Positions 1 to 56,029 of a stretch of 56,029 nt of DNA are shown piece by piece. This DNA comes from Eubacterium sp. Its GTDB lineage: Bacteria; Bacillota; Clostridia; Lachnospirales; Lachnospiraceae. The first letter of the stretch is position 1, and every line of letters starts with the position of its first letter. Below the pieces are notes generated by a model. The model was not told the origin of the DNA. It ran no database searches and saw only the letters and a program-made list of their open reading frames with translations. The translations under genes and the position numbers were made by a program. Location: positions 1 to 56,029 of the forward strand of contig JAFOIV010000092.1 of assembly GCA_017420535.1 (NCBI GenBank), written 5' to 3'.

Positions 1-139
1 GATTTATCTGATGAAATATCCGTAGGATTTCCATCAGGGTTACTTCCTCTGTCATCAGCTAAAACTCGGCCGTTGCCCCCCCTAGTAAAATAAGGGTTGA
101 GAGCATAATTGCTACATGTCTCTTAAACTTTTTAGTCAC
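1..139 (-). pseudogene. 5' end of a secreted-protein gene, out of frame at a G7 tract, cut by window edge
   Basis: A GTG codon at 139-137, preceded by AAAGGAG about nine bases upstream, opens a reading frame with a classical signal peptide: a basic start (VTKKFKRH) followed by a hydrophobic stretch (VAIMLSTLILLGG). As written, the frame stops at 61-59, soon after a run of seven G (minus strand; C7 at 76-82). If one G is added, the frame stays open to the window edge and reads through a likely signal peptidase site (VLA-DD) into a hydrophilic Gly/Asn/Asp-rich mature protein. This is therefore either a phase-variable gene in its off state, a pseudogene, or a sequencing error. The mature protein lies outside the window, so its function is unknown. 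Confidence 0.55.
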
Positions 140-349
140 TTCTCATGTCTCCTTTGACTCATATTTTTTTGCTCGTTTTTAAATTGTATAATAAAAAAAG
201 GGATTTTTCCCCGACCCACATTCAAGATAAATATACAATATGGTTTAGAAAATGTAAACAAAATTATTACGGACGTCCAAATAGAATTTATGTCTCTAAA
301 GCCTCTCATTATAAACAATAGTTGTGGCATGTAAAAGTTGCCACAACCA

Positions 350-440
350 GCCAAAATAGAATATAAGACGTGAAAGGCCCCGTCCAAAGGACATGTTTAG
401 TCCGCTGGATGGGGCACTTTCTCGTCTATTCTATTTTGGC
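350..440. repeat. long nested stem-loop, copy 1 (probable transcription terminator)
   Basis: A 91-base structure in the 359-base gene-free stretch between the mnmA stop and the secreted-protein start. The outer stem is 350-362 with 428-440 (13 perfect pairs), followed by a three-base bulge (363-365), then 366-370 with 423-427, 372-375 with 418-421, and 377-386 with 406-415 (one G-T). The tip stem GGAC/GTCC (389-392 with 400-403) closes the loop ATGTTTA. A second structure with the same plan but different stem sequences lies at 4732-4820. A separate 8-bp hairpin sits just upstream at 321-347 (GTTGTGGC/GCCACAAC). The likely role is termination of mnmA transcripts on the minus strand; no obvious U-tract is needed given the length of the stem. 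Confidence 0.75.
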
Positions 441-503
441 GTCCGTTCTACATCTATTTTGGCGTCCGTTTTACATCTATTCTATTTTGGCGTCCATTCT
501 ACA
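425..503. repeat. three tandem repeat units overlapping the mnmA stop codon
   Basis: Three direct repeats run head to tail: 425-452 (28 bases), 453-475 (23 bases, five-base deletion) and 476-503 (28 bases). All share the core TCTATTTTGGCGTCC and end in TACA. The first unit also supplies the 3' arm of the stem-loop at 350-440, and the last covers the stop codon of mnmA (499-501). A degenerate inverted copy of the core lies at 269-287 (ACGGACGTCCAAATAGAAT), so the element may extend from about 269 to 503. Confidence 0.8.
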
Positions 504-1593
504 CTATGATTCCGCCACCGATTACTATATCTCCATCATATACTACCAGGGACTGACCGGAGGTTACTGCTCTTACAGCCTCATCGAAAACCATATCAAC
601 TGATCCATCGTCATTTATATGAAGGACTCCTGGGGTTTCCTTTGCTCTGTATCTTATCTTTGCTGCACATCTGATTTCTTTAGTGCCTTCCTCAGGCTGA
701 TTAATGAAATTAAATCTGATGGCATGGACATTTTTAGTAAAAAGGTCCTGGTTGCTGCCAAGTACAACCTGATTCTTCTTAGGGATTGTTTTTATTACAT
801 AAAGAGGTTCCTTGGCTGATATTCCAAGGCCCTTTCTCTGTCCTATAGTGTAATAATAATATCCTTTATGTTTTCCAAGAACATTTCCATCTTTGTCAAC
901 AAAATCCCCTTCACCAGGGAGTTTAAAGCCTGGCACTAGGTCTGATGCATACTGCTCAACAACTCTCTTATAATTTCCATCTGGTACAAAGCAGATATCC
1001 TGACTGTCATGCTTATTAGCATTTATAAGGCCTGCTTCTCTGGCTAATTCTCTATTATCAAGCTTTTCTGTATCTCCAAGAGGAAAATCGATCATGGAAA
1101 GCTGCTCTTGATTTAAGAAATATAATACGTAGGACTGATCTTTTGTTGGATCAAGACCTTTCTTCAAAAGGAATTTTCCACCTTCTGTTTTTTCTACTCT
1201 CGCGTAATGTCCTGTAACTATTTTCTCGCATCCAAATTCCTTTGCCTTTTGGATCAGATCATCAAATTTCATACATCTGTTACATTCTATGCAAGGATTA
1301 GGGGTATTTCCCTCGATGTATGTCATGACGAAATTATTAATTACCTTTTCCTTAAATCCATCCATGAAATTAGTAACATAGTAAGGCATGCCAAGATTAA
1401 CTGCTACACTTCTGGCATCCTCTATGTCACTTAGAGAACAACAGGTATGTGTATCACACATACCTGCCTGTTCATTATTATAAAGTTTCATGGTAATTCC
1501 TATACAATCATATCCCTTACGCTGCATAAGAAGAGCTGCAACTGAACTGTCAACTCCGCCGCTCATGGCAATGAGTGCTTTCTTTTTTTCCAT
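499..1593 (-). CDS. mnmA: tRNA-specific 2-thiouridylase MnmA
   Basis: MnmA puts sulfur on C2 of the wobble uridine of tRNA-Lys, tRNA-Glu and tRNA-Gln, using ATP and a persulfide relay. The 364-aa product has the normal family length. It shows the PP-loop SGGVDSS at residues 11-17, the NPCIECNR motif carrying the first catalytic cysteine, the HYAR motif of the tRNA-binding region, the second catalytic cysteine in DSQDICF, and the YYTIGQRKGLG segment. The ATG at 1593 gives the expected N-terminus, with a modest AGGA upstream. It lies 121 bases downstream of ftsH on the same strand. Its stop codon falls inside a tandem repeat unit, an unusual 3' end. Confidence 0.97.
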   Translation of the reverse strand: MEKKKALIAMSGGVDSSVAALLMQRKGYDCIGITMKLYNNEQAGMCDTHTCCSLSDIEDARSVAVNLGMPYYVTNFMDGFKEKVINNFVMTYIEGNTPNPCIECNRCMKFDDLIQKAKEFGCEKIVTGHYARVEKTEGGKFLLKKGLDPTKDQSYVLYFLNQEQLSMIDFPLGDTEKLDNRELAREAGLINANKHDSQDICFVPDGNYKRVVEQYASDLVPGFKLPGEGDFVDKDGNVLGKHKGYYYYTIGQRKGLGISAKEPLYVIKTIPKKNQVVLGSNQDLFTKNVHAIRFNFINQPEEGTKEIRCAAKIRYRAKETPGVLHINDDGSVDMVFDEAVRAVTSGQSLVVYDGDIVIGGGIIV

Positions 1594-1639
1594 GTAAATT
1601 TATCCTATCTTTTTTATTTTCCTGGTCTTATGCCAAGTA

Positions 1640-1690
1640 TTATGTCATACCTTTTTAATACAGTCTTATGTCATATCTTTTAATACGGTC
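1640..1690. repeat. two direct ~25-base repeats between ftsH and mnmA
   Basis: Positions 1640-1665 and 1666-1690 are near-identical copies of a 25/26-base unit (TTATGTCATAYCTTTT, then AATACRGTC). They are flanked by an 8-bp inverted repeat, TTATGCCA at 1628-1635 and TGGCATAA at 1698-1705. They fill most of the 121-base gap between ftsH and mnmA. No clear terminator was seen, so their role is unknown. Confidence 0.7.
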
Positions 1691-1714
1691 TTCTACCTGG
1701 CATAACTCTGCTTT

Positions 1715-3562
1715 TTATTCTTCATGGGAGAGTAATGTATTTTCCTTTGAATTAAGGATATCCATGAATTCCTCACCTGTAATGGTTTCATTTTCGTAAA
1801 GATACTTGGCAATCTCATGAAGCTTCTGGATATTGTCCTTTAATATCTGTAAAGCCTTTGAATGCTCTTCTCTTACTATTGACACTACCATTGAATCTAT
1901 CTTTGTTGCTGTTTCAGGAGAACATGACATGCTGGTGTCTCCGCCAAGGTACTGGTTGTTTACTGTTTCCATGGCAACCATGTCAAAGTCCTCTGTCATA
2001 CCGAAACGAGTTACCATAGCACGGGCATATTTTGTAGCCTGCTCGATATCATTTGAAGCACCGGTTGTAATCTCGTTGAAGATAAGTTCCTCCGCTGCAC
2101 GGCCACCGGTAAGAGTTGCGATCTTATTAAGCATCTCTGTCTTTGACATAAGATTATGCTCATCTTCATCCACCTGCATTGTGTAACCTAAAGCACCTGA
2201 AGTACGAGGGATGATAGTGATCTTTGTAACTGGTGCTGAATGGCTCTGAAGAGCTGCCACAAGGGCATGTCCTACTTCATGGTAAGCAACTACAAGTTTT
2301 TCTTTATTTGTAAGAACCTTATTTTTCTTCTGATAACCAGCAATAACCACTTCAACTGATTCCATAAGGTCGTCCTGCTGAACAACTTTTCTTCCTTCGC
2401 GAACTGCCTTTAAGGCGGCTTCATTTACGATATTGGCCAGCTGAGCACCTGAGGCACCTGAAGCTGTCTTTGCTATTGTTTCGAAATCTACATTATCTGA
2501 GATTTTAATCTTTTTAGCATGTACTCTTAAAATATCAATACGTCCCTTAAGGTCCGGAAGTTCAACAGGAATTCTTCTGTCGAAACGGCCTGGACGAAGA
2601 AGCGCTGGATCAAGGGATTCAGGTCTGTTGGTTGCTGCAAGGATTACAACGCCTGTATTTCCTTCAAAACCATCCATCTCTGAAAGGAGCTGATTTAATG
2701 TCTGCTCACGCTCGTCATTTGATGTAAGAGTTGAATCTCTCTTTTTACCGATGGCATCGATCTCATCAATAAATACGATACAAGGGGCTTTTTCCTTAGC
2801 CTGCTTGAAAAGATCTCTTACTTTAGCAGCACCCATACCAACAAACATCTGTACAAATTCTGAACCAGAAATTGAGAAAAATGGTACATTGGCTTCACCG
2901 GCTACGGCTTTGGCAAGAAGTGTCTTACCTGTTCCCGGAGGACCTACAAGAAGTGCTCCCTTTGGAAGAGTTGCACCTATTTCTGTATATTTTTCAGGGG
3001 CGTGAAGGTAATGAACAATCTCCTTTAAAAGATCTTTTGCTTCATCTTCACCTGCTACGTCAGAAAAACGTATTCCATTTTCTGACTTAACATAAACACG
3101 GGCATTGCTCTTTCCTTCACCAAGGCCAAAGGATAGCATATCCTTACTGTCTCCCATCTTTTTAAAGACACGTTTGGTGATGAATCTCCATAAAAGATAG
3201 AGCAATACGATCTGAATTAAAAATGTTACCGCATAATAAATGATCGGATTAGTCTGCTCGATTATCTTTGAGCCAAATGTTGCTCCAGAATCATATAACC
3301 TCTTATAAAGATCTTCATCCTCAATGATACCTGTCTTATAGATATTTCCTGACTTATCTTTAAATACGATCTTATTAGATTCTATGTTGGCTTCAGAGAT
3401 GCCCTTCTCTTCGATCATTCCCATGAACACATTATAGCCAACTTCTTTTACCTGCTGCTTTACAAGGCTGTTATAAAGCATAACATTAATGATGCCAAAT
3501 ACTATTAATGCTATTATCCAATAGCCATAGTCCGGCTTTTTTCTCTGCTGTTTTATTTCCAT
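1715..3562 (-). CDS. ftsH: FtsH-type membrane AAA+ zinc protease
   Basis: A membrane-anchored ATP-dependent protease that extracts and degrades membrane and misfolded proteins. In the 615-aa product there are membrane helices at about 15-31 and 107-127 with an extracytoplasmic segment between them. Walker A is GPPGTGKT (207-214), Walker B is IVFIDEIDA (262-270), and the arginine-finger region is RPGRFDRR. The zinc site is HEVGH (428-432), fitting HExxH, with the later acidic ligand in [10 protein letters not shown]. The pore loop reads MFVGMGAAK rather than the usual MFVGVGA. The length is near the family norm. Many clostridia carry more than one FtsH, so this may be a paralogue rather than the main copy. 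It probably starts its own transcript in the 211-base divergent region upstream. Confidence 0.95.
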
Positions 3563-3684
3563 ATACTGTCCTCTTTTCCTCGAGTCAAATTAATAAGTTC
3601 GTTGCATAATATACCACCTAAAAGTGTATAAATTGTGTGCAACCAAAAGTTCTTATTCTAATTAATCTTATAAATGACAGATTT

Positions 3685-3715
3685 TTGGACATCACAGTTC
3701 TTTTGTCCATATAAT
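3685..3715 (+). promoter_or_regulatory. candidate promoter of the 3774 gene, with inverted repeat
   Basis: TTGGAC (3685-3690) and TATAAT (3710-3715) are spaced 19 bases, longer than ideal. The two boxes are bracketed by the inverted repeat TGGACA/TGTCCA (from 3686 and ending at 3709), which could be an operator. It lies in the divergent gap between ftsH and the plus-strand gene, about 60 bases before that gene's AAAGGTGA ribosome binding site. Confidence 0.4.
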
Positions 3716-3773
3716 TAATTAGACTTAGTAGGTAAATTATAGTTAAATAATCGTTTTAAGTAAAGGTGATTTT

Positions 3774-4700
3774 ATGCTACGAAGGAAAGATATTCAAAGA
3801 ACTTTAATTGAAAATACTCTACGTCTTCATATGAAAAGATATGATTCTGACAGTGAAAGAACTCTTAGAAGACTTATCGATATCGGTCTTTCTGTTTCAA
3901 AGACTCCAAGACAATCCAATATATTTAAACGTATAGCCTTACTCTTTAAAGATGAGAAATCCACATATTATCCTGCATTAAAGAAAGAATTCGATAATGT
4001 TAACAGGGACCATTTTATACATTTTTGCACTAATCTTGGATATCTCTCATGGAAAAAGGGAGCAGGCGTACTTAATTCTTATATAAAAGAATCCAGGGAC
4101 AGTGAATCCTGGCTCAAAACCTTCCTGATAAGTGACAATAATAAAGAAAAGCTTAACACTTCATCTTTATCAAACGAAATACAAGTTTTAAATAAAAAAG
4201 GAATTTACGCTTTTAATTTTAATATAAACTTTAATAATGACGTAGAAGCAATATTAAATATATTGATCCCTGTGATCAATACTTATCAGGATTCCAACTT
4301 CCTTATCCGCCTTCCTGATGTGATAATTGATGATAATACCATTGAACAGTTATCTCTTCTTCCAAATATCCTTGTGGCAATACCATATAATAAAGAATCC
4401 ACCTTTGCCATGTCAGAACTCTTATTTGAAGAAAAGATCTTCTATGGTCTGTATTATTACTATGGTAAGGATGAGGCTTCTGATTACGGTTATGAATTAC
4501 TTGAAGATACATTTGAAAATATGTCCCAGGAAAATACCTCGGCTATATTTATGATCCCTTCCGAAGGACTGACAGATAAGGAGAAAAAGGCTGTAAATAA
4601 AAAAATCCTCAGATATCGTTCAGGAAGATATTTTCCACTTTTGATAACCGATTTTCTTTATGACGTTGACAGGATTAATGATTATATAATTAACAAGTGA
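3774..4700 (+). CDS. conserved-looking protein of unknown function
   Basis: I do not recognise this 308-aa protein. It starts with a basic helical region (LRRKDIQRTLIENTLRLHMKRYDSDSERTLRRLIDIG). A lysine/aspartate-rich central part with FNFNINFNNDVEAILNIL follows, and then alternating hydrophobic segments reminiscent of a barrel or Rossmann-like fold (FLIRLPDVIID, ILVAIPYN, AIFMIPSEG, PLLITDFLYD). It has a single cysteine, no signal peptide and no membrane helix, so a cytoplasmic protein is likely. Together with the gene at 10491 it is one of only two plus-strand genes in the window, and it is divergent from ftsH. AAAGGTGA stands at a good distance from the ATG. Confidence 0.8.
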   Translation: MLRRKDIQRTLIENTLRLHMKRYDSDSERTLRRLIDIGLSVSKTPRQSNIFKRIALLFKDEKSTYYPALKKEFDNVNRDHFIHFCTNLGYLSWKKGAGVLNSYIKESRDSESWLKTFLISDNNKEKLNTSSLSNEIQVLNKKGIYAFNFNINFNNDVEAILNILIPVINTYQDSNFLIRLPDVIIDDNTIEQLSLLPNILVAIPYNKESTFAMSELLFEEKIFYGLYYYYGKDEASDYGYELLEDTFENMSQENTSAIFMIPSEGLTDKEKKAVNKKILRYRSGRYFPLLITDFLYDVDRINDYIINK

Positions 4701-4731
4701 TATAAGTTCCATAAACCGGCAAAAAAATCAA

Positions 4732-4820
4732 CCCAAATACAATAAGGACGAGAAAGGCCTCACTCCAAAGGGCATGTTTAGCCCACTGGAGTGAGGCCTT
4801 GAACGTCCATTGTATCTGGG
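4732..4820. terminator. long nested stem-loop, copy 2, between convergent genes
   Basis: Same architecture as the structure at 350-440. The outer stem is 4732-4743 with 4809-4820 (one A-C mismatch), then a two-base bulge (4744-4745), 4746-4750 with 4804-4808, and the main stem 4754-4767 with 4787-4800 (14 perfect pairs). The tip stem GGGC/GCCC (4770-4773 with 4781-4784) closes the loop ATGTTTA. T-runs follow on the plus strand (4827-4832) and A-runs precede it (4721-4727), so it can terminate both the plus-strand gene ending at 4700 and the tetR-type gene ending at 4844. Confidence 0.8.
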
Positions 4821-4843
4821 TGTCCGTTTTTTGGTATTTCTTA

Positions 4844-5413
4844 TCAACCTTCAGGGAAAAGTTCTGTCAGCTTTCTAGCCAGTTTTAACAACATAGCCCT
4901 ATAGGAAGTAACCATTTCATGAGGCTCAACAGTAACAGGTCCTGTAAGCCATTTAACCAGTGCACTTATAAGCAGATCACACATGGTATCTATAAAAAAA
5001 TCCTGATACTCATCTTCTCCGATAAGGTCAGATACCGCATACTTGATCACAGGATAGATAACTTCATGGTAATAATCCTTAAATGAATTCTGTCCTTCTA
5101 TAAGGAGCGCTTTCTTATAAAACTTTCGCTCACTATAAAAGTACGCTGCCAGCTTTTCTATCAGCATCCAGCTTTCATCCGGAGTATGAGTCTCCAGATC
5201 ATAATCTGCCAGATTGATATTATTCATAAATCCAATATAAAATATCCAGTTTACAAGATCATATTTGTCCTTAAAGTGGTAATAAAAACTTTTCCTGTTC
5301 ATCCCACATTTCTCACAAATATCCGTAACACTGATCTTATCAAATGCCTTTTCCTGCATAAGTTCGATCATAGCATCTTTTAATGCATTTTTAGTAATAT
5401 TTGAATCAGCCAT
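4844..5413 (-). CDS. TetR-family transcriptional regulator
   Basis: A 189-aa protein with an N-terminal TetR-type helix-turn-helix (about residues 8-50): the recognition region reads ISVTDICEKCGMNRKSFYYHF, followed by the usual KDKYDLVNW. The C-terminal all-helical ligand domain is of the DhaS-like type, with a long tyrosine-rich helix region (YFYSERKFYKKALL) and a DLLISALVKWL helix. It lies 41 bases downstream of cardiolipin synthase on the same strand, so the two are probably co-transcribed, and it may control a membrane-related target. The ligand is unknown. Confidence 0.9.
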   Translation of the reverse strand: MADSNITKNALKDAMIELMQEKAFDKISVTDICEKCGMNRKSFYYHFKDKYDLVNWIFYIGFMNNINLADYDLETHTPDESWMLIEKLAAYFYSERKFYKKALLIEGQNSFKDYYHEVIYPVIKYAVSDLIGEDEYQDFFIDTMCDLLISALVKWLTGPVTVEPHEMVTSYRAMLLKLARKLTELFPEG

Positions 5414-5454
5414 AGTATCCCCTGTCTGTTTTTTTATTAATAATATTGCATTTT

Positions 5455-7044
5455 CTATAAAAGCGGTGCCATAAGTACCAGCACTGAATCAAAGAATCTT
5501 CCAAACACATTCTGCTTTCTATCTTCTACAGTAACCTCATGACACACCTTAAATGTTTCCTTCATATCATCCATAAGATCTCCAACCGCTGGACATCCTG
5601 CGAAATAAACTGCATCCTCAAAATGAAGGAAAAGACTTCTGTAATCAAAATTAACTGTTCCCACAATGGCTTTATTATCATCACAAAGCATACATTTTGA
5701 ATGGATAAAGCCTGGGGTATATTCATAAATCCTTATCCCCGCCTGAAGAAGCCTGTCATAGGAAGCTCTCGTAAGTCTATATACCAGCTTCTTATCGGGA
5801 ATTCCGGGAGTTACAATCCTTACATCCACGCCACATCTAGCAGCAATGCAGAGATTATTGATCAGCGCCTCACTGAGGATAAGATATGGAGTATAAATAT
5901 AAAGATTCTTCTTTGCCTGAGCTATCAGATCCAGATATACATTTTCTGATAGATCAATATCATCAAATGGCTCATCACCGTAAGGCTGTACAAATCCCTC
6001 ACCATAAAAAGGAGCTGTGTGCCATCTGTGAGGCATATAGTCTCTTATATCCTTTTCTTCCTCATATTCATTCTTTTTATTTTTCTTAACAGCATCCCAC
6101 ATTTCCAGGAACATCAGTGTCATGTTCCATGTGGCATCCCCTGAGAGCCTAACTCCCGCATCCTTCCATTGCCCAAAAGGATGGGTAATATTTACATATC
6201 TGTCGGAAATATTAAGTCCCCCAGTAAATGATACATGTCCGTCTATTATAGTCATTTTACGATGATCTCTGTTATTCATGAATACTGAAAAGAACGGGAT
6301 CATCCTGTTGAACTTCATACATTTAATATGAGGATCTATCTTTTCTAAAGTCTTATAATATCTCACAGGGATATATTTGATGGATCCGAAATCATCATAA
6401 AGGATCCTTATTTCCACTCCCTGCTTTGCTTTTTGGGTGAGAATTTCTAATATTGGTTCCCAAAGCTTACCAAAATCAATGGTGAAATATTCCATAAAGA
6501 TGAAATGCTCAGCCTTCATCAGGTCTTTTATCATTCCCTCTACTAACTCTTCACCGGTCTTATAATAAGTTACATCTGTATTCTGATACACCGGGAAAGT
6601 CTGCTCGTTAAAGATATAACGAGAGGTCCTGCTTCCTCTTTCATCATATTTCTTAAAAGCCTTCATAGGCTTTGAATCCTGAAGGTAGGAAACATGATAT
6701 TTCTTGCTGGCTTTATCAAGTCTTTTTCTAAACCCCTGTCCCGGTCTCTTCTCTGCAAAAAGATAATAAGAAGGGACCCCTACGATAGGGAAAAGAAGTA
6801 TCACCGCAACCCAAAGAATCTTATATTCCTGCTTTTGATGTCTGCTGTTCTGTATATAAATAACGAAAAAAATTGCCAGTCCCTGCATTATAGATGCAAG
6901 TAATGGTATTGATTTTACGATTTTAAGATAATTAATTATTATCCATAGGGCCTGCAATAAAATAAGAAAGAATAATAAAACAACACGGCTGAATAAAATT
7001 CTTCTTAATTTCTTGATTACCCTGGTATTCTTTGGAAGTGACAT
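5455..7044 (-). CDS. cls: cardiolipin synthase (phospholipase D family)
   Basis: It condenses phosphatidylglycerol into cardiolipin at the membrane. The 529-aa product has hydrophobic N-terminal helices (about 19-38, 45-63 and 77-95) and two HKD catalytic motifs: HRKMTIID (261-268, followed by FTGGLN) and HSKCMLCD (448-455, followed by GTVNFDYRS). Both are complete. Length and layout match bacterial Cls. An AAAGGTGGGG ribosome binding site precedes the ATG. The HAD gene lies 21 bases upstream and the TetR gene downstream, suggesting a short operon. Confidence 0.95.
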   Translation of the reverse strand: MSLPKNTRVIKKLRRILFSRVVLLFFLILLQALWIIINYLKIVKSIPLLASIMQGLAIFFVIYIQNSRHQKQEYKILWVAVILLFPIVGVPSYYLFAEKRPGQGFRKRLDKASKKYHVSYLQDSKPMKAFKKYDERGSRTSRYIFNEQTFPVYQNTDVTYYKTGEELVEGMIKDLMKAEHFIFMEYFTIDFGKLWEPILEILTQKAKQGVEIRILYDDFGSIKYIPVRYYKTLEKIDPHIKCMKFNRMIPFFSVFMNNRDHRKMTIIDGHVSFTGGLNISDRYVNITHPFGQWKDAGVRLSGDATWNMTLMFLEMWDAVKKNKKNEYEEEKDIRDYMPHRWHTAPFYGEGFVQPYGDEPFDDIDLSENVYLDLIAQAKKNLYIYTPYLILSEALINNLCIAARCGVDVRIVTPGIPDKKLVYRLTRASYDRLLQAGIRIYEYTPGFIHSKCMLCDDNKAIVGTVNFDYRSLFLHFEDAVYFAGCPAVGDLMDDMKETFKVCHEVTVEDRKQNVFGRFFDSVLVLMAPLL

Positions 7045-7065
7045 ATTTCCCCACCTTTAAGCCTA

Positions 7066-7689
7066 CTAAAAACTTATTCCTCGTTCCCTAAGTGAACTTA
7101 CCAATTCTTCATAACCTTTAAAGCAAATGGCTTCCATACCAAGTGCCGCCGAAGCTTCACAATTATCTTCTCTGTCATCGATAAATATGGATTCACTAAA
7201 GTCTATATCATACTTATCTCTAAGTGCCATATAAATCGCAGGATCCGGCTTACAAAGCTTAACCTTTGATGACATTATATAGCCATCCACCAGCGGAAGA
7301 AAACTGCAGGCAGCCCAATGTGCTTCCCCCATTTCTTCCGGATAGTTTGAAAGAAGATAAATATTATACCCTGCATCTTTTAAGCCTTTTACCAGCTTAT
7401 AAGAATAAGGATACTCTATGGCGATCTCATTTACTCTGTCCCAGAAAAGATTAATATCATCTCTATATTCATCTGGTAATTCTTTAAGCAAATGCTGCCT
7501 TGCCTCATTTTGTTTTATAAGCCCCATGTCCAGCTGATGCCAGTACAGGGAATTCACTACATTTTTTCCAAAGAAATCAATTTTTTCCTGTGAAAAGCCT
7601 AAATCCTTAAGATAGCCTCTCCACCTGAAATCTATGAGCACAAAACCCATATCAAAAACTAAATTTTTAGTCTTTTTATCTGTCATCAT
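7066..7689 (-). CDS. HAD-superfamily phosphatase, YihX-like
   Basis: 207 aa. Motif I reads FDMGFVLIDF: the nucleophilic Asp is present, but the residue two places on is Gly instead of the usual Asp. This pattern is also seen in YihX-type sugar-phosphate phosphatases (established family knowledge), so it is not evidence of decay. Motif II is LLSNYPEE, motif III is in the KLCKPDPAIY region and motif IV is FIDDREDN, all intact. It acts in the cytoplasm; a sugar-1-phosphate substrate is an inference. CAGGAG precedes the ATG. It lies between the PfkB kinase (26 bases away) and cls (21 bases), so a sugar-phosphate role is plausible. Confidence 0.85.
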   Translation of the reverse strand: MMTDKKTKNLVFDMGFVLIDFRWRGYLKDLGFSQEKIDFFGKNVVNSLYWHQLDMGLIKQNEARQHLLKELPDEYRDDINLFWDRVNEIAIEYPYSYKLVKGLKDAGYNIYLLSNYPEEMGEAHWAACSFLPLVDGYIMSSKVKLCKPDPAIYMALRDKYDIDFSESIFIDDREDNCEASAALGMEAICFKGYEELVSSLRERGISF

Positions 7690-7715
7690 GTAAACTCCTG
7701 ATGTCTTTTTATATA

Positions 7716-8687
7716 TTAATTATAGAAAGATGTTGGATATGACTGGATAGCACCTGCATTCTGTACAGATTCTCCTGAGAAATGATTCGATCTGTCCAGA
7801 TATTCTGCCATCTTATCCTCTGAAACATCCTCTAATTTGTCCGGTGTCAATCCGTCCTTATAAAGCTGATAAAGAAGTGAACCTATAAATCCATCTCCCG
7901 CACCAGTAGTATCGATTGCTTTAACTTTCTCTGAAGCAACAAATTTAGAAGCTTTTTTAGTAAAGGCTGATGAACCTCTGCTGCCAAGAGTATAGATGAT
8001 AAGCTTAATATCTCCTGTAAAAAGAGTTTTGATCTTTTCAGCAGCTTCTTCATCTGTATATTCTTTTCCATCTTCTCCCAGGATAAAAGCTAATTCTTCA
8101 TCAGAGATCTTAACCACATCCGCTAAAGGAAGGAATTCCCTTACTGTTTCTCTAAGAGCTTCCTTTGAATCCCAGAGATTAAATCTTAAATTTGGATCAA
8201 ATGAAATAATCGCTCCGGCAGCCTTAGCCGCCTTAATCGCCTTGATGTGAGCTGATCTCATCGGTTCCGCTGCAAGAGCTACAGAACAAAAATGAAGGAT
8301 AGCCGCATCATCAAACCATTTTTCATCTACTTCTTCAGGTGTAAGAAGCATATCAGCTGATGGCTTTCTGTAAAATGAGAATTCTCTGTTTCCATCTGCC
8401 ATAAGTGAAACAAAGGCAAGAGCTGTATTTGCCTTCTTTGTTCTTATTACCTTTGAAAATCCTATATTATTTTCTTTAAAACTTTCTATGATCTTATCCC
8501 CGAATGGGTCGTCTCCTAATTCAGTTATCATTTCTGATTCGCCACCAAGCTTTGAAAAAGCTCCGCATACATTTGCAGGTGCTCCTCCTGGTGCTGGCTT
8601 AAATCCAGATACTTCTCTTATAGGTTTTCCTGTTTCTTCAGGAATAAAGTCAATAAGTGCTTCCCCAATAGCATATAATTTCTTCAT
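7716..8687 (-). CDS. PfkB-family carbohydrate kinase, probable fructokinase
   Basis: 323-aa ribokinase-fold kinase that transfers phosphate from ATP to a sugar. It starts with the fructokinase-like IGEALIDFIPEE and GGAPANVCGAFSKLGG (substrate site). Near residue 258 is the PfkB signature DTTGAGDGF with the catalytic Asp and anion hole. FDPNLRFNLW is typical of bacterial fructokinases (ScrK type). An AGGAGGGG ribosome binding site sits before the ATG. It has the same orientation as proC upstream and the HAD gene downstream. The exact sugar cannot be proved from sequence. Confidence 0.9.
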   Translation of the reverse strand: MKKLYAIGEALIDFIPEETGKPIREVSGFKPAPGGAPANVCGAFSKLGGESEMITELGDDPFGDKIIESFKENNIGFSKVIRTKKANTALAFVSLMADGNREFSFYRKPSADMLLTPEEVDEKWFDDAAILHFCSVALAAEPMRSAHIKAIKAAKAAGAIISFDPNLRFNLWDSKEALRETVREFLPLADVVKISDEELAFILGEDGKEYTDEEAAEKIKTLFTGDIKLIIYTLGSRGSSAFTKKASKFVASEKVKAIDTTGAGDGFIGSLLYQLYKDGLTPDKLEDVSEDKMAEYLDRSNHFSGESVQNAGAIQSYPTSFYN

Positions 8688-8742
8688 TTTTACCCCTCCT
8701 GATTCTTCTATAAATAATACAGTTCATTTACTGCATTATGCT

Positions 8743-9534
8743 CTAATTGCTCTTTTTATTCATTATGGCATCAATTGAAGAAATGCAGGCATCCCTAAAA
8801 CCTTTTTCTTCAAGTTTTGCCACACCACAGATTGTTGTTCCCGCTGGAGAACAAACATTATCTTTTAATACTCCCGGATGTTCTCCTGTCTCTAACTGAA
8901 GAAGTGCAGATCCATAGATCATCTGAGATACCAGACGGTAAGCGCTCTGTCTTGGAATTCCATACTTAACAGCAGCATCACTATAAGCTTCTATCATAAG
9001 ATCAACGAATGCTGGTCCACAGCCAGTAACGGCACCACCAATACCCATAAGGCGTGATGGAAGGACTTCCACCATTCCAACTGCACTGAATAATTCTTTT
9101 ATCTCTTTTAACTGTTCTTCAAGAAGAGAGTTCTTTTCTTCAAAAAGGAATACACCCTGTCCTACCATGGCTGGAGTATTAGGCATTACGAACTGTAACC
9201 TGACGTCATTTGGTATAAATACTTCATATTTTGCAAAGTCCCAGCCGGCTGCAACTGAAATAAGAGTCTTTCCTGAAAGATCATTTCCTATCTCTTTAAG
9301 TACATCTTCTATCTGATATGGTTTACATGCCATGACTAATGTGTCACATGTCTCGACTAATGTTTTAAGAGATGACACAGGATTAAATCCTATCTCTTTA
9401 GCATTCTTCTCTAATTTTTCAAAATGTGGCGCATAAGCATATACATCTTCGGCATTAATCTTCTCAGCCTTAATAAATCCGCTGCAAAGCGCCTTAGCCA
9501 TGTTACCCATTCCGATAAAACCTAATTTTTTCAT
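8743..9534 (-). CDS. proC: pyrroline-5-carboxylate reductase
   Basis: Last step of proline synthesis: NAD(P)H reduction of pyrroline-5-carboxylate. The 263-aa product has the N-terminal Rossmann motif GFIGMGNMAKAL, the conserved MPNTPAMVGQG segment, and the C-terminal dimer/active-site region GCGPAFVDLMIEA with PAGTTICGVAKLEEKG. Length is standard. It stands 55 bases upstream of the PfkB gene on the same strand. Confidence 0.96.
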   Translation of the reverse strand: MKKLGFIGMGNMAKALCSGFIKAEKINAEDVYAYAPHFEKLEKNAKEIGFNPVSSLKTLVETCDTLVMACKPYQIEDVLKEIGNDLSGKTLISVAAGWDFAKYEVFIPNDVRLQFVMPNTPAMVGQGVFLFEEKNSLLEEQLKEIKELFSAVGMVEVLPSRLMGIGGAVTGCGPAFVDLMIEAYSDAAVKYGIPRQSAYRLVSQMIYGSALLQLETGEHPGVLKDNVCSPAGTTICGVAKLEEKGFRDACISSIDAIMNKKSN

Positions 9535-9617
9535 ATAAACCTTCTTTCCAAAATAAAAAACAACAAGCAGTTACATATAAAAATAATTATAAACCCTTTA
9601 ATTGATCTTCTTCATGA

Positions 9618-10295
9618 TTAACGAAGAATCTTCTTCATCTCTCTAAGTGCAGTTTTAAGTCTCTGATCAAACTGCTGATAAAAATCTCCCTTGGTGTCAA
9701 ATTCCACCACATAAAAAAGATCTATAACAAACAAAAGGAAATTTCTCTTTTGTTTTTCATCTGTAGCTTCGCTTACTTTCTTCTCGGCAAATTTTCTAAA
9801 ATTGTGCCATTTTCGAACGAAAACAGTATTTTCTTCTATAAAAGGAATATCTATCCACTTACTTACTTTAACTTTTGAACGATTCTTCATTTCACACTGA
9901 CCAGTCTGAAGGAAATATTTAAAATCTCCGTTTTTATAATATCTTCCCAGTGGAAAAAGTCGACATATGGATGGACGATATGGATGAATGCTGCATCTTC
10001 CTTCTTCATTTAGAAAACGGCAGCCGGTTTTCTCCCCTTCCATATTAAGATGCGGAAGGATAAGTCCATCTACAACTGAAAGAGCTATTTCATTTTCAAG
10101 CATCTCATGGAATGTCTTTCCTGTACCAAGTGTAAGCAGGAATACATCATACGGATCCAGCTGGATTGAATTCCCCATGTCTGAACTGCAGCATTTGTGA
10201 CAGCCTACGCAGTCACGGCAATCTGCTCTGACCATATCATTAAGGTCATAAAGTCTTCCATCAGATATTTCTTCTAAGGATGCATTTCTAAGCAT
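9618..10295 (-). CDS. YkgJ-family cysteine-cluster protein
   Basis: 225 aa with the cysteine pattern of the YkgJ/CxxCxxCC family: CRDCVGCHKCC near the N-terminus, then GCRFLNEEGRCSIHPYRPSICRLFP and a later GQCEM. These residues probably bind a metal or Fe-S cluster; the family's function is not established. I chose the ATG at 10295 because GAAGGAAGAG stands just before it; the longer frame starts with TTG at 10322 and has no ribosome binding site. The C-terminal half is helical and charged, without membrane segments. Confidence 0.88.
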   Translation of the reverse strand: MLRNASLEEISDGRLYDLNDMVRADCRDCVGCHKCCSSDMGNSIQLDPYDVFLLTLGTGKTFHEMLENEIALSVVDGLILPHLNMEGEKTGCRFLNEEGRCSIHPYRPSICRLFPLGRYYKNGDFKYFLQTGQCEMKNRSKVKVSKWIDIPFIEENTVFVRKWHNFRKFAEKKVSEATDEKQKRNFLLFVIDLFYVVEFDTKGDFYQQFDQRLKTALREMKKILR

Positions 10296-10418
10296 AATTC
10301 TCTTCCTTCTTTGTATTTGCAAAGTTTCTATTACTTAACTATAAAGAAAAGGATAGAATAAATCAATCTTTTTAAAGTTCTAAAATGTGTAATTCTTTTC
10401 ATTTAATAAAGATTATCG

Positions 10419-10447
10419 TTGTATTTTTCCCCTTTAAATGTTAGATT
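10419..10447 (+). promoter_or_regulatory. candidate promoter of the Bax-inhibitor-like gene
   Basis: TTGTAT (10419-10424) and TAGATT (10442-10447) are spaced exactly 17 bases, about 40 bases before the AGGAGG ribosome binding site of the gene at 10491. Each box matches the sigma-A consensus at four of six positions. Confidence 0.4.
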
Positions 10448-10490
10448 ATCAGTAGTATATTAATGCTAAAAATGGCAGGAGGTTTATATA

Positions 10491-11435
10491 ATGTCAGATA
10501 ACTATTATCAGGATAATGATTCTTATCCTAACAATCAAGGTTCATCTAATAGATATTCATTAAACGAATCTCAGTTAAATGAGCCTCAGACAAGTCAGTC
10601 TAACCAGTACGGAGAATACAGCCAGTACGGTCAGTCTAACCAAACAAATTCATATTATAACCAGTACGAACAGCAGATGCAGGCTCAGAGTGGTTATCAG
10701 AATTCACAGTACGGTGCATTCCAGAATAATTACTACGCAGCTCAGCAGAAAACAGTTTTGAATGGCGGATATTCAAGCGCAAGTGAAGCTACAGTTAGAG
10801 AAGTATTAACAAATTCATTTCTTTATATGTTCCTTGGACTTCTTGTAACTGGTATCATCTCTACATTTTTTGCTAATAAAATCCTTGAAACAGGATATTT
10901 TAATGTACCAGCTTTTTTTGTTGCACTAGCCCTTGAATTTGTAGTTGTTATTGCCGCTCAATCAGCAATGAAGAATAATAATGTTACACTTTCATATATA
11001 TTATTCTTTGCATATTCAGCGATCAACGGCTTTACACTTTCTATAGTACTTATTGCTTATACTTCAGAATCAGTTGTTTCAGTATTCTTTATCTGTGCAG
11101 CAGTATTCGGTGTAATGGCTGCTTTTGGTGCATTAACAAAGCTTGATCTTACAAATATGGGTTCAATCCTTATGGTTGGTCTTTTCGGTCTTATTATTGC
11201 ATGCATTATCAATATATTCCTTGGATCAGAAAGAATTGACTACATTATTTCTATTGTAGGTGTTGTTATATTTGTAGGTCTCACAGCATATGATACACAG
11301 AAGATCAAGACCTTAGCTTCAACTCATACAGGATACAGCCCAGCTGTAATCGGTATTTGGGGAGCTCTTGAACTTTATCTTGATTTCATCAATCTCTTCC
11401 TTAAACTTCTTAGACTTTTAGGAAAGAGAAGATAG
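10491..11435 (+). CDS. Bax inhibitor-1/YccA-family membrane protein with Q/N/Y-rich N-terminus
   Basis: 314 aa. The C-terminal ~215 residues form the seven-helix Bax-inhibitor-1 fold: helices start at about 105, with the family signature near the end (FVGLTAYDTQKIKTLA and ALELYLDFINLFLKLLRLLG, including the conserved acidic residues of the pore). The first ~95 residues are a low-complexity cytoplasmic tail of Gln, Asn, Tyr and Ser (repeated NQYG/SQYG/NSQYG units), longer than in simple family members. The likely role is a membrane channel or proton/calcium leak, or protease modulator; FtsH interaction is known for E. coli YccA. AGGAGG precedes the ATG, and a strong terminator follows. Confidence 0.92.
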   Translation: MSDNYYQDNDSYPNNQGSSNRYSLNESQLNEPQTSQSNQYGEYSQYGQSNQTNSYYNQYEQQMQAQSGYQNSQYGAFQNNYYAAQQKTVLNGGYSSASEATVREVLTNSFLYMFLGLLVTGIISTFFANKILETGYFNVPAFFVALALEFVVVIAAQSAMKNNNVTLSYILFFAYSAINGFTLSIVLIAYTSESVVSVFFICAAVFGVMAAFGALTKLDLTNMGSILMVGLFGLIIACIINIFLGSERIDYIISIVGVVIFVGLTAYDTQKIKTLASTHTGYSPAVIGIWGALELYLDFINLFLKLLRLLGKRR

Positions 11436-11454
11436 TAAAAAAACAAATGTATAT

Positions 11455-11491
11455 AAAAAATCCGTGGATTTAAGATCCACGGATTTTTTTT
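11455..11491. terminator. bidirectional intrinsic terminator
   Basis: Nine-base-pair perfect stem TCCGTGGAT/ATCCACGGA (11461-11469 with 11475-11483) with loop TTAAG, flanked by A6 on the left and T8 on the right. It serves the plus-strand Bax-inhibitor gene and, in reverse, the convergent minus-strand gene ending at 11521. Confidence 0.92.
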
Positions 11492-11520
11492 ACCTAAAGA
11501 TTAGGGACGGGGGTATCATT

Positions 11521-11994
11521 TTACATATCAAGCATCATATCGATGATAAATCTTATTATTCTGGCACCTAAACCAGACGACATTAAAAAGATCAATATCA
11601 CGATAAAACATCCTAAAGCACTTCCATTATTTTTTGGTTTTTTTGTCGCAGACGCCTTATTCATTACAGGTTTATTAGTCTGTTTATTTACATATCTGTT
11701 CTGCCCCTTTATAGGCGCATTGACATATCTTTTTTCATTTGCAACAGAAGGATTAACATATTTCTTTGCATCATCTCCTGCATTATTATATTCAACTCCA
11801 GGGATACCTCTGTTAAGCCCCGCTGAGTCTGCATGAATATGAAAACTTCCGCCAAGGATTCCTTCCTCAACACGGGAAAATCTGTCTCCATTGCCTTTTC
11901 TATAAACACGTCCACATTTTGGGCAAAGTCCCATATACATATCATAATCAAAAACTTTACCACAACATCTGCAAATAACTTTAATAAAAATCAC
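11521..11994 (-). CDS. zinc-ribbon protein with C-terminal membrane anchor
   Basis: 157 aa. The N-terminus has two CxxC pairs (CRCCGKVFDYDMYMGLCPKCG) typical of a zinc ribbon. A polar Asn/Lys-rich linker follows, then one C-terminal helix (ALGCFIVILIFLMSSGLG), consistent with a tail-anchored protein with a cytoplasmic zinc ribbon. The frame opens with GTG at 11994, only 13 bases after the purH-like stop. GGGGTGA overlaps that GTG, so the start is uncertain and a rarer start slightly downstream is possible. Probably co-transcribed with the purine genes. Function unknown. Confidence 0.75.
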   Translation of the reverse strand: MIFIKVICRCCGKVFDYDMYMGLCPKCGRVYRKGNGDRFSRVEEGILGGSFHIHADSAGLNRGIPGVEYNNAGDDAKKYVNPSVANEKRYVNAPIKGQNRYVNKQTNKPVMNKASATKKPKNNGSALGCFIVILIFLMSSGLGARIIRFIIDMMLDM

Positions 11995-12007
11995 CCCACT
12001 TAATTAT

Positions 12008-13183
12008 TTAGTGATGGAATAATCTGATTCCTGTGAAGCACATTGCAATATTATACTTATCACATGTCTCAATAACATTATCATCACGGATTGATCCACC
12101 TGGCTCTGCAATATATTCTACACCACTTCTATGTGCTCTTTCAATATTATCTCCAAATGGGAAGAAAGCATCTGAACCAAGAGATACACCTGTATTCTGT
12201 GCGATCCAAGCCTTACGCTCTTCCTTTGTAAATGGAGCTGGTTGCTCTGTAAAATATTTCTGCCACTCGCCATCAGCAAGTACATCCATATAATCATCTG
12301 AATTATAAACATCGATACAGTTATCTCTGTCTGCACGTCTAATGTCTGGCTTAAATGGAAGGTTAAGAACCTGTGGAGCCTGGCGAAGGAACCATTTGTC
12401 AGCCTTATCACCTGCAAGACGTGTGCAGTGGATTCTTGACTGCTGACCTGCACCGATACCGATAGCCTGTCCGCCCTTAACATAGCAAACTGAGTTAGAC
12501 TGTGTATACTTAAGTGTGATCATTGAGATTGCAAGGTCGATACGAGCTTCCTCAGGGATTTCCTTATTTGCTGTAACAACGTTGCTAAAGAACTCATCAT
12601 TAATAACAAGTTCATTTCTACCCTGTTCAAATGTTACACCGAAAACATCCTTTGTCTCGATTGGAGCTGGTACATAATCCGGGTCAATCTGGATAACACA
12701 GTAATTACCATTCTTCTTAGCTTTTAAGATGCTAAGTGCTTCCTCTGAATATGAAGGAGCGATAACACCATCAGATACTTCTCTCTTGATAAGGCGAGCT
12801 GTATCAGCGTCGCATTCATCTGAAAGCGCAATGAAATCACCGAATGAAGACATACGGTCAGCGCCTCTTGCTCTTGCATAAGCTGAAGCCATAGGTGAAA
12901 GATCACCCATATCCTCTACCCAGTAGATTTTCTTTTCAATATCCTTAAGCGGAAGTCCTACAGCAGCACCTGCAGGTGAAACATGCTTAAATGATGTTGC
13001 AGCAGGAAGTCCTGTAGCCTTCTTTAATTCCTTTACAAGCTGCCAGCCGTTAAATGCATCAAGGAGATTGATATATCCTGGTCTTCCGTTAACAACTGTT
13101 ATTGGAAGCTCTCCATCCTTCATAAATACTCTTGATGGCTTCTGATTTGGGTTACAGCCATACTTTAATTCTAATTCCTTCAT
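12008..13183 (-). CDS. purH: stand-alone AICAR transformylase (PurH C-terminal domain only)
   Basis: It formylates AICAR with 10-formyl-tetrahydrofolate to FAICAR, the penultimate step to IMP. The 391-aa protein has the catalytic TSFKHVSPAGAAVG segment, ARGADRMSSFGDF and CVKGGQAIGIGAGQQSR, as in AICARFT. It lacks the ~200-residue N-terminal IMP cyclohydrolase domain of normal ~510-aa PurH. That activity is supplied by the gene immediately upstream (13276-13992). Start: ATG at 13183 preceded by AAGGAG; the longer frame begins at a TTG that overlaps this ribosome binding site. It is in the ZTP-riboswitch operon. Confidence 0.93.
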   Translation of the reverse strand: MKELELKYGCNPNQKPSRVFMKDGELPITVVNGRPGYINLLDAFNGWQLVKELKKATGLPAATSFKHVSPAGAAVGLPLKDIEKKIYWVEDMGDLSPMASAYARARGADRMSSFGDFIALSDECDADTARLIKREVSDGVIAPSYSEEALSILKAKKNGNYCVIQIDPDYVPAPIETKDVFGVTFEQGRNELVINDEFFSNVVTANKEIPEEARIDLAISMITLKYTQSNSVCYVKGGQAIGIGAGQQSRIHCTRLAGDKADKWFLRQAPQVLNLPFKPDIRRADRDNCIDVYNSDDYMDVLADGEWQKYFTEQPAPFTKEERKAWIAQNTGVSLGSDAFFPFGDNIERAHRSGVEYIAEPGGSIRDDNVIETCDKYNIAMCFTGIRLFHH

Positions 13184-13275
13184 GGTATTCTCCTTTATCA
13201 ATTTTTTTTATATTTTCAACTAAGATCAATTCTGCTTTTTTATTATTGCTGATTCTTCTCACTTATTAATATTCA

Positions 13276-13992
13276 TTATTTTGTATGCTTGTTGATGATC
13301 TTTGTCTCAACTTCACCTGTCTCAAGATCGATAAATCTTGTGAAAAGAGAGATCTTATTATCTTCATTTAAGCTATTCCAAACAATATCTGTGAACTCAC
13401 TAAGGTCATTTGTAGGGATTGCAACAACTGTTGGTTCTCCTTCAAATGTTGGAAGTGGATTTCCATCCTGCATATATGTATGGATGAATCTTCCTTCACC
13501 AGCCTTTGGATTGTCATATGAGAATGTGTTTCTCACGCAGCAATCCGGATCACCATTATTTGACTTTAAGATAGACATTTCGAAGTTGAATTTGCCTTCT
13601 GTATGAAGTATAGCTGAAATTCTAGGAGTGTAATTTGGTCCATCAGGCTCAAATTCTCTAATGCGAAGAGCCTCTTCAAATGTCATGCCCTGGCTCATTC
13701 TTTCATAGATTGTATCAGTCTGATCACCATTTGTTACGATAGTATCCTTACCAAGTACACGAACTGGTGCATAGATGATAAGACTTGGATCCTCAAGTAA
13801 TGATGGATCAAATGCCTCTGTTCTGATGCCTTCACCCTCTTCAACAAATACTCTGTTACGGCTGTTAACTGAACGTCCCATGATAAAATAAGCTGCTGCA
13901 GCTTTCTTCTTATCAGGTGTAACACCTACTACAATTCCTCTTCCAGGATAAGTTGTGCTTCCAATTTCTTTTGCGAGATCCTTTGTTTCCAT
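13276..13992 (-). CDS. IMP cyclohydrolase (PurO-like / IMP_cyclohyd family)
   Basis: It closes the ring of FAICAR to give IMP, the last step of de novo purine synthesis. The 238-aa protein shows the family features YPGRGIVVGVTPDKK, AAAYFIMGRSVNSRNR and FSYDNPKAGEGRFIHTYM, and does not resemble the MGS-like cyclohydrolase of PurH. ATG at 13992 follows AAAGGAGG; the extra N-terminal residues of the longer frame overlap this site. It is first in the operon behind the ZTP riboswitch, with stand-alone AICARFT next. Together the two replace bifunctional PurH. Confidence 0.92.
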   Translation of the reverse strand: METKDLAKEIGSTTYPGRGIVVGVTPDKKKAAAAYFIMGRSVNSRNRVFVEEGEGIRTEAFDPSLLEDPSLIIYAPVRVLGKDTIVTNGDQTDTIYERMSQGMTFEEALRIREFEPDGPNYTPRISAILHTEGKFNFEMSILKSNNGDPDCCVRNTFSYDNPKAGEGRFIHTYMQDGNPLPTFEGEPTVVAIPTNDLSEFTDIVWNSLNEDNKISLFTRFIDLETGEVETKIINKHTK

Positions 13993-14108
13993 TTTGTCCT
14001 CCTTTAACACATACGATTATTAATGTCTTCCAGACATAATTTATAAACTCTTTTGATGCTGCTTATATATGTCCTTTTCTTACTGTTTATGAACGATGAT
14101 AGTATAAG

Positions 14109-14232
14109 AAAAGCCGACTCGTACGAGCGCTCATCAAAAAGCACCCAGACGGTCGGCTATAAATTCTAGGGAATTTTCTATCCTGTGCTCCCCGTGGTAA
14201 ACTCCACTCATCCGTCAGTCACACAGAACTTT
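14109..14232 (-). ncRNA. ZTP (pfl) riboswitch with overlapping terminator-like hairpin
   Basis: On the minus strand, domain 1 has P1 CTGTG/CACAG enclosing GACTGACGG, P2 GTGG/CCAC, and the hallmark CACGGGGAGCAC. Domain 2 carries CCGTCTGGGTGC (plus 14141-14152). The pseudoknot GACGG/CCGTC between the domains is complete, differing from the common GGCGG/CCGCC by one compensatory change. The closing hairpin AGCCGAC/GTCGGCT (plus 14112-14118 with 14152-14158) is followed by TTTTC and can act as an intrinsic terminator. The ZTP riboswitch senses the AICAR derivative ZMP/ZTP; placement before IMP cyclohydrolase and AICARFT, the enzymes that use AICAR and its product, fits perfectly. Confidence 0.95.
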
Positions 14233-14246
14233 TAAGTTACAATCCC

Positions 14247-14275
14247 ATTAAAACATTATTTTATTTTTTTGTAAA
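14247..14275 (-). promoter_or_regulatory. promoter of the ZTP-riboswitch purine operon
   Basis: TTTACA (plus 14270-14275) and TTTAAT (plus 14247-14252) are spaced 17 bases on the minus strand, each matching the sigma-A consensus at five of six positions. The predicted start, about 14240, lies just before the riboswitch. The -35 box falls inside the last codons of the upstream PHP gene. Confidence 0.7.
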
Positions 14276-15058
14276 GTGATTTTCTTTAAGATCTTTGATA
14301 AGCCTTCTTCTTGCAAAGGTATTAGTAAGGACCTTAAACTTGTTATATATCCAATATCCTATGATTCCCAACTGTATTATAACAGGATTCATAAAAACAA
14401 TCCTGTCAGTACTAAAATGAGAGATTATCTTTGCCTCTCCCTGACCTTTGATTGCTTTTATAAGGTCATTGTTGCAGGTTATAAGATTATCAAATTGCGT
14501 ATAGGCTGTTCCTATCTGTTTCGCCCTATGAGCATCAGATCCGGAAGTTGTAGGTTTGTTATATCTCTTAGCCAGGCGTTTTGCTCTCCAGTTGGCTTCT
14601 TCAGTCACACCTGCATTATTTCCCTCTATAAAATCGAATAATCTAATGATATTTTTATTCTTTTTATAGAGATTTGTATTGGTAATGGCAAAATATCCAT
14701 TTCCATAAGGATGGGCAGCTCCGATTATCCCACCATATATATGTACAATTCTGGCCAGATGCTCTAACTTTAATCCTCGTCTTTCCAATAAAGGACACTT
14801 AGCATCATCCGGTAAAACTACAATAACATGTCCTCCATCTCTGGTATCATACTCGATTCCTTTTAAAACATAAAAATCGTCGATCGTCTTTCCCTGAGCT
14901 TTAAGTCTGGTCCACATTCTATATCCACCATAGGTGTCATGGTCTGTCACCAGCATCCCAGAATAACCAAGGGATTTCAGTTTTGCTGCAAAATCAAAAA
15001 TCTTAATACTGCCGTCCGGCGACCCTTCTTTGGTGTGGCAGTGAAGATCATATTTCAT
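14261..15058 (-). CDS. PHP-domain metal-dependent phosphoesterase
   Basis: 265 aa. The PHP signature is clear: YDLHCHTKEGSPDGS at the N-terminus, VTDHDTYGG, an IGAAHPYG motif and a late GSDAHRAKQIG. These His and Asp residues bind the metal ions. It resembles small phosphoesterases of the TrpH/YciV type rather than the PHP domain of DNA polymerase III. The substrate is unknown. The C-terminal ~40 residues are basic. It lies 116 bases from the small membrane protein gene upstream, and the purine promoter sits in its 3' end. Confidence 0.88.
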   Translation of the reverse strand: MKYDLHCHTKEGSPDGSIKIFDFAAKLKSLGYSGMLVTDHDTYGGYRMWTRLKAQGKTIDDFYVLKGIEYDTRDGGHVIVVLPDDAKCPLLERRGLKLEHLARIVHIYGGIIGAAHPYGNGYFAITNTNLYKKNKNIIRLFDFIEGNNAGVTEEANWRAKRLAKRYNKPTTSGSDAHRAKQIGTAYTQFDNLITCNNDLIKAIKGQGEAKIISHFSTDRIVFMNPVIIQLGIIGYWIYNKFKVLTNTFARRRLIKDLKENHFTKK

Positions 15059-15174
15059 GTTTTTTGCTCCTTCAAATTATAGTCTCTTCCCCGATTATTT
15101 AATCTAACCGCTATAATCCTTAGTACATAATTGATTATATTACAAAATTAAGCAAAAACAATATTAACTTTCAA

Positions 15175-15666
15175 TCAAAAATCCTCTATATCTTTTCTGA
15201 TGATATCACTTAACTCATCTTCATTTAATTCATCCAGATCATCAAGCATTCTTTTGATATTGCCCGCTTTGGCCATATATCTGTTTTTTTCGTTGATATA
15301 GCCCTTATCATAATGAGTGCTATACCAGTAGTCCCCAAAAATAATGCCGAAATATATTAATAATCCGAGTATCATAAGAAGTCCCACCGTAAATCCCAGG
15401 AGTTCCGTATTTCTAAAGATTCTCATAGGCAGATCCATCATTTTTGACTTAATAACGAAGGACTTAATAATAAAAATTATTAATTTTATAGAAAAAACAA
15501 TGGCTGATACAGTAACCAAAGCTACCCCGATAGCTTTCGACTTTTCTTTTAAGTTATTTTCATGATTGATCATCGCCTTATATTTCTGCTCGTAAAAATT
15601 ATAAGCTACTTCCAGCCTATTTCTAGCATTTTTCTGTAGATAATTTAATAATTCCGTGTCATCCAA
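15175..15666 (-). CDS. small membrane protein of unknown function
   Basis: 163 aa, not recognised. A charged N-terminal helix (about 1-45) is followed by two membrane helices (about 48-72 and 90-116), then a charged acidic C-terminus (DDLDELNEDELSD). The pattern suggests a two-helix integral membrane protein with both ends in the cytoplasm. It starts about 120 bases after the paaK stop; a terminator lies between them. Confidence 0.7.
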   Translation of the reverse strand: MDDTELLNYLQKNARNRLEVAYNFYEQKYKAMINHENNLKEKSKAIGVALVTVSAIVFSIKLIIFIIKSFVIKSKMMDLPMRIFRNTELLGFTVGLLMILGLLIYFGIIFGDYWYSTHYDKGYINEKNRYMAKAGNIKRMLDDLDELNEDELSDIIRKDIEDF

Positions 15667-15730
15667 TTTTTCTTACCTTCCATTCCCCACTTATTAAATT
15701 TGTTCCAATAGATATATTATCTCAACATAA

Positions 15731-15778
15731 TAAAATCCGCCACTATTTTTCGTTTCCATTAACTAAAAAGTGGCGGTA
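15731..15778 (-). terminator. terminator of the iorA-iorB-paaK operon
   Basis: CCGCCACT(A)TTTTT at 15737-15750 pairs with AAAAAGTGGCGG at 15765-15776 with one bulged base. On the minus strand the stem is followed by ATTTTATT. It lies directly after the paaK stop codon. Confidence 0.85.
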
Positions 15779-15784
15779 TTTATA

Positions 15785-17023
15785 TTACTGTCTATGATCA
15801 GTTACACGCTTTGTCTTCTTCTCGCTTCTTGGAAGTGTTCCAATAGGAACAATAGTAACTCTTGGTGTAACTCCGATACGAGATTTAAATCTGTCTCTTA
15901 TCTCATCTGCCATTTCTGTGAAACGTCTTCTTCCTTCACCTTCTACAGTAAGGAGCATAACATCACGGTTCATGTCATCCTCATGAGCAAGGTCTACACG
16001 GTATTCACTAGTTGCACCGTCAATCTCTTCAAGTACACATTCAACCTGGTTAGGGAACATATTAACACCATGGATCTTAAACATATCATCAGATCTTCCC
16101 TGGATTGTATCAAGTCTTGGATATTTTGAACCACATTCGCATTCCCCCGGCATGATACGGGAAATGTCATGAGTTCTGAAACGAAGAAGTGGCGCTCCCT
16201 CTTTAACAAGCGTTGTGATAACAATTTCACCTTCCTCACCATCAGGAAGTGTTTCGCCTGTAACAGGATCGATTATCTCAATATAGATATAATCATCCCA
16301 GTAATGCATTCCGTGGCTCTTATCACAGTTTATTCCAATACCAGGACCATAGATCTCTGTAAGTCCATAGATATCATAAAGCTCAATTCCAAGTCCTTCT
16401 TTAATGGTGCGTCTCATCTTATCGCTCCATCTTTCTGAACCGATGACGCCTTTCTTTAAATGGATCTGATCTCTTATTCCTCTCTTATTTATCTCTTCTG
16501 AAAGAAGAAGAGCATATGATGATGTAGCTGTAAGAACAGTTGACTTAAGGTCAATCATCATCTGAAGCTGTTTATCTGTATTTCCAGGTCCCATAGGAAT
16601 TGCCATAGCTCCAAGTAATTCGCATCCTGCCTGGAAGCCTATTCCCGCTGTCCAAAGGCCGTATCCCGGTGTGATATGGATTCTGTCTTTCTTTGTGATG
16701 CCTGCTGTTTCATAACATCTAGCAAACATCTTCGCCCAGTCTTCAACGTCCTTCTTTGTATATGGAATGATAACGGGCTTTCCTGTTGTACCTGATGATG
16801 AGTGGATTCTTACTACCTCTTCATCTGGAACTGCCTGGATTCCAAGAGGATAGGCATTTCTAAGATCATCCTTACTTGAAAATGGTATCCTCTTAAAATC
16901 TTCTTCTGTCTTTATTTCTGTAATGCCCATTTCGCGGTACATTTTGCCATAGTAGCTGTCTGTAGCTACCAGTCTCTTCACCTGTTTATCAACTAATTTA
17001 AGCTGTTCCTCACTGATTCTCAT
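15785..17023 (-). CDS. paaK: phenylacetate-CoA ligase family protein
   Basis: An ANL-superfamily adenylating enzyme that joins an aryl acid to CoA with ATP. The 412-aa product has the P-loop HSSSGTTGKPVI, the YDIYGLTEIYGPGIG motif, and the hinge/adenylate-binding region RTHDISRIMPGECECGSKYPR. It is slightly shorter than E. coli-type PaaK but similar to clostridial homologues found next to indolepyruvate oxidoreductase. Its start overlaps the iorB end by 14 bases, so it is translationally coupled. A role in handling aryl acids from aromatic amino acids follows from this context. Confidence 0.93.
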   Translation of the reverse strand: MRISEEQLKLVDKQVKRLVATDSYYGKMYREMGITEIKTEEDFKRIPFSSKDDLRNAYPLGIQAVPDEEVVRIHSSSGTTGKPVIIPYTKKDVEDWAKMFARCYETAGITKKDRIHITPGYGLWTAGIGFQAGCELLGAMAIPMGPGNTDKQLQMMIDLKSTVLTATSSYALLLSEEINKRGIRDQIHLKKGVIGSERWSDKMRRTIKEGLGIELYDIYGLTEIYGPGIGINCDKSHGMHYWDDYIYIEIIDPVTGETLPDGEEGEIVITTLVKEGAPLLRFRTHDISRIMPGECECGSKYPRLDTIQGRSDDMFKIHGVNMFPNQVECVLEEIDGATSEYRVDLAHEDDMNRDVMLLTVEGEGRRRFTEMADEIRDRFKSRIGVTPRVTIVPIGTLPRSEKKTKRVTDHRQ

Positions 17024-17609
17024 AACCTTCTCCTATCTCCTTCCCTATATTAAAAGCCTTCTTATTTAATTCAATAAATTCTTTCTTTACCGAATTTTCA
17101 ATAGCTTTTATCATTACAGTGTCATCTATCCCTAATCTCTTAGTTCCTGCAAGGACTCCAAGGATTGCTACATTAAACCCCTTTGCCGTTCCAAGAGCCT
17201 TAGCTATTTCTTCAGAATCAATAGTGACCACATTTTTAACCTTTTCTTTAAGGTAAACTATCATCTCTTTTCCATCATAGCCTGTATCCTGAAGGGATTC
17301 TGTAACAGGCTTAACCGGTCTATTATTAACTATAACAATGCCGTCTTCCTTAAGATAATCTATATTTCTTACTGCTTCCCCCGGCTCAAATGAAAGCATG
17401 ATATCTGCTCCATGACTTGGTATAAGAGGAGAATACTGCCTCTCGCCTATCCTTACATGGCTGGTGACGGAACCGCCTCTTTGTGCCATACCAATGGTTT
17501 CAGCCGAATGTACTATAAGGCCTGCTTCCATAGCAGCTGCTGCAAGAAGTTTTGAAGCAAGAACAGTTCCCTGTCCACCGACTCCGCATAATAAAATGTC
17601 TTTTTCCAT
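17010..17609 (-). CDS. iorB: indolepyruvate:ferredoxin oxidoreductase beta subunit
   Basis: 199-aa gamma-type subunit of 2-oxoacid:ferredoxin oxidoreductases; with IorA it oxidatively decarboxylates aryl pyruvates to aryl-acetyl-CoA and reduces ferredoxin. It begins with the glycine-rich CoA/nucleotide motif LLCGVGGQGTVLASKLLAAAA and has the ETIGMAQRGGSVTSHVR segment typical of the family. Only one base separates it from iorA. Confidence 0.95.
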   Translation of the reverse strand: MEKDILLCGVGGQGTVLASKLLAAAAMEAGLIVHSAETIGMAQRGGSVTSHVRIGERQYSPLIPSHGADIMLSFEPGEAVRNIDYLKEDGIVIVNNRPVKPVTESLQDTGYDGKEMIVYLKEKVKNVVTIDSEEIAKALGTAKGFNVAILGVLAGTKRLGIDDTVMIKAIENSVKKEFIELNKKAFNIGKEIGEGYENQ

Positions 17610-17610
17610 C

Positions 17611-19503
17611 TTATTTATCCTCCTTGTCAGTTTTTTGATCGTCAGCTTTTATCTGTCCACCAAAGTTTTTATCCTCGACAGAGTTTATTGCCCCCAACGG
17701 GCAGATCTTACTGCAAAGTCCGCAGCCTGTGCAAAGAGATGTATCTATCTTTATTTTGCCATCTTCTCTTACTATCGCAGGACAGCCGATCTCTTTTATA
17801 CATTTAAGGCAGTTTACGCATTTTTCACTTACAGAGAATTTCTTCTCCGGCTTATATAGAGCGATACATGGGGACTTAAATATAACAGCTGTAACACCCT
17901 TAGTATCTGCACATTCCTTAACCGCATTTACCGCTTCATCAAGCTTTAATGGATCAACTGTGATAACCTTCTTTAATCCCACAGCCTTTAAGATAGCTTC
18001 AATGCTTATCTTTGCAACTATATCCCCCATCATATTTATTCCTGTTCCAGGATGTGGCTGATGGCCGGTCATTGCTGTGGTGGAATTATCCAATACACAA
18101 AGAACCATATCCGCATCGTTATACACTGCATTTACAACTCCAGTCATACCTGATGCAAAGAAGGTTGAATCTCCCACGAAAGCAAAATTAACTGTATCTT
18201 CATTGGTCCAGTGAAATCCCTGAGCCATATTAATGCCCGCTCCCATACAAAGACAGGTATCTACCATATCAAGGGGCATGGCATTTCCCAAGGTGTAACA
18301 GCCTATATCTCCGCAAAAGTTAGCTTTTCTTCCCTTCATAGCCTGTTTTACTGCATAAAATGATGCTCTATGTGGACATCCTGCGCAAAGCACTGGCGGT
18401 CTCATAGGTGGTGCCGGCCTTGAATCTCTGTCACTGTCTTTATTTACAGCCTCTCCACTATTCTTTTCTTTTAATTCTTCCAGAGTTTTTCCAGTAAAAA
18501 ATGCCTCTAACATTTCTTTTACAATATCAGTAGAATTTTCTCCCGCCAGAGGTGCATTACCGCTTCTCTTACCCTTGATAGAAATATTAAGCTTATTTAA
18601 GCCTGTAAGTTCAAATAACTTCTCCTCAAGGAATGGCTCCAATTCTTCTACGCAAAGAACTTCATCCACTCCATCCAAAGTGTCTTTAACAAAGTCTTCC
18701 GGAAATGGATAAGGAGTTCCTATCCTGATAAGTTTTACCTTTTCATCAAAAGACTTTAATGCTTCTTTTGTATACTGATAATTGATGCCGCTGCATATTA
18801 CAGCCAGGCTTCCATTTCCTTCCACCGTATTTCTCTTATAAGATGAAAAGTCTTTACCAATAAGCGGATTTCTCTTTTCAATCATCTCATGGTTCATACG
18901 GGAAAGTCTCGGGAAGATGACCCATTTCTTTGAATCCTTAACAAAGCCTTCAAAAGCCTTCGGATCCACTATCTCATCAAAATCAATCGCCGCATAAGCA
19001 TGATCTATTCTTGTAGTTGGCCTAAAGATCACAGGTGTATGATATTTCTCAGAATAGCTAAAAGCTTCCTCTATCATCTCAAATGCATCTTCCGGACTTA
19101 CCGGATCAAATACCGGTATTCTGGCAAGTTCAGCATACATTCTTGTATCCTGCTCAGTCTGAGAAGAAATAGGACCTGGATCATCAGCTACAACGATAAC
19201 CATGCCTCCCTTTACTCCTACGTAGGCTAAGGACATAAGTGGATCCGCTGCCACATTAAGTCCCACCATCTTCATGGTAACTAATGTTCTTGCTCCTGAA
19301 TAAGAAGCCGCAGTTGCCACTTCAAGAGCAGCCTTCTCATTTACAGACCACTCCACATGGATCTTTCCTTCTTTATTATATTTTGCTACTGTTTCGATTA
19401 TTTCTGAAGACGGAGTACCAGGATAGCCACAGCAAAGATTTACCCCTGCTTTTATTGCTCCCATAGCAATAGCCTGATTCCCCATTACATATTTTTTACT
19501 CAA
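17611..19503 (-). CDS. iorA: indolepyruvate:ferredoxin oxidoreductase alpha subunit
   Basis: Catalytic subunit of the thiamine-diphosphate enzyme that oxidises indolepyruvate and related aryl pyruvates. The 630-aa product holds the pyrimidine-binding half first (CCGYPGTPSSEI), then the TPP-binding half with CAGCPHRASFY, FCGDIGCYTLG and FVGDSTFFASGMTG/DNSTTAMTGHQPHPG. The C-terminus has two [4Fe-4S] ferredoxin motifs (CVNCLKC and CTGCGLCSKICP). The start is TTG at 19503, preceded by CGGAGG. It is first gene of the iorA-iorB-paaK operon. Confidence 0.96.
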   Translation of the reverse strand: MSKKYVMGNQAIAMGAIKAGVNLCCGYPGTPSSEIIETVAKYNKEGKIHVEWSVNEKAALEVATAASYSGARTLVTMKMVGLNVAADPLMSLAYVGVKGGMVIVVADDPGPISSQTEQDTRMYAELARIPVFDPVSPEDAFEMIEEAFSYSEKYHTPVIFRPTTRIDHAYAAIDFDEIVDPKAFEGFVKDSKKWVIFPRLSRMNHEMIEKRNPLIGKDFSSYKRNTVEGNGSLAVICSGINYQYTKEALKSFDEKVKLIRIGTPYPFPEDFVKDTLDGVDEVLCVEELEPFLEEKLFELTGLNKLNISIKGKRSGNAPLAGENSTDIVKEMLEAFFTGKTLEELKEKNSGEAVNKDSDRDSRPAPPMRPPVLCAGCPHRASFYAVKQAMKGRKANFCGDIGCYTLGNAMPLDMVDTCLCMGAGINMAQGFHWTNEDTVNFAFVGDSTFFASGMTGVVNAVYNDADMVLCVLDNSTTAMTGHQPHPGTGINMMGDIVAKISIEAILKAVGLKKVITVDPLKLDEAVNAVKECADTKGVTAVIFKSPCIALYKPEKKFSVSEKCVNCLKCIKEIGCPAIVREDGKIKIDTSLCTGCGLCSKICPLGAINSVEDKNFGGQIKADDQKTDKEDK

Positions 19504-19540
19504 GATTTTAACCTCCGGAACAAAACAAAAACTGTAAAAT

Positions 19541-19549
19541 ATTATATCA
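19541..19549 (-). promoter_or_regulatory. extended -10 promoter of iorA-iorB-paaK
   Basis: TGATATAAT on the minus strand (plus 19541-19549) is an extended -10 element. No good -35 box is visible 17 bases upstream. It lies about 40 bases before the iorA TTG start, in the 81-base gap after the K+ channel stop. Confidence 0.55.
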
Positions 19550-19584
19550 CATTTAACGCTTTAAATCACTAAACCATCGAATCT

Positions 19585-20790
19585 TTATGCATCAAATTTT
19601 TCCTTACTATAGATCACAACCTTATCATCTGTTTTTAAGATAAGATCTGCTTTTGGCTCAACAAAATCATTATTTCTTATAATGGTGGCCACATAGGATT
19701 TTCTGGACAGATCCAACTCATTTATTTTTTTCTTGTTCCATTTATGATCCGAAGATACATTTATCTGCTTAATACTCATATTGTAGCCTTCAAGACTTCC
19801 CTCAGCTCCAATGAGTATATTGTCATCACTTTTTAGGATCACACTTTTCTTTGGTATTATATACTGCCCATCCCTAAGGATTCCGGTTATAGTCATGGAC
19901 TTAGGAAGAATTATCTCCCCAATCTTCTTTCCTGACCATTCGTCTTTATAATTAATCTTTACCTGTATAAAGTTGATCATTTTTTCATCTGAAAAGCCGT
20001 CTAATTCCTTTAAGCTCGAATACTGCTCAACGAATCCGGCAGAAATGATACCTGTTGGAATAGCAACCATACCTACTCCCAGAAAGGCTATGGCTATTCC
20101 TAAGATTTTTCCCAGGATAGTTATAGGGTATATATCTCCATATCCTACAGTAAGGAGAGTTGAGGCCGACCACCATATGCCAGAAAATGCATTTGCAAAT
20201 ACTTCTGGCTGTTTAGTATGCTCCACTGAATACATGCAAAGGGAAGAGGCCATCATCAGTATAAGTATTATAAATACGCTGGAAAGCAGCTGCTGTTTCT
20301 TACATTTAAGAACTTCTGTGATAACATTTAATGAATCATAGTAAGCATTGATCCTGAAAAGTCGAAGTATCCTTACCACTCTAAACATTCTGAAAACCGC
20401 TGCTCCGGCAGGGAAAAACACCGGCAGATAGTAAGGTAAAAAGGATAGAAGATCCACTACCCCCGAAAATGAAAATACATATTTTCTTATGGATGTAAAA
20501 ACATTGTCTCTTGGATAAAGAAGGTCTGCGGTTATTATACGAAGAATATAATCCACAGCAAAAAAGAATATGGTTACTTTCTCAATGATAAGCAGCCATC
20601 CCCCATAGCTTTTATTAACAGAATCAAAAGTCATAAGTATGGCACCTATAAGATTTAGAAGCAGTGCACTGATACTTATCACATCATAGCTGGTATTAAG
20701 TTTATCATTTACTACTCCAACGGATACCATGGTAAACAAACGACTCTGCACCCGGCTCCATTTTCCTGTTTTATTATTAACTTCTTCCAT
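19585..20790 (-). CDS. voltage-gated potassium channel with RCK_C-like regulatory tail
   Basis: 401 aa. It has six membrane helices; S4 carries regularly spaced arginines (VFRMFRVVRILRLFRI, about 132-147), and the pore filter is TLLTVGYGD (TVGYGD at 214-219). The cytoplasmic tail appears to hold two TrkA-C/RCK_C-like modules (about 270-330 and 335-400), each with the pattern G/N-x-D-D-x-h-hh. It resembles Kv-type prokaryotic channels, with the duplicated ligand-binding modules in place of a full RCK domain. The ATG has GGGGAG close by. It lies 24 bases after the HAD gene and is probably co-transcribed. Confidence 0.92.
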   Translation of the reverse strand: MEEVNNKTGKWSRVQSRLFTMVSVGVVNDKLNTSYDVISISALLLNLIGAILMTFDSVNKSYGGWLLIIEKVTIFFFAVDYILRIITADLLYPRDNVFTSIRKYVFSFSGVVDLLSFLPYYLPVFFPAGAAVFRMFRVVRILRLFRINAYYDSLNVITEVLKCKKQQLLSSVFIILILMMASSLCMYSVEHTKQPEVFANAFSGIWWSASTLLTVGYGDIYPITILGKILGIAIAFLGVGMVAIPTGIISAGFVEQYSSLKELDGFSDEKMINFIQVKINYKDEWSGKKIGEIILPKSMTITGILRDGQYIIPKKSVILKSDDNILIGAEGSLEGYNMSIKQINVSSDHKWNKKKINELDLSRKSYVATIIRNNDFVEPKADLILKTDDKVVIYSKEKFDA

Positions 20791-20814
20791 ATCTCCCCAG
20801 TCCCCCCAATAGTA

Positions 20815-21468
20815 TTAGCTTTTAAGATAATCGATCACTGCATTTAAGTCTGTAAGCACCTGGTCAGAGATTTCTCTCATTTCATCATCTGCTTCTAAAA
20901 GATCTGGCACCATTATAGGCCTTAAACCGCCTCTAAAAGCGGATCTGATTCCGTTAAATGAATCTTCTATGGCATAGGCTCTAGAAGGCTTAACTCCAAT
21001 AGCCTCACAGGCTTTAAGGAATATATCCGGTTCCGGCTTACTTCTCTTCACCATATCTCCAGTCACTATCTCATCAAAGTAAGAAAGAAGTCCTGCGTCT
21101 CTTAATTCCATTTCTACAGTGGCCTTTCTTGAAGATGATGCTAAAGCTATCTTCTTATTATTATCCTTTAAAAATCCTAAGATATCTTTAACTCCCTTCT
21201 TCACAGGAAGCTTTCCCCCATCGTATTTCTCGTGATACATTTTTGATGCAAGAGCAGCATATTCGTCATAAGGAAAATCCTCGCCATAGGCTTCTAATAC
21301 GATCTGCTTTGTTCTTTCCATTGTAGTTCCTGTACACTTCAGAAAAACCTCATATATATTTTCAAAGTGCTTCTCTTTTGCCAGTTCTAACCAGCATAAA
21401 AGAGTAGCCCGCTCTGAATCAAATATTACTCCATCCATATCAAAAATTACTGCATCAAAATCTTTCAA
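20815..21468 (-). CDS. HAD-superfamily phosphatase, beta-phosphoglucomutase-like
   Basis: 217 aa. Motif I is VIFDMDGVIFDSE with both catalytic aspartates, motif II is LASSSR, motif III is the Lys of RSKPEPDIF, and motif IV is IEDSFNG. The helical cap after motif I (about 15-85) places it in subfamily I with PgmB and phosphoglycolate phosphatase-like enzymes. I chose TTG at 21468 as the start because GGAGG stands seven bases before it; the upstream ATG at 21489 contains this site and has none of its own. Substrate unproven. Confidence 0.85.
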   Translation of the reverse strand: MKDFDAVIFDMDGVIFDSERATLLCWLELAKEKHFENIYEVFLKCTGTTMERTKQIVLEAYGEDFPYDEYAALASKMYHEKYDGGKLPVKKGVKDILGFLKDNNKKIALASSSRKATVEMELRDAGLLSYFDEIVTGDMVKRSKPEPDIFLKACEAIGVKPSRAYAIEDSFNGIRSAFRGGLRPIMVPDLLEADDEMREISDQVLTDLNAVIDYLKS

Positions 21469-21552
21469 AGCCCGTCCTCCATAGCGCATCTTGCTAAAAT
21501 AAGATGGAGTGACTTACGCCACTCCGTTTCATTTATTGTAATATTTTTTTAT

Positions 21553-21783
21553 TTATGTAACAACCTGATTTTTATTCTGTTGTTTACCAATATATAATTT
21601 TTCATCTGCCGAACTTATCCAGGAATCTCTTGTCATTTGCTTTTCAAATATAGAAAGTCCTATAGTCATAGTTACTTTAAACTGCTTTTCTTCATATTCA
21701 AACTTGTAATTTTCAAGTTTTTTCCTAAAATCATCCAGCAGTTTAAATGCCTCTTTCCCACTTCGCATTATCTTAATCAACAA
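21553..21783 (-). pseudogene. C-terminal remnant of a GGDEF (diguanylate cyclase) domain
   Basis: The ~76-codon open stretch reads as the last third of a GGDEF domain: FKVTMTIGLSIFEK, then a WISSADEKLYIGKQQNKNQVV ending like the conserved ADxALYxAKxxGRN. The GGDEF motif itself is gone: the frame upstream gives NSTTLLIKIM where GGDEFLI would be, directly after a TAG stop and the palindrome at 21787-21800. No ribosome binding site or ATG was found, only TTG codons. A decayed gene is the best reading. Confidence 0.7.
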
Positions 21784-21786
21784 AGT

Positions 21787-21800
21787 TGTAGAATTCTACA
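21787..21800. repeat. 14-base perfect palindrome at the break in the GGDEF remnant
   Basis: TGTAGAATTCTACA is its own reverse complement. It sits exactly where the GGDEF-like frame is broken, between the rpsI terminator and the remnant. It could be an operator or a scar of the event that truncated the gene; nothing else is visible. Confidence 0.5.
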
Positions 21801-21822
21801 CTTTTAGCGATTACCATAATTC

Positions 21823-21858
21823 AATAAAAAACACCCCAAGACAATTGTCCTGAGGTGT
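21823..21858 (-). terminator. terminator of rplM-rpsI
   Basis: On the minus strand ACACCTCAGGAC pairs with GTCTTGGGGTGT through an AATT-centred loop (plus 21831-21858; two G-T pairs), followed by T6 (plus 21825-21830). It stands about 47 bases after the rpsI stop. Confidence 0.88.
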
Positions 21859-21905
21859 AATAAGTCGTATATGATTGTCCAAAGACGTAATACGTTGTGA
21901 AACGA

Positions 21906-22301
21906 TTATCTCTTTGAGAACTGTGGTGCACGTCTTGCGCCTTTGAGACCGTACTTCTTTCTTTCTTTCATACGAGGATCTCTTGTAAGGAATCCAGCCT
22001 TCTTTAATGCAGGTCTGAACTCTACGTTAGCTTCGTTAAGAGCTCTTGCGATACCATGACGGATAGCACCAGCCTGACCTGTGTATCCACCACCGTATAC
22101 GTTAACTGTTACATCATACTTACCTTCTGTACCAGTTACAGCGAATGGCTGTCTAACGATAACCTTAAGTGTATCAATTCCGAAGTACTCTTCGATATCT
22201 CTCTTATTGATTGTGATCTTTCCGTTTCCAGGTGTTACATAAACACGGGCAACACTGCTCTTTCTTCTACCTGTTCCGTAAAATCTTGTAGATTTTGCCA
22301 T
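21906..22301 (-). CDS. rpsI: 30S ribosomal protein S9
   Basis: 131 aa, normal length. Family marks are [16 protein letters not shown] at the start, [19 protein letters not shown] in the middle, and the basic C-terminal tail ending RRAPQFSKR, which reaches the P-site tRNA. It follows rplM by 16 bases, the conserved L13-S9 pair. Confidence 0.98.
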
Positions 22302-22317
22302 GTCTTCTTCCTCCTAA

Positions 22318-22752
22318 TTAATACTTGATTACAAGTGCTTCTGGTTTCTGAGCCTGATGCTTGTGCTCTGGACCAGCGTAAACAAAAAGCTTCTTAGCCA
22401 TCTGTCTTCCAAGAGGTCCCTTAGGAAGCATTCCAACAACAGCATGCTCTACAGCAAATGTAGGCTTCTTCTCAAGTGCCTCGCGAAGTGTCATAGTCTT
22501 AACACCACCGATGTACTCTGAATGTCTGAAATATGTCTTGTCATCAAGCTTAGCGCCTGTAACCTTAATCTTTTCAGCATTTACGATAATAACATAGTCA
22601 CCTGTATCAATATGAGGTGTATAAGTTGGCTTATTCTTACCTCTTAAAACCTTTGCAACTTCGCTAGCAAGACGACCTAATGTCTGTCCTTCAGCGTCAA
22701 CAACATACCACTTTCTTTCAATAGTAGATGGGCTTGCCATAAAGCTCTTCAT
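22318..22752 (-). CDS. rplM: 50S ribosomal protein L13
   Basis: 144 aa beginning [20 protein letters not shown], the usual L13 start, with [19 protein letters not shown], and [26 protein letters not shown] precedes the ATG. It is transcribed from its own promoter at 22780-22808. Confidence 0.98.
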
Positions 22753-22779
22753 AGTGGTCTCCTCCTTAAAATCTAATTC

Positions 22780-22808
22780 TTTATAATAACAATATATAAG
22801 AAACTCAA
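22780..22808 (-). promoter_or_regulatory. promoter of rplM-rpsI
   Basis: TTGAGT (plus 22803-22808) and TATAAA (plus 22780-22785) are spaced 17 bases, the -10 matching five of six positions. The -35 forms one arm of a 6-bp inverted repeat (22803-22808 with 22824-22829). The predicted start lies near 22773, leaving a short leader. Confidence 0.7.
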
Positions 22809-22857
22809 TTCCGGGGCATTGGTTTGAGTAATCTTTCAGTTGTCACAGACATACATT

Positions 22858-23670
22858 TTATACCACGTTGTCTGGTGTGTCAATATCATTTTTATGATTT
22901 AAATGTGCAGAATTTATGGCTTTATCATCACCATCAATATATTGTAGTCCAATCATTGTAAGACCACAAGCCTCAGCCGTAGGGCCTGCCGCCTGTCTGT
23001 CACATGCCTCCAGCATTTCCTTTATGGACTCCTCATTTTTTAAATTCATTCCAACATTTAAAAGACTTCCTGCAATTATCCTGACCATATTATAGAGAAA
23101 TCCATTTCCCTTTACCCTTATGGTAATTAAGCAGCCTTCTTTTTCAATATCAATCTTATAAATGGTCCTGACTGTAGACTTTACTGCAGTATTTACTGAA
23201 CAAAAACTTTTAAAATCATGCTCCCCTTCAAGATATTTTGCAGCCCGTCTCATTTTCTCTATATCTATAGGATAATAACAAAACTTGGTATAAAGCCTCA
23301 TGGTAGGATTCATAAATCTGTCATTCCATATACGATATTCATAGGTCTTAACTGATCTGCAATGCCTTGGATGAAAATCTGGGCTTACTTCGCAGGATTC
23401 AATTACCCTGATATCCTCTGGAAGTCGCTGATTGATGGCAAATACAATCTTTTCTGCCGGAATCCTGGTTTCTGTATCAAACACGCATACATTTCCAAGT
23501 GAGTGAACCCCAGAGTCTGTACGGCTCGCTCCAATAACATGGATATCTTCTCCCAGGAGTCTGGATAATTGTTTATTAAGTACTCCTTCTATTGTTTCGC
23601 CATTATCCTGCACCTGCCACCCACAATAAGCTGTGCCGTCATATGCAACCGTTAACTTTACCCTTTTCAA
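22858..23670 (-). CDS. truA: tRNA pseudouridine synthase A
   Basis: It makes pseudouridine at positions 38-40 of the tRNA anticodon arm. The 270-aa product has the catalytic Asp in GASRTDSGVHSLGN, the N-terminal KLTVAYDGTAYCGWQ, and VKGNGFLYNMVRIIAGSLLNVG near the C-terminus. The C-terminal ~20 residues are an extra polar tail. It follows ecfT by 10 bases, the usual clostridial order. Confidence 0.97.
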   Translation of the reverse strand: MKRVKLTVAYDGTAYCGWQVQDNGETIEGVLNKQLSRLLGEDIHVIGASRTDSGVHSLGNVCVFDTETRIPAEKIVFAINQRLPEDIRVIESCEVSPDFHPRHCRSVKTYEYRIWNDRFMNPTMRLYTKFCYYPIDIEKMRRAAKYLEGEHDFKSFCSVNTAVKSTVRTIYKIDIEKEGCLITIRVKGNGFLYNMVRIIAGSLLNVGMNLKNEESIKEMLEACDRQAAGPTAEACGLTMIGLQYIDGDDKAINSAHLNHKNDIDTPDNVV

Positions 23671-23680
23671 ATTACTATCC

Positions 23681-24406
23681 TCATATCAATATCTGTAAAA
23701 TAATAACAAGGAAGACATAGCCTGCTACAAAAAATGCTGCCACCTTGTCTCTCTTTTTAAATACCAGTTCATATACTCTGGTTTTCTCTGTATCTGCATC
23801 GTAATTTCTTATATCCATCGCATCAGAAAGCTTTCCTGCCTTTGCAATGGATATTCTGAATAAAGGACCTACTAATGGTACAAAATCCCTTATCTTTACA
23901 AAAAATCCAGCTTCGCTCATATCAACTCCACGAGAAGCTGCAGCTGTGCGGATCCTGTCTACCTCATTTGAAAGTCCAGGCAGGAATCCGAAAGCTATGG
24001 CCACTGTCATGGAAAGTTCTTCTGTGAGATGTAGTCCCTGGCGCAACGCATCCAGCATATGATATGGCTTTGTTGTCATGGAAAACACTGTAGATACAAC
24101 CATTATCATAATAAGTCTGATTCCCAGTAAAACAGGTGATACACTTGAAAATGTCACCGCGCTTACCACTGTAAAGAAAACTATCACAAACAAAAATCCA
24201 TGTATGGACTTAAGTATCGTAAATATATCTATCTTTGACAGATATACAACTCCGCATCCCACAAGAACAGATAATATCATTGGTGCCAAATTTGTAAAAA
24301 ACAGTGTCAAAAACACGTACAGCACCAGAAAATATAACTTAAGTCTAGGATCCAGCATGTGGATGATAGTATTATTCTTTTTATATTGTCCCATCACTAA
24401 ATTCAT
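23681..24406 (-). CDS. ecfT: ECF transporter transmembrane subunit EcfT
   Basis: Membrane coupling subunit of energy-coupling-factor vitamin importers. The 241-aa product has several membrane helices (about 28-55, 58-80, 90-108 and the C-terminal 222-240). It also carries the conserved coupling-helix motifs with Ala-Arg-Gly-like segments: RIRTAAASRGVDM and SKAGKLSDAMDIRNYD-like SIAKAGKLSDAMDIRNYD. DPRLKLYFL at the N-terminus is typical. It lies four bases after the fused EcfA gene. Confidence 0.93.
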   Translation of the reverse strand: MNLVMGQYKKNNTIIHMLDPRLKLYFLVLYVFLTLFFTNLAPMILSVLVGCGVVYLSKIDIFTILKSIHGFLFVIVFFTVVSAVTFSSVSPVLLGIRLIMIMVVSTVFSMTTKPYHMLDALRQGLHLTEELSMTVAIAFGFLPGLSNEVDRIRTAAASRGVDMSEAGFFVKIRDFVPLVGPLFRISIAKAGKLSDAMDIRNYDADTEKTRVYELVFKKRDKVAAFFVAGYVFLVIILQILI

Positions 24407-24410
24407 ATCA

Positions 24411-25844
24411 TTAATGTCCTGTAATAATTACAGTATGTCCCTCTTCAATATATTCATGGAGCATTTCCTGAATCTTTTCAGTTCTTTCTCTGTCCAATCC
24501 GGAAAATGGTTCATCCATAAGAAGAATATCCGGTCCCATTGCAAGAATACCTGCAATAGCCGCACATCTCTTCTCTCCCCCTGATAATTTAAATGGATCC
24601 ATGTCCCATTTTATCTTTTCAAGGCCTACTCTATGCATGGCTTCCCTGGCGTGCCTTGCGGCATCCTCTTTACTAAATCCCATTCTTAAAGGACCATACA
24701 TCACATCTTCAAGGACTGTATTTTCAAATAATGTGTCTTCCGGGAACTGAGTTACAAGCCCTGCATTTCTTCTAATAGAATTTATATAATTATATCTATT
24801 ATCAGTTTCAATTCCCAGCCAGCCATTTTTACCCTTCTTTGGAATTAAATTACCCTTTACGTAGATATTTCCTGTTTTGATCTTTTTAGTTCCATTCATA
24901 AGAGATAAAATAGTGGTCTTTCCACTTCCGGTTGAACCTGCAAATCTGTAAAGTCGTCCTCTTTTAAAATCAAAGGAAAAATCTGAAAGAATATTATTTT
25001 TTGAATAATCAAAGGATACATTTTCAAATCTGATAAGGCTTTCTTCCGTAGTATTATCACCCTCATATTCATAAAGAGAGATATTATCATTAATCTGATA
25101 TTCCTTATGATATTCTCCAAAGTAAACTCCACCATCATCAGAACTGAGACTGAGTCCCTCTTCTTCCACATTATCTTCCTCAAGTTCCTCTACATTTCCA
25201 GCAATACGCCCTTTTTTTAATGTATAAATCTTATCAAACAGGTTAAAATAGTCCCTGTCATGAGAAATTACTATAAGTGTCTGGCCATATTTTTTAGCCG
25301 TCTTAACAGTCCAACGTACCAGCTCGTCTCTCTCATTTCTATCCTGCATGGAAAATGGTTCATCTAATATAATTATCTCGGGTTTCATGGCAAATATAGC
25401 CGTAAGATAAGCTCTCTGCTTTTCTCCCCCAGATAAATTAGAATAATCTTTATGTCGTGCACTAAAGACATTGAACTTCTTTAAAAGTCCTTCAGTCCTT
25501 TTAAGGATAGTGTCTCTATCTATTCCAAGGTTTTCAGGTCCAAAGATAACATCTCTTCTCACATGTCCGAATACAATGCCGTCCTGTGTATTCTGAAGAG
25601 CAATAGAAACCTTTTTATGAATCTTCGGTATGTCCACCGTATGAAATGGATCCAGACCTTCTATTATTATCTTCCCCATTTTGTCTGGTCTTATAAGTCC
25701 CGATAAATACGCTGCGAATAGCGATTTACCGGAGCCATTTTTTCCGGTTATACCTATAATCTGACCTCTTTCAATCTCAAGTGAGATCTCACTGCCTGGT
25801 ATATATTTTAATTGTAAATTTTTAACCTTTATCAATGCGCTCAT
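24411..25844 (-). CDS. fused EcfA1-EcfA2 ATPase, second domain truncated after the H-loop
   Basis: ATP-hydrolysing part of the ECF transporter. One 477-aa chain holds two ABC domains. Domain 1 has Walker A GKNGSGKS, Q-loop SIALQNTQD, signature LSGGEKQR, Walker B IIILDEPF and H-loop VISHD. Domain 2 has Walker A GSTGSGKT, VTQFPEDTLF, signature LSGGEKRC, Walker B ILLMDEPF and H-loop VIITGH. These are separate genes in most Firmicutes. An acidic ~60-residue linker (EELEEDNVEEEG) joins them. The chain stops exactly at the H-loop histidine, so the usual ~50 residues after it are missing. After Walker B of domain 1 the catalytic region reads EPFSMQD. Confidence 0.92.
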   Translation of the reverse strand: MSALIKVKNLQLKYIPGSEISLEIERGQIIGITGKNGSGKSLFAAYLSGLIRPDKMGKIIIEGLDPFHTVDIPKIHKKVSIALQNTQDGIVFGHVRRDVIFGPENLGIDRDTILKRTEGLLKKFNVFSARHKDYSNLSGGEKQRAYLTAIFAMKPEIIILDEPFSMQDRNERDELVRWTVKTAKKYGQTLIVISHDRDYFNLFDKIYTLKKGRIAGNVEELEEDNVEEEGLSLSSDDGGVYFGEYHKEYQINDNISLYEYEGDNTTEESLIRFENVSFDYSKNNILSDFSFDFKRGRLYRFAGSTGSGKTTILSLMNGTKKIKTGNIYVKGNLIPKKGKNGWLGIETDNRYNYINSIRRNAGLVTQFPEDTLFENTVLEDVMYGPLRMGFSKEDAARHAREAMHRVGLEKIKWDMDPFKLSGGEKRCAAIAGILAMGPDILLMDEPFSGLDRERTEKIQEMLHEYIEEGHTVIITGH

Positions 25845-25960
25845 AGTTGATATTTTAACATATTAAACAATGATTTGCATAGAAATATGATTGATATATG
25901 AAATATTTAGAGACATCTCGCCTGGCGGCTCCATCTTTTCGATCCTGTGATGCGGCCTCG

Positions 25961-26080
25961 CCAAGGTCGCTTATCTGCCGATGGCAGATTAGTATAATAA
26001 ATATATATGGCTTTTCGCATAAATGCGAAGCCATATATATTTATTATACTTATGCTTCGCATAAGCGACTTTGGCTCGGC
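25961..26080. repeat. cloverleaf-like palindromic element
   Basis: An outer stem 25961-25974 with 26061-26074 (13 of 14 pairs plus one G-T) encloses three hairpins. The left arm is ATCTGCC-GAT-GGCAGAT (25973-25989). The long central arm is 25991-26013 with 26028-26050 (23 perfect pairs), continued by CGCAT/ATGCG at its tip. The right arm is ATGC-TTC-GCAT (26052-26062). Weaker pairing extends the outer stem toward 25950 and 26086. It lies between the rplQ terminator and the EcfA start. It may be a miniature mobile or extragenic palindrome; there is no coding capacity. Confidence 0.85.
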
Positions 26081-26087
26081 TTCGCAC

Positions 26088-26119
26088 AAAAAAACAGCAG
26101 ATCATAATGATCTGCTGTT
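26088..26119 (-). terminator. terminator of the alpha operon after rplQ
   Basis: A 13-bp perfect stem AACAGCAGATCAT/ATGATCTGCTGTT (26093-26105 with 26107-26119), followed on the minus strand by T7 (plus 26088-26094, partly in the stem). It begins about 16 bases after the rplQ stop, closing the long ribosomal protein run. Confidence 0.93.
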
Positions 26120-26135
26120 AATGTAAGTTCTTAAA

Positions 26136-26672
26136 TTAAACTAACTCAAGAATAACTTCAAGAGCGCCATCACCACGTCTCTGACCGATCTTAACGATTC
26201 TTGTGTAACCGCCCTTTCTGTCAGCGTACTTTGATGCATACTCGTTGAAAAGCTTCTCTGTAAGGTCAACCTTCTTTGTAGCTGCTTTCTTTCCTGCTGC
26301 GTCAGTAGGAACTTCAACTACTGGGTAAAGAACCTTGAGCATCTCACGTCTAGCGTGAAGCTTTGAAGGCTTATCCTTCTTAATTGTCTTTGACTCTTCA
26401 TGGTACTTTGTTACCTTCTTGCCATCAACAACTTCTTTGATTCTCTTTCCGTCTTTATCCTTATCAGCAACCTTAACCTGAACTGTAACTTCTTCGAAGT
26501 TGTCCTTCTCATCGATTGCGTTCTTGATAAGCTTTTCAGCTATCTGACGAACTTCCTTAGCTCTAGCCTCAGTTGTCTTAATCTTTCCATGATAAATAAG
26601 CTGTGTTACCTGGTTTCTAAGAAGTGCCTTTCTCTGATCTGACTTCTTTCCAAGCTTTCTGTACATTGCCAT
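26136..26672 (-). CDS. rplQ: 50S ribosomal protein L17, long form
   Basis: 178 aa against roughly 113-130 in most bacteria. The core is present: MYRKLGKKSDQRKALLRNQV at the start, the LHARREMLKVLYP segment and GGYTRIVKIGQRRGDGALEVILEL at the end. About 40 extra charged residues (KDKDGKRIKEVVDGKKVTK region, about residues 66-105) and a smaller insert (PTDAAGKKAATKK) interrupt it. Both are in frame and not frameshift products. It follows rpoA by 100 bases. Confidence 0.95.
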   Translation of the reverse strand: MAMYRKLGKKSDQRKALLRNQVTQLIYHGKIKTTEARAKEVRQIAEKLIKNAIDEKDNFEEVTVQVKVADKDKDGKRIKEVVDGKKVTKYHEESKTIKKDKPSKLHARREMLKVLYPVVEVPTDAAGKKAATKKVDLTEKLFNEYASKYADRKGGYTRIVKIGQRRGDGALEVILELV

Positions 26673-26772
26673 ATGCTTTATCCTTTCTTATCCGTGTTAC
26701 GGATCTTCACTATGCGTACTTCTTTAAAATCTACGATTCCAAAGTAACCTTCCGCCTAAGTGGTAATTTATA

Positions 26773-27732
26773 TTATTCTTCGCTTGTTGTTCTAAGTGAA
26801 TAACCTAAATCAGCAAGTTTGTTTAAAACTTCATCTAATGACTTACGTCCAAGATTACGAACTTTCATCATCTCTTCTGGAGTCTTGTTGCAAAGTTCCT
26901 TAACAGTATTGATACCAGCTCTCTTGAGACAGTTGTATGAACGTACTGAAAGTTCAAGTTCGTCAATAGAAACGTCCTTACCCTCAGTCTTTTCAACTGC
27001 TTCAGGCTCAGCAATAACATCAATATTGTTAGATGCCTCTGAAAGACCAATGAAGAGTTTAAGATGCTCATCAAGAACCTTAGCTGCAAGGCTCACTGCA
27101 TCTTCCGGTGTTATAGTTCCATTAGTAAATACGTCAAGTGTTAACTTGTCGTAATCTGTCATCTGACCAACACGAGTATTTTCTACAGTCATGTTAACAC
27201 GCTCGATTGGAGTAAAGATTGAATCAACTGCGATAACATCGATAGCTGTATCAAGTTCTTTATTCTTATCAGCGCTTACATATCCTCTACCATTTCTAAT
27301 AGTAAGTTCCATCTCAAGTCTGGCATCAGGTCCGCTAAGGTTAGCTATAACAAGATCTGGGTTTAAAATCTCAATATCTCCATCTGTACGGATATCTGCT
27401 GCTGTAACAACACAGTTACCAGATGCTTCAATATAAGCAGTCTTTGGCTCATTAGAAGAAGAATTGTTCTTAAGACAGAGTTCCTTAATATTCATAATGA
27501 TCTCTGTAACATCTTCCTTAACGCCTGGAATAGATGTGAACTCATGTAATACGCCCTTGATCTTAACTGCACTTACAGCAGTTCCAGGGAGTGAAGAAAG
27601 CATAATTCTTCTAAGAGAGTTACCGAGTGTTGTTCCGTAACCTCTTTCTAATGGCTCTACAACAAATTTTCCATACTTGTTGTCATCTGATTTCTCAGCT
27701 ATTTCAATTTTTGGTTTTTCGAATTCGAACAC
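26773..27732 (-). CDS. rpoA: RNA polymerase alpha subunit
   Basis: 319 aa. The N-terminal assembly domain shows [28 protein letters not shown]; the C-terminal domain that contacts UP elements and activators has [19 protein letters not shown] and [15 protein letters not shown]. Normal length, in the usual place between rpsD and rplQ. Confidence 0.98.
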
Positions 27733-27821
27733 GGTCGTCGCCCCTCCTTATGAATCTGACTATTCTTTACCAAACTGCAGGCCACATATAAAATGCAGCC
27801 ATACAGAAATCTATCAATGGT

Positions 27822-28415
27822 TTACTTAGAATATAACTCGACGATAAGGGTCTCATTTACAGGAACGTCGATCTGCTCTCTTAATGGAAGCTCGATTACC
27901 TTTCCTGATAATGTGTCTAAGCTAGCTTCAAGCCAAGCAGGTACTGAAACACCATTGTTAGCCTCAACGATATCCTTAAATCTCTGGATATTCTTTGACT
28001 TCTCTCTGATTTCAATTGTGTCACCTGGCTGAACCTTGTATGATGGAACATTAACTGTCTTACCATTTACAAGTACGAATCTATGTGTAACGATCTGTCT
28101 AGCTTCACGTCTTGTTCTAGCAAATCCCATACGGAAAATGATGTTATCGAGTCTTAACTCGAGTAACTGCATAAGATTTGTACCAACAAGTCCTGGCATT
28201 CTCTCAGCTTTCTCATAAAGGTTACGGAAAGGCTTCTCCTGAACGCCATAAATGAATTTAGCCTTCTGCTTCTCACGAAGCTGAAGTCCATATTCAGAAA
28301 CTTTTCTTCCACTTCTCATAGATTTTCTATAAGATGTTTTATTTACTCCAAGATAAGCAGGCTCCATATCGAGGGATCTGCATCTTTTAAGAACAGGGGT
28401 TCTGTTAATTGCCAT
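27822..28415 (-). CDS. rpsD: 30S ribosomal protein S4
   Basis: 197 aa with the S4 RNA-binding domain ([31 protein letters not shown]). The N-terminus lacks the CxxC zinc pairs of some S4 proteins, a common clostridial form. S4 is a known autoregulator in other bacteria, relevant to the structured region before rpsM. Confidence 0.97.
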
Positions 28416-28434
28416 TTTATAAAGTACCTCCTAA

Positions 28435-28833
28435 TCAGACTCTTCTTCTCTTTGGTGGACGGCAACCGTTGTGTGGAACAGGAGTAACATCTTTGATTGT
28501 TACAACCTGAAGACCACATGCAGCGAGTGCACGGATAGCAGCCTCACGGCCTGATCCTGGTCCCTTAACCATAACGTCAACTGTCTTTAAGCCATAAGGT
28601 GCAGCAGCTTTGCAAGCTGTCTCTGCTGCCATCTGAGCTGCATAAGGTGTTGATTTCTTTGAACCTCTGAAACCAAGTCCGCCTGCGCTTGCCCATGAAA
28701 GAGCATTACCTTCAGCATCTGTTAATGTAACGATTGTATTATTAAAAGAAGACTGAATATGGGCCTGTCCATGTTCAACTATCTTTCTATTACGCTTCTT
28801 AGCTACTTTTTTTGTAACTTTTGCATTAGCCAT
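28435..28833 (-). CDS. rpsK: 30S ribosomal protein S11
   Basis: 132 aa: [37 protein letters not shown] and the C-terminal [17 protein letters not shown] are diagnostic. It lies 25 bases after rpsM and 19 before rpsD. Confidence 0.98.
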
Positions 28834-28858
28834 GAACTAAATTCCTCCAAATATTTTA

Positions 28859-29227
28859 TTACTTCTTCTTGTTTGCAACTGTCTTCTTAGGACCCTTACG
28901 AGTACGAGCATTGTTCTTTGTGTTCTGTCCACGTACTGGAAGGCTTCTTCTGTGACGGATACCACGATAGCATCCAACTTCCTGAAGACGCTTAATGTTA
29001 AGTGCTGTTTCTCTACGAAGATCACCTTCTACTGTAACTGATTCATTGATTACATCGCTGATCTTACGTACTTCATCATCTGTTAAGTCGCGAACTCTTG
29101 TATCTGGGTTAACTCCAGCTGATGCAAGGATATTCTTTGATGTTGCAAGACCGATACCATAGATGTATGTGAGACCGATCTCTACACGCTTGTCTCTAGG
29201 TAAGTCTACACCTGAAATACGAGCCAT
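28859..29227 (-). CDS. rpsM: 30S ribosomal protein S13
   Basis: 122 aa: [25 protein letters not shown] at the start, the [28 protein letters not shown]-terminus, and a lysine-rich tail. It is first gene of the alpha group and is preceded by a 256-base structured gap and a CGGAGG ribosome binding site. Confidence 0.98.
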
Positions 29228-29483
29228 ATTGTTTTTACCTCCGAAAAAATTAAAAAAAATTGCCGCGATACATTCTCCGAGTAACTCCTGTATGGACGCA
29301 GGAGGTGAAATATATACCCATAAATGTACTCATCCACATGTAGTATCACGAGAATATGACGAAACTCGTGTACCCGTCGCACTTACAATTTAAGTGCTCT
29401 GTTTTTTAACGCACAAATAGACAAGGTATTTTTATATGATGGGCTAAACATCAAATACCCTGCTCCTCATTTGTTCAAAGCTA
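29228..29483 (-). promoter_or_regulatory. structured untranslated region between rpmJ and rpsM
   Basis: 256 gene-free bases with four hairpins (plus coordinates): GGTATTT/AAATACC 29425-29459 with inner TGATG/CATCA; GCACTTA/TAAGTGC 29379-29397; CACGAG/CTCGTG 29347-29370; CTCCTG/CAGGAG 29285-29304. None is followed by a U-tract on the minus strand, so they are not simple terminators. The place corresponds to the alpha operon leader that S4 controls in E. coli. No convincing promoter was seen. Confidence 0.6.
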
Positions 29484-29597
29484 TTAGCCCTGACGCTGCT
29501 TGTGCTTAGGATTCTCGCAGATTATAAGAACTCTGCCTTTTCTTTTAATGACTTTGCACTTATCGCAAATTGGTTTTACTGATGCACGAACCTTCAT
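29484..29597 (-). CDS. rpmJ: 50S ribosomal protein L36
   Basis: A 37-aa gene, reading [14 protein letters not shown], then [20 protein letters not shown] and RQG. Three cysteines and one histidine form the zinc site of the C+ type of L36. ATG at 29597 follows AAAGGAG. It lies between infA and rpsM as in other Firmicutes. Confidence 0.97.
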
Positions 29598-29691
29598 TAA
29601 AATTATCTCCTTTCATGAGAAGTCTTTGCAAAAACTCATTCTAACAAAAAAAGTCAAGTATTGCAAGAAAAATTATTGCAAAAACCTAAAT

Positions 29692-29910
29692 CTATTTCGC
29701 TCTCCAAGTGATTCTTCCCTTTGTAAGATCATATGGTGAGAGAACTACCGTTACTTTATCCCCAGGAAGAATCTTAATATAATTCATTCTGAGTCTGCCA
29801 CTGATTGTAGCAAGAATTGTTGCGCCATTTTCAAGTTCAACATTGAACATGGCATTTGGAAGCTTCTCTAATACAACGCCTTCACATTCAATTTCATCTG
29901 CTTTTGACAT
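29692..29910 (-). CDS. infA: translation initiation factor IF-1
   Basis: 72 aa, the standard length, with the S1/OB fold: [42 protein letters not shown] and LTKGRITWR. It occupies the A-site region of the 30S subunit during initiation. It lies 24 bases downstream of adk. Confidence 0.98.
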
Positions 29911-29934
29911 TCTCTTCTAACTCCCTTTTCTTAA

Positions 29935-30579
29935 TTACTCACCAAGGATTGCTGTAATATCAGCGAATACCTTGTCCATATCCTGTGTTCCATCTATATT
30001 TTTAACGATGCCGGCCTTATCGTAATAGTCAATAAGTGGCTGTGTCTGTTTGTGATAAACATCAAGTCTGTTAAGAACTGTTTCAGGCTTGTCATCATCA
30101 CGGAGGATAAGATCAGCTCCGCAGTGATCACACTTATCTTCTGTCTTTGGTGCATTAAATACGATGTGATATGTAGCACCGCAATTAACACATGCTCTTC
30201 TACCTGACATTCTGTTTACGATATTCTCATCCGGAACATCTACATTGATTGCATAGTCAACTTTCTCGCCGTTAGCTGCGAGAGCCTTGTCAAGTGCTTC
30301 TGCCTGTGGAATTGTTCTTGGGAATCCATCAAGGACATAACCCTTAACACAGTCATCAGCTTTAAATCTATCCATGATAAGGTCAACAACCAGCTCATCT
30401 GGTACAAGTTCTCCCTTATCCATATATGTCTTAGCCTTATTGCCAAGTTCTGTACCATTCTTTATATTTGCTCTGAAAATATCTCCTGTTGAGATATGTG
30501 GAATACCGTACTTTGAAGCTATCATTTTAGCCTGTGTGCCTTTACCCGCACCAGGTGCGCCAAGCATAATTATTTTCAT
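29935..30579 (-). CDS. adk: adenylate kinase
   Basis: It interconverts AMP, ADP and ATP. The 214-aa product has the P-loop [10 protein letters not shown], the DGFPRT motif, and a long LID with four zinc-binding cysteines (CVNCG and CDHCG), the Gram-positive type. I chose ATG at 30579 (MKIIMLG) because AAAGGATGA precedes it; the longer frame adds residues not found in the family. A terminator-like hairpin separates it from secY. Confidence 0.97.
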
Positions 30580-30603
30580 AACAGATTCATCCTTTTCTTT
30601 TAA

Positions 30604-30654
30604 AAATGAAAAATTAGGGATTAAAGCCTGACACATCGTCAGGCCTTTAGTCCC
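30604..30654 (-). terminator. terminator-like hairpin between secY and adk
   Basis: On the minus strand GGGACTAAAGGCCTGAC pairs with GTCAGGCTTTAATCCC (plus 30638-30654 with 30617-30632; one bulge, one G-T), loop GATGT, followed by TAATTTTTCATTTTT. This fits an intrinsic terminator or attenuator inside the spc run, 14 bases after the secY stop. It would lower expression of adk, infA and rpmJ relative to secY. Confidence 0.75.
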
Positions 30655-30667
30655 TTATTTTTGTCTA

Positions 30668-31987
30668 CTAATTATTCAAAAATCCTGAGTAATTACGGAC
30701 AACCATCTTAGATTCGATCTGCTTGATTGTCTCTATAATTACACCAACGATAATGATAAGTGATGTTCCACCAAATGATACATCTGCACCAAATCTTCCG
30801 TTGAAGAAGATTGGGATCAGAGCTACTATCATTAATCCAACTGCACCGATGATTACGATGTAATTAAGTATATTGTTGAGGTATTCCTGTGTTGGCTTAC
30901 CAGGTCTGATACCTGGAACAAATCCGCCGCTCTTCTTTAAATTCTGAGCTATTTCCATTGGATTAAAAGAAATAGATGTATAGAAATATGCAAAGAAGAT
31001 TACAAGTACAATATAAATCACCAGTCCAATATATGCCCAAGGATAACCTGGTCTGAACCAGAAATTTGAATTAAGCCCCTCTAATATACGTGTCCCCACA
31101 GTACTCTTAACCTGGATACTGAATAAATTTACTATAACACTTGGTACCGACATTAATGTTGAAGCAAAAATGATCGGCATAACATTACCAGTATTTACCT
31201 TAAGAGGAATATGAGTTGACTGACCACCTACTCTTCTTCTGCCAGCAACACGCTGTGCATAAGAAACAGGGATTCTTCTCTCAGCATCATTAAGTAAGAT
31301 TGTAAGAACTGTTGTAAGAAGGATGATAGCTGCGATCACGCAAACTACTATAACCTGTATTACGATATTCTTACCAGAAACGAACATTACCTTAAGGCTA
31401 TGTAAGTTCTCTGGGATTCTTGAAACGATGTTGATAAGGAGAATGATAGAAATACCATTTCCTACACCCTTTTCAGTGATTCTGTCACCCAGCCACATTA
31501 TAAATGTTGAGCCTGCTGTAAGTATTACTACAATAGTAATAACTGAGAAAGCATTATAATTATTAAGTGCTCCCTGACGTCCAAATCCGATTGTCAGTCC
31601 GAGAGACTCAATAATTGCAAGTATTACAGCAACAGCTCTTGTAATAGCTGTTATCTTTTTTCTGCCGTCCTCGCCATCCTTCTGCAGATCTTCTAATGCA
31701 GGGATAGCGATTGTCAGCAACTGAATAATAATCGATGATGTGATATAAGGTGTTACACTAAGCGCAAAAATTGAAAATTTTTCCATTGAACCACCGGTAA
31801 ATGAGTTAAACATATTGCTAGCTGCATCTCCAAATGATTTTGCCATTATCTCGGCAATAAGAGCTGAGTTAACACCTGGAGCTGGAATTTTGGAACCAAG
31901 TCTAACTACAACTAAAATAAACAGAGTAAAAAGTAAACCATTTCTAATCTCTTTTATTTTAAAAGCGTTTCTCAAGGTTTTAAGCAT
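30668..31987 (-). CDS. secY: preprotein translocase subunit SecY
   Basis: 439-aa channel protein with ten predicted membrane helices. Marks include RLGSKIPAPGVN near the start, the GIGNGIS-like GVGNGISIILLINI loop, SYAQRV and KKSGGFVPGIRPGKPT. Normal length and place, between rplO and adk. Confidence 0.98.
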   Translation of the reverse strand: MLKTLRNAFKIKEIRNGLLFTLFILVVVRLGSKIPAPGVNSALIAEIMAKSFGDAASNMFNSFTGGSMEKFSIFALSVTPYITSSIIIQLLTIAIPALEDLQKDGEDGRKKITAITRAVAVILAIIESLGLTIGFGRQGALNNYNAFSVITIVVILTAGSTFIMWLGDRITEKGVGNGISIILLINIVSRIPENLHSLKVMFVSGKNIVIQVIVVCVIAAIILLTTVLTILLNDAERRIPVSYAQRVAGRRRVGGQSTHIPLKVNTGNVMPIIFASTLMSVPSVIVNLFSIQVKSTVGTRILEGLNSNFWFRPGYPWAYIGLVIYIVLVIFFAYFYTSISFNPMEIAQNLKKSGGFVPGIRPGKPTQEYLNNILNYIVIIGAVGLMIVALIPIFFNGRFGADVSFGGTSLIIIVGVIIETIKQIESKMVVRNYSGFLNN

Positions 31988-31990
31988 TGA

Positions 31991-32431
31991 TTATTTCACC
32001 TCTACTTTTCCACCAGCAGCTTCGATCTTTTCTGCAGCAGCAGCTGAAACAGCGTCTACAGAAACAGTGAGCTTCTTTGTTAACTCTCCATTTCCTAATA
32101 TCTTTACTCCATCACGTGGATTCTTTACAATACCAGCTTCGATAAGGCTGCCTACTGTGATTTCAGCACCATCTTCGAATCTGTTAAGAACAGAAACATT
32201 TACAGTTACGATCTGCTTTGAATTTCTGCACTTGAAACCTCTCTTAGGAAGACGTCTGTAAAGAGGCATCTGACCACCTTCAAAACCTGGTCTAGGTGCT
32301 CCTGAACGAGCCTTCTGTCCTTTATGTCCTTTACCTGCAGTTTTGCCGTTTCCTGATCCATGTCCACGTCCGCGTCTGAAGTCATCACGTGTTACTGAAC
32401 CTTCAGCTGGCTTTAAACTTGATAAATCCAT
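31991..32431 (-). CDS. rplO: 50S ribosomal protein L15
   Basis: 146 aa with the N-terminal glycine-rich extension ([20 protein letters not shown]) and [20 protein letters not shown]. Only three bases separate it from secY, and 15 from rpmD. Confidence 0.98.
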
Positions 32432-32446
32432 GACTGTACCTCCTTA

Positions 32447-32629
32447 TTATGCTTCTTCTACCTTTAATAAATAACTAACCTGAGCAATCATTCCCTTTGT
32501 AGCAGCATTGTTAGGAAGTTCAACAGTCTTGTGCATCTTAGTAAGACCAAGAGCTTCAACTGTTCTTCTGTGCTTTGGAACAGCGCCGATAGGTGATTTT
32601 ACAAGTGTTACCTTAATTGTATCTGCCAT
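32447..32629 (-). CDS. rpmD: 50S ribosomal protein L30
   Basis: 60 aa: IKVTLVKSPIGAVPKHRRTVEALGL and the MIAQVSYLLKVEE end are diagnostic. Standard bacterial length. Confidence 0.97.
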   Translation of the reverse strand: MADTIKVTLVKSPIGAVPKHRRTVEALGLTKMHKTVELPNNAATKGMIAQVSYLLKVEEA

Positions 32630-32642
32630 TGTTTCTTACCTC

Positions 32643-33152
32643 CTACTTAACTATCTCGTCAACTGACTTACCACGAAGTCTAGCGATTTCAGCAGGATCC
32701 TTAATCTCACTAAGACCAGCAAGTGTAGCAAGAACTACGTTCTGCTTGTTGTTTGATCCAAGTGACTTTGTACGGATATTTCTGTATCCAGCAAGTTCAA
32801 GTACTGAACGAGCAGGACCACCAGCGATAATACCAGTACCTTCTGGAGCAGTCTTAAGAAGTACGTGAGCACTTCCATAAATTCCTGTATATCCGTATGG
32901 AATACTTCCATTCTCATTGATAGGAACTTCGATCATGTTCTTGATAGCGTCCTCTTTAGCTTTGCGGATAGCTTCTGGAATTTCAGCAGCCTTTCCAACA
33001 CCAGCGCCAACATGTCCGTTACGGTCTCCAACTACTATAAGTGCAGCAAATCTCATGTTACGTCCGCCTTTTACAACTTTTGTAACACGCTTGATAGCTA
33101 CTACATTATCTGCAAGTTCTAATGAATTTGCATCGAATTTTGTATGCTTCAT
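32643..33152 (-). CDS. rpsE: 30S ribosomal protein S5
   Basis: 169 aa with the double-stranded RNA-binding fold: [45 protein letters not shown], and [18 protein letters not shown]. Normal length. It lies 13 bases before rpmD. Confidence 0.98.
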
Positions 33153-33172
33153 TTAAGTCTATTTCCTCCTTA

Positions 33173-33541
33173 TTAGAATTCGAGACCAGCTTCTCTTGCT
33201 GCATCAGCTAAAGCCTTGATCTTACCCTGATATATAAATCCGCCTCTGTCAAATACAACTTCCTTAATACCGGCAGCTGTTGCTCTTTCAGCGATTACCT
33301 TTCCAAGGTATGCTGCAGCATCAACGTTGTTTGTCTTCTCAACTTCTGACTTAACAGCTTTTTCAAGTGTTGAAGCAGCTACGAGAGTCTTACCAACTGT
33401 ATCATCAATGATCTGAGCGTATATATGATTGTTGCTTCTGAAAACTGCGAGTCTTGGTCTCTCAGCAGTTCCACTGAAACGATTGCGAATCTTTAAATGT
33501 TTCTTTTCACGAATTGCGCTTCTAGATTCTTTTGTTATCAT
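33173..33541 (-). CDS. rplR: 50S ribosomal protein L18
   Basis: 122 aa: [30 protein letters not shown] near the start and [28 protein letters not shown] at the end, the 5S rRNA-binding L18 pattern. Confidence 0.98.
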
Positions 33542-33558
33542 TCTAGTTCACTCCTTTA

Positions 33559-34098
33559 TTATTTCTTACCGGTCTTACCAACCTTACGTCTGATTACTTC
33601 ATAATCGTACTTGATACCCTTGCCCTTATATGGCTCTGGTGATCTAGTATCTCTGATTTCAGCAGCGTACTGGCCGACCTTTTCCTTGTTGATACCTGTG
33701 ATGATGATCTTGTTATCTTCAACAGTTGTTGAAATTCCTTCAGGATCTTCCATCTCAACAGGATGTGAATAGCCGAGTGAAAGAACAAGTTTCTTGCCCT
33801 GCTTCTGAGCTCTGTAACCTACACCGTTAACTTCGAGTGTCTTCTTGTAGCCGTCTGTAACACCAACAACCATGTTATTGATAAGTGTTCTTGTAAGACC
33901 ATGAAGAGATTTCATCTTCTTTAAGTCATTTGGTCTTTTTACAAGGATCTCAGCACCTTCAACAGTGATTTCCATCTCTGATGGAAGAACTCTTGAAAGC
34001 TCGCCCTTAGGACCCTTAACAGTCACCTTGTTATTTTCTGCTATTTCAACAGTAACACCTGCTGGAATAGCGATAGGCAGTCTTCCGATTCGTGACAT
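33559..34098 (-). CDS. rplF: 50S ribosomal protein L6
   Basis: 179 aa: [15 protein letters not shown] at the start, [25 protein letters not shown], and the C-terminal [21 protein letters not shown]. Normal length. Confidence 0.98.
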
Positions 34099-34135
34099 TT
34101 GCCTTTACCTCCTAAAAAATTATGTATACTAATTA

Positions 34136-34537
34136 TTACCAAACGTATGCAAGAACTTCTCCGCCAACACCGGCTTTTCTTGCTTCCTTATCAGTGATAA
34201 CACCCTTGTTAGTTGAGATGATAGCTGTTCCAAGTCCACCGAGAACCTTAGGTAAATTCTCCTTATCAGCGTAAATACGAAGACCTGGCTTTGAGATTCT
34301 GCGAAGTCCCTTGATTACTCTTTCGCCAGACTCCTTATCATACTTAAGTGTGATTCTGAGCTGATCAAACTTACCATCATTTACAACCTCAACTGCCTTA
34401 ATATATCCTTCGTTAAGAAGAATATCAGCAATCGCCTGCTTCATCTTAGAAGCAGGTACATCTACTGTATCATGCTTTGCAGTATTTGCATTACGGATTC
34501 TTGTAAGCATATCTGCAATTGGATCGCTTATTGACAT
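34136..34537 (-). CDS. rpsH: 30S ribosomal protein S8
   Basis: 133 aa: [27 protein letters not shown] at the start and [31 protein letters not shown] at the end. S8 regulates the spc operon in E. coli; no matching site was identified near rplE here. Confidence 0.98.
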
Positions 34538-34561
34538 TTGTTTTGCCTCCTTAAATTAATC

Positions 34562-34747
34562 TTACCAGCTGGATTTCTTTACTCCAGGGATTTCACCCTT
34601 GTATGCTAATTCACGGAAGCAGATTCTGCAAATTCCGTATTTTCTTAAAACAGCATGTGGTCTTCCACAGATCTTGCAACGTGTATATTCTCTTGTTGAG
34701 AACTTCTGTGGTCTAGCCTGCTTAACTTTCATTGAAGTCTTTGCCAT
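34562..34747 (-). CDS. rpsZ: 30S ribosomal protein S14, zinc-binding type Z
   Basis: 61 aa, the short zinc form: CKICGRPH and CRICFREL give four zinc ligands. I chose ATG at 34747, preceded by AGGAGG, over the longer frame, which only reads through the rplE end. Confidence 0.97.
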
Positions 34748-34760
34748 GATAATCCTCCTA

Positions 34761-35300
34761 TTACTTTCTGAAAGGCATTCCGAACAGTCTAAGGAGCTCT
34801 CTTGCTTCCTCATCTGTCTCAGCAGTTGTTACGAAAATGATATCCATACCTCTTACTTTATCTACCTTATCGTACTCGATTTCTGGGAAGATGATCTGTT
34901 CTTTGATACCAAGTGCGTAGTTACCTCTACCGTCGAATGAATCAGCGCTTACGCCTCTGAAGTCACGTACACGTGGAAGTGCAAGATTTACAAGTCTATC
35001 TGTGAACTCGTACATTCTCTCACCACGAAGTGTAACCTTACATCCGATTGGCATACCCTCACGGATCTTGAAGTTAGCAACTGACTTCTTTGCCTTAGTA
35101 ACAACTGGCTTCTGACCAGCGATTTCTGTAAGATCCTTAACAGCTGAATCAAGAACCTTTGCGTTTTCTTTAGCTTCGCCAACGCCCATGTTTACAACAA
35201 CCTTAACGAGCTTAGGAATCTGCATAACGTTCTTGTAGCCGAACTTCTTAATCATTGCGTCTTTTATTTCATCATTATATTTATCTCTTAATCTACTCAA
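34761..35300 (-). CDS. rplE: 50S ribosomal protein L5
   Basis: 179 aa: [26 protein letters not shown], the [17 protein letters not shown] loop, and [20 protein letters not shown]. It binds 5S rRNA. The stop lies 13 bases before rpsZ. Confidence 0.98.
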
Positions 35301-35324
35301 AACTGTAAGCCTCCTTCCTTAGGA

Positions 35325-35645
35325 TTAATCTAACTTTTCGATCTTGCCATTTACTTTGACAACTCTTACTTTATCTTTCTTCTCACCCTGGAAGCTTACT
35401 CTAAGTGGTGTCTTATCGTCCTTTGTGATAGCGACATTAGAAATGTCTAAAGGAGCTTCCTTCTCGATGATTCCACCCTGCTGGTTAGACATGCTAGGCT
35501 TTGAATGTTTGAATACCTTGTTAACACCTTCTACAACAACCTTGTGGTTCTTTGTATCAACAGATAAAACTGTTCCAGGTGTTCCCTTATCCTTACCGGC
35601 GATAACTATAACTCTATCGCCCTTCTTAATCTTAGATGTTGCCAT
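35325..35645 (-). CDS. rplX: 50S ribosomal protein L24
   Basis: 106 aa starting MATSKIKKGDRVIVIAGKDKGTPG, with the KOW motif. ATG at 35645 follows AAGGAGG; the longer frame is not supported by a ribosome binding site. Confidence 0.97.
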   Translation of the reverse strand: MATSKIKKGDRVIVIAGKDKGTPGTVLSVDTKNHKVVVEGVNKVFKHSKPSMSNQQGGIIEKEAPLDISNVAITKDDKTPLRVSFQGEKKDKVRVVKVNGKIEKLD

Positions 35646-35658
35646 TACAGCTACCTCC

Positions 35659-36027
35659 TTACAGTACTTCAGGTGCAAGTGAGATGATCTTCATGAATTT
35701 CTTCTCTCTTAATTCTCTTGCAACTGGTCCAAATATACGTGTTCCCTTAGGATTCATATCATCCTTTATGATTACTGCTGCATTCTCATCGAACTTGATG
35801 TAAGAACCATCTTTACGATGTGCTCCCTTTACTGTACGAACTACAACTGCCTTAACAACGTCGCCTTTTTTAACAACTCCGCCTGGTGTTGCATCTTTAA
35901 CAGAAGCTACGATGACATCACCAATATTAGCATATCTTCTTGTTGAGCCGCCCATAACTCTGATGCAAAGAAGTTCTTTTGCGCCAGTGTTATCAGCAAC
36001 TTTAAGTCTTGTTTCCTGCTGTACCAT
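35659..36027 (-). CDS. rplN: 50S ribosomal protein L14
   Basis: 122 aa: [27 protein letters not shown] and the [20 protein letters not shown] end are diagnostic. Normal length. Confidence 0.98.
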
Positions 36028-36042
36028 GACTCACGCGCCTCC

Positions 36043-36297
36043 TTATTTAGCTCTCTCTATAATCTCAACAAGTCTCCATCTCTTATCCTTTGAGAGTGGT
36101 CTTGTTTCCATAACTTTAACTCTATCGCCTACTTTACACTCGTTGTTTTCATCATGAGCTTTAAGCTTGTATGTTCTCTTAACGATCTTGCCGTAAAGAG
36201 GATGCTTAACGTTATCGATGATTGAAACAACAATCGTCTTATCCATCTTGTCACTTGTAACTAATCCTACACGTGTTTTTCTAAGATTTCTTTCCAT
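36043..36297 (-). CDS. rpsQ: 30S ribosomal protein S17
   Basis: 84 aa with the OB fold: [41 protein letters not shown] and [19 protein letters not shown]. Confidence 0.98.
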
Positions 36298-36321
36298 TGT
36301 CTATTTCTCCTTTCGATAAGA

Positions 36322-36525
36322 TTAAGCATTTGCCTTTTCAGATATAGCTGTCTGAATTCTGGCAATGTTCTTTCTAACTATTTTAATTCTGCTTGTGTTC
36401 TCAAGCTGATTTGTTGCATTCTGGAACTTTAAGTTGAAAAGCTCCTTCTTGGCAGCTACGAGATCACTATTTAATTCTTCAACAGATTTAGCTTTTAATT
36501 CATTAACATAATCCTTAGTTTTCAC
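36322..36525 (-). CDS. rpmC: 50S ribosomal protein L29
   Basis: 67 aa, two-helix L29: [41 protein letters not shown]. Its start overlaps the rplP end by 11 bases, giving translational coupling. Confidence 0.97.
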
Positions 36526-36952
36526 TGTTGCTGCCTCCTTCTAACTGTTCCTTTGAAACGATCTTACACTTAACTGGAAGTTTGTGTGTTGCAAGACGAA
36601 GAGCTTCTCTAGCTGTCTCTTCTGGAACACCACCAACTTCGAAAAGTACTCTGCCTGGCTTAACTACTGCTACCCAGTACTCAAGAGAACCTTTTCCTGA
36701 ACCCATTCGAGTTTCAGCTGGCTTAGCTGTAACTGGCTTGTCTGGGAAGATCTTGATCCAAACCTTACCCTGACGGCTAAGGTAACGGTTAATAGCTACA
36801 CGGGCAGCTTCAATCTGGTTTGATCTGATCCAAGCTGGCTCAAGGGCAACGATACCGAACTGACCCTGAGTAATCTGGTTGCCTCTTAAAGCTTTACCAG
36901 CCATTGAACCTCTGAACTGCTTTCTATGTTTAACTCTCTTAGGCATTAACAT
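36515..36952 (-). CDS. rplP: 50S ribosomal protein L16
   Basis: 145 aa: [49 protein letters not shown], and the [17 protein letters not shown] end. The ATG at 36952, two bases after the rpsC stop, gives the standard MLMPKR start. Confidence 0.98.
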
Positions 36953-36954
36953 AA

Positions 36955-37620
36955 TTATTTATCGCTCCCTTCCTTTTTTCCTTTAGTAGGAAGTACTTCA
37001 CCATGATAGATCCATGTCTTAACTCCGACTTTACCGTATGTTGTATCAGCTTCAGCAAAACCATAATCGATGTTTGCACGAAGTGTCTGAAGAGGAATTG
37101 TTCCATCACTGTATGTTTCTTTTCTTGCAATATCAGCACCACCGAGACGTCCTGAAACTGATGCCTTGATTCCAAGTGCTCCAGCCTTCATTGTTCTTCC
37201 CATGCAAGACTTCATTGCACGTCTGAAAGAAATACGATTCTCAAGCTGCTGTGCGATATTCTCAGCTACGAGCTGTGCATCGAGATCTGGCTTCTTGATT
37301 TCCTTGATATCGATGATAAGCTTCTTTGCTGTAAGCTTCTGAACGTCTGCCTTAACCTTCTCGATTTCAGCACCGCCCTTACCAATTACAACACCTGGCT
37401 TAGCTGTGTAAACGCTTACTTTAACTCTGTCTCTTGTTCTCTCTATATCGATCTTAGATACATTTGCATCATAAAGTCTCTTCTTAAGGAACTTTCTGAT
37501 GTTGTAATCTTCAACAAGGTTATTTGAGAATTCTTCGTTCTTTGTATCTGCATACCACTTAGAATTCCAATCCTTGATGACGCCGACTCTTAAACCATGT
37601 GGATTAACTTTCTGACCCAT
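36955..37620 (-). CDS. rpsC: 30S ribosomal protein S3
   Basis: 221 aa: [18 protein letters not shown], the KH domain with [15 protein letters not shown], and [29 protein letters not shown] at 37620 follows GGAGG; the longer frame has extra residues that do not belong to S3. Confidence 0.98.
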
Positions 37621-37630
37621 GCTTCTCCTC

Positions 37631-38017
37631 CTATCTCTCGTCAAGTACTACTGTAATGTGACTTGTTCTCTTTTCGATTCTGTATGCTCTACCCTGAGCT
37701 CTTGGATGAATTCTCTTCATTGTAGGGCCCTTGTTAGCGAAGCATTCAGCTACGTAAAGGTTTTCAGCTTTCATGCCGTTATTGTTTTCAGCATTTGCTA
37801 CAGCAGACTTAAGAAGCTTTAAGATTACTTCTGAAGCATATCTATTGTTATAAGAAAGAATACCAATTGCTGTATTTACATCCTTGCCTCTGATTGCATC
37901 AAGTACGAAGCAAGCCTTTGTTACAGAGACCCTAGCGTAAGAAATAGTAGCTGAAGGTCTTACATCTTTGTTCTCATTTCTAAGTCTTTTGATCTGACTT
38001 CTATGTCCCTTTGCCAT
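37631..38017 (-). CDS. rplV: 50S ribosomal protein L22
   Basis: 128 aa: [25 protein letters not shown], and the tunnel-facing hairpin near [23 protein letters not shown]. The macrolide-relevant loop looks normal. Confidence 0.98.
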
Positions 38018-38030
38018 TTATTTCTCCTCC

Positions 38031-38306
38031 TTATCTCTTCTTTTCTGCATCCTTGCCATGACCTCTGAAAGTTCTTGTTGCAACGAACTCACCGAGCTTG
38101 TGACCAACCATATCCTCTGTAATGAATACAGGAACATGCTTTCTACCATCATATACTGCTATTGTATGACCAACGAATGAAGGGAAGACTGTTGATCTTC
38201 TTGACCATGTCTTAACAACTTCATTTTCACCCTTCTGGTTAAGCTCATCAATCTTCTTTAATAAGCTTGCATCTGCGAATGGTCCTTTTTTTACTGAACG
38301 AGCCAT
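38031..38306 (-). CDS. rpsS: 30S ribosomal protein S19
   Basis: 91 aa: [47 protein letters not shown] and [21 protein letters not shown]. Normal length. Confidence 0.98.
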
Positions 38307-38317
38307 AATCTTCCTCC

Positions 38318-39163
38318 TTACTGACCGATGTTCTTGCCTGATCTTGTTCTAACGATCATCTTGTTAGATTTGTTCTTAAGCTTTCTTGTCTTAAGTCCAA
38401 GTGCTGGCTTACCCCATGGAGTTAATGGGCCAGAACGTCCGATTGGAGCTCTACCTTCACCACCACCGTGTGGATGGTCATTAGGGTTCATAACAGAACC
38501 ACGAACTGTTGGGCGGATACCCATGTGACGCTTACGTCCTGCTTTACCAATGTTAACAAGTGAATGCTCGATGTTACCAACTGTTCCGATTGTAGCACGT
38601 GCTCCAACTGGAACATATCTCATTTCGCCTGAAGGAAGACGAAGTGTTGCATACTTTCCTTCTCTAGCCATGAGCTGAGCTGAGTTACCAGCTGAACGAA
38701 CAAGCTGTCCGCCCTTACCAGGAACGAGCTCTACGTTGTGTACTTCTGTACCAACTGGAATAGATGAAAGAGGAAGGCAGTTACCAACCTTAACTTCTGC
38801 GTCAACACCGTTCATTACTGTATCGCCAACCTTAAGTCCTGATGGAGCAAGGATATAAGCCTTCTCACCGTCAGCATAAGCGATAAGAGCGATGTTAGCT
38901 GTTCTGTTTGGATCGTACTCGATACCAACAACCTTAGCTGGGATACCATCTTTATTTCTCTTAAAATCAACTAATCTATATTTCTGTCTGTTTCCACCGC
39001 CATGGTGTCTAACTGTGATCTTACCCTGATTGTTACGGCCTGCTGTCTTCTTCTTTGAAACAAGAAGTGACTTCTCAGGAGTTGTCTTTGTAATAACAGC
39101 AAAGTCAAGACCTGTCATATTCCTTCTAGAAGGTGTATATGGGGTATAAACTTTAATTCCCAT
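38318..39163 (-). CDS. rplB: 50S ribosomal protein L2
   Basis: 281 aa: [43 protein letters not shown], and the peptidyl-transferase-near [21 protein letters not shown] with the conserved histidine. Confidence 0.99.
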
Positions 39164-39195
39164 TTTGTTTCTCCTTTCAAAATCCTAATTAGTTT

Positions 39196-39495
39196 TTACA
39201 GACCTTCGAAGATCTCGATGTCCTTTGAGTCTGCTGTAAGCTGTACATAAGCCTTCTTAAACTTAGCTGTCTTACCTGTTGTAGCTCCACGTCTCTTTGT
39301 CTTTCCGTCGTAGTTAACTGTGTTAACCTTAGCTACCTTTGTTCCTTCGAACATCTTTTCTACAGCTTCTGCTACCTGATTCTTTGTAGCTGATGGATGA
39401 ACAAGGAATGTGTACTTCTTTTCTGACATAGCGTTCATAGATTTCTCTGTAAGAACAGGTTTTAATATAACGTCATAATACTTGATATCTGCCAT
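39196..39495 (-). CDS. rplW: 50S ribosomal protein L23
   Basis: 99 aa: [36 protein letters not shown] at the start. It sits at the tunnel exit, where SRP and trigger factor dock. Its ATG overlaps the rplD stop as TAATG, so the two are coupled. Confidence 0.98.
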
Positions 39496-40115
39496 TATGC
39501 GTACACCTCCTCGATTGCTTTAACAGCATCCTTTGTAATAACTAATGAATCATGCTTAAGGATGTCATAAACATTTATTGTGCTGCTAATTGTTGTATCT
39601 ACAGCTGGGATATTTCTAGCTGAAAGAACAACATTATCATTCTTATCTTTTGTAACTACTAATGCAGATTCAGCCTTAAGGTTATCAAGAACCTTTACGA
39701 AAGCTGCTGTCTTAGGAGCTTCAAGATTTAATTCATCAACAACGATTAACTTGTTGTCCTGTACCTTTGATGAAAGTACTGAGAAAAGAGCGATCTGCTT
39801 CTCTCTCTTGTTAAGCTTCTGAGAATAATCTCTTGGCTTTGGTGCGAATACAACTCCGCCACCTGTCCACTGTGGAGATCTTGTTGAACCCTGTCTTGCA
39901 TGTCCAGTACCCTTCTGTCTCCAAGGCTTCTTTCCGCCTCCTGAAACTTCTGAACGAGTCTTAGCGCTCTGTGTACCCTGACGATTGTTAGCAAGAATTG
40001 TAACAACTGCCTTATGGACGATATTTTCATTTATTTCAACACCGAAGATGTTGTCAGAAAGGTCGATCTTCTCAACTTCTTTACCATCAGTGTTATAAAC
40101 TGCTACTGTTGCCAT
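39495..40115 (-). CDS. rplD: 50S ribosomal protein L4
   Basis: 206 aa: the tunnel loop [39 protein letters not shown] is intact. L4 represses its own operon in E. coli and related leaders exist in Firmicutes, relevant to the leader before rpsJ. Confidence 0.98.
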
Positions 40116-40146
40116 CTAAATGTTTCCTCCTTCCTAAAAAGTACTA

Positions 40147-40830
40147 TTAATTAGACTTTACTGTTTCGCGAACAATAACTAATGACTTCTTAGGTCCTGG
40201 GACAGCACCCTTGACTAAAATTACGTCATTCTCTTTATCTATCTTAACTATCTCAAGGTTCTGAACAGTTACTCTAACTGAACCAGCGTGTCCGGCCATC
40301 TTCTTGCCCTTTCTAACACGACCTGGAGTAGTTGCAGGACCGTTTGAACCAGCATGGCGATGATACTTTGAACCATGTCCTGAAGGACCTGACTTAAGAC
40401 CATGTCTCTTCATTCCACCAGCGTATCCTTTACCCTTTGAAGTAGCAGTAACATCAATCTTGTCACCCTCTTCAAAGATATCAGCTTTAATAACGCTTTC
40501 ACCAGCCTTATATTCAGCTGAATTCTCAAACTTGAACTCTCTTACGAACTGCTTTGGTGTTGTTCCGGCTTTCTTTGCGTGTCCAACTTCAGCCTTTGTA
40601 GCACCATGAGGATTTCTGATAACTTTCTTACCAGCGCCATCCTTTGTAGTTACTTTTTCTTTCTTTTCCTTGAAGCCAACCTGAACTGCTTCATATCCAT
40701 CGTTTTCAACAGTCTTAACCTGTAATACTGTACAAGGTCCAGCCTGTAAAACTGTTACTGGTGTAAGAACACCCTTTTCGTCGAAGATCTGAGTCATTCC
40801 GACTTTCTCAGCGAGTATCGCTTTCTTCAT
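40147..40830 (-). CDS. rplC: 50S ribosomal protein L3
   Basis: 227 aa: [20 protein letters not shown], and the core loop [33 protein letters not shown] longer charged stretch after residue 55 ([15 protein letters not shown]) is an in-frame variation. AGGAGG precedes the ATG after a structured 167-base gap. Confidence 0.98.
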
Positions 40831-40849
40831 TTGTTTTTCCTCCTAAATA

Positions 40850-40990
40850 GAATTTACAGCGGATTACCATTAACACAGGTATTGGTAATCATACTAAATC
40901 GCATCATTCCGCATCCTGCGGGACTGCTTTTAGGTACAACTGTTTGTCTTTTTTTGTGGTAGATTAGACCACATCAATTTACATTGGTTA
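40850..40990 (-). promoter_or_regulatory. structured gap between rpsJ and rplC
   Basis: The 167-base gap inside the S10 operon is unusually long. It holds GATTACCA/TGGTAATC (40862-40869 with 40883-40890), CCGCA/TGCGG (40909-40913 with 40917-40921) and TGTGGT/ACCACA (40955-40960 with 40968-40973), in plus coordinates. No minus-strand U-tract follows any of them. This could be an RNA control site for rplC and the genes behind it, or a processing site. Confidence 0.5.
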
Positions 40991-40997
40991 AGAAGAT

Positions 40998-41309
40998 TTA
41001 TTTCATCTTCATATCGATATAAACACCAGCTGATACATCCATCTTACGAAGAGCATCAATTGTCTTCTGATTTGGATTGATGATATCGATGAGTCTCTTG
41101 TGAGTTCTCTGTTCGAACTGTTCTCTTGAATCCTTATACTTGTGAACAGCTCTTAAGATTGTAACTTTCTCAACCTTTGTTGGCATTGGAACAGGTCCGC
41201 TAACCTTAACGTTTGTTCCCTTAACAGCGTCGATAATCTCCTTCGCTGCCTGATCAATTAACTTATGATCATATGCCTTTAATGTGATTCTCATGATCTG
41301 ATTTGCCAT
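40998..41309 (-). CDS. rpsJ: 30S ribosomal protein S10
   Basis: 103 aa: [41 protein letters not shown] and the [20 protein letters not shown] end. It is the first gene of the S10 operon here; no tuf, fus or rpsL stands upstream. AGGAGG precedes the ATG. Confidence 0.99.
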
Positions 41310-41548
41310 AAAAAAAGCCGCCTCCTTTTCGCACTTTTTGATAATTTAGTACGACAAGCGGTGACTGTACAACTCTCCCGTGTGTGTCCTAATAATAATA
41401 TCAGAACAAAACACGTCATCTCTGAATTTATTCAGATGGTAATTGTTACAGTGACTTGTCGCCAGTTTCTCTGAACTTGACATTCGCTCCACGAAATTAC
41501 CTGCGAGGCCGCAGCAACTTCCGTTTCCACGCTATCAATGTCACAGCA
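41310..41548 (-). promoter_or_regulatory. S10 operon leader RNA
   Basis: About 240 untranslated bases lie between the predicted start site and rpsJ, part of a 316-base gene-free stretch. A long-range inverted repeat closes most of it: plus 41352-41372 with 41443-41462 share CGACAAG and CACTGTA/TACAGT-type complement with small gaps. A smaller hairpin CTGAAT/ATTCAG lies at 41422-41435. The size and position match autoregulatory S10/L4-type leaders, but I cannot assign a known family. Confidence 0.55.
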
Positions 41549-41554
41549 AATGCT

Positions 41555-41583
41555 ATTATATAACAGAAAAAAGCCCTTTGCAA
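41555..41583 (-). promoter_or_regulatory. promoter of the S10 operon
   Basis: TTGCAA (plus 41578-41583) and TATAAT (plus 41555-41560) are spaced 17 bases on the minus strand, matching consensus at four and six positions. The -35 box lies in the loop of the upstream gene's terminator, so transcription stop and start signals overlap. Confidence 0.8.
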
Positions 41584-41595
41584 GGGCTTTTTTCA
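41567..41595 (-). terminator. terminator of the methyltransferase/citrate synthase operon
   Basis: AAAAAAGCCCTT/AAGGGCTTTTTT around a TGC loop (41567-41593) is a symmetrical intrinsic terminator with T6 on the minus strand. It stands 33 bases after the methyltransferase stop and contains the S10 promoter -35 box. Confidence 0.9.
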
Positions 41596-41625
41596 AAATA
41601 ATTATATGAATTTTATGTGTTATAT

Positions 41626-42537
41626 TTATAATTTCGCACCTGCTCCGATCCATCTTCCAGATGCACCACATGGAAGGACAAGCCCAGATTCTGTTACAGG
41701 AAGTCCAACTTCATCAGAAATAACTTCCCCTTCATATTTCTTTCCAATAAGGGTTCCTATCATATATGTAAGAACTGCCGGCTGAAGACCTGTTGTATAT
41801 GAATTGATAAGGAAGAACAGCGGATCATCAGATAAAAGCATTGAAGCTTTCTCTATCAGAGGATAAACGCACTCCTCGATTTTCCATATTTCTCCTTTAG
41901 GTCCTCTTCCATAAGAAGGAGGATCCATGATTATCGCCTCATAATGATTGCCTCTTCTTATTTCTCTTTCAACAAATTTCATGCAATCATCCACCAGCCA
42001 CCTGATAGGAGCATCCTTTAATCCTGAAGCCTCGGCATTTTCCTTAGCCCAGCCTACCATTCCTTTTGAAGCATCTACATGAGTAACTTTTGCTCCTGCT
42101 GCAGCCGCTGCTACTGTGGCTCCACCTGTATAGGCAAAAAGATTTAAGACCTTTATCTCTCTTCCCTTATCAACAGCTCTCTTTATAATAGGAAAGAACC
42201 AGTCCCAATTGGCTGCCTGTTCAGGGAAAAGCCCTGTATGCTTAAATGAGAAAGGCTTTAAATTAAATGTAAGTTCCTGTCCTGCTATTCCTTCCTGAGC
42301 AAGCTTATATTTTATAGACCACTCCTGTGGAAGATCATGGAATTCCCATTCTCCTCCGCCTTTAGCGCTTCTATGGTAATGACCGTTGAGACATTTCCAT
42401 TCTTTTCTTTCTCTCTTTGTACTCCATATTACCTGTGGATCCGGGCGAAGCAATATATACTTTCCCCATCTTTCTAATTTTTCTCCACGAGAAGTATCAA
42501 GTACTTCATAATCTTTCCATCTATTTGCTATAAACAT
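41626..42537 (-). CDS. class I SAM-dependent methyltransferase, RlmI/RlmK-like
   Basis: 303 aa. The SAM-binding motif I is VLNLFAYTGGATVAAAAAGAKVTHVDAS, and the catalytic motif IV is MDPPSYGRG, a DPPxF/Y motif as in large-subunit rRNA and related nucleic-acid methyltransferases. The N-terminal ~90 residues replace the PUA domain of RlmI with a different small domain, so the target is uncertain; rRNA is the best guess. It lies four bases after citrate synthase. Confidence 0.88.
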   Translation of the reverse strand: MFIANRWKDYEVLDTSRGEKLERWGKYILLRPDPQVIWSTKRERKEWKCLNGHYHRSAKGGGEWEFHDLPQEWSIKYKLAQEGIAGQELTFNLKPFSFKHTGLFPEQAANWDWFFPIIKRAVDKGREIKVLNLFAYTGGATVAAAAAGAKVTHVDASKGMVGWAKENAEASGLKDAPIRWLVDDCMKFVEREIRRGNHYEAIIMDPPSYGRGPKGEIWKIEECVYPLIEKASMLLSDDPLFFLINSYTTGLQPAVLTYMIGTLIGKKYEGEVISDEVGLPVTESGLVLPCGASGRWIGAGAKL

Positions 42538-42541
42538 TAAT

Positions 42542-43906
42542 CTACCAGTTTCTTTCTTCTATAGGAAGATATTCTTTATGTGTTCCTACATATTTATAAG
42601 CAGGACGAATAATCTTTCCATTATTTACAAGTTCTTCTATTCTATGTGCACTCCAGCCTGCAATACGTGAGATTGCAAAAAGTGGCGTGAATAACTCCAT
42701 AGGGATCTTTAACATTGTATATACGAATCCGCTATAAAAGTCAACATTTGCACATACAGGCTTCTTTAAGTCTCTTCCGGCTGAAAGAAGCTCTTTTGCT
42801 ATATTTTCCACTCTTTCATAAAGAGCAAATTCTTTTTCATATCCTTCTTCTATTGAAAGACGTCTTGCATATTCCTTTAAAATGACCGCTCTTGGATCAG
42901 ACACCGAATAAACCGCATGTCCCATACCATATATCAGTCCTGAATGGTCAAAACCTTTTCTATCAAGAAGTCCCTGAAGGTATTTTCTGATCTGTTTATC
43001 ATTTTCCCAATCGGAAATGTTACTCTTAAGGTCAGCAAACATCTGCTGAACTTTAAGATTAGCACCACCATGTCTTGGTCCTTTAAGAGATCCAAGAGAT
43101 GCAGCAACAGTTGAATAAGTATCTGTTCCTGTTGATGAAATAACATGAGTTGTAAATGTAGAGTTATTACCACCACCATGCTCCGCATGTATCACAAGAC
43201 AGATATCAAGGACCTGAGCCTCAAGTTCTGTATACTTTGCATCAGATCTGAGAAGTCTTAAGATATTTTCTGCAGTTGATAATTCAGGCTTTGGTCTATG
43301 TACTATAAGAGATGAATCTAAGAATCTATGTCTATAGGACTGATAACCATAAGCTGCAATAACAGGGAATCTGGCGATAAGTGAAAGTGACTGTTTTAAT
43401 ACATGTCTTACACTGATATCATCCGGATCATTATCATAGGAATAAAGAGTAAGTACGCATCTCTCTAAAACATTCATAATATTCTTACTTGGAGCCTTCA
43501 TGATAACATCACGGTTGAAATTATCAGGAAGTGCCCTTAAGTCACCAATGACCTTCATGAATTCAATTAATTCATCATTTGTCGGAAGCTCACCAAATAA
43601 AAGAAGGAATACTGTCTCCTCAAATCCATGCTTGCTTCCATGAAATCCTTTAACCAGATCTTCAACATTATATCCCTGAAAATATAACTGTCCCGGAATA
43701 GGTACACGGCTTCCATCGCTCTTCGTTTCAAAACCATTAACATCTGAGATTTCAGTAAGGCCGGTAAGTACGCCTTTACCATTGGCTTCACGAAGTCCTC
43801 TTTTTACATCAAACTTTGAATATAGTCTCTGATCAATCTGACCTGAATCTGCACAAAATTCAACGTATTTATCAACGAGATCATTAAATTCCGAGCTGCT
43901 GTACAT
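42542..43906 (-). CDS. citrate synthase
   Basis: It condenses oxaloacetate and acetyl-CoA to citrate. The 454-aa product has the active-site regions VIHAEHGGGNNSTFT, GLIYGMGHAVYSVSDPRA (catalytic His) and VNVDFYSGFVYTMLKIP (catalytic Asp). It belongs to the longer clostridial form with a ~50-residue N-terminal extension. AAAGGG-type sites precede the ATG. It stands 58 bases after the phosphoesterase gene. Confidence 0.95.
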   Translation of the reverse strand: MYSSSEFNDLVDKYVEFCADSGQIDQRLYSKFDVKRGLREANGKGVLTGLTEISDVNGFETKSDGSRVPIPGQLYFQGYNVEDLVKGFHGSKHGFEETVFLLLFGELPTNDELIEFMKVIGDLRALPDNFNRDVIMKAPSKNIMNVLERCVLTLYSYDNDPDDISVRHVLKQSLSLIARFPVIAAYGYQSYRHRFLDSSLIVHRPKPELSTAENILRLLRSDAKYTELEAQVLDICLVIHAEHGGGNNSTFTTHVISSTGTDTYSTVAASLGSLKGPRHGGANLKVQQMFADLKSNISDWENDKQIRKYLQGLLDRKGFDHSGLIYGMGHAVYSVSDPRAVILKEYARRLSIEEGYEKEFALYERVENIAKELLSAGRDLKKPVCANVDFYSGFVYTMLKIPMELFTPLFAISRIAGWSAHRIEELVNNGKIIRPAYKYVGTHKEYLPIEERNW

Positions 43907-43964
43907 GCCCTTTTTCCTCCTGTCTTATATCTACCTACAAAAACCATCTATATATTAATATAGA

Positions 43965-44564
43965 TCAAATTTCAATCAACAAACGCTCATAGGCGTTATA
44001 TACTGTCGTACTGTTATAAACGTCTTCTCTTTTAAAATCTCTGCCATAATTCTTATGGACATGGCCATGGATAAACACCTTAGGCTTATATTCATCCAAG
44101 AGATCTCTGAAGCATTCAAACCCCATATGAGGTCTGTCTTCGCAATCATTTATTCCCCTTGCCGGAGAATGGGTAACAAGTATATCGAAACCGCCAGTTT
44201 TTTTCAGTTTCTTCCTTAACTTCTTCACCCTTTTCTGCATATCTTTCTCGCTATACTGATATCCGCCAAAGTTATAAAGCATACTTCCACCAAGGCCCAC
44301 TATCCTAAGACCTTTATATACGATAACATCATCTTCTAATGAATCACAGCCTTCCGGCGGAGTATCATCATAACACGAATCATGGTTACCATGAACATAT
44401 AAAAGCGGACATTTGGCATATGTGGCAAGAAATGACAGATATTGTGGCGCCAGATCTCCTGCAGAGATTATAAGATCGATACCTTCCAATTTGCTTTTTT
44501 CAAAAAAGTCCCACAAATAGCGTGATTCAACATCAGCTAATGCTAATATCTTCATCGTCATCAT
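43965..44564 (-). CDS. calcineurin-like metallophosphoesterase
   Basis: 199 aa. Motifs II-V are present: SAGDLAP, VHGNHDSC, VTHSPARG and IHGHVHKN. Motif I reads ALADVESRYL, so the usual DxH is DxE, with Glu in place of the His ligand. The YfcE-like family hydrolyses phosphodiesters with two metal ions; the substrate here is unknown. Its start overlaps the ParB-like/BMP gene by 32 bases, and three nearby ATG codons (44564, 44561, 44555) make the exact start uncertain. Confidence 0.88.
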   Translation of the reverse strand: MMTMKILALADVESRYLWDFFEKSKLEGIDLIISAGDLAPQYLSFLATYAKCPLLYVHGNHDSCYDDTPPEGCDSLEDDVIVYKGLRIVGLGGSMLYNFGGYQYSEKDMQKRVKKLRKKLKKTGGFDILVTHSPARGINDCEDRPHMGFECFRDLLDEYKPKVFIHGHVHKNYGRDFKREDVYNSTTVYNAYERLLIEI

Positions 44565-46494
44565 TGAGCACGCCTTTAAGTTCGACTATGTCGCGTGCTT
44601 TCTCCTCAAGATTTTCTATTTCAGGTATCTGTCCTTCAACATTATCAACGAGCCAGTCCATCTTTATGATATTTTCAATATCAACACGATGCTGTGGCTG
44701 ATTTACCACGTTGCCGTTCTGATCCTTTATTTCACCTTCAAATGGAGCGAACTCTCCCTTGATTATCATATTCTTAAGGAATTCCACAAGTCTTACTGTT
44801 TCCTGTGGCGCCTTATTAGAAATAATGATATCCGTAACACCAGCTGACATTCCCCACCAGTAATTGATGGCTCTTTCGCCACCTCCTGAAGAATTCCAGC
44901 TGCCACTTGTTATGAGCTTAATTATCTTTTCATAAAGAACGCCCCAGTTGATCACCGGCATGGCAATATTAATAGGTTCATCCTCCATGATCCTGTACAT
45001 ACCGAATCTTCTTGAAGCATGTTTTGGAGTGATCATGTCCTGATCTGATACATAATCGATTCCCTGTTCAAAGAAGTCACGATATATAGAAGTTCTGCTA
45101 GCTCCCTTTTCAGTGGTCCATCTAAGATAAACTCTCAGCGTTGGATTTACCATCTTCGCTCCCAACGCAAAGGCATTGATATTAGCTGTTACTCCATAGA
45201 TAGGATAGTCTGCTATATATCCTAATTTTCCAGTAGTAGTAAGAGCACCTGCTATGATTCCTGAAAGGAACTTAGTCTCATAAAGTCTTGCATAATATGT
45301 TCTAATATATCTATGAGAAGTATTAAGGGAACAGTTAAGTATCTTAACATTGGGATATTTAACCGCCATCTTAAAACTTGCTTCAACATGCTTTGAAGTT
45401 GTAACGAAGATTACTTCAACATTTTCTTTATTGATAAGATCTTCTATAGCCTTAATGGCATTTTCTTCAGTATCAGCAGTGGTGATCTTTATAGTACTTA
45501 TATTATCGCCAAATGTTTCTTTAAGATGAGTTCTTCCCAATTCATGTCCATAGAGCCAGTCTGATGTAGCCGGATCTCTATCATAGATAAATGCCACCTT
45601 AAGGGGGTTTGATGCTGAAGGCTGGCTTGAGAATATGTTAGAAATAAGGGATGCCTTCTTTTCTTCCGGAGGGTCCAGTGAAACCTCAACTTCAGAATTC
45701 TTATTCATCATAATGAATTCTTCCCACATTTCTGAGATATATCTCTTCATCTCATCTTTTGTCATGGAAATGACATTTCCATACTCCTTTGCTTCAATGA
45801 AAGCAAGAAGCGCATCTCCTGTGGTTAAATTCTCCAGCTTCTTTCCGCCTTTTTCTTCAAAAGCCTTGGAGAAATTATAATAAGCTGATGTAAGATTCAG
45901 GATTGAATCATCATCCCACTTTGGTCCTTCCGGATCAAATTCCTTACCAGCTTCCTGAACTAATTTCTTGAAATTACCCTCCTTAGAGAACCAGATGATA
46001 TTAATTCCTGTCATCTTATTAAAATCCATAAATTCATAATAGATACGGTTTTCAAGGTCATCAGTTCTTACAGGCAACTTACGTATTACGATAGCAGGAA
46101 CTGACGCAGCATCAAAGTATTTAAGGACACTGACACGCTTATTTCCTTCTATTACATAATAATAATTCATGTATTCATAAACTTTTATCGGATCATGAAT
46201 ACCTTCTTCCATATGAGCATCACTAAGAAGATTCCACTTAACGCCAAATTCTGTATTTAGTCCTAAGATCGGCATAAAATTATTAGCAAATGCCGTTGTT
46301 CTTCCCTGGGTACTAGTACCAACCACCCGGGAAAGAGGAATATTAACAAGACCAAGATTTACTTCGCCTCTTATTTCTACCTGAGAGAGTATCTCATCAA
46401 GCACCGGAAGATATGGGCTCTTACCTTTTTGGACAGCCTGTCTGAAGGCTTTGTCACCCATTTTCTTCGCTTTTTCATATTCTAAATATCCCAT
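44533..46494 (-). CDS. ParB-like domain fused to a BMP-family ligand-binding domain, no signal peptide
   Basis: 653 aa. The N-terminal third resembles the ParB/sulfiredoxin fold: DPIKVYEYMNYYYVIEGNKRVSVLKYF has the G-N-R-type phosphate-binding motif, followed by PAIVIRKL. A helical middle (about 160-285) follows. The C-terminal ~350 residues are a BMP/PnrA-type periplasmic-binding fold: LKVAFIYDRDPATSDWLYGHELGR, FVTTSKHVEASFKMAVKYPN and GALTTTGKLGYIADYPIYGVTANINAFALGA. BMP proteins are normally lipoproteins that deliver nucleosides to importers; here there is no signal peptide or lipobox, and no transporter genes are adjacent. An intracellular nucleoside or nucleotide sensor is an inference. 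Malic enzyme lies 20 bases upstream. Confidence 0.85.
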   Translation of the reverse strand: MGYLEYEKAKKMGDKAFRQAVQKGKSPYLPVLDEILSQVEIRGEVNLGLVNIPLSRVVGTSTQGRTTAFANNFMPILGLNTEFGVKWNLLSDAHMEEGIHDPIKVYEYMNYYYVIEGNKRVSVLKYFDAASVPAIVIRKLPVRTDDLENRIYYEFMDFNKMTGINIIWFSKEGNFKKLVQEAGKEFDPEGPKWDDDSILNLTSAYYNFSKAFEEKGGKKLENLTTGDALLAFIEAKEYGNVISMTKDEMKRYISEMWEEFIMMNKNSEVEVSLDPPEEKKASLISNIFSSQPSASNPLKVAFIYDRDPATSDWLYGHELGRTHLKETFGDNISTIKITTADTEENAIKAIEDLINKENVEVIFVTTSKHVEASFKMAVKYPNVKILNCSLNTSHRYIRTYYARLYETKFLSGIIAGALTTTGKLGYIADYPIYGVTANINAFALGAKMVNPTLRVYLRWTTEKGASRTSIYRDFFEQGIDYVSDQDMITPKHASRRFGMYRIMEDEPINIAMPVINWGVLYEKIIKLITSGSWNSSGGGERAINYWWGMSAGVTDIIISNKAPQETVRLVEFLKNMIIKGEFAPFEGEIKDQNGNVVNQPQHRVDIENIIKMDWLVDNVEGQIPEIENLEEKARDIVELKGVLNDDDEDISIS

Positions 46495-46514
46495 TTAAAA
46501 TATCACTCCATTAA

Positions 46515-47684
46515 TTATTTTGCTACGCCACTGTTATAAGCTTCATCTGCAACAGCCTTTGCTACAGCCTTTGCAACTTCAGGGTTAAATGCGTCCGGAA
46601 TAATATAATCTTCTCTTAATTCATCATCCTTTACTATAGAAGCAATAGCTTTTGCAGCTGCCACCTTCATAGGTTCTGTGATCTGTCTTGCTTTTGAATC
46701 AAGAGCACCCCTGAATATTCCTGGGAATACAAGCACATTGTTGATCTGGTTTGGATAATCAGATCTTCCTGACGCTATAACTCTTGCCCCACCCTTCTTT
46801 GACTCTTCAGGCATGATCTCCGGAACAGGGTTTGCCATAGAAAATACGATAGCATCTTTTGCCATTGTGCTTACCATTTCTGCTGTTACAATTCCAGGTG
46901 CTGAAACGCCTACGAAGATATCTTTGCCCTTCATGATCTCGGCAAGATTTCCTCTTTCTTTATTCTTATTTGTGATCTCTGCCATTTCCTTCTGAGCCGG
47001 ATTCATCCACTCTTCACCTGGGCAGAGAGCTCCGTTCTTATCAACAAGTACAACATTTCCAATGCCGAATTTAAGCATAAGCTTGCAGATTGAGATACCG
47101 GCTGAACCAGCTCCACTAATAACTGCTGTTGCATTCTCAAATGTTCTTCCTGTAAGTCGGAGTGCGTTGATAAGGCCTGCGCATACTACAATAGCTGTTC
47201 CATGCTGATCATCGTGGAATACTGGAATATCAAGTTCTTCCTTAAGTCTTCTCTCAACTTCAAAACATCTTGGAGCTGAAATATCTTCAAGGTTGATTCC
47301 ACCGAAAGATGGAGCGATTCTCTTTACTGTCTCAACGATCTCGTCTACATCCTTTGTGTCAAGGCAGATCGGAAACGCATCAACTCCTGCAAATCTCTTG
47401 AAAAGAACTGACTTTCCTTCCATAACCGGAATAGCAGCAAGAGGTCCGATATCTCCAAGACCCAGTACCGCTGTTCCATCAGATACAACTGCAACTGTAT
47501 TAGCCTTACATGTATATTTATAAACATCAGATGGATCTGCAGCAATCTTTCTGCAAGGTTCTGCTACGCCTGGTGTATAAGCTGTTGAAAGATCATCTCT
47601 TGTCTCAATACGCACCTTTGAATTAACTTCAAGTTTTCCTTTGTTTTCTTCATGCATCTTAAGACTTGCTTCATTAAAATCCAT
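46515..47684 (-). CDS. NAD(P)-dependent malic enzyme
   Basis: It decarboxylates malate to pyruvate. The 389-aa product is the short bacterial form without a phosphotransacetylase domain. Seen are the catalytic Tyr/Lys region (TAYTPGVAEPCRKIA), the metal-binding INLEDISAPRCFEVE and FHDDQHGTAIV, and the nucleotide fold ISGAGSAGISICKLM. ATG at 47684 follows GGAGGA; the longer frame is not supported. It is first gene of a five-gene same-strand run. Confidence 0.95.
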   Translation of the reverse strand: MDFNEASLKMHEENKGKLEVNSKVRIETRDDLSTAYTPGVAEPCRKIAADPSDVYKYTCKANTVAVVSDGTAVLGLGDIGPLAAIPVMEGKSVLFKRFAGVDAFPICLDTKDVDEIVETVKRIAPSFGGINLEDISAPRCFEVERRLKEELDIPVFHDDQHGTAIVVCAGLINALRLTGRTFENATAVISGAGSAGISICKLMLKFGIGNVVLVDKNGALCPGEEWMNPAQKEMAEITNKNKERGNLAEIMKGKDIFVGVSAPGIVTAEMVSTMAKDAIVFSMANPVPEIMPEESKKGGARVIASGRSDYPNQINNVLVFPGIFRGALDSKARQITEPMKVAAAKAIASIVKDDELREDYIIPDAFNPEVAKAVAKAVADEAYNSGVAK

Positions 47685-47789
47685 CTTTAATTCCTCCATG
47701 TAATTCATTAGTATATTTAATATCACTTTATTCTTATGGCACTTTACCCAAACAAAGTGTTTTCAACAATAATAAGTCCATTTATAGTA

Positions 47790-48659
47790 CTATGTCAAAT
47801 CAAAAAGGCTGAGCTGAACGCCTTCAGTACGATTTTCATACTTTCTCGCATAGGACTGGATATCCTTACTTCCAAAAAGTATGCCATTCTCTCTGCAAAA
47901 TCCCATGTAAAGGCGCCCCATTTCCCCGGACTTATCCACTAGAAAACTGTCCTTAAGCCCTTCTTTAACGTATAGATCATAAATATTTTTATCTCTTTTT
48001 TCTAATTCCTGATAAAAATATTCCTTCATGCCGCTTTGAAGTACCGTCTTAAAGTCATGGGTATCAATCGCTTTTACGCCATACTCTTTTCCAAGCTTAA
48101 GAAGTTCTTCCAAAGAAGAAATGTCAGCATTTATATAAGGCAGCATCGGAAATATATCCAGTATAAGATCTACTCCCGTCCCCTTAAAGCCTTCCAATAT
48201 ATCCAAAATATCCTGAATGTTTTTTTCTCTTCCTTCTATTAAAGAATATTTTTCTTTATCTAAAGTAGGAAGCATCACCCTCAGCACGCATTTTGTATGA
48301 CTGGCGATATCCATCAGCACATCTTTATCCCTTAGCACCAGCGGATCTCTTGTGGTGATATCTATTCCAAAATCAAATCTTGCTATGGCCTTGAGACATT
48401 TTCGCATTATCTCATATTCTTTTTCAAGGGCATTATAAGGATCCGAAAGCCCTGTATAAATGATGCCTCTATTTCGCTTCTTCCTTAATTCCTGAGAGAT
48501 AAGCGCCGGGGCATCCATCTTAATCCCCATTTCATCCGGATTCTCAATCCTTGCGCCCTTGGCCCGAACCTTTGATACAATGCAACTATCCGTGGCTCCC
48601 CTATATATATTAATACCATTTTGTGCGGTAATAATTGATTTCGCCAAAATCTGATACAT
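47790..48659 (-). CDS. SplB/radical-SAM-like protein with a lost cluster motif and a clamp-binding C-terminus
   Basis: 289 aa related to spore-photolyase-like radical SAM proteins: IYTGLSDPYNALEKEYEIMRKCLK and FGIDITTRDPLVLRD match the family's later motifs. The family's N-terminal GCxHxCxYC that binds the [4Fe-4S] cluster is replaced by GATDSCIVS. Two of three cysteines are gone, so normal radical SAM chemistry is unlikely. The protein ends EGVQLSLFDLT; QLSLF fits the QL(S/D)LF sliding-clamp-binding consensus exactly. It lies 17 bases after jetC and is probably co-transcribed, in the position where JetD might be expected. Function unknown. Confidence 0.8.
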   Translation of the reverse strand: MYQILAKSIITAQNGINIYRGATDSCIVSKVRAKGARIENPDEMGIKMDAPALISQELRKKRNRGIIYTGLSDPYNALEKEYEIMRKCLKAIARFDFGIDITTRDPLVLRDKDVLMDIASHTKCVLRVMLPTLDKEKYSLIEGREKNIQDILDILEGFKGTGVDLILDIFPMLPYINADISSLEELLKLGKEYGVKAIDTHDFKTVLQSGMKEYFYQELEKRDKNIYDLYVKEGLKDSFLVDKSGEMGRLYMGFCRENGILFGSKDIQSYARKYENRTEGVQLSLFDLT

Positions 48660-48676
48660 TTTAACCTCTTATAATA

Positions 48677-51600
48677 TTAAATAAAGTCAAATGTTGCCTG
48701 TTCGTAATCAAGTTCGTTATATTCAAGCTCTTCGCCATTGGTATGACTGTCGTATCTGACAACAACTGTTACCTGTTTACCTGATGCCATCTGCTGTCCT
48801 AAGACATAATTAACATCAAACTTTCCTGTAATTTCAGGAGTTGCTCCTCTAGAAGGAACTATCAGCTGCACATGGTTTGTTCTAAGCAGCGCAAATATCG
48901 GCTCCCAGATATAAATATCCTTGGCTGCACCGAAAGGATTATCTATAAATATAGTCTTTGTTCTCTTATCCGGATCGGAAATGGCATACATTCCCGAAAT
49001 GTAATTAATGACTGAAACCAAAAACTGGATATAGATACCCTGAGACTGTCCTGTCGAACCAACCGCCTCCTCATATTTAAGATAACGGCTCTGTTCTCTT
49101 ATTCTTTCTCTCTTATATAACTGAAGTTTTATCTTATTCATATCAGTAACTATAACAGAGAACATCTTCTTAATGGCCAGTTCTGACTGAAGGAATTTAA
49201 TACGTTCTGCATCATTTTCCTTCTTATCAGCAGTCTCTACTATCTTATCGATATAATCTGCCATTCTCTCTCTGATAAACTCATCCTTAATATAAGGAAT
49301 AGAAAGCTTGATCATCTGGATAGATTCATTTCCAATGACGATCTGAGACAACTTAGGCAGCTTATCTAACTCTGTCCTTACATCAAGACATCTCTCGATA
49401 CACTGATCCACGAAGTTGTTCTTAAGTCTTTCCATGTCTGAAAGACTGCTGTCAACTCTTTCCTTCTCAAGTCTGATAAGGTCCTTCATGGAATCAAGAT
49501 TCTTCAGAAGTTCTGTAGCCTCAGCATAAGTCTTTGGAGTTTCAATATCATCCCTGATGGATGCCGCCAGCTGAAAAGCCCCCAGCATACCAAGGCTTTC
49601 AGTAACCTGCCCCTTAGTCTTAAGCATCTGGCTTCCAGCTCTTTCAATGGTCTTTTCAATCCTGTCATAAGAAAGGAGCAGTTCTTCAAAATGATCCCTT
49701 AAGCTTTCTCTATCTCCTTCGATCACAACAGCATAGCTGGTATCGATGTTATTCCTCTCTACGATTCTCTTTACATCTCTATAGAGATCCGCCATAATAT
49801 CCTGCTGCTTCTTATAATTATCCAGCTTTTCCTCAGCCTCTTTAGACATAGTCTTGGCTTTCTTTAATTCCTCTTCCTCACTTCTAATAGCTATGTCATA
49901 CTCATCATATGAAAGGTCGATGAAATTAAATTCCCCATATGCCGCATTTATATTCTGGATGGCATAATCGATGGAACCTGAAAGTCTCATAGCTTCATCT
50001 TTCTTCTGAGAAAGACTTGCAGAAATATCCTCACTCTGCTTTCTCACCCTGTCTATCTCAAGCTTAAGATGCTCTAATTCGTCTTCTTCAGGCTTAACAA
50101 ATGTTCCCGCATTATATTCATCCATAAGTTTTTCAGGATCAATTCCTGTTTCCTTAATGCGGTTTTCCTGTCTTCTGATACTGCTTTCAAGAGTATCAAG
50201 AAGCATGGCATTCTTTTCCTCATCTATAGCCTGCTGATCAGAGTCACTTATATAGCTCTTAAAAATATAGATCAGTTCTTCTTTTCCTCTATTATCCTCA
50301 GGATAATTCTTCTGCTGATAATAAGGCTGATAATGGCTGTTCCAGTCATCCTCTATATTCTTTAACTCTTCTTTTCTTTCTCTAAGAGCTTTGAAACATT
50401 CCTCTTTTTTACTTAATTCATCATCAAATCTGTCCTGGATCAGCACGCTTTCTTTCACGCATCTTACCTTACTAGCTGAAGCCTCATCCAAAGCTTTTGC
50501 TTTCTCATCAAATGAATTTTCGCAAACCAGGATCTTCTCTAAAATTTCAACATCAGATGTAAGAACTTTTATTCTTTCTTCATCCTTTGAAACAGCTTCT
50601 TCAATCTCTACTTCCTTAGCTTTAAGATTCTCAATATTTCTCTCGATCTTTTCTATTCCAGAGACTATTTTTTCTATCTCTGTCTCTACCTGCTTAAGAT
50701 CCTGGGCTGCACTTACATTTTCCTTAGATCCTGTGCGAAGTACAAAAAGAAGATCTTCTCTCTCTGTCTTTAGAGCATCCACAAGGAATAATCTTTCATT
50801 GCCAAGATTATCAATCTCATTATTTACATTTTCTAAATATCTATCTTTTGCTTTTTCATCCAGGAAATGATTCCCTGGAGTTCTTATTATCACTGCCCCA
50901 TCATTTAAGTTAAGGACCTTGTTTCCAAGTTTATCCTTATCATAAATAACAACTGAGCTTTCATTTGCAGTCATTTCTAAAAGTCCTGGATCCTGCGCTA
51001 ACTCGCTAAAATTGTCTGCAATAACTGAATATGGCAATTCCGGCTCAGCTTCAAGTAATTCCTTTCTTCTTTCAGGAGTTACAGCCGCAAGATAATCAGC
51101 TCCAAACATGGCTGTGCTGCCGTGTCTTGTGGTAATATAGTCGATCACCCTTTCCACGTCGCCGCTCATTTTAATTATCCTGCCGCGTTTTATCTCTTCA
51201 GCTCTCTTCTTATTCTTTCTTAATTCTCTTTCAATTTCTGCAATCCTGATTATATCTTTCTCTGTCTTTTCTCTGATAAGGTCTGAAAGGCTTGCCATAT
51301 CAGTTCCTTCAGGATCATGAGATGCATAGATATTTCTGATTCCCTTTAATTTGCCTTCGTTACTCTTAAATATCTCGTCACGCTCTCTATAAACCTCAGC
51401 TTCACGTTGAAGATTAAAAAGCTTATCATTTTCTTTGGCAACATTTTCCCTGGCAAGCTCAATCTCTTTTTTAACCTGCTCTAAAGAAAGCATCTTATTA
51501 TTCACAGAATTGCAAAGCTTATCTTTGTTTTCAGTTTTAGCAGCAATGATATTTTCAGTTTTATCAAATGCTACCTCACTTAAACCTTCTCTTAAAGTTC

Positions 51601-53080
51601 TTATCTCTTCCTTAATATGCTCAGTCTCTTCATTAAGGAACAAAATATTGCTATCTGCAACTGCAGCCCCTACTCTTGCCTCTTCAAGTACCTTGCTGTC
51701 TTTTTCAATCATGCTGCAGATCTCATCATAACTATCAGAAAGAGTCTTTATCTTTTCTATAAGATCCTCTTTCTCTTTTTTAAATATCTTATAAAGAGCC
51801 CCCACAACTAAAGTAAGTTCCTCTTCATCTTCTATATGCTTAGCCTTTGTAGAAGCCACTACTTTCTCATACTTAGCTTTATCATTTAAAAGATCAAGGA
51901 AATAAATAGCCGCCTTTTTCTCCTTAAGATTTCTGTCTTTCTTTTCTATAAGATCTTTTATTCTTATAGCTTCAGACTGCAATCCATCCAATTCCTTAAC
52001 TATTGTCTCATACTTCTTTTTATCTCTGGAAGTTCTTAAGTTCTCTAAAGAAGCTCTCTTACCTGTAAGGTATTCATAAGCCTGTTCTTTATTTTTCTTT
52101 AAAGAAAGAAGATATTCTTCGGAATTTTTTCTTTCCGCCTCACCTGTAACATAGATATCTCCAAGTTTCTTAGAAATCTCTTCCTCTTCTTTATAAAGAT
52201 CATTAAAGGAAATTATCCTGTCATAAAGAAGTGATATAAGTTCTGTCTCATGATCAAAAACCGCTATATCTTTCTTCTTCTCTGCCAGATTCTTAAGCTG
52301 ATCTTTAATAGACATAAGAAGATCTGCCGCAGAGTCACGACTTCCCTCTTCTTTATTTGTCTTTACCCTGTATGCTTTCTCAATTATCTCCTCAATAAGA
52401 AGATCCTCTATCACCTTACGGGTTGTCTTATAATTACTTTCAAAATATGTTCTTACGTGTCCTTCAGTCTTATTGATACCTCTGATTATCTCCCACTGGC
52501 TTTCATGAAGCCCATAATTACTGATAAACCTCTGATATTCCCCTTTTCTGTCAAACACAAAGACCCTGATATTATTATCTTTCCTTGAAAGATCCTGAAG
52601 ATAGTTTTTTAAAGCCTGATAGGAAATCCTCTCCTTATCCTTGATAAGTGGAAGATTAACAATATCATTTCTGTTATATTCCCTATAAAAAATGCAATAG
52701 TTAAAATAATCTATCGATGCTACATCTGACTTCTCAGTCTCCTGGTCCCTGTCTCTTGATTTTCTCGCGCAGAAACCGGTAGTCATATATTTATAACCGT
52801 CTTCTATATCCGGTTCATCCACCTTCCATTCAATAAGTGAATGGATAGTGGTATTACCGCAATTTTCTCTAAACAACTTCTCTATAGGCTGCTTTTCATC
52901 CAGTGTGGAATTAGGGATCACGCACTGCATAAGAAGAAGCATGAGTACAGACTTACCACCGCCATTGGCCAGATCATAGAGAGTATCCCTTCCATAAAGA
53001 CGCATGGTAAAGTCATCATACATCTGTGTGCCGAAGTTGTATTTAACATTATTTACTCTTATTCTGTTAATACTAGGCAT
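48677..53080 (-). CDS. jetC: SMC/MukB-like ATPase of a Wadjet/Mks-type complex (JetC)
   Basis: 1467 aa. The P-loop LANGGGKS (37-44) is at the N-terminus. About 1250 residues of mostly coiled coil (long E/K-rich stretches) surround a central hinge region. Near the C-terminus come a signature-like GSTGQSQG (about 1341-1348) and the Walker B region TIFIDNPFG (Asp at about 1380). This head-coil-hinge-coil-head layout is that of MukB and JetC, which load onto DNA as ATP-driven clamps. ATG at 53080 follows GGGAGG and overlaps the jetB stop by eight bases; the longer frame only reads into jetB. Residue after the Walker B Asp is Asn, not Glu. Confidence 0.88.
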   Translation of the reverse strand: MPSINRIRVNNVKYNFGTQMYDDFTMRLYGRDTLYDLANGGGKSVLMLLLMQCVIPNSTLDEKQPIEKLFRENCGNTTIHSLIEWKVDEPDIEDGYKYMTTGFCARKSRDRDQETEKSDVASIDYFNYCIFYREYNRNDIVNLPLIKDKERISYQALKNYLQDLSRKDNNIRVFVFDRKGEYQRFISNYGLHESQWEIIRGINKTEGHVRTYFESNYKTTRKVIEDLLIEEIIEKAYRVKTNKEEGSRDSAADLLMSIKDQLKNLAEKKKDIAVFDHETELISLLYDRIISFNDLYKEEEEISKKLGDIYVTGEAERKNSEEYLLSLKKNKEQAYEYLTGKRASLENLRTSRDKKKYETIVKELDGLQSEAIRIKDLIEKKDRNLKEKKAAIYFLDLLNDKAKYEKVVASTKAKHIEDEEELTLVVGALYKIFKKEKEDLIEKIKTLSDSYDEICSMIEKDSKVLEEARVGAAVADSNILFLNEETEHIKEEIRTLREGLSEVAFDKTENIIAAKTENKDKLCNSVNNKMLSLEQVKKEIELARENVAKENDKLFNLQREAEVYRERDEIFKSNEGKLKGIRNIYASHDPEGTDMASLSDLIREKTEKDIIRIAEIERELRKNKKRAEEIKRGRIIKMSGDVERVIDYITTRHGSTAMFGADYLAAVTPERRKELLEAEPELPYSVIADNFSELAQDPGLLEMTANESSVVIYDKDKLGNKVLNLNDGAVIIRTPGNHFLDEKAKDRYLENVNNEIDNLGNERLFLVDALKTEREDLLFVLRTGSKENVSAAQDLKQVETEIEKIVSGIEKIERNIENLKAKEVEIEEAVSKDEERIKVLTSDVEILEKILVCENSFDEKAKALDEASASKVRCVKESVLIQDRFDDELSKKEECFKALRERKEELKNIEDDWNSHYQPYYQQKNYPEDNRGKEELIYIFKSYISDSDQQAIDEEKNAMLLDTLESSIRRQENRIKETGIDPEKLMDEYNAGTFVKPEEDELEHLKLEIDRVRKQSEDISASLSQKKDEAMRLSGSIDYAIQNINAAYGEFNFIDLSYDEYDIAIRSEEEELKKAKTMSKEAEEKLDNYKKQQDIMADLYRDVKRIVERNNIDTSYAVVIEGDRESLRDHFEELLLSYDRIEKTIERAGSQMLKTKGQVTESLGMLGAFQLAASIRDDIETPKTYAEATELLKNLDSMKDLIRLEKERVDSSLSDMERLKNNFVDQCIERCLDVRTELDKLPKLSQIVIGNESIQMIKLSIPYIKDEFIRERMADYIDKIVETADKKENDAERIKFLQSELAIKKMFSVIVTDMNKIKLQLYKRERIREQSRYLKYEEAVGSTGQSQGIYIQFLVSVINYISGMYAISDPDKRTKTIFIDNPFGAAKDIYIWEPIFALLRTNHVQLIVPSRGATPEITGKFDVNYVLGQQMASGKQVTVVVRYDSHTNGEELEYNELDYEQATFDFI

Positions 53081-53789
53081 TATCGGTTCCTCCCAAAATG
53101 GTAAATATCTTACCCTTATATTCTTCAAAATAATTCTCAGCTATGGCTCTGAATCTGTCCGTTGGATAAAATCTCTCTTCAACAACATTAAATAATTTCT
53201 GTTCCTGAAGGAAATTAAAGCTAAGCTTTACAAATCCAAGTTTAGAACCACGTGAAGCTTTATTTCTGTCTTTATCTTCACTGGTAGCTGTAGGAAGTTC
53301 ATGCCAGAGAAGGCATACATTTCTAAAAGTTTCTTTAGAAGCTTCTAAATCTTTCTCAAATATCTCATCTTCCTTCGCGATCCTCGTTGCCGCTTCCGTA
53401 ACAAGAGCTATCATTTCATCAAGCTTAATATACTCTTTGATCTGATATGTACTTGAATCCGTATAGAAATAAAGCAGCGCCTGATACACGATAAAATAAA
53501 AAAGGAAAAGCTCTCTATTAACCTTAAAACCCATAGCCCTTTTTAGATCATCATTTGTATATCCAAATACTTTATTTCCGTCTCCTGCTGAGATAAATAT
53601 CGAATCATTATATTCATAAAGATTCAGATTAAGACTTTTTAACAGCTTTACAGTGATATCATACACCTCTGAATCAGAATAAAAATCATTATAAAGCTCT
53701 CTTGTTTCTTTATTTTGTTTTGACACATTTTTTCCTGTGATCAACGCACTATATATAGCTAACGCTTTTTCAAGACTCTTTTCTTCCAT
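53073..53789 (-). CDS. jetB: MukE-like accessory subunit (JetB, DUF6063-type)
   Basis: 238 aa, helical with winged-helix features: YFIVYQALLYFYTDSSTYQIKEYIKLDEMIALV and FLQEQKLFNVVEERFYPTDRFRAIAENYFEEY. By gene order (A-B-C) and size it is the MukE/JetB counterpart that binds the kleisin. The family name is from memory and should be checked by profile search. Its stop is inside the jetC start (ATGCCTAG), so the two are translationally coupled. Confidence 0.75.
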   Translation of the reverse strand: MEEKSLEKALAIYSALITGKNVSKQNKETRELYNDFYSDSEVYDITVKLLKSLNLNLYEYNDSIFISAGDGNKVFGYTNDDLKRAMGFKVNRELFLFYFIVYQALLYFYTDSSTYQIKEYIKLDEMIALVTEAATRIAKEDEIFEKDLEASKETFRNVCLLWHELPTATSEDKDRNKASRGSKLGFVKLSFNFLQEQKLFNVVEERFYPTDRFRAIAENYFEEYKGKIFTILGGTDNA

Positions 53790-53829
53790 CTTATTTCCCT
53801 ATCCACTATAGAATGATCATCTTATCTTT

Positions 53830-55383
53830 CTAACATCTATGAAATGCCATATTGCGTATCAGCATTTTTTCTTCCTTAGATGCCTCATCCTCTTCTGATT
53901 CATTTTCTCTATCCCCGATCACTATCTCATCAGGCATATATTCAATGTTAAAACTTATATCCTTATACAATTCCTTATCCGCATCTGAAAGTGTCTCCCA
54001 GGCCATTTTCTCAAGGAAAGTCTCGGTTTCATCCTTCATGATCTTCATGCTGTATGAATCTTTCTTTGCCAAATGTACCAGGAATGAATAATAATCTCTA
54101 TTTTCATATATCTCTTTTCCAAACTTGATCTCTAATATGGCATTAAGTTCAGAAAGAGTAACCTTTTCCCACCTAAGCAGTCGATCCAGTAATTCCTTAA
54201 AGAGAAGTCCAAGATTCTTTCCTACAACTTTAGAGAACTTTTCATCCTCATATTCGAAATTAAGATCCACCGGTTCATTTTCCCTCACTTCTCCCTTCAG
54301 ATTATCCTCACTCTTTGAAGTAACGATATTATCTACAAGGAATGCCGAAAAACTCTTTTCGATCTTTGGCATAAGAAATGGCATGAATATATGAGCCATA
54401 TCCTCAGGCCTGTCATTCTTTTCCATTACAGAAAGAGCATTATTAAAATCAAATACCGTTCTAAGCTGTTTTAATTTTGATCTTTCCACTAATTCATCCG
54501 TTATCCTCGAAAGTTCGGCAGTTGCAGCAATAAGTTCGCTGTGGCTTTCAATGGTCTTCTTTAATTCTGTTTCAAGAATAGTGATATCCCTCATTCCTTT
54601 AGAATCATGACCTGCCGCCATTCTTCCTACTGCCTTATCCACAAGAGCTTTATTTTTAGCAAAAGATTTTCTTTCTTCCTCAAACCAGAGAGAGGTACTG
54701 TCCATATAATCCTTTGCAGCCTTTGTTCCTTCATATATATCACGAAGCAATATCTTTATTACTTCATCTCTCTTCTTCTTAAGCCTTGTAACTTCAATAT
54801 TCATCCTTCTGATGACATCAATACCGCCACGGAAATTCTCTGATCTTATCATCTTTTCAAGAAGAAGCTGCTCTGTGGTAAGTGGGCTTTCGTCCTTTAC
54901 TTCCTTTGTAGAAAGGAAAAATTCTATGCCATCTCCTGTGATATGATAAACTACATTTTCATCTCTTATAGCGCTCTCTATAAGCTTTACATAGGATGTC
55001 TTCATCTTCTTTTCTTCCGGATCAAAGAAAGAAAATGTAAATGGACGTCCATCATTTCTTATCTTATCAAAAATGTATCTTATAAGTTCTGTTTCCTCAG
55101 TTTCTGATTCTTCCAAGCCAAAATCTCTTCTAAGTATCTGCCTTAAGAATTTCTCCACCATTTCATAAGTTACATCATTTTCATTAAAATTATTTTCATT
55201 TATAAAAAAGCGCAGCAAAGAAAGAGTCAGATAACCCATATCCAGACTCTGGTATTTCCCCTCTTTATATTGTGAAAATGATGTTTCATAAAGAGCAAAG
55301 AACGGATAGAACTTCTTTAAGTTCATCATTCTTTCAGATTGATTTTTTAATATATCATCTATTAAAACGTGATTCTCTGCCAC
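53830..55383 (-). CDS. jetA: MukF/kleisin-like subunit (JetA, DUF5716-type)
   Basis: 517 aa, cytoplasmic and rich in helix. N-terminal winged-helix-like segments (about 25-180, with YLTLSLLRFFINENNFNENDVTYEMVEKFLRQ) are followed by a middle of long charged helices (about 195-330). The C-terminal half is acidic (FEYEDEKFSKVVGKNLGLLF, then ENESEEDEASKEEK). This fits the kleisin that bridges the JetC heads. The start is GTG at 55383 after AGAGGAAG. It is 40 bases ahead of jetB and downstream of the promoter at 55470-55498. Confidence 0.75.
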   Translation of the reverse strand: MAENHVLIDDILKNQSERMMNLKKFYPFFALYETSFSQYKEGKYQSLDMGYLTLSLLRFFINENNFNENDVTYEMVEKFLRQILRRDFGLEESETEETELIRYIFDKIRNDGRPFTFSFFDPEEKKMKTSYVKLIESAIRDENVVYHITGDGIEFFLSTKEVKDESPLTTEQLLLEKMIRSENFRGGIDVIRRMNIEVTRLKKKRDEVIKILLRDIYEGTKAAKDYMDSTSLWFEEERKSFAKNKALVDKAVGRMAAGHDSKGMRDITILETELKKTIESHSELIAATAELSRITDELVERSKLKQLRTVFDFNNALSVMEKNDRPEDMAHIFMPFLMPKIEKSFSAFLVDNIVTSKSEDNLKGEVRENEPVDLNFEYEDEKFSKVVGKNLGLLFKELLDRLLRWEKVTLSELNAILEIKFGKEIYENRDYYSFLVHLAKKDSYSMKIMKDETETFLEKMAWETLSDADKELYKDISFNIEYMPDEIVIGDRENESEEDEASKEEKMLIRNMAFHRC

Positions 55384-55469
55384 TGTTTCTTCCTCTTACT
55401 AGCATTAGTAATTTGTCTATATCTTGGGCCTGATAAATATAGTTACCCCATGATAGACATAATCATTTG

Positions 55470-55498
55470 ATTATACCACAAATCCAAAACTTTTTTAA
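55470..55498 (-). promoter_or_regulatory. candidate promoter of jetA-jetB-jetC
   Basis: TATAAT (plus 55470-55475, perfect) and TTAAAA (plus 55493-55498, four of six) are spaced 17 bases on the minus strand. The -35 overlaps the stop codon of the upstream gene. The predicted start lies about 80 bases ahead of jetA. Confidence 0.65.
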
Positions 55499-55986
55499 AG
55501 TGCATGGCACGTTTGTTCCTCTTTTTCATACACCGTTATACACTCACCATATTCACCCATGAGCTCATTCCCTAGTTCAACTACAAAAGCTTTTTCAGGA
55601 AATAACGTTAATAACCGTATTTGCCAAAAATAGCGCAGCGTTTCTCCAAAAGTCTTTTTTAAATCATCATTTATAACGCTATTATCATTTATAAAAAAAT
55701 CTTCTAAAGACCCTGTATTTACTTCCATTTCAATTTTCTTTTTAGAATAATCATATTGCTTTTCAAGTTCTTCAACAAATCCCAACAACTCATTGTCACT
55801 ATGGTAATTATTTAAAAACATCTTGATAAACACATAATCTTTTACACGTACTATTTCAGGACAGAATAGAGCTGCCGCAGCAAGAGTCCCATCTATTTGA
55901 TTTTTATACAGTCCATAATGAACATTATCTGTCCAATCAGCAATTTTTATGTCATTATCTACCACACTTTTATATCGTTCTATCAT
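55495..55986 (-). CDS. protein of unknown function upstream of jetA
   Basis: 163 aa, not recognised. Acidic and apparently globular, without signal peptide or membrane helix. Notable segments are DWTDNVHYGLYKNQIDGTL, FIKMFLNNYHSDNELLGF and FGETLRYFWQIRLLTLFPEKAFVVE. An AT-rich gene with a GGTGAAAG site before its ATG at 55986. It is separated from jetA by 111 bases with a promoter, so it need not be part of that operon; its size would also suit an immunity-type protein. Confidence 0.7.
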   Translation of the reverse strand: MIERYKSVVDNDIKIADWTDNVHYGLYKNQIDGTLAAAALFCPEIVRVKDYVFIKMFLNNYHSDNELLGFVEELEKQYDYSKKKIEMEVNTGSLEDFFINDNSVINDDLKKTFGETLRYFWQIRLLTLFPEKAFVVELGNELMGEYGECITVYEKEEQTCHAL

Positions 55987-56029
55987 CTTTCACCAGCCAA
56001 ATTCATCTGAAATCTTATAAAAATAAATA

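What the first reader, a model, noticed from the sequence alone, without database searches (positions are those of the whole stretch)
47790..55383. JetABC-type SMC operon without the JetD nuclease, paired with a different partner gene
Gene order kleisin-like, MukE-like, MukB-like ATPase (53830-55383, 53073-53789, 48677-53080), with an 8-base coupling of the last two, matches Wadjet/MksBEF systems. In Wadjet a Toprim-type nuclease, JetD, normally accompanies these genes and cuts plasmids. No such gene is in the window: the gene behind jetC, only 17 bases away, is a SplB-like protein. Either this is a housekeeping Mks-type condensin in a lineage that may lack MukBEF, or a defence variant with a new effector. 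The surrounding genes are central metabolism, not a defence island, which favours the first or a fixed system.
Basis: partly seen in the sequence, partly recalled or inferred. Interest (0 to 1): 0.85.

Follow-up and report, generated by a model that had tools for sequence, protein, structure and literature searches.

The report
Nuclease-free Wadjet with dead radical-SAM partner
A DNA-looping protein machine normally known for destroying plasmids is carried, without its cutting enzyme, as a fixed chromosomal gene set in a group of gut and rumen bacteria, where its neighbour is a DNA-repair-like enzyme that has lost its iron-sulfur active centre but is still kept by selection, pointing to a housekeeping rather than a defence role.

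Summary
Confirmed: type III-like jetA, jetB, jetC lie at the stated places without jetD; the SplB-like gene starts 17 bases after jetC. In the own genus (that of Eubacterium ruminantium) all 51 genomes whose jetC end is readable have the SplB-like gene next; JetD-like matches occur in 11 of 61 genomes, none near this operon. JetC has no match in 50,697 phage records and one weak match in 72,556 plasmids. So: a fixed, nuclease-free JetABC. New: the partner lacks the radical-SAM motif CxxxCxxC in 56 of 56 own-genus copies read at this locus, while 18 operonic copies of other genera and 20 paralogs keep it; the tree fits a single loss, under purifying selection. Its fold resembles spore photoproduct lyase; it ends in QLSLF, a sliding-clamp-binding consensus that 9 of 14 other type III JetC tails also show. 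Against partnership: five genomes keep the partner without jetABC, two other genomes the reverse, and no specific coevolution appears. Function is inferred.

The parts
53830..55383 (-). jetA (kleisin-like subunit, JetA3)
   Evidence: PADLOC PDLC00560 E 1.7e-183, residues 1-515 of 517
53073..53789 (-). jetB (KITE-like subunit, JetB3, DUF6063)
   Evidence: PADLOC E 1.5e-88; Pfam DUF6063 5.2e-43
48677..53080 (-). jetC (SMC-like ATPase, JetC3/DUF3584)
   Evidence: PADLOC PDLC00581 E 0, 1578.9 bits over residues 1-1467
52946..52966 (-). jetC Walker A, NGGGKSV
   Evidence: NGGGKSV in 122 and NGGGKSI in 5 of 127 JetC sequences examined (some genomes are in that set twice)
48929..48949 (-). jetC Walker B region, FIDNPFG (Asp-Asn where Asp-Glu is usual, recalled)
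   Evidence: found in 125 of 127 (no pattern match in 2); same Asp-Asn in JetD-bearing type III JetC
48680..48700 (-). jetC C-terminal tail QATFDFI, divergent sliding-clamp-motif-like peptide
   Evidence: Qxx[FL]x?[FLI] in the last 15 residues in 94 of 95 distinct complete JetC ends; only 3 of 95 meet the published consensus, the window does not
47790..48659 (-). SplB-like pseudo-radical-SAM protein, 289 aa
48573..48596 (-). place of the lost CxxxCxxC: ATDSCIVS
47802..47846 (-). C-terminal tail of the SplB-like protein: R-x-Y-x-N...G-x-Q stretch followed by QLSLF (clamp-binding consensus)
   Evidence: R272, Y274, N276 in 18 of 18 intact and 55 of 55 lost rows at the operon; in 2, 1 and 0 of 20 paralogs; motif counts
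46515..47726 (-). malic enzyme, near-constant downstream neighbour (context, not part of the system)
   Evidence: Pfam malic 1.1e-33; synteny
55495..55986 (-). 163-aa protein of unknown family upstream of jetA (context)
   Evidence: no match over a cut-off; among the loci found only in G042

Best explanation
SHOWN by sequence: a vertically inherited, nuclease-free JetABC complex of the type III branch sits in a core-gene locus across the genus, with a SplB-like radical-SAM homologue as fourth gene that lacks its [4Fe-4S] cysteines (the tree fits one loss) yet stays under purifying selection. INFERRED: JetABC is an ATP-driven DNA-translocating or loop-forming complex working on the chromosome beside ordinary SMC, much as MksBEF does in Pseudomonas; without JetD it does not cut plasmids. 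The partner no longer does radical chemistry; it keeps the barrel and works as a DNA- or clamp-bound adaptor or reader, docking on the sliding clamp DnaN through its C-terminal QLSLF, where JetC (tail Q-x-x-F-D-F) may dock too. Likelihoods: fixed JetD-less complex about 0.9; cluster-less protein about 0.9; chromosomal (non-defence) role about 0.6; clamp docking of the partner about 0.5; physical or functional link between partner and JetABC about 0.35.
For: JetABC homology. Own genus: jetC in 54 of 61 genomes, jetA in 50 of 61; three of the 54 (G014, G019, G032) are cut by contig ends, and in the other 51 (window included) the SplB-like gene follows on the same strand. JetD_C matches in 11 of 61 own-genus genomes (G018's is below the cut-off), none near this operon; 13 of 37 genomes reached from named loci have one. 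In 13 of 16 fetched stretches around such matches JetD sits beside other, separate jet genes (not so in L193, L199, L203). JetC tree: the SplB-like neighbour is confined to one 66-row clade and the cysteine-less form to one 47-row clade. Cysteines: absent in 56 of 56 own-genus copies read at this locus, present in 18 of 18 operonic copies outside the genus and 20 of 20 paralogs fetched; one change on the protein tree, also with the motif columns left out. dN/dS 0.10 for window versus G042 and G018. ATPase motifs kept. No JetC on phages, one weak plasmid match. Clamp motif in the last 30 residues: relaxed form 79 of 93 SplB-like proteins versus 9 of 1151 other proteins; published form 32 of 93 versus 7 of 1151. 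Type III JetC from other Bacillota: published form in 9 of 14; type II JetC 0 of 8. P. [quoted passage not shown]
Against: No experiment. G003, G009, G013, G024 and G051 keep the cysteine-less gene with no jetA or jetC match (G003 and G051 are fragmented assemblies), and G009 versus G013 is under strong constraint (dN/dS 0.03, dS saturated at 2.07), so the protein has some role without JetABC. L144 and L150 have jetABC while their genomes have no match to the SplB-like protein. Mirror-tree test in 31 genomes: partial correlation with JetC 0.40 given malic and Bmp, but 0.52 with malic enzyme given JetC and Bmp, so no specific coevolution. The window JetC tail misses the published clamp consensus (3 of 95 Lachnospiraceae-type JetC ends meet it); of five JetD-bearing relatives two meet it. 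PADLOC models label the proteins as Wadjet, and a JetD working in trans in the 11 of 61 genomes is not excluded. In the JetC tree the place of JetD-bearing G063 among the JetD-less branches is unresolved and long branches meet at the outgroup, so one single loss of JetD is not shown.
Confidence: 0.55

Rival explanations
1. Defence system: the SplB-like protein replaces JetD as the effector, and JetABC still senses small circular DNA.
For: JetABC proteins match defence models at near full length; fourth gene coupled behind jetC (median gap 24 bases in the cysteine-less loci, 21 in the intact ones, range 6-248).
Against: The effector would be a barrel without cluster cysteines and with no nuclease family match; locus fixed and syntenic, JetC absent from phages and nearly from plasmids; jet operons with JetD coexist in some of the same genomes; partner survives without jetABC.
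Confidence: 0.12
2. No functional link: jetABC and the SplB-like gene are unrelated neighbours held together by vertical descent in a stable core locus.
For: Malic enzyme is nearly as constant a neighbour (48 of 51); no specific coevolution; each occurs without the other.
Against: Same strand in all 95 loci counted (own-genus genomes partly twice) with short gaps, kept across several genera; operon-linked copies share tail residues that the paralogs mostly lack, though that may only mark descent.
Confidence: 0.35
3. JetABC works in trans with a JetD encoded elsewhere, so it is still a plasmid-cutting Wadjet.
For: 11 of 61 own-genus genomes, this one included, have a JetD_C match elsewhere.
Against: 50 of 61 have none while jetC is in 54 of 61 (many assemblies are incomplete). 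In five own-genus genomes whose JetD surroundings were read (G000, G002, G042, G043, G056) it sits in its own jet operon; the other six were not read.
Confidence: 0.08
4. The cysteine-less gene is decaying after duplication and is on the way out.
For: 29 of 61 own-genus genomes have two or more matches, and the 15 own-genus second copies that I fetched are intact; long branches.
Against: Full-length open frames of 280 aa or more in the loci at 31-85 percent identity to the window copy, dN/dS about 0.1, residues invariant across barrel and tail; this genome keeps only this copy.
Confidence: 0.07

Closest known systems
Wadjet type III (JetD-A-B-C)
   Same: JetA3, JetB3, JetC3 families and order A-B-C; intact Walker A; the JetD-bearing relative in G063 (L083) has jetD directly upstream
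   Different: no jetD; fixed core locus; extra SplB-like gene; JetC tail QxxFDF
[quoted passage not shown] PMC10586767, passages)
   Same: SMC, kleisin and KITE set without the nuclease, beside an ordinary SMC
   Different: DUF3584 type III branch by model match; SplB-like neighbour; chromosome role not shown here
Spore photoproduct lyase and SplB-like radical-SAM proteins (PA0069 and Rv2578c families)
   Different: no CxxxCxxC; scores far below NCBIfam cut-offs (79 versus 360; 61.1 versus 430)
Archaeal SplB-like genes beside nreB (PMC4929162, passages)
   Same: SplB-like protein next to a gene for a possible sliding-clamp (PCNA) binder
   Different: there the possible clamp motif is in the neighbour, and the SplB-like protein is discussed as an enzyme

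Membership tests
Wadjet (JetABCD), type III | JetA, JetB, JetC homologues in order | tested here: met
Wadjet (JetABCD), type III | JetD Toprim nuclease in the operon | tested here: not met
   the upstream side of this contig itself is unseen
Wadjet (JetABCD), type III | restriction of small circular plasmids | not testable with these tools
   needs experiment
MksBEF-type chromosomal condensin | SMC, kleisin and KITE subunits without nuclease | tested here: met
MksBEF-type chromosomal condensin | sequence membership of MksB, MksE, MksF | not tested
   best matches were JetA3, JetB3, JetC3 models; no dedicated Mks comparison was run
MksBEF-type chromosomal condensin | role in chromosome organisation | not testable with these tools
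   needs experiment
Radical SAM enzyme | CxxxCxxC for the [4Fe-4S] cluster | tested here: not met
   absent in 56 of 56 own-genus copies read at this locus; present in 20 of 20 fetched paralogs and 18 of 18 operonic copies outside the genus
Radical SAM enzyme | radical-SAM barrel fold | tested here: met
PA0069 and Rv2578c equivalog families | NCBIfam curated score | tested here: not met
   79 bits versus 360 and 61.1 versus 430
Spore photoproduct lyase | closest solved fold | tested here: inconclusive
   first row but tied within one Z unit with other radical-SAM proteins; not among the 50 rows shown
Sliding-clamp ligand | published consensus (PMC11139829, passages) in a flexible tail: SplB-like protein | tested here: met
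   QLSLF at residues 282-286; last block of the model at pLDDT 55
Sliding-clamp ligand | published consensus in the window JetC tail | tested here: not met
   QATFDF has Phe where the consensus has Leu or Met
Sliding-clamp ligand | binding to DnaN | not testable with these tools
   needs experiment

The most novel reading that the evidence does not exclude
Type III JetABC complexes are tethered to the replication sliding clamp by a C-terminal motif on JetC, and in these Lachnospiraceae a nuclease-free version works at the fork together with a clamp-bound, catalytically dead spore-photoproduct-lyase-like protein that reads damaged or abnormal DNA instead of repairing it.
Probability: 0.25. Interest if true: 0.85.

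Novelty: new variant of a known kind. Interest (0 to 1): 0.6.

Why it matters
It offers what looks like a further case, in another branch than Pseudomonas MksBEF, of a plasmid-cutting SMC complex turned into a nuclease-free fixed chromosomal one, with JetD-bearing, JetD-less, SplB-linked and cysteine-less forms all visible in related bacteria. It gives a radical-SAM pseudoenzyme whose intact relatives sit in the same operon of other genera, and a directly testable sliding-clamp motif on type III JetC. On the last point three full-text searches found nothing that joins the two: (Wadjet with sliding clamp) held one paper, on an archaeal virus, which I did not open; two searches listed only their top 15 of 216 and 10 of 230 papers, none about both.

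Tried and rejected
Rejected: new nuclease effector (no nuclease family match for the partner). Rejected: condensin replacing a missing SMC (own SMC present). Rejected: mobile defence island (malic enzyme, citrate synthase and ribosomal-protein genes nearby; no phage match). Led nowhere: mirror-tree coevolution; promoter and terminator scan no better than shuffles (26 versus 29.0 and 4 versus 4.1); paper search on radical-SAM pseudoenzymes (two papers listed, neither about this); PA0069 in a P. aeruginosa condensin paper is only part of a strain name for a marker site (PMC7485682, one passage). The Foldseek list did not show spore photoproduct lyase among its 50 rows; the VIA-align second look put it first, tied with others. 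Walker B Asp-Asn was considered as a sign of a dead motor and dropped because JetD-bearing type III JetC has it too.

Limits: trees are quick-method with SH-aLRT only (support of the cysteine-less group 89, 83); a single origin is not ruled out rather than proved. ORF starts are mechanical. The 27 cysteine-less loci among the 80 are own-genus assemblies met again, by their contig lengths, and one search's 77 cysteine-less loci include such doubles. Of the 35 named loci without the SplB-like gene at least four (L149, L157, L163, L166) end too soon after jetC to judge. I fetched 20 paralogs (15 of the own genus); about as many further second copies listed, a 100-residue piece in G055 and the partial match in G032 were not read. 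Around JetD matches I read 5 of 11 own-genus genomes. The background set comes from genes of the fetched loci, not from whole genomes, and the SplB-like rows are related, so counts are not independent. Of the 14 type III JetCs only L216 was seen to have jetD. Only one of the two Y-family polymerases of this genome shows a clamp motif near its end. The aldolase named in the full report was recognised from memory, not by a search.

Full report
WHAT IS THERE. JetA, JetB and JetC match PADLOC type III models at near full length (1.7e-183, 1.5e-88, 0). JetC overlaps the end of jetB by 8 bases and the SplB-like gene starts 17 bases after the jetC stop. Downstream are malic enzyme, a Bmp-domain protein, a phosphoesterase and citrate synthase, and farther on ribosomal-protein genes with secY: core chromosome. 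The window is the whole contig.

JETD. The own genome has one JetD_C match, on contig C14, beside its own type II-like jet genes. Among 99 genomes (61 of the own genus) 18 have a match, 11 of them in the own genus (one, G018, below the cut-off), none near this operon. In G063, of the same order, jetD lies directly upstream of a related jetABC, the order also annotated in Pontibacillus. Of 37 genomes of named loci (five of them own-genus assemblies met again) 13 have JetD_C matches. I fetched 16 stretches around JetD matches, 14 of the 15 and two: in 13 the JetD sits beside other jet genes; L193 and L203 are cut by contig ends and L199 shows no JetABC that my queries recognise.

HOW COMMON. In the own genus jetA is found in 50 of 61 genomes and jetC in 54 of 61. 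Three of the 54 (G014, G019, G032) are cut before the end of jetC; the other 51, this window included, have the SplB-like gene next on the same strand, followed in 48 by malic enzyme (not found in L037, L061, L078). Most of the 18 are titled Lachnospiraceae; one is titled Bacteroides, which I take for a mislabelled bin. Eubacterium ruminantium ATCC 17233 (L128) has the contig length of G029 of the own genus. In the JetC tree the SplB-like neighbour is confined to one 66-row clade and the cysteine-less form to one 47-row clade, whose one exception (L055) is a cut contig. Four JetD-bearing JetCs were set as outgroup on a very long branch; the JetD-bearing G063 row falls in an unresolved fork with JetD-less branches, so the number of JetD losses is open. 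JetC has no match in 50,697 phage records and one weak match in 72,556 plasmids. I read this as a vertically inherited chromosomal system.

TAILS. The partner ends in RKYENRTEGVQLSLFDLT. R272, Y274 and N276 are in 18 of 18 intact and 55 of 55 lost rows at the operon, and in 2, 1 and 0 of 20 paralogs. QLSLF meets the published clamp-binding consensus Q-aliphatic-x-[L/M]-[F/L] (PMC13254535 and PMC11139829, passages). As a check, one of the two Y-family polymerases of this genome has QLGLF. Published form in the last 30 residues: 32 of 93 SplB-like proteins versus 7 of 1151 others; relaxed form 79 of 93 versus 9 of 1151 (the rows are related, so not independent). Lachnospiraceae-type JetC ends mostly in Q-x-[T/S]-F-D-F or near it, outside the consensus (3 of 95 meet it); of five JetD-bearing relatives two meet it (QMSLF, QLTLF). 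In a sample of 149 genomes of the phylum 13 have such a JetC; with the Pontibacillus plasmid that makes 14 tails, of which 9 meet the consensus, such as QINLF, QITLF, QVSMF and QASLF, and 5 do not. Type II JetCs: 0 of 8. Searches showed me no report of this.

WHAT SPEAKS AGAINST A TIGHT PARTNERSHIP. G009, G013, G024, G051 and G003 carry the cysteine-less gene but no jetA or jetC match. In G009, G024 and G051 a gene that I recognise as fructose-bisphosphate aldolase, found upstream of jetA in several other loci, lies near, which suggests deletion of jetABC. L144 and L150 show the reverse: jetABC present, no match to the SplB-like protein in their genomes. Distances of the partner follow malic enzyme at least as well as JetC (0.52 versus 0.40).

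MECHANISM AND VERDICT. [quoted passage not shown] The partner most likely works without radical chemistry, as a clamp- or DNA-bound adaptor. SplB-like genes are elsewhere found with SOS-repair genes (PMC3765255, passages) and beside archaeal nreB, whose product may bind the clamp PCNA (PMC4929162, passages). These functional steps are inferred. It is a new variant of a known kind; the surprising parts are the pseudoenzyme inside an SMC operon and the clamp-like tails of type III JetC.

Noticed in passing
window 52000-55986: Against G042 the upstream gene, jetA, jetB and the first part of jetC are 97-99.8 percent identical while the rest of jetC, the SplB-like gene and malic enzyme are about 79-94 percent: a recent exchange with a breakpoint near 52,000-52,500.
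   Followed up: partly
L216-L229 and L192-L197, JetC ends: Type III JetC proteins of diverse Bacillota often end in sliding-clamp-motif-like peptides; the eight type II JetCs examined do not.
   Followed up: partly
window 48929-48949 and type III JetC of other genomes: Walker B region reads Asp-Asn rather than the usual Asp-Glu (recalled) in JetC with and without JetD.
   Followed up: no
L086 8795-15406 (G000 contig C14): A separate type II-like jet gene set with a JetD of 408 aa lies elsewhere in the same genome.
   Followed up: partly
window 55495-55986: 163-aa protein of no known family upstream of jetA; among the loci found only in G042.
   Followed up: no
L100 (G011 contig C11): An intact SplB-like paralog match starts about 130 bases after a JetD_C match of another jet system; in G043 a paralog lies about 8 kb from a JetD_C match. 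May be chance.
   Followed up: no
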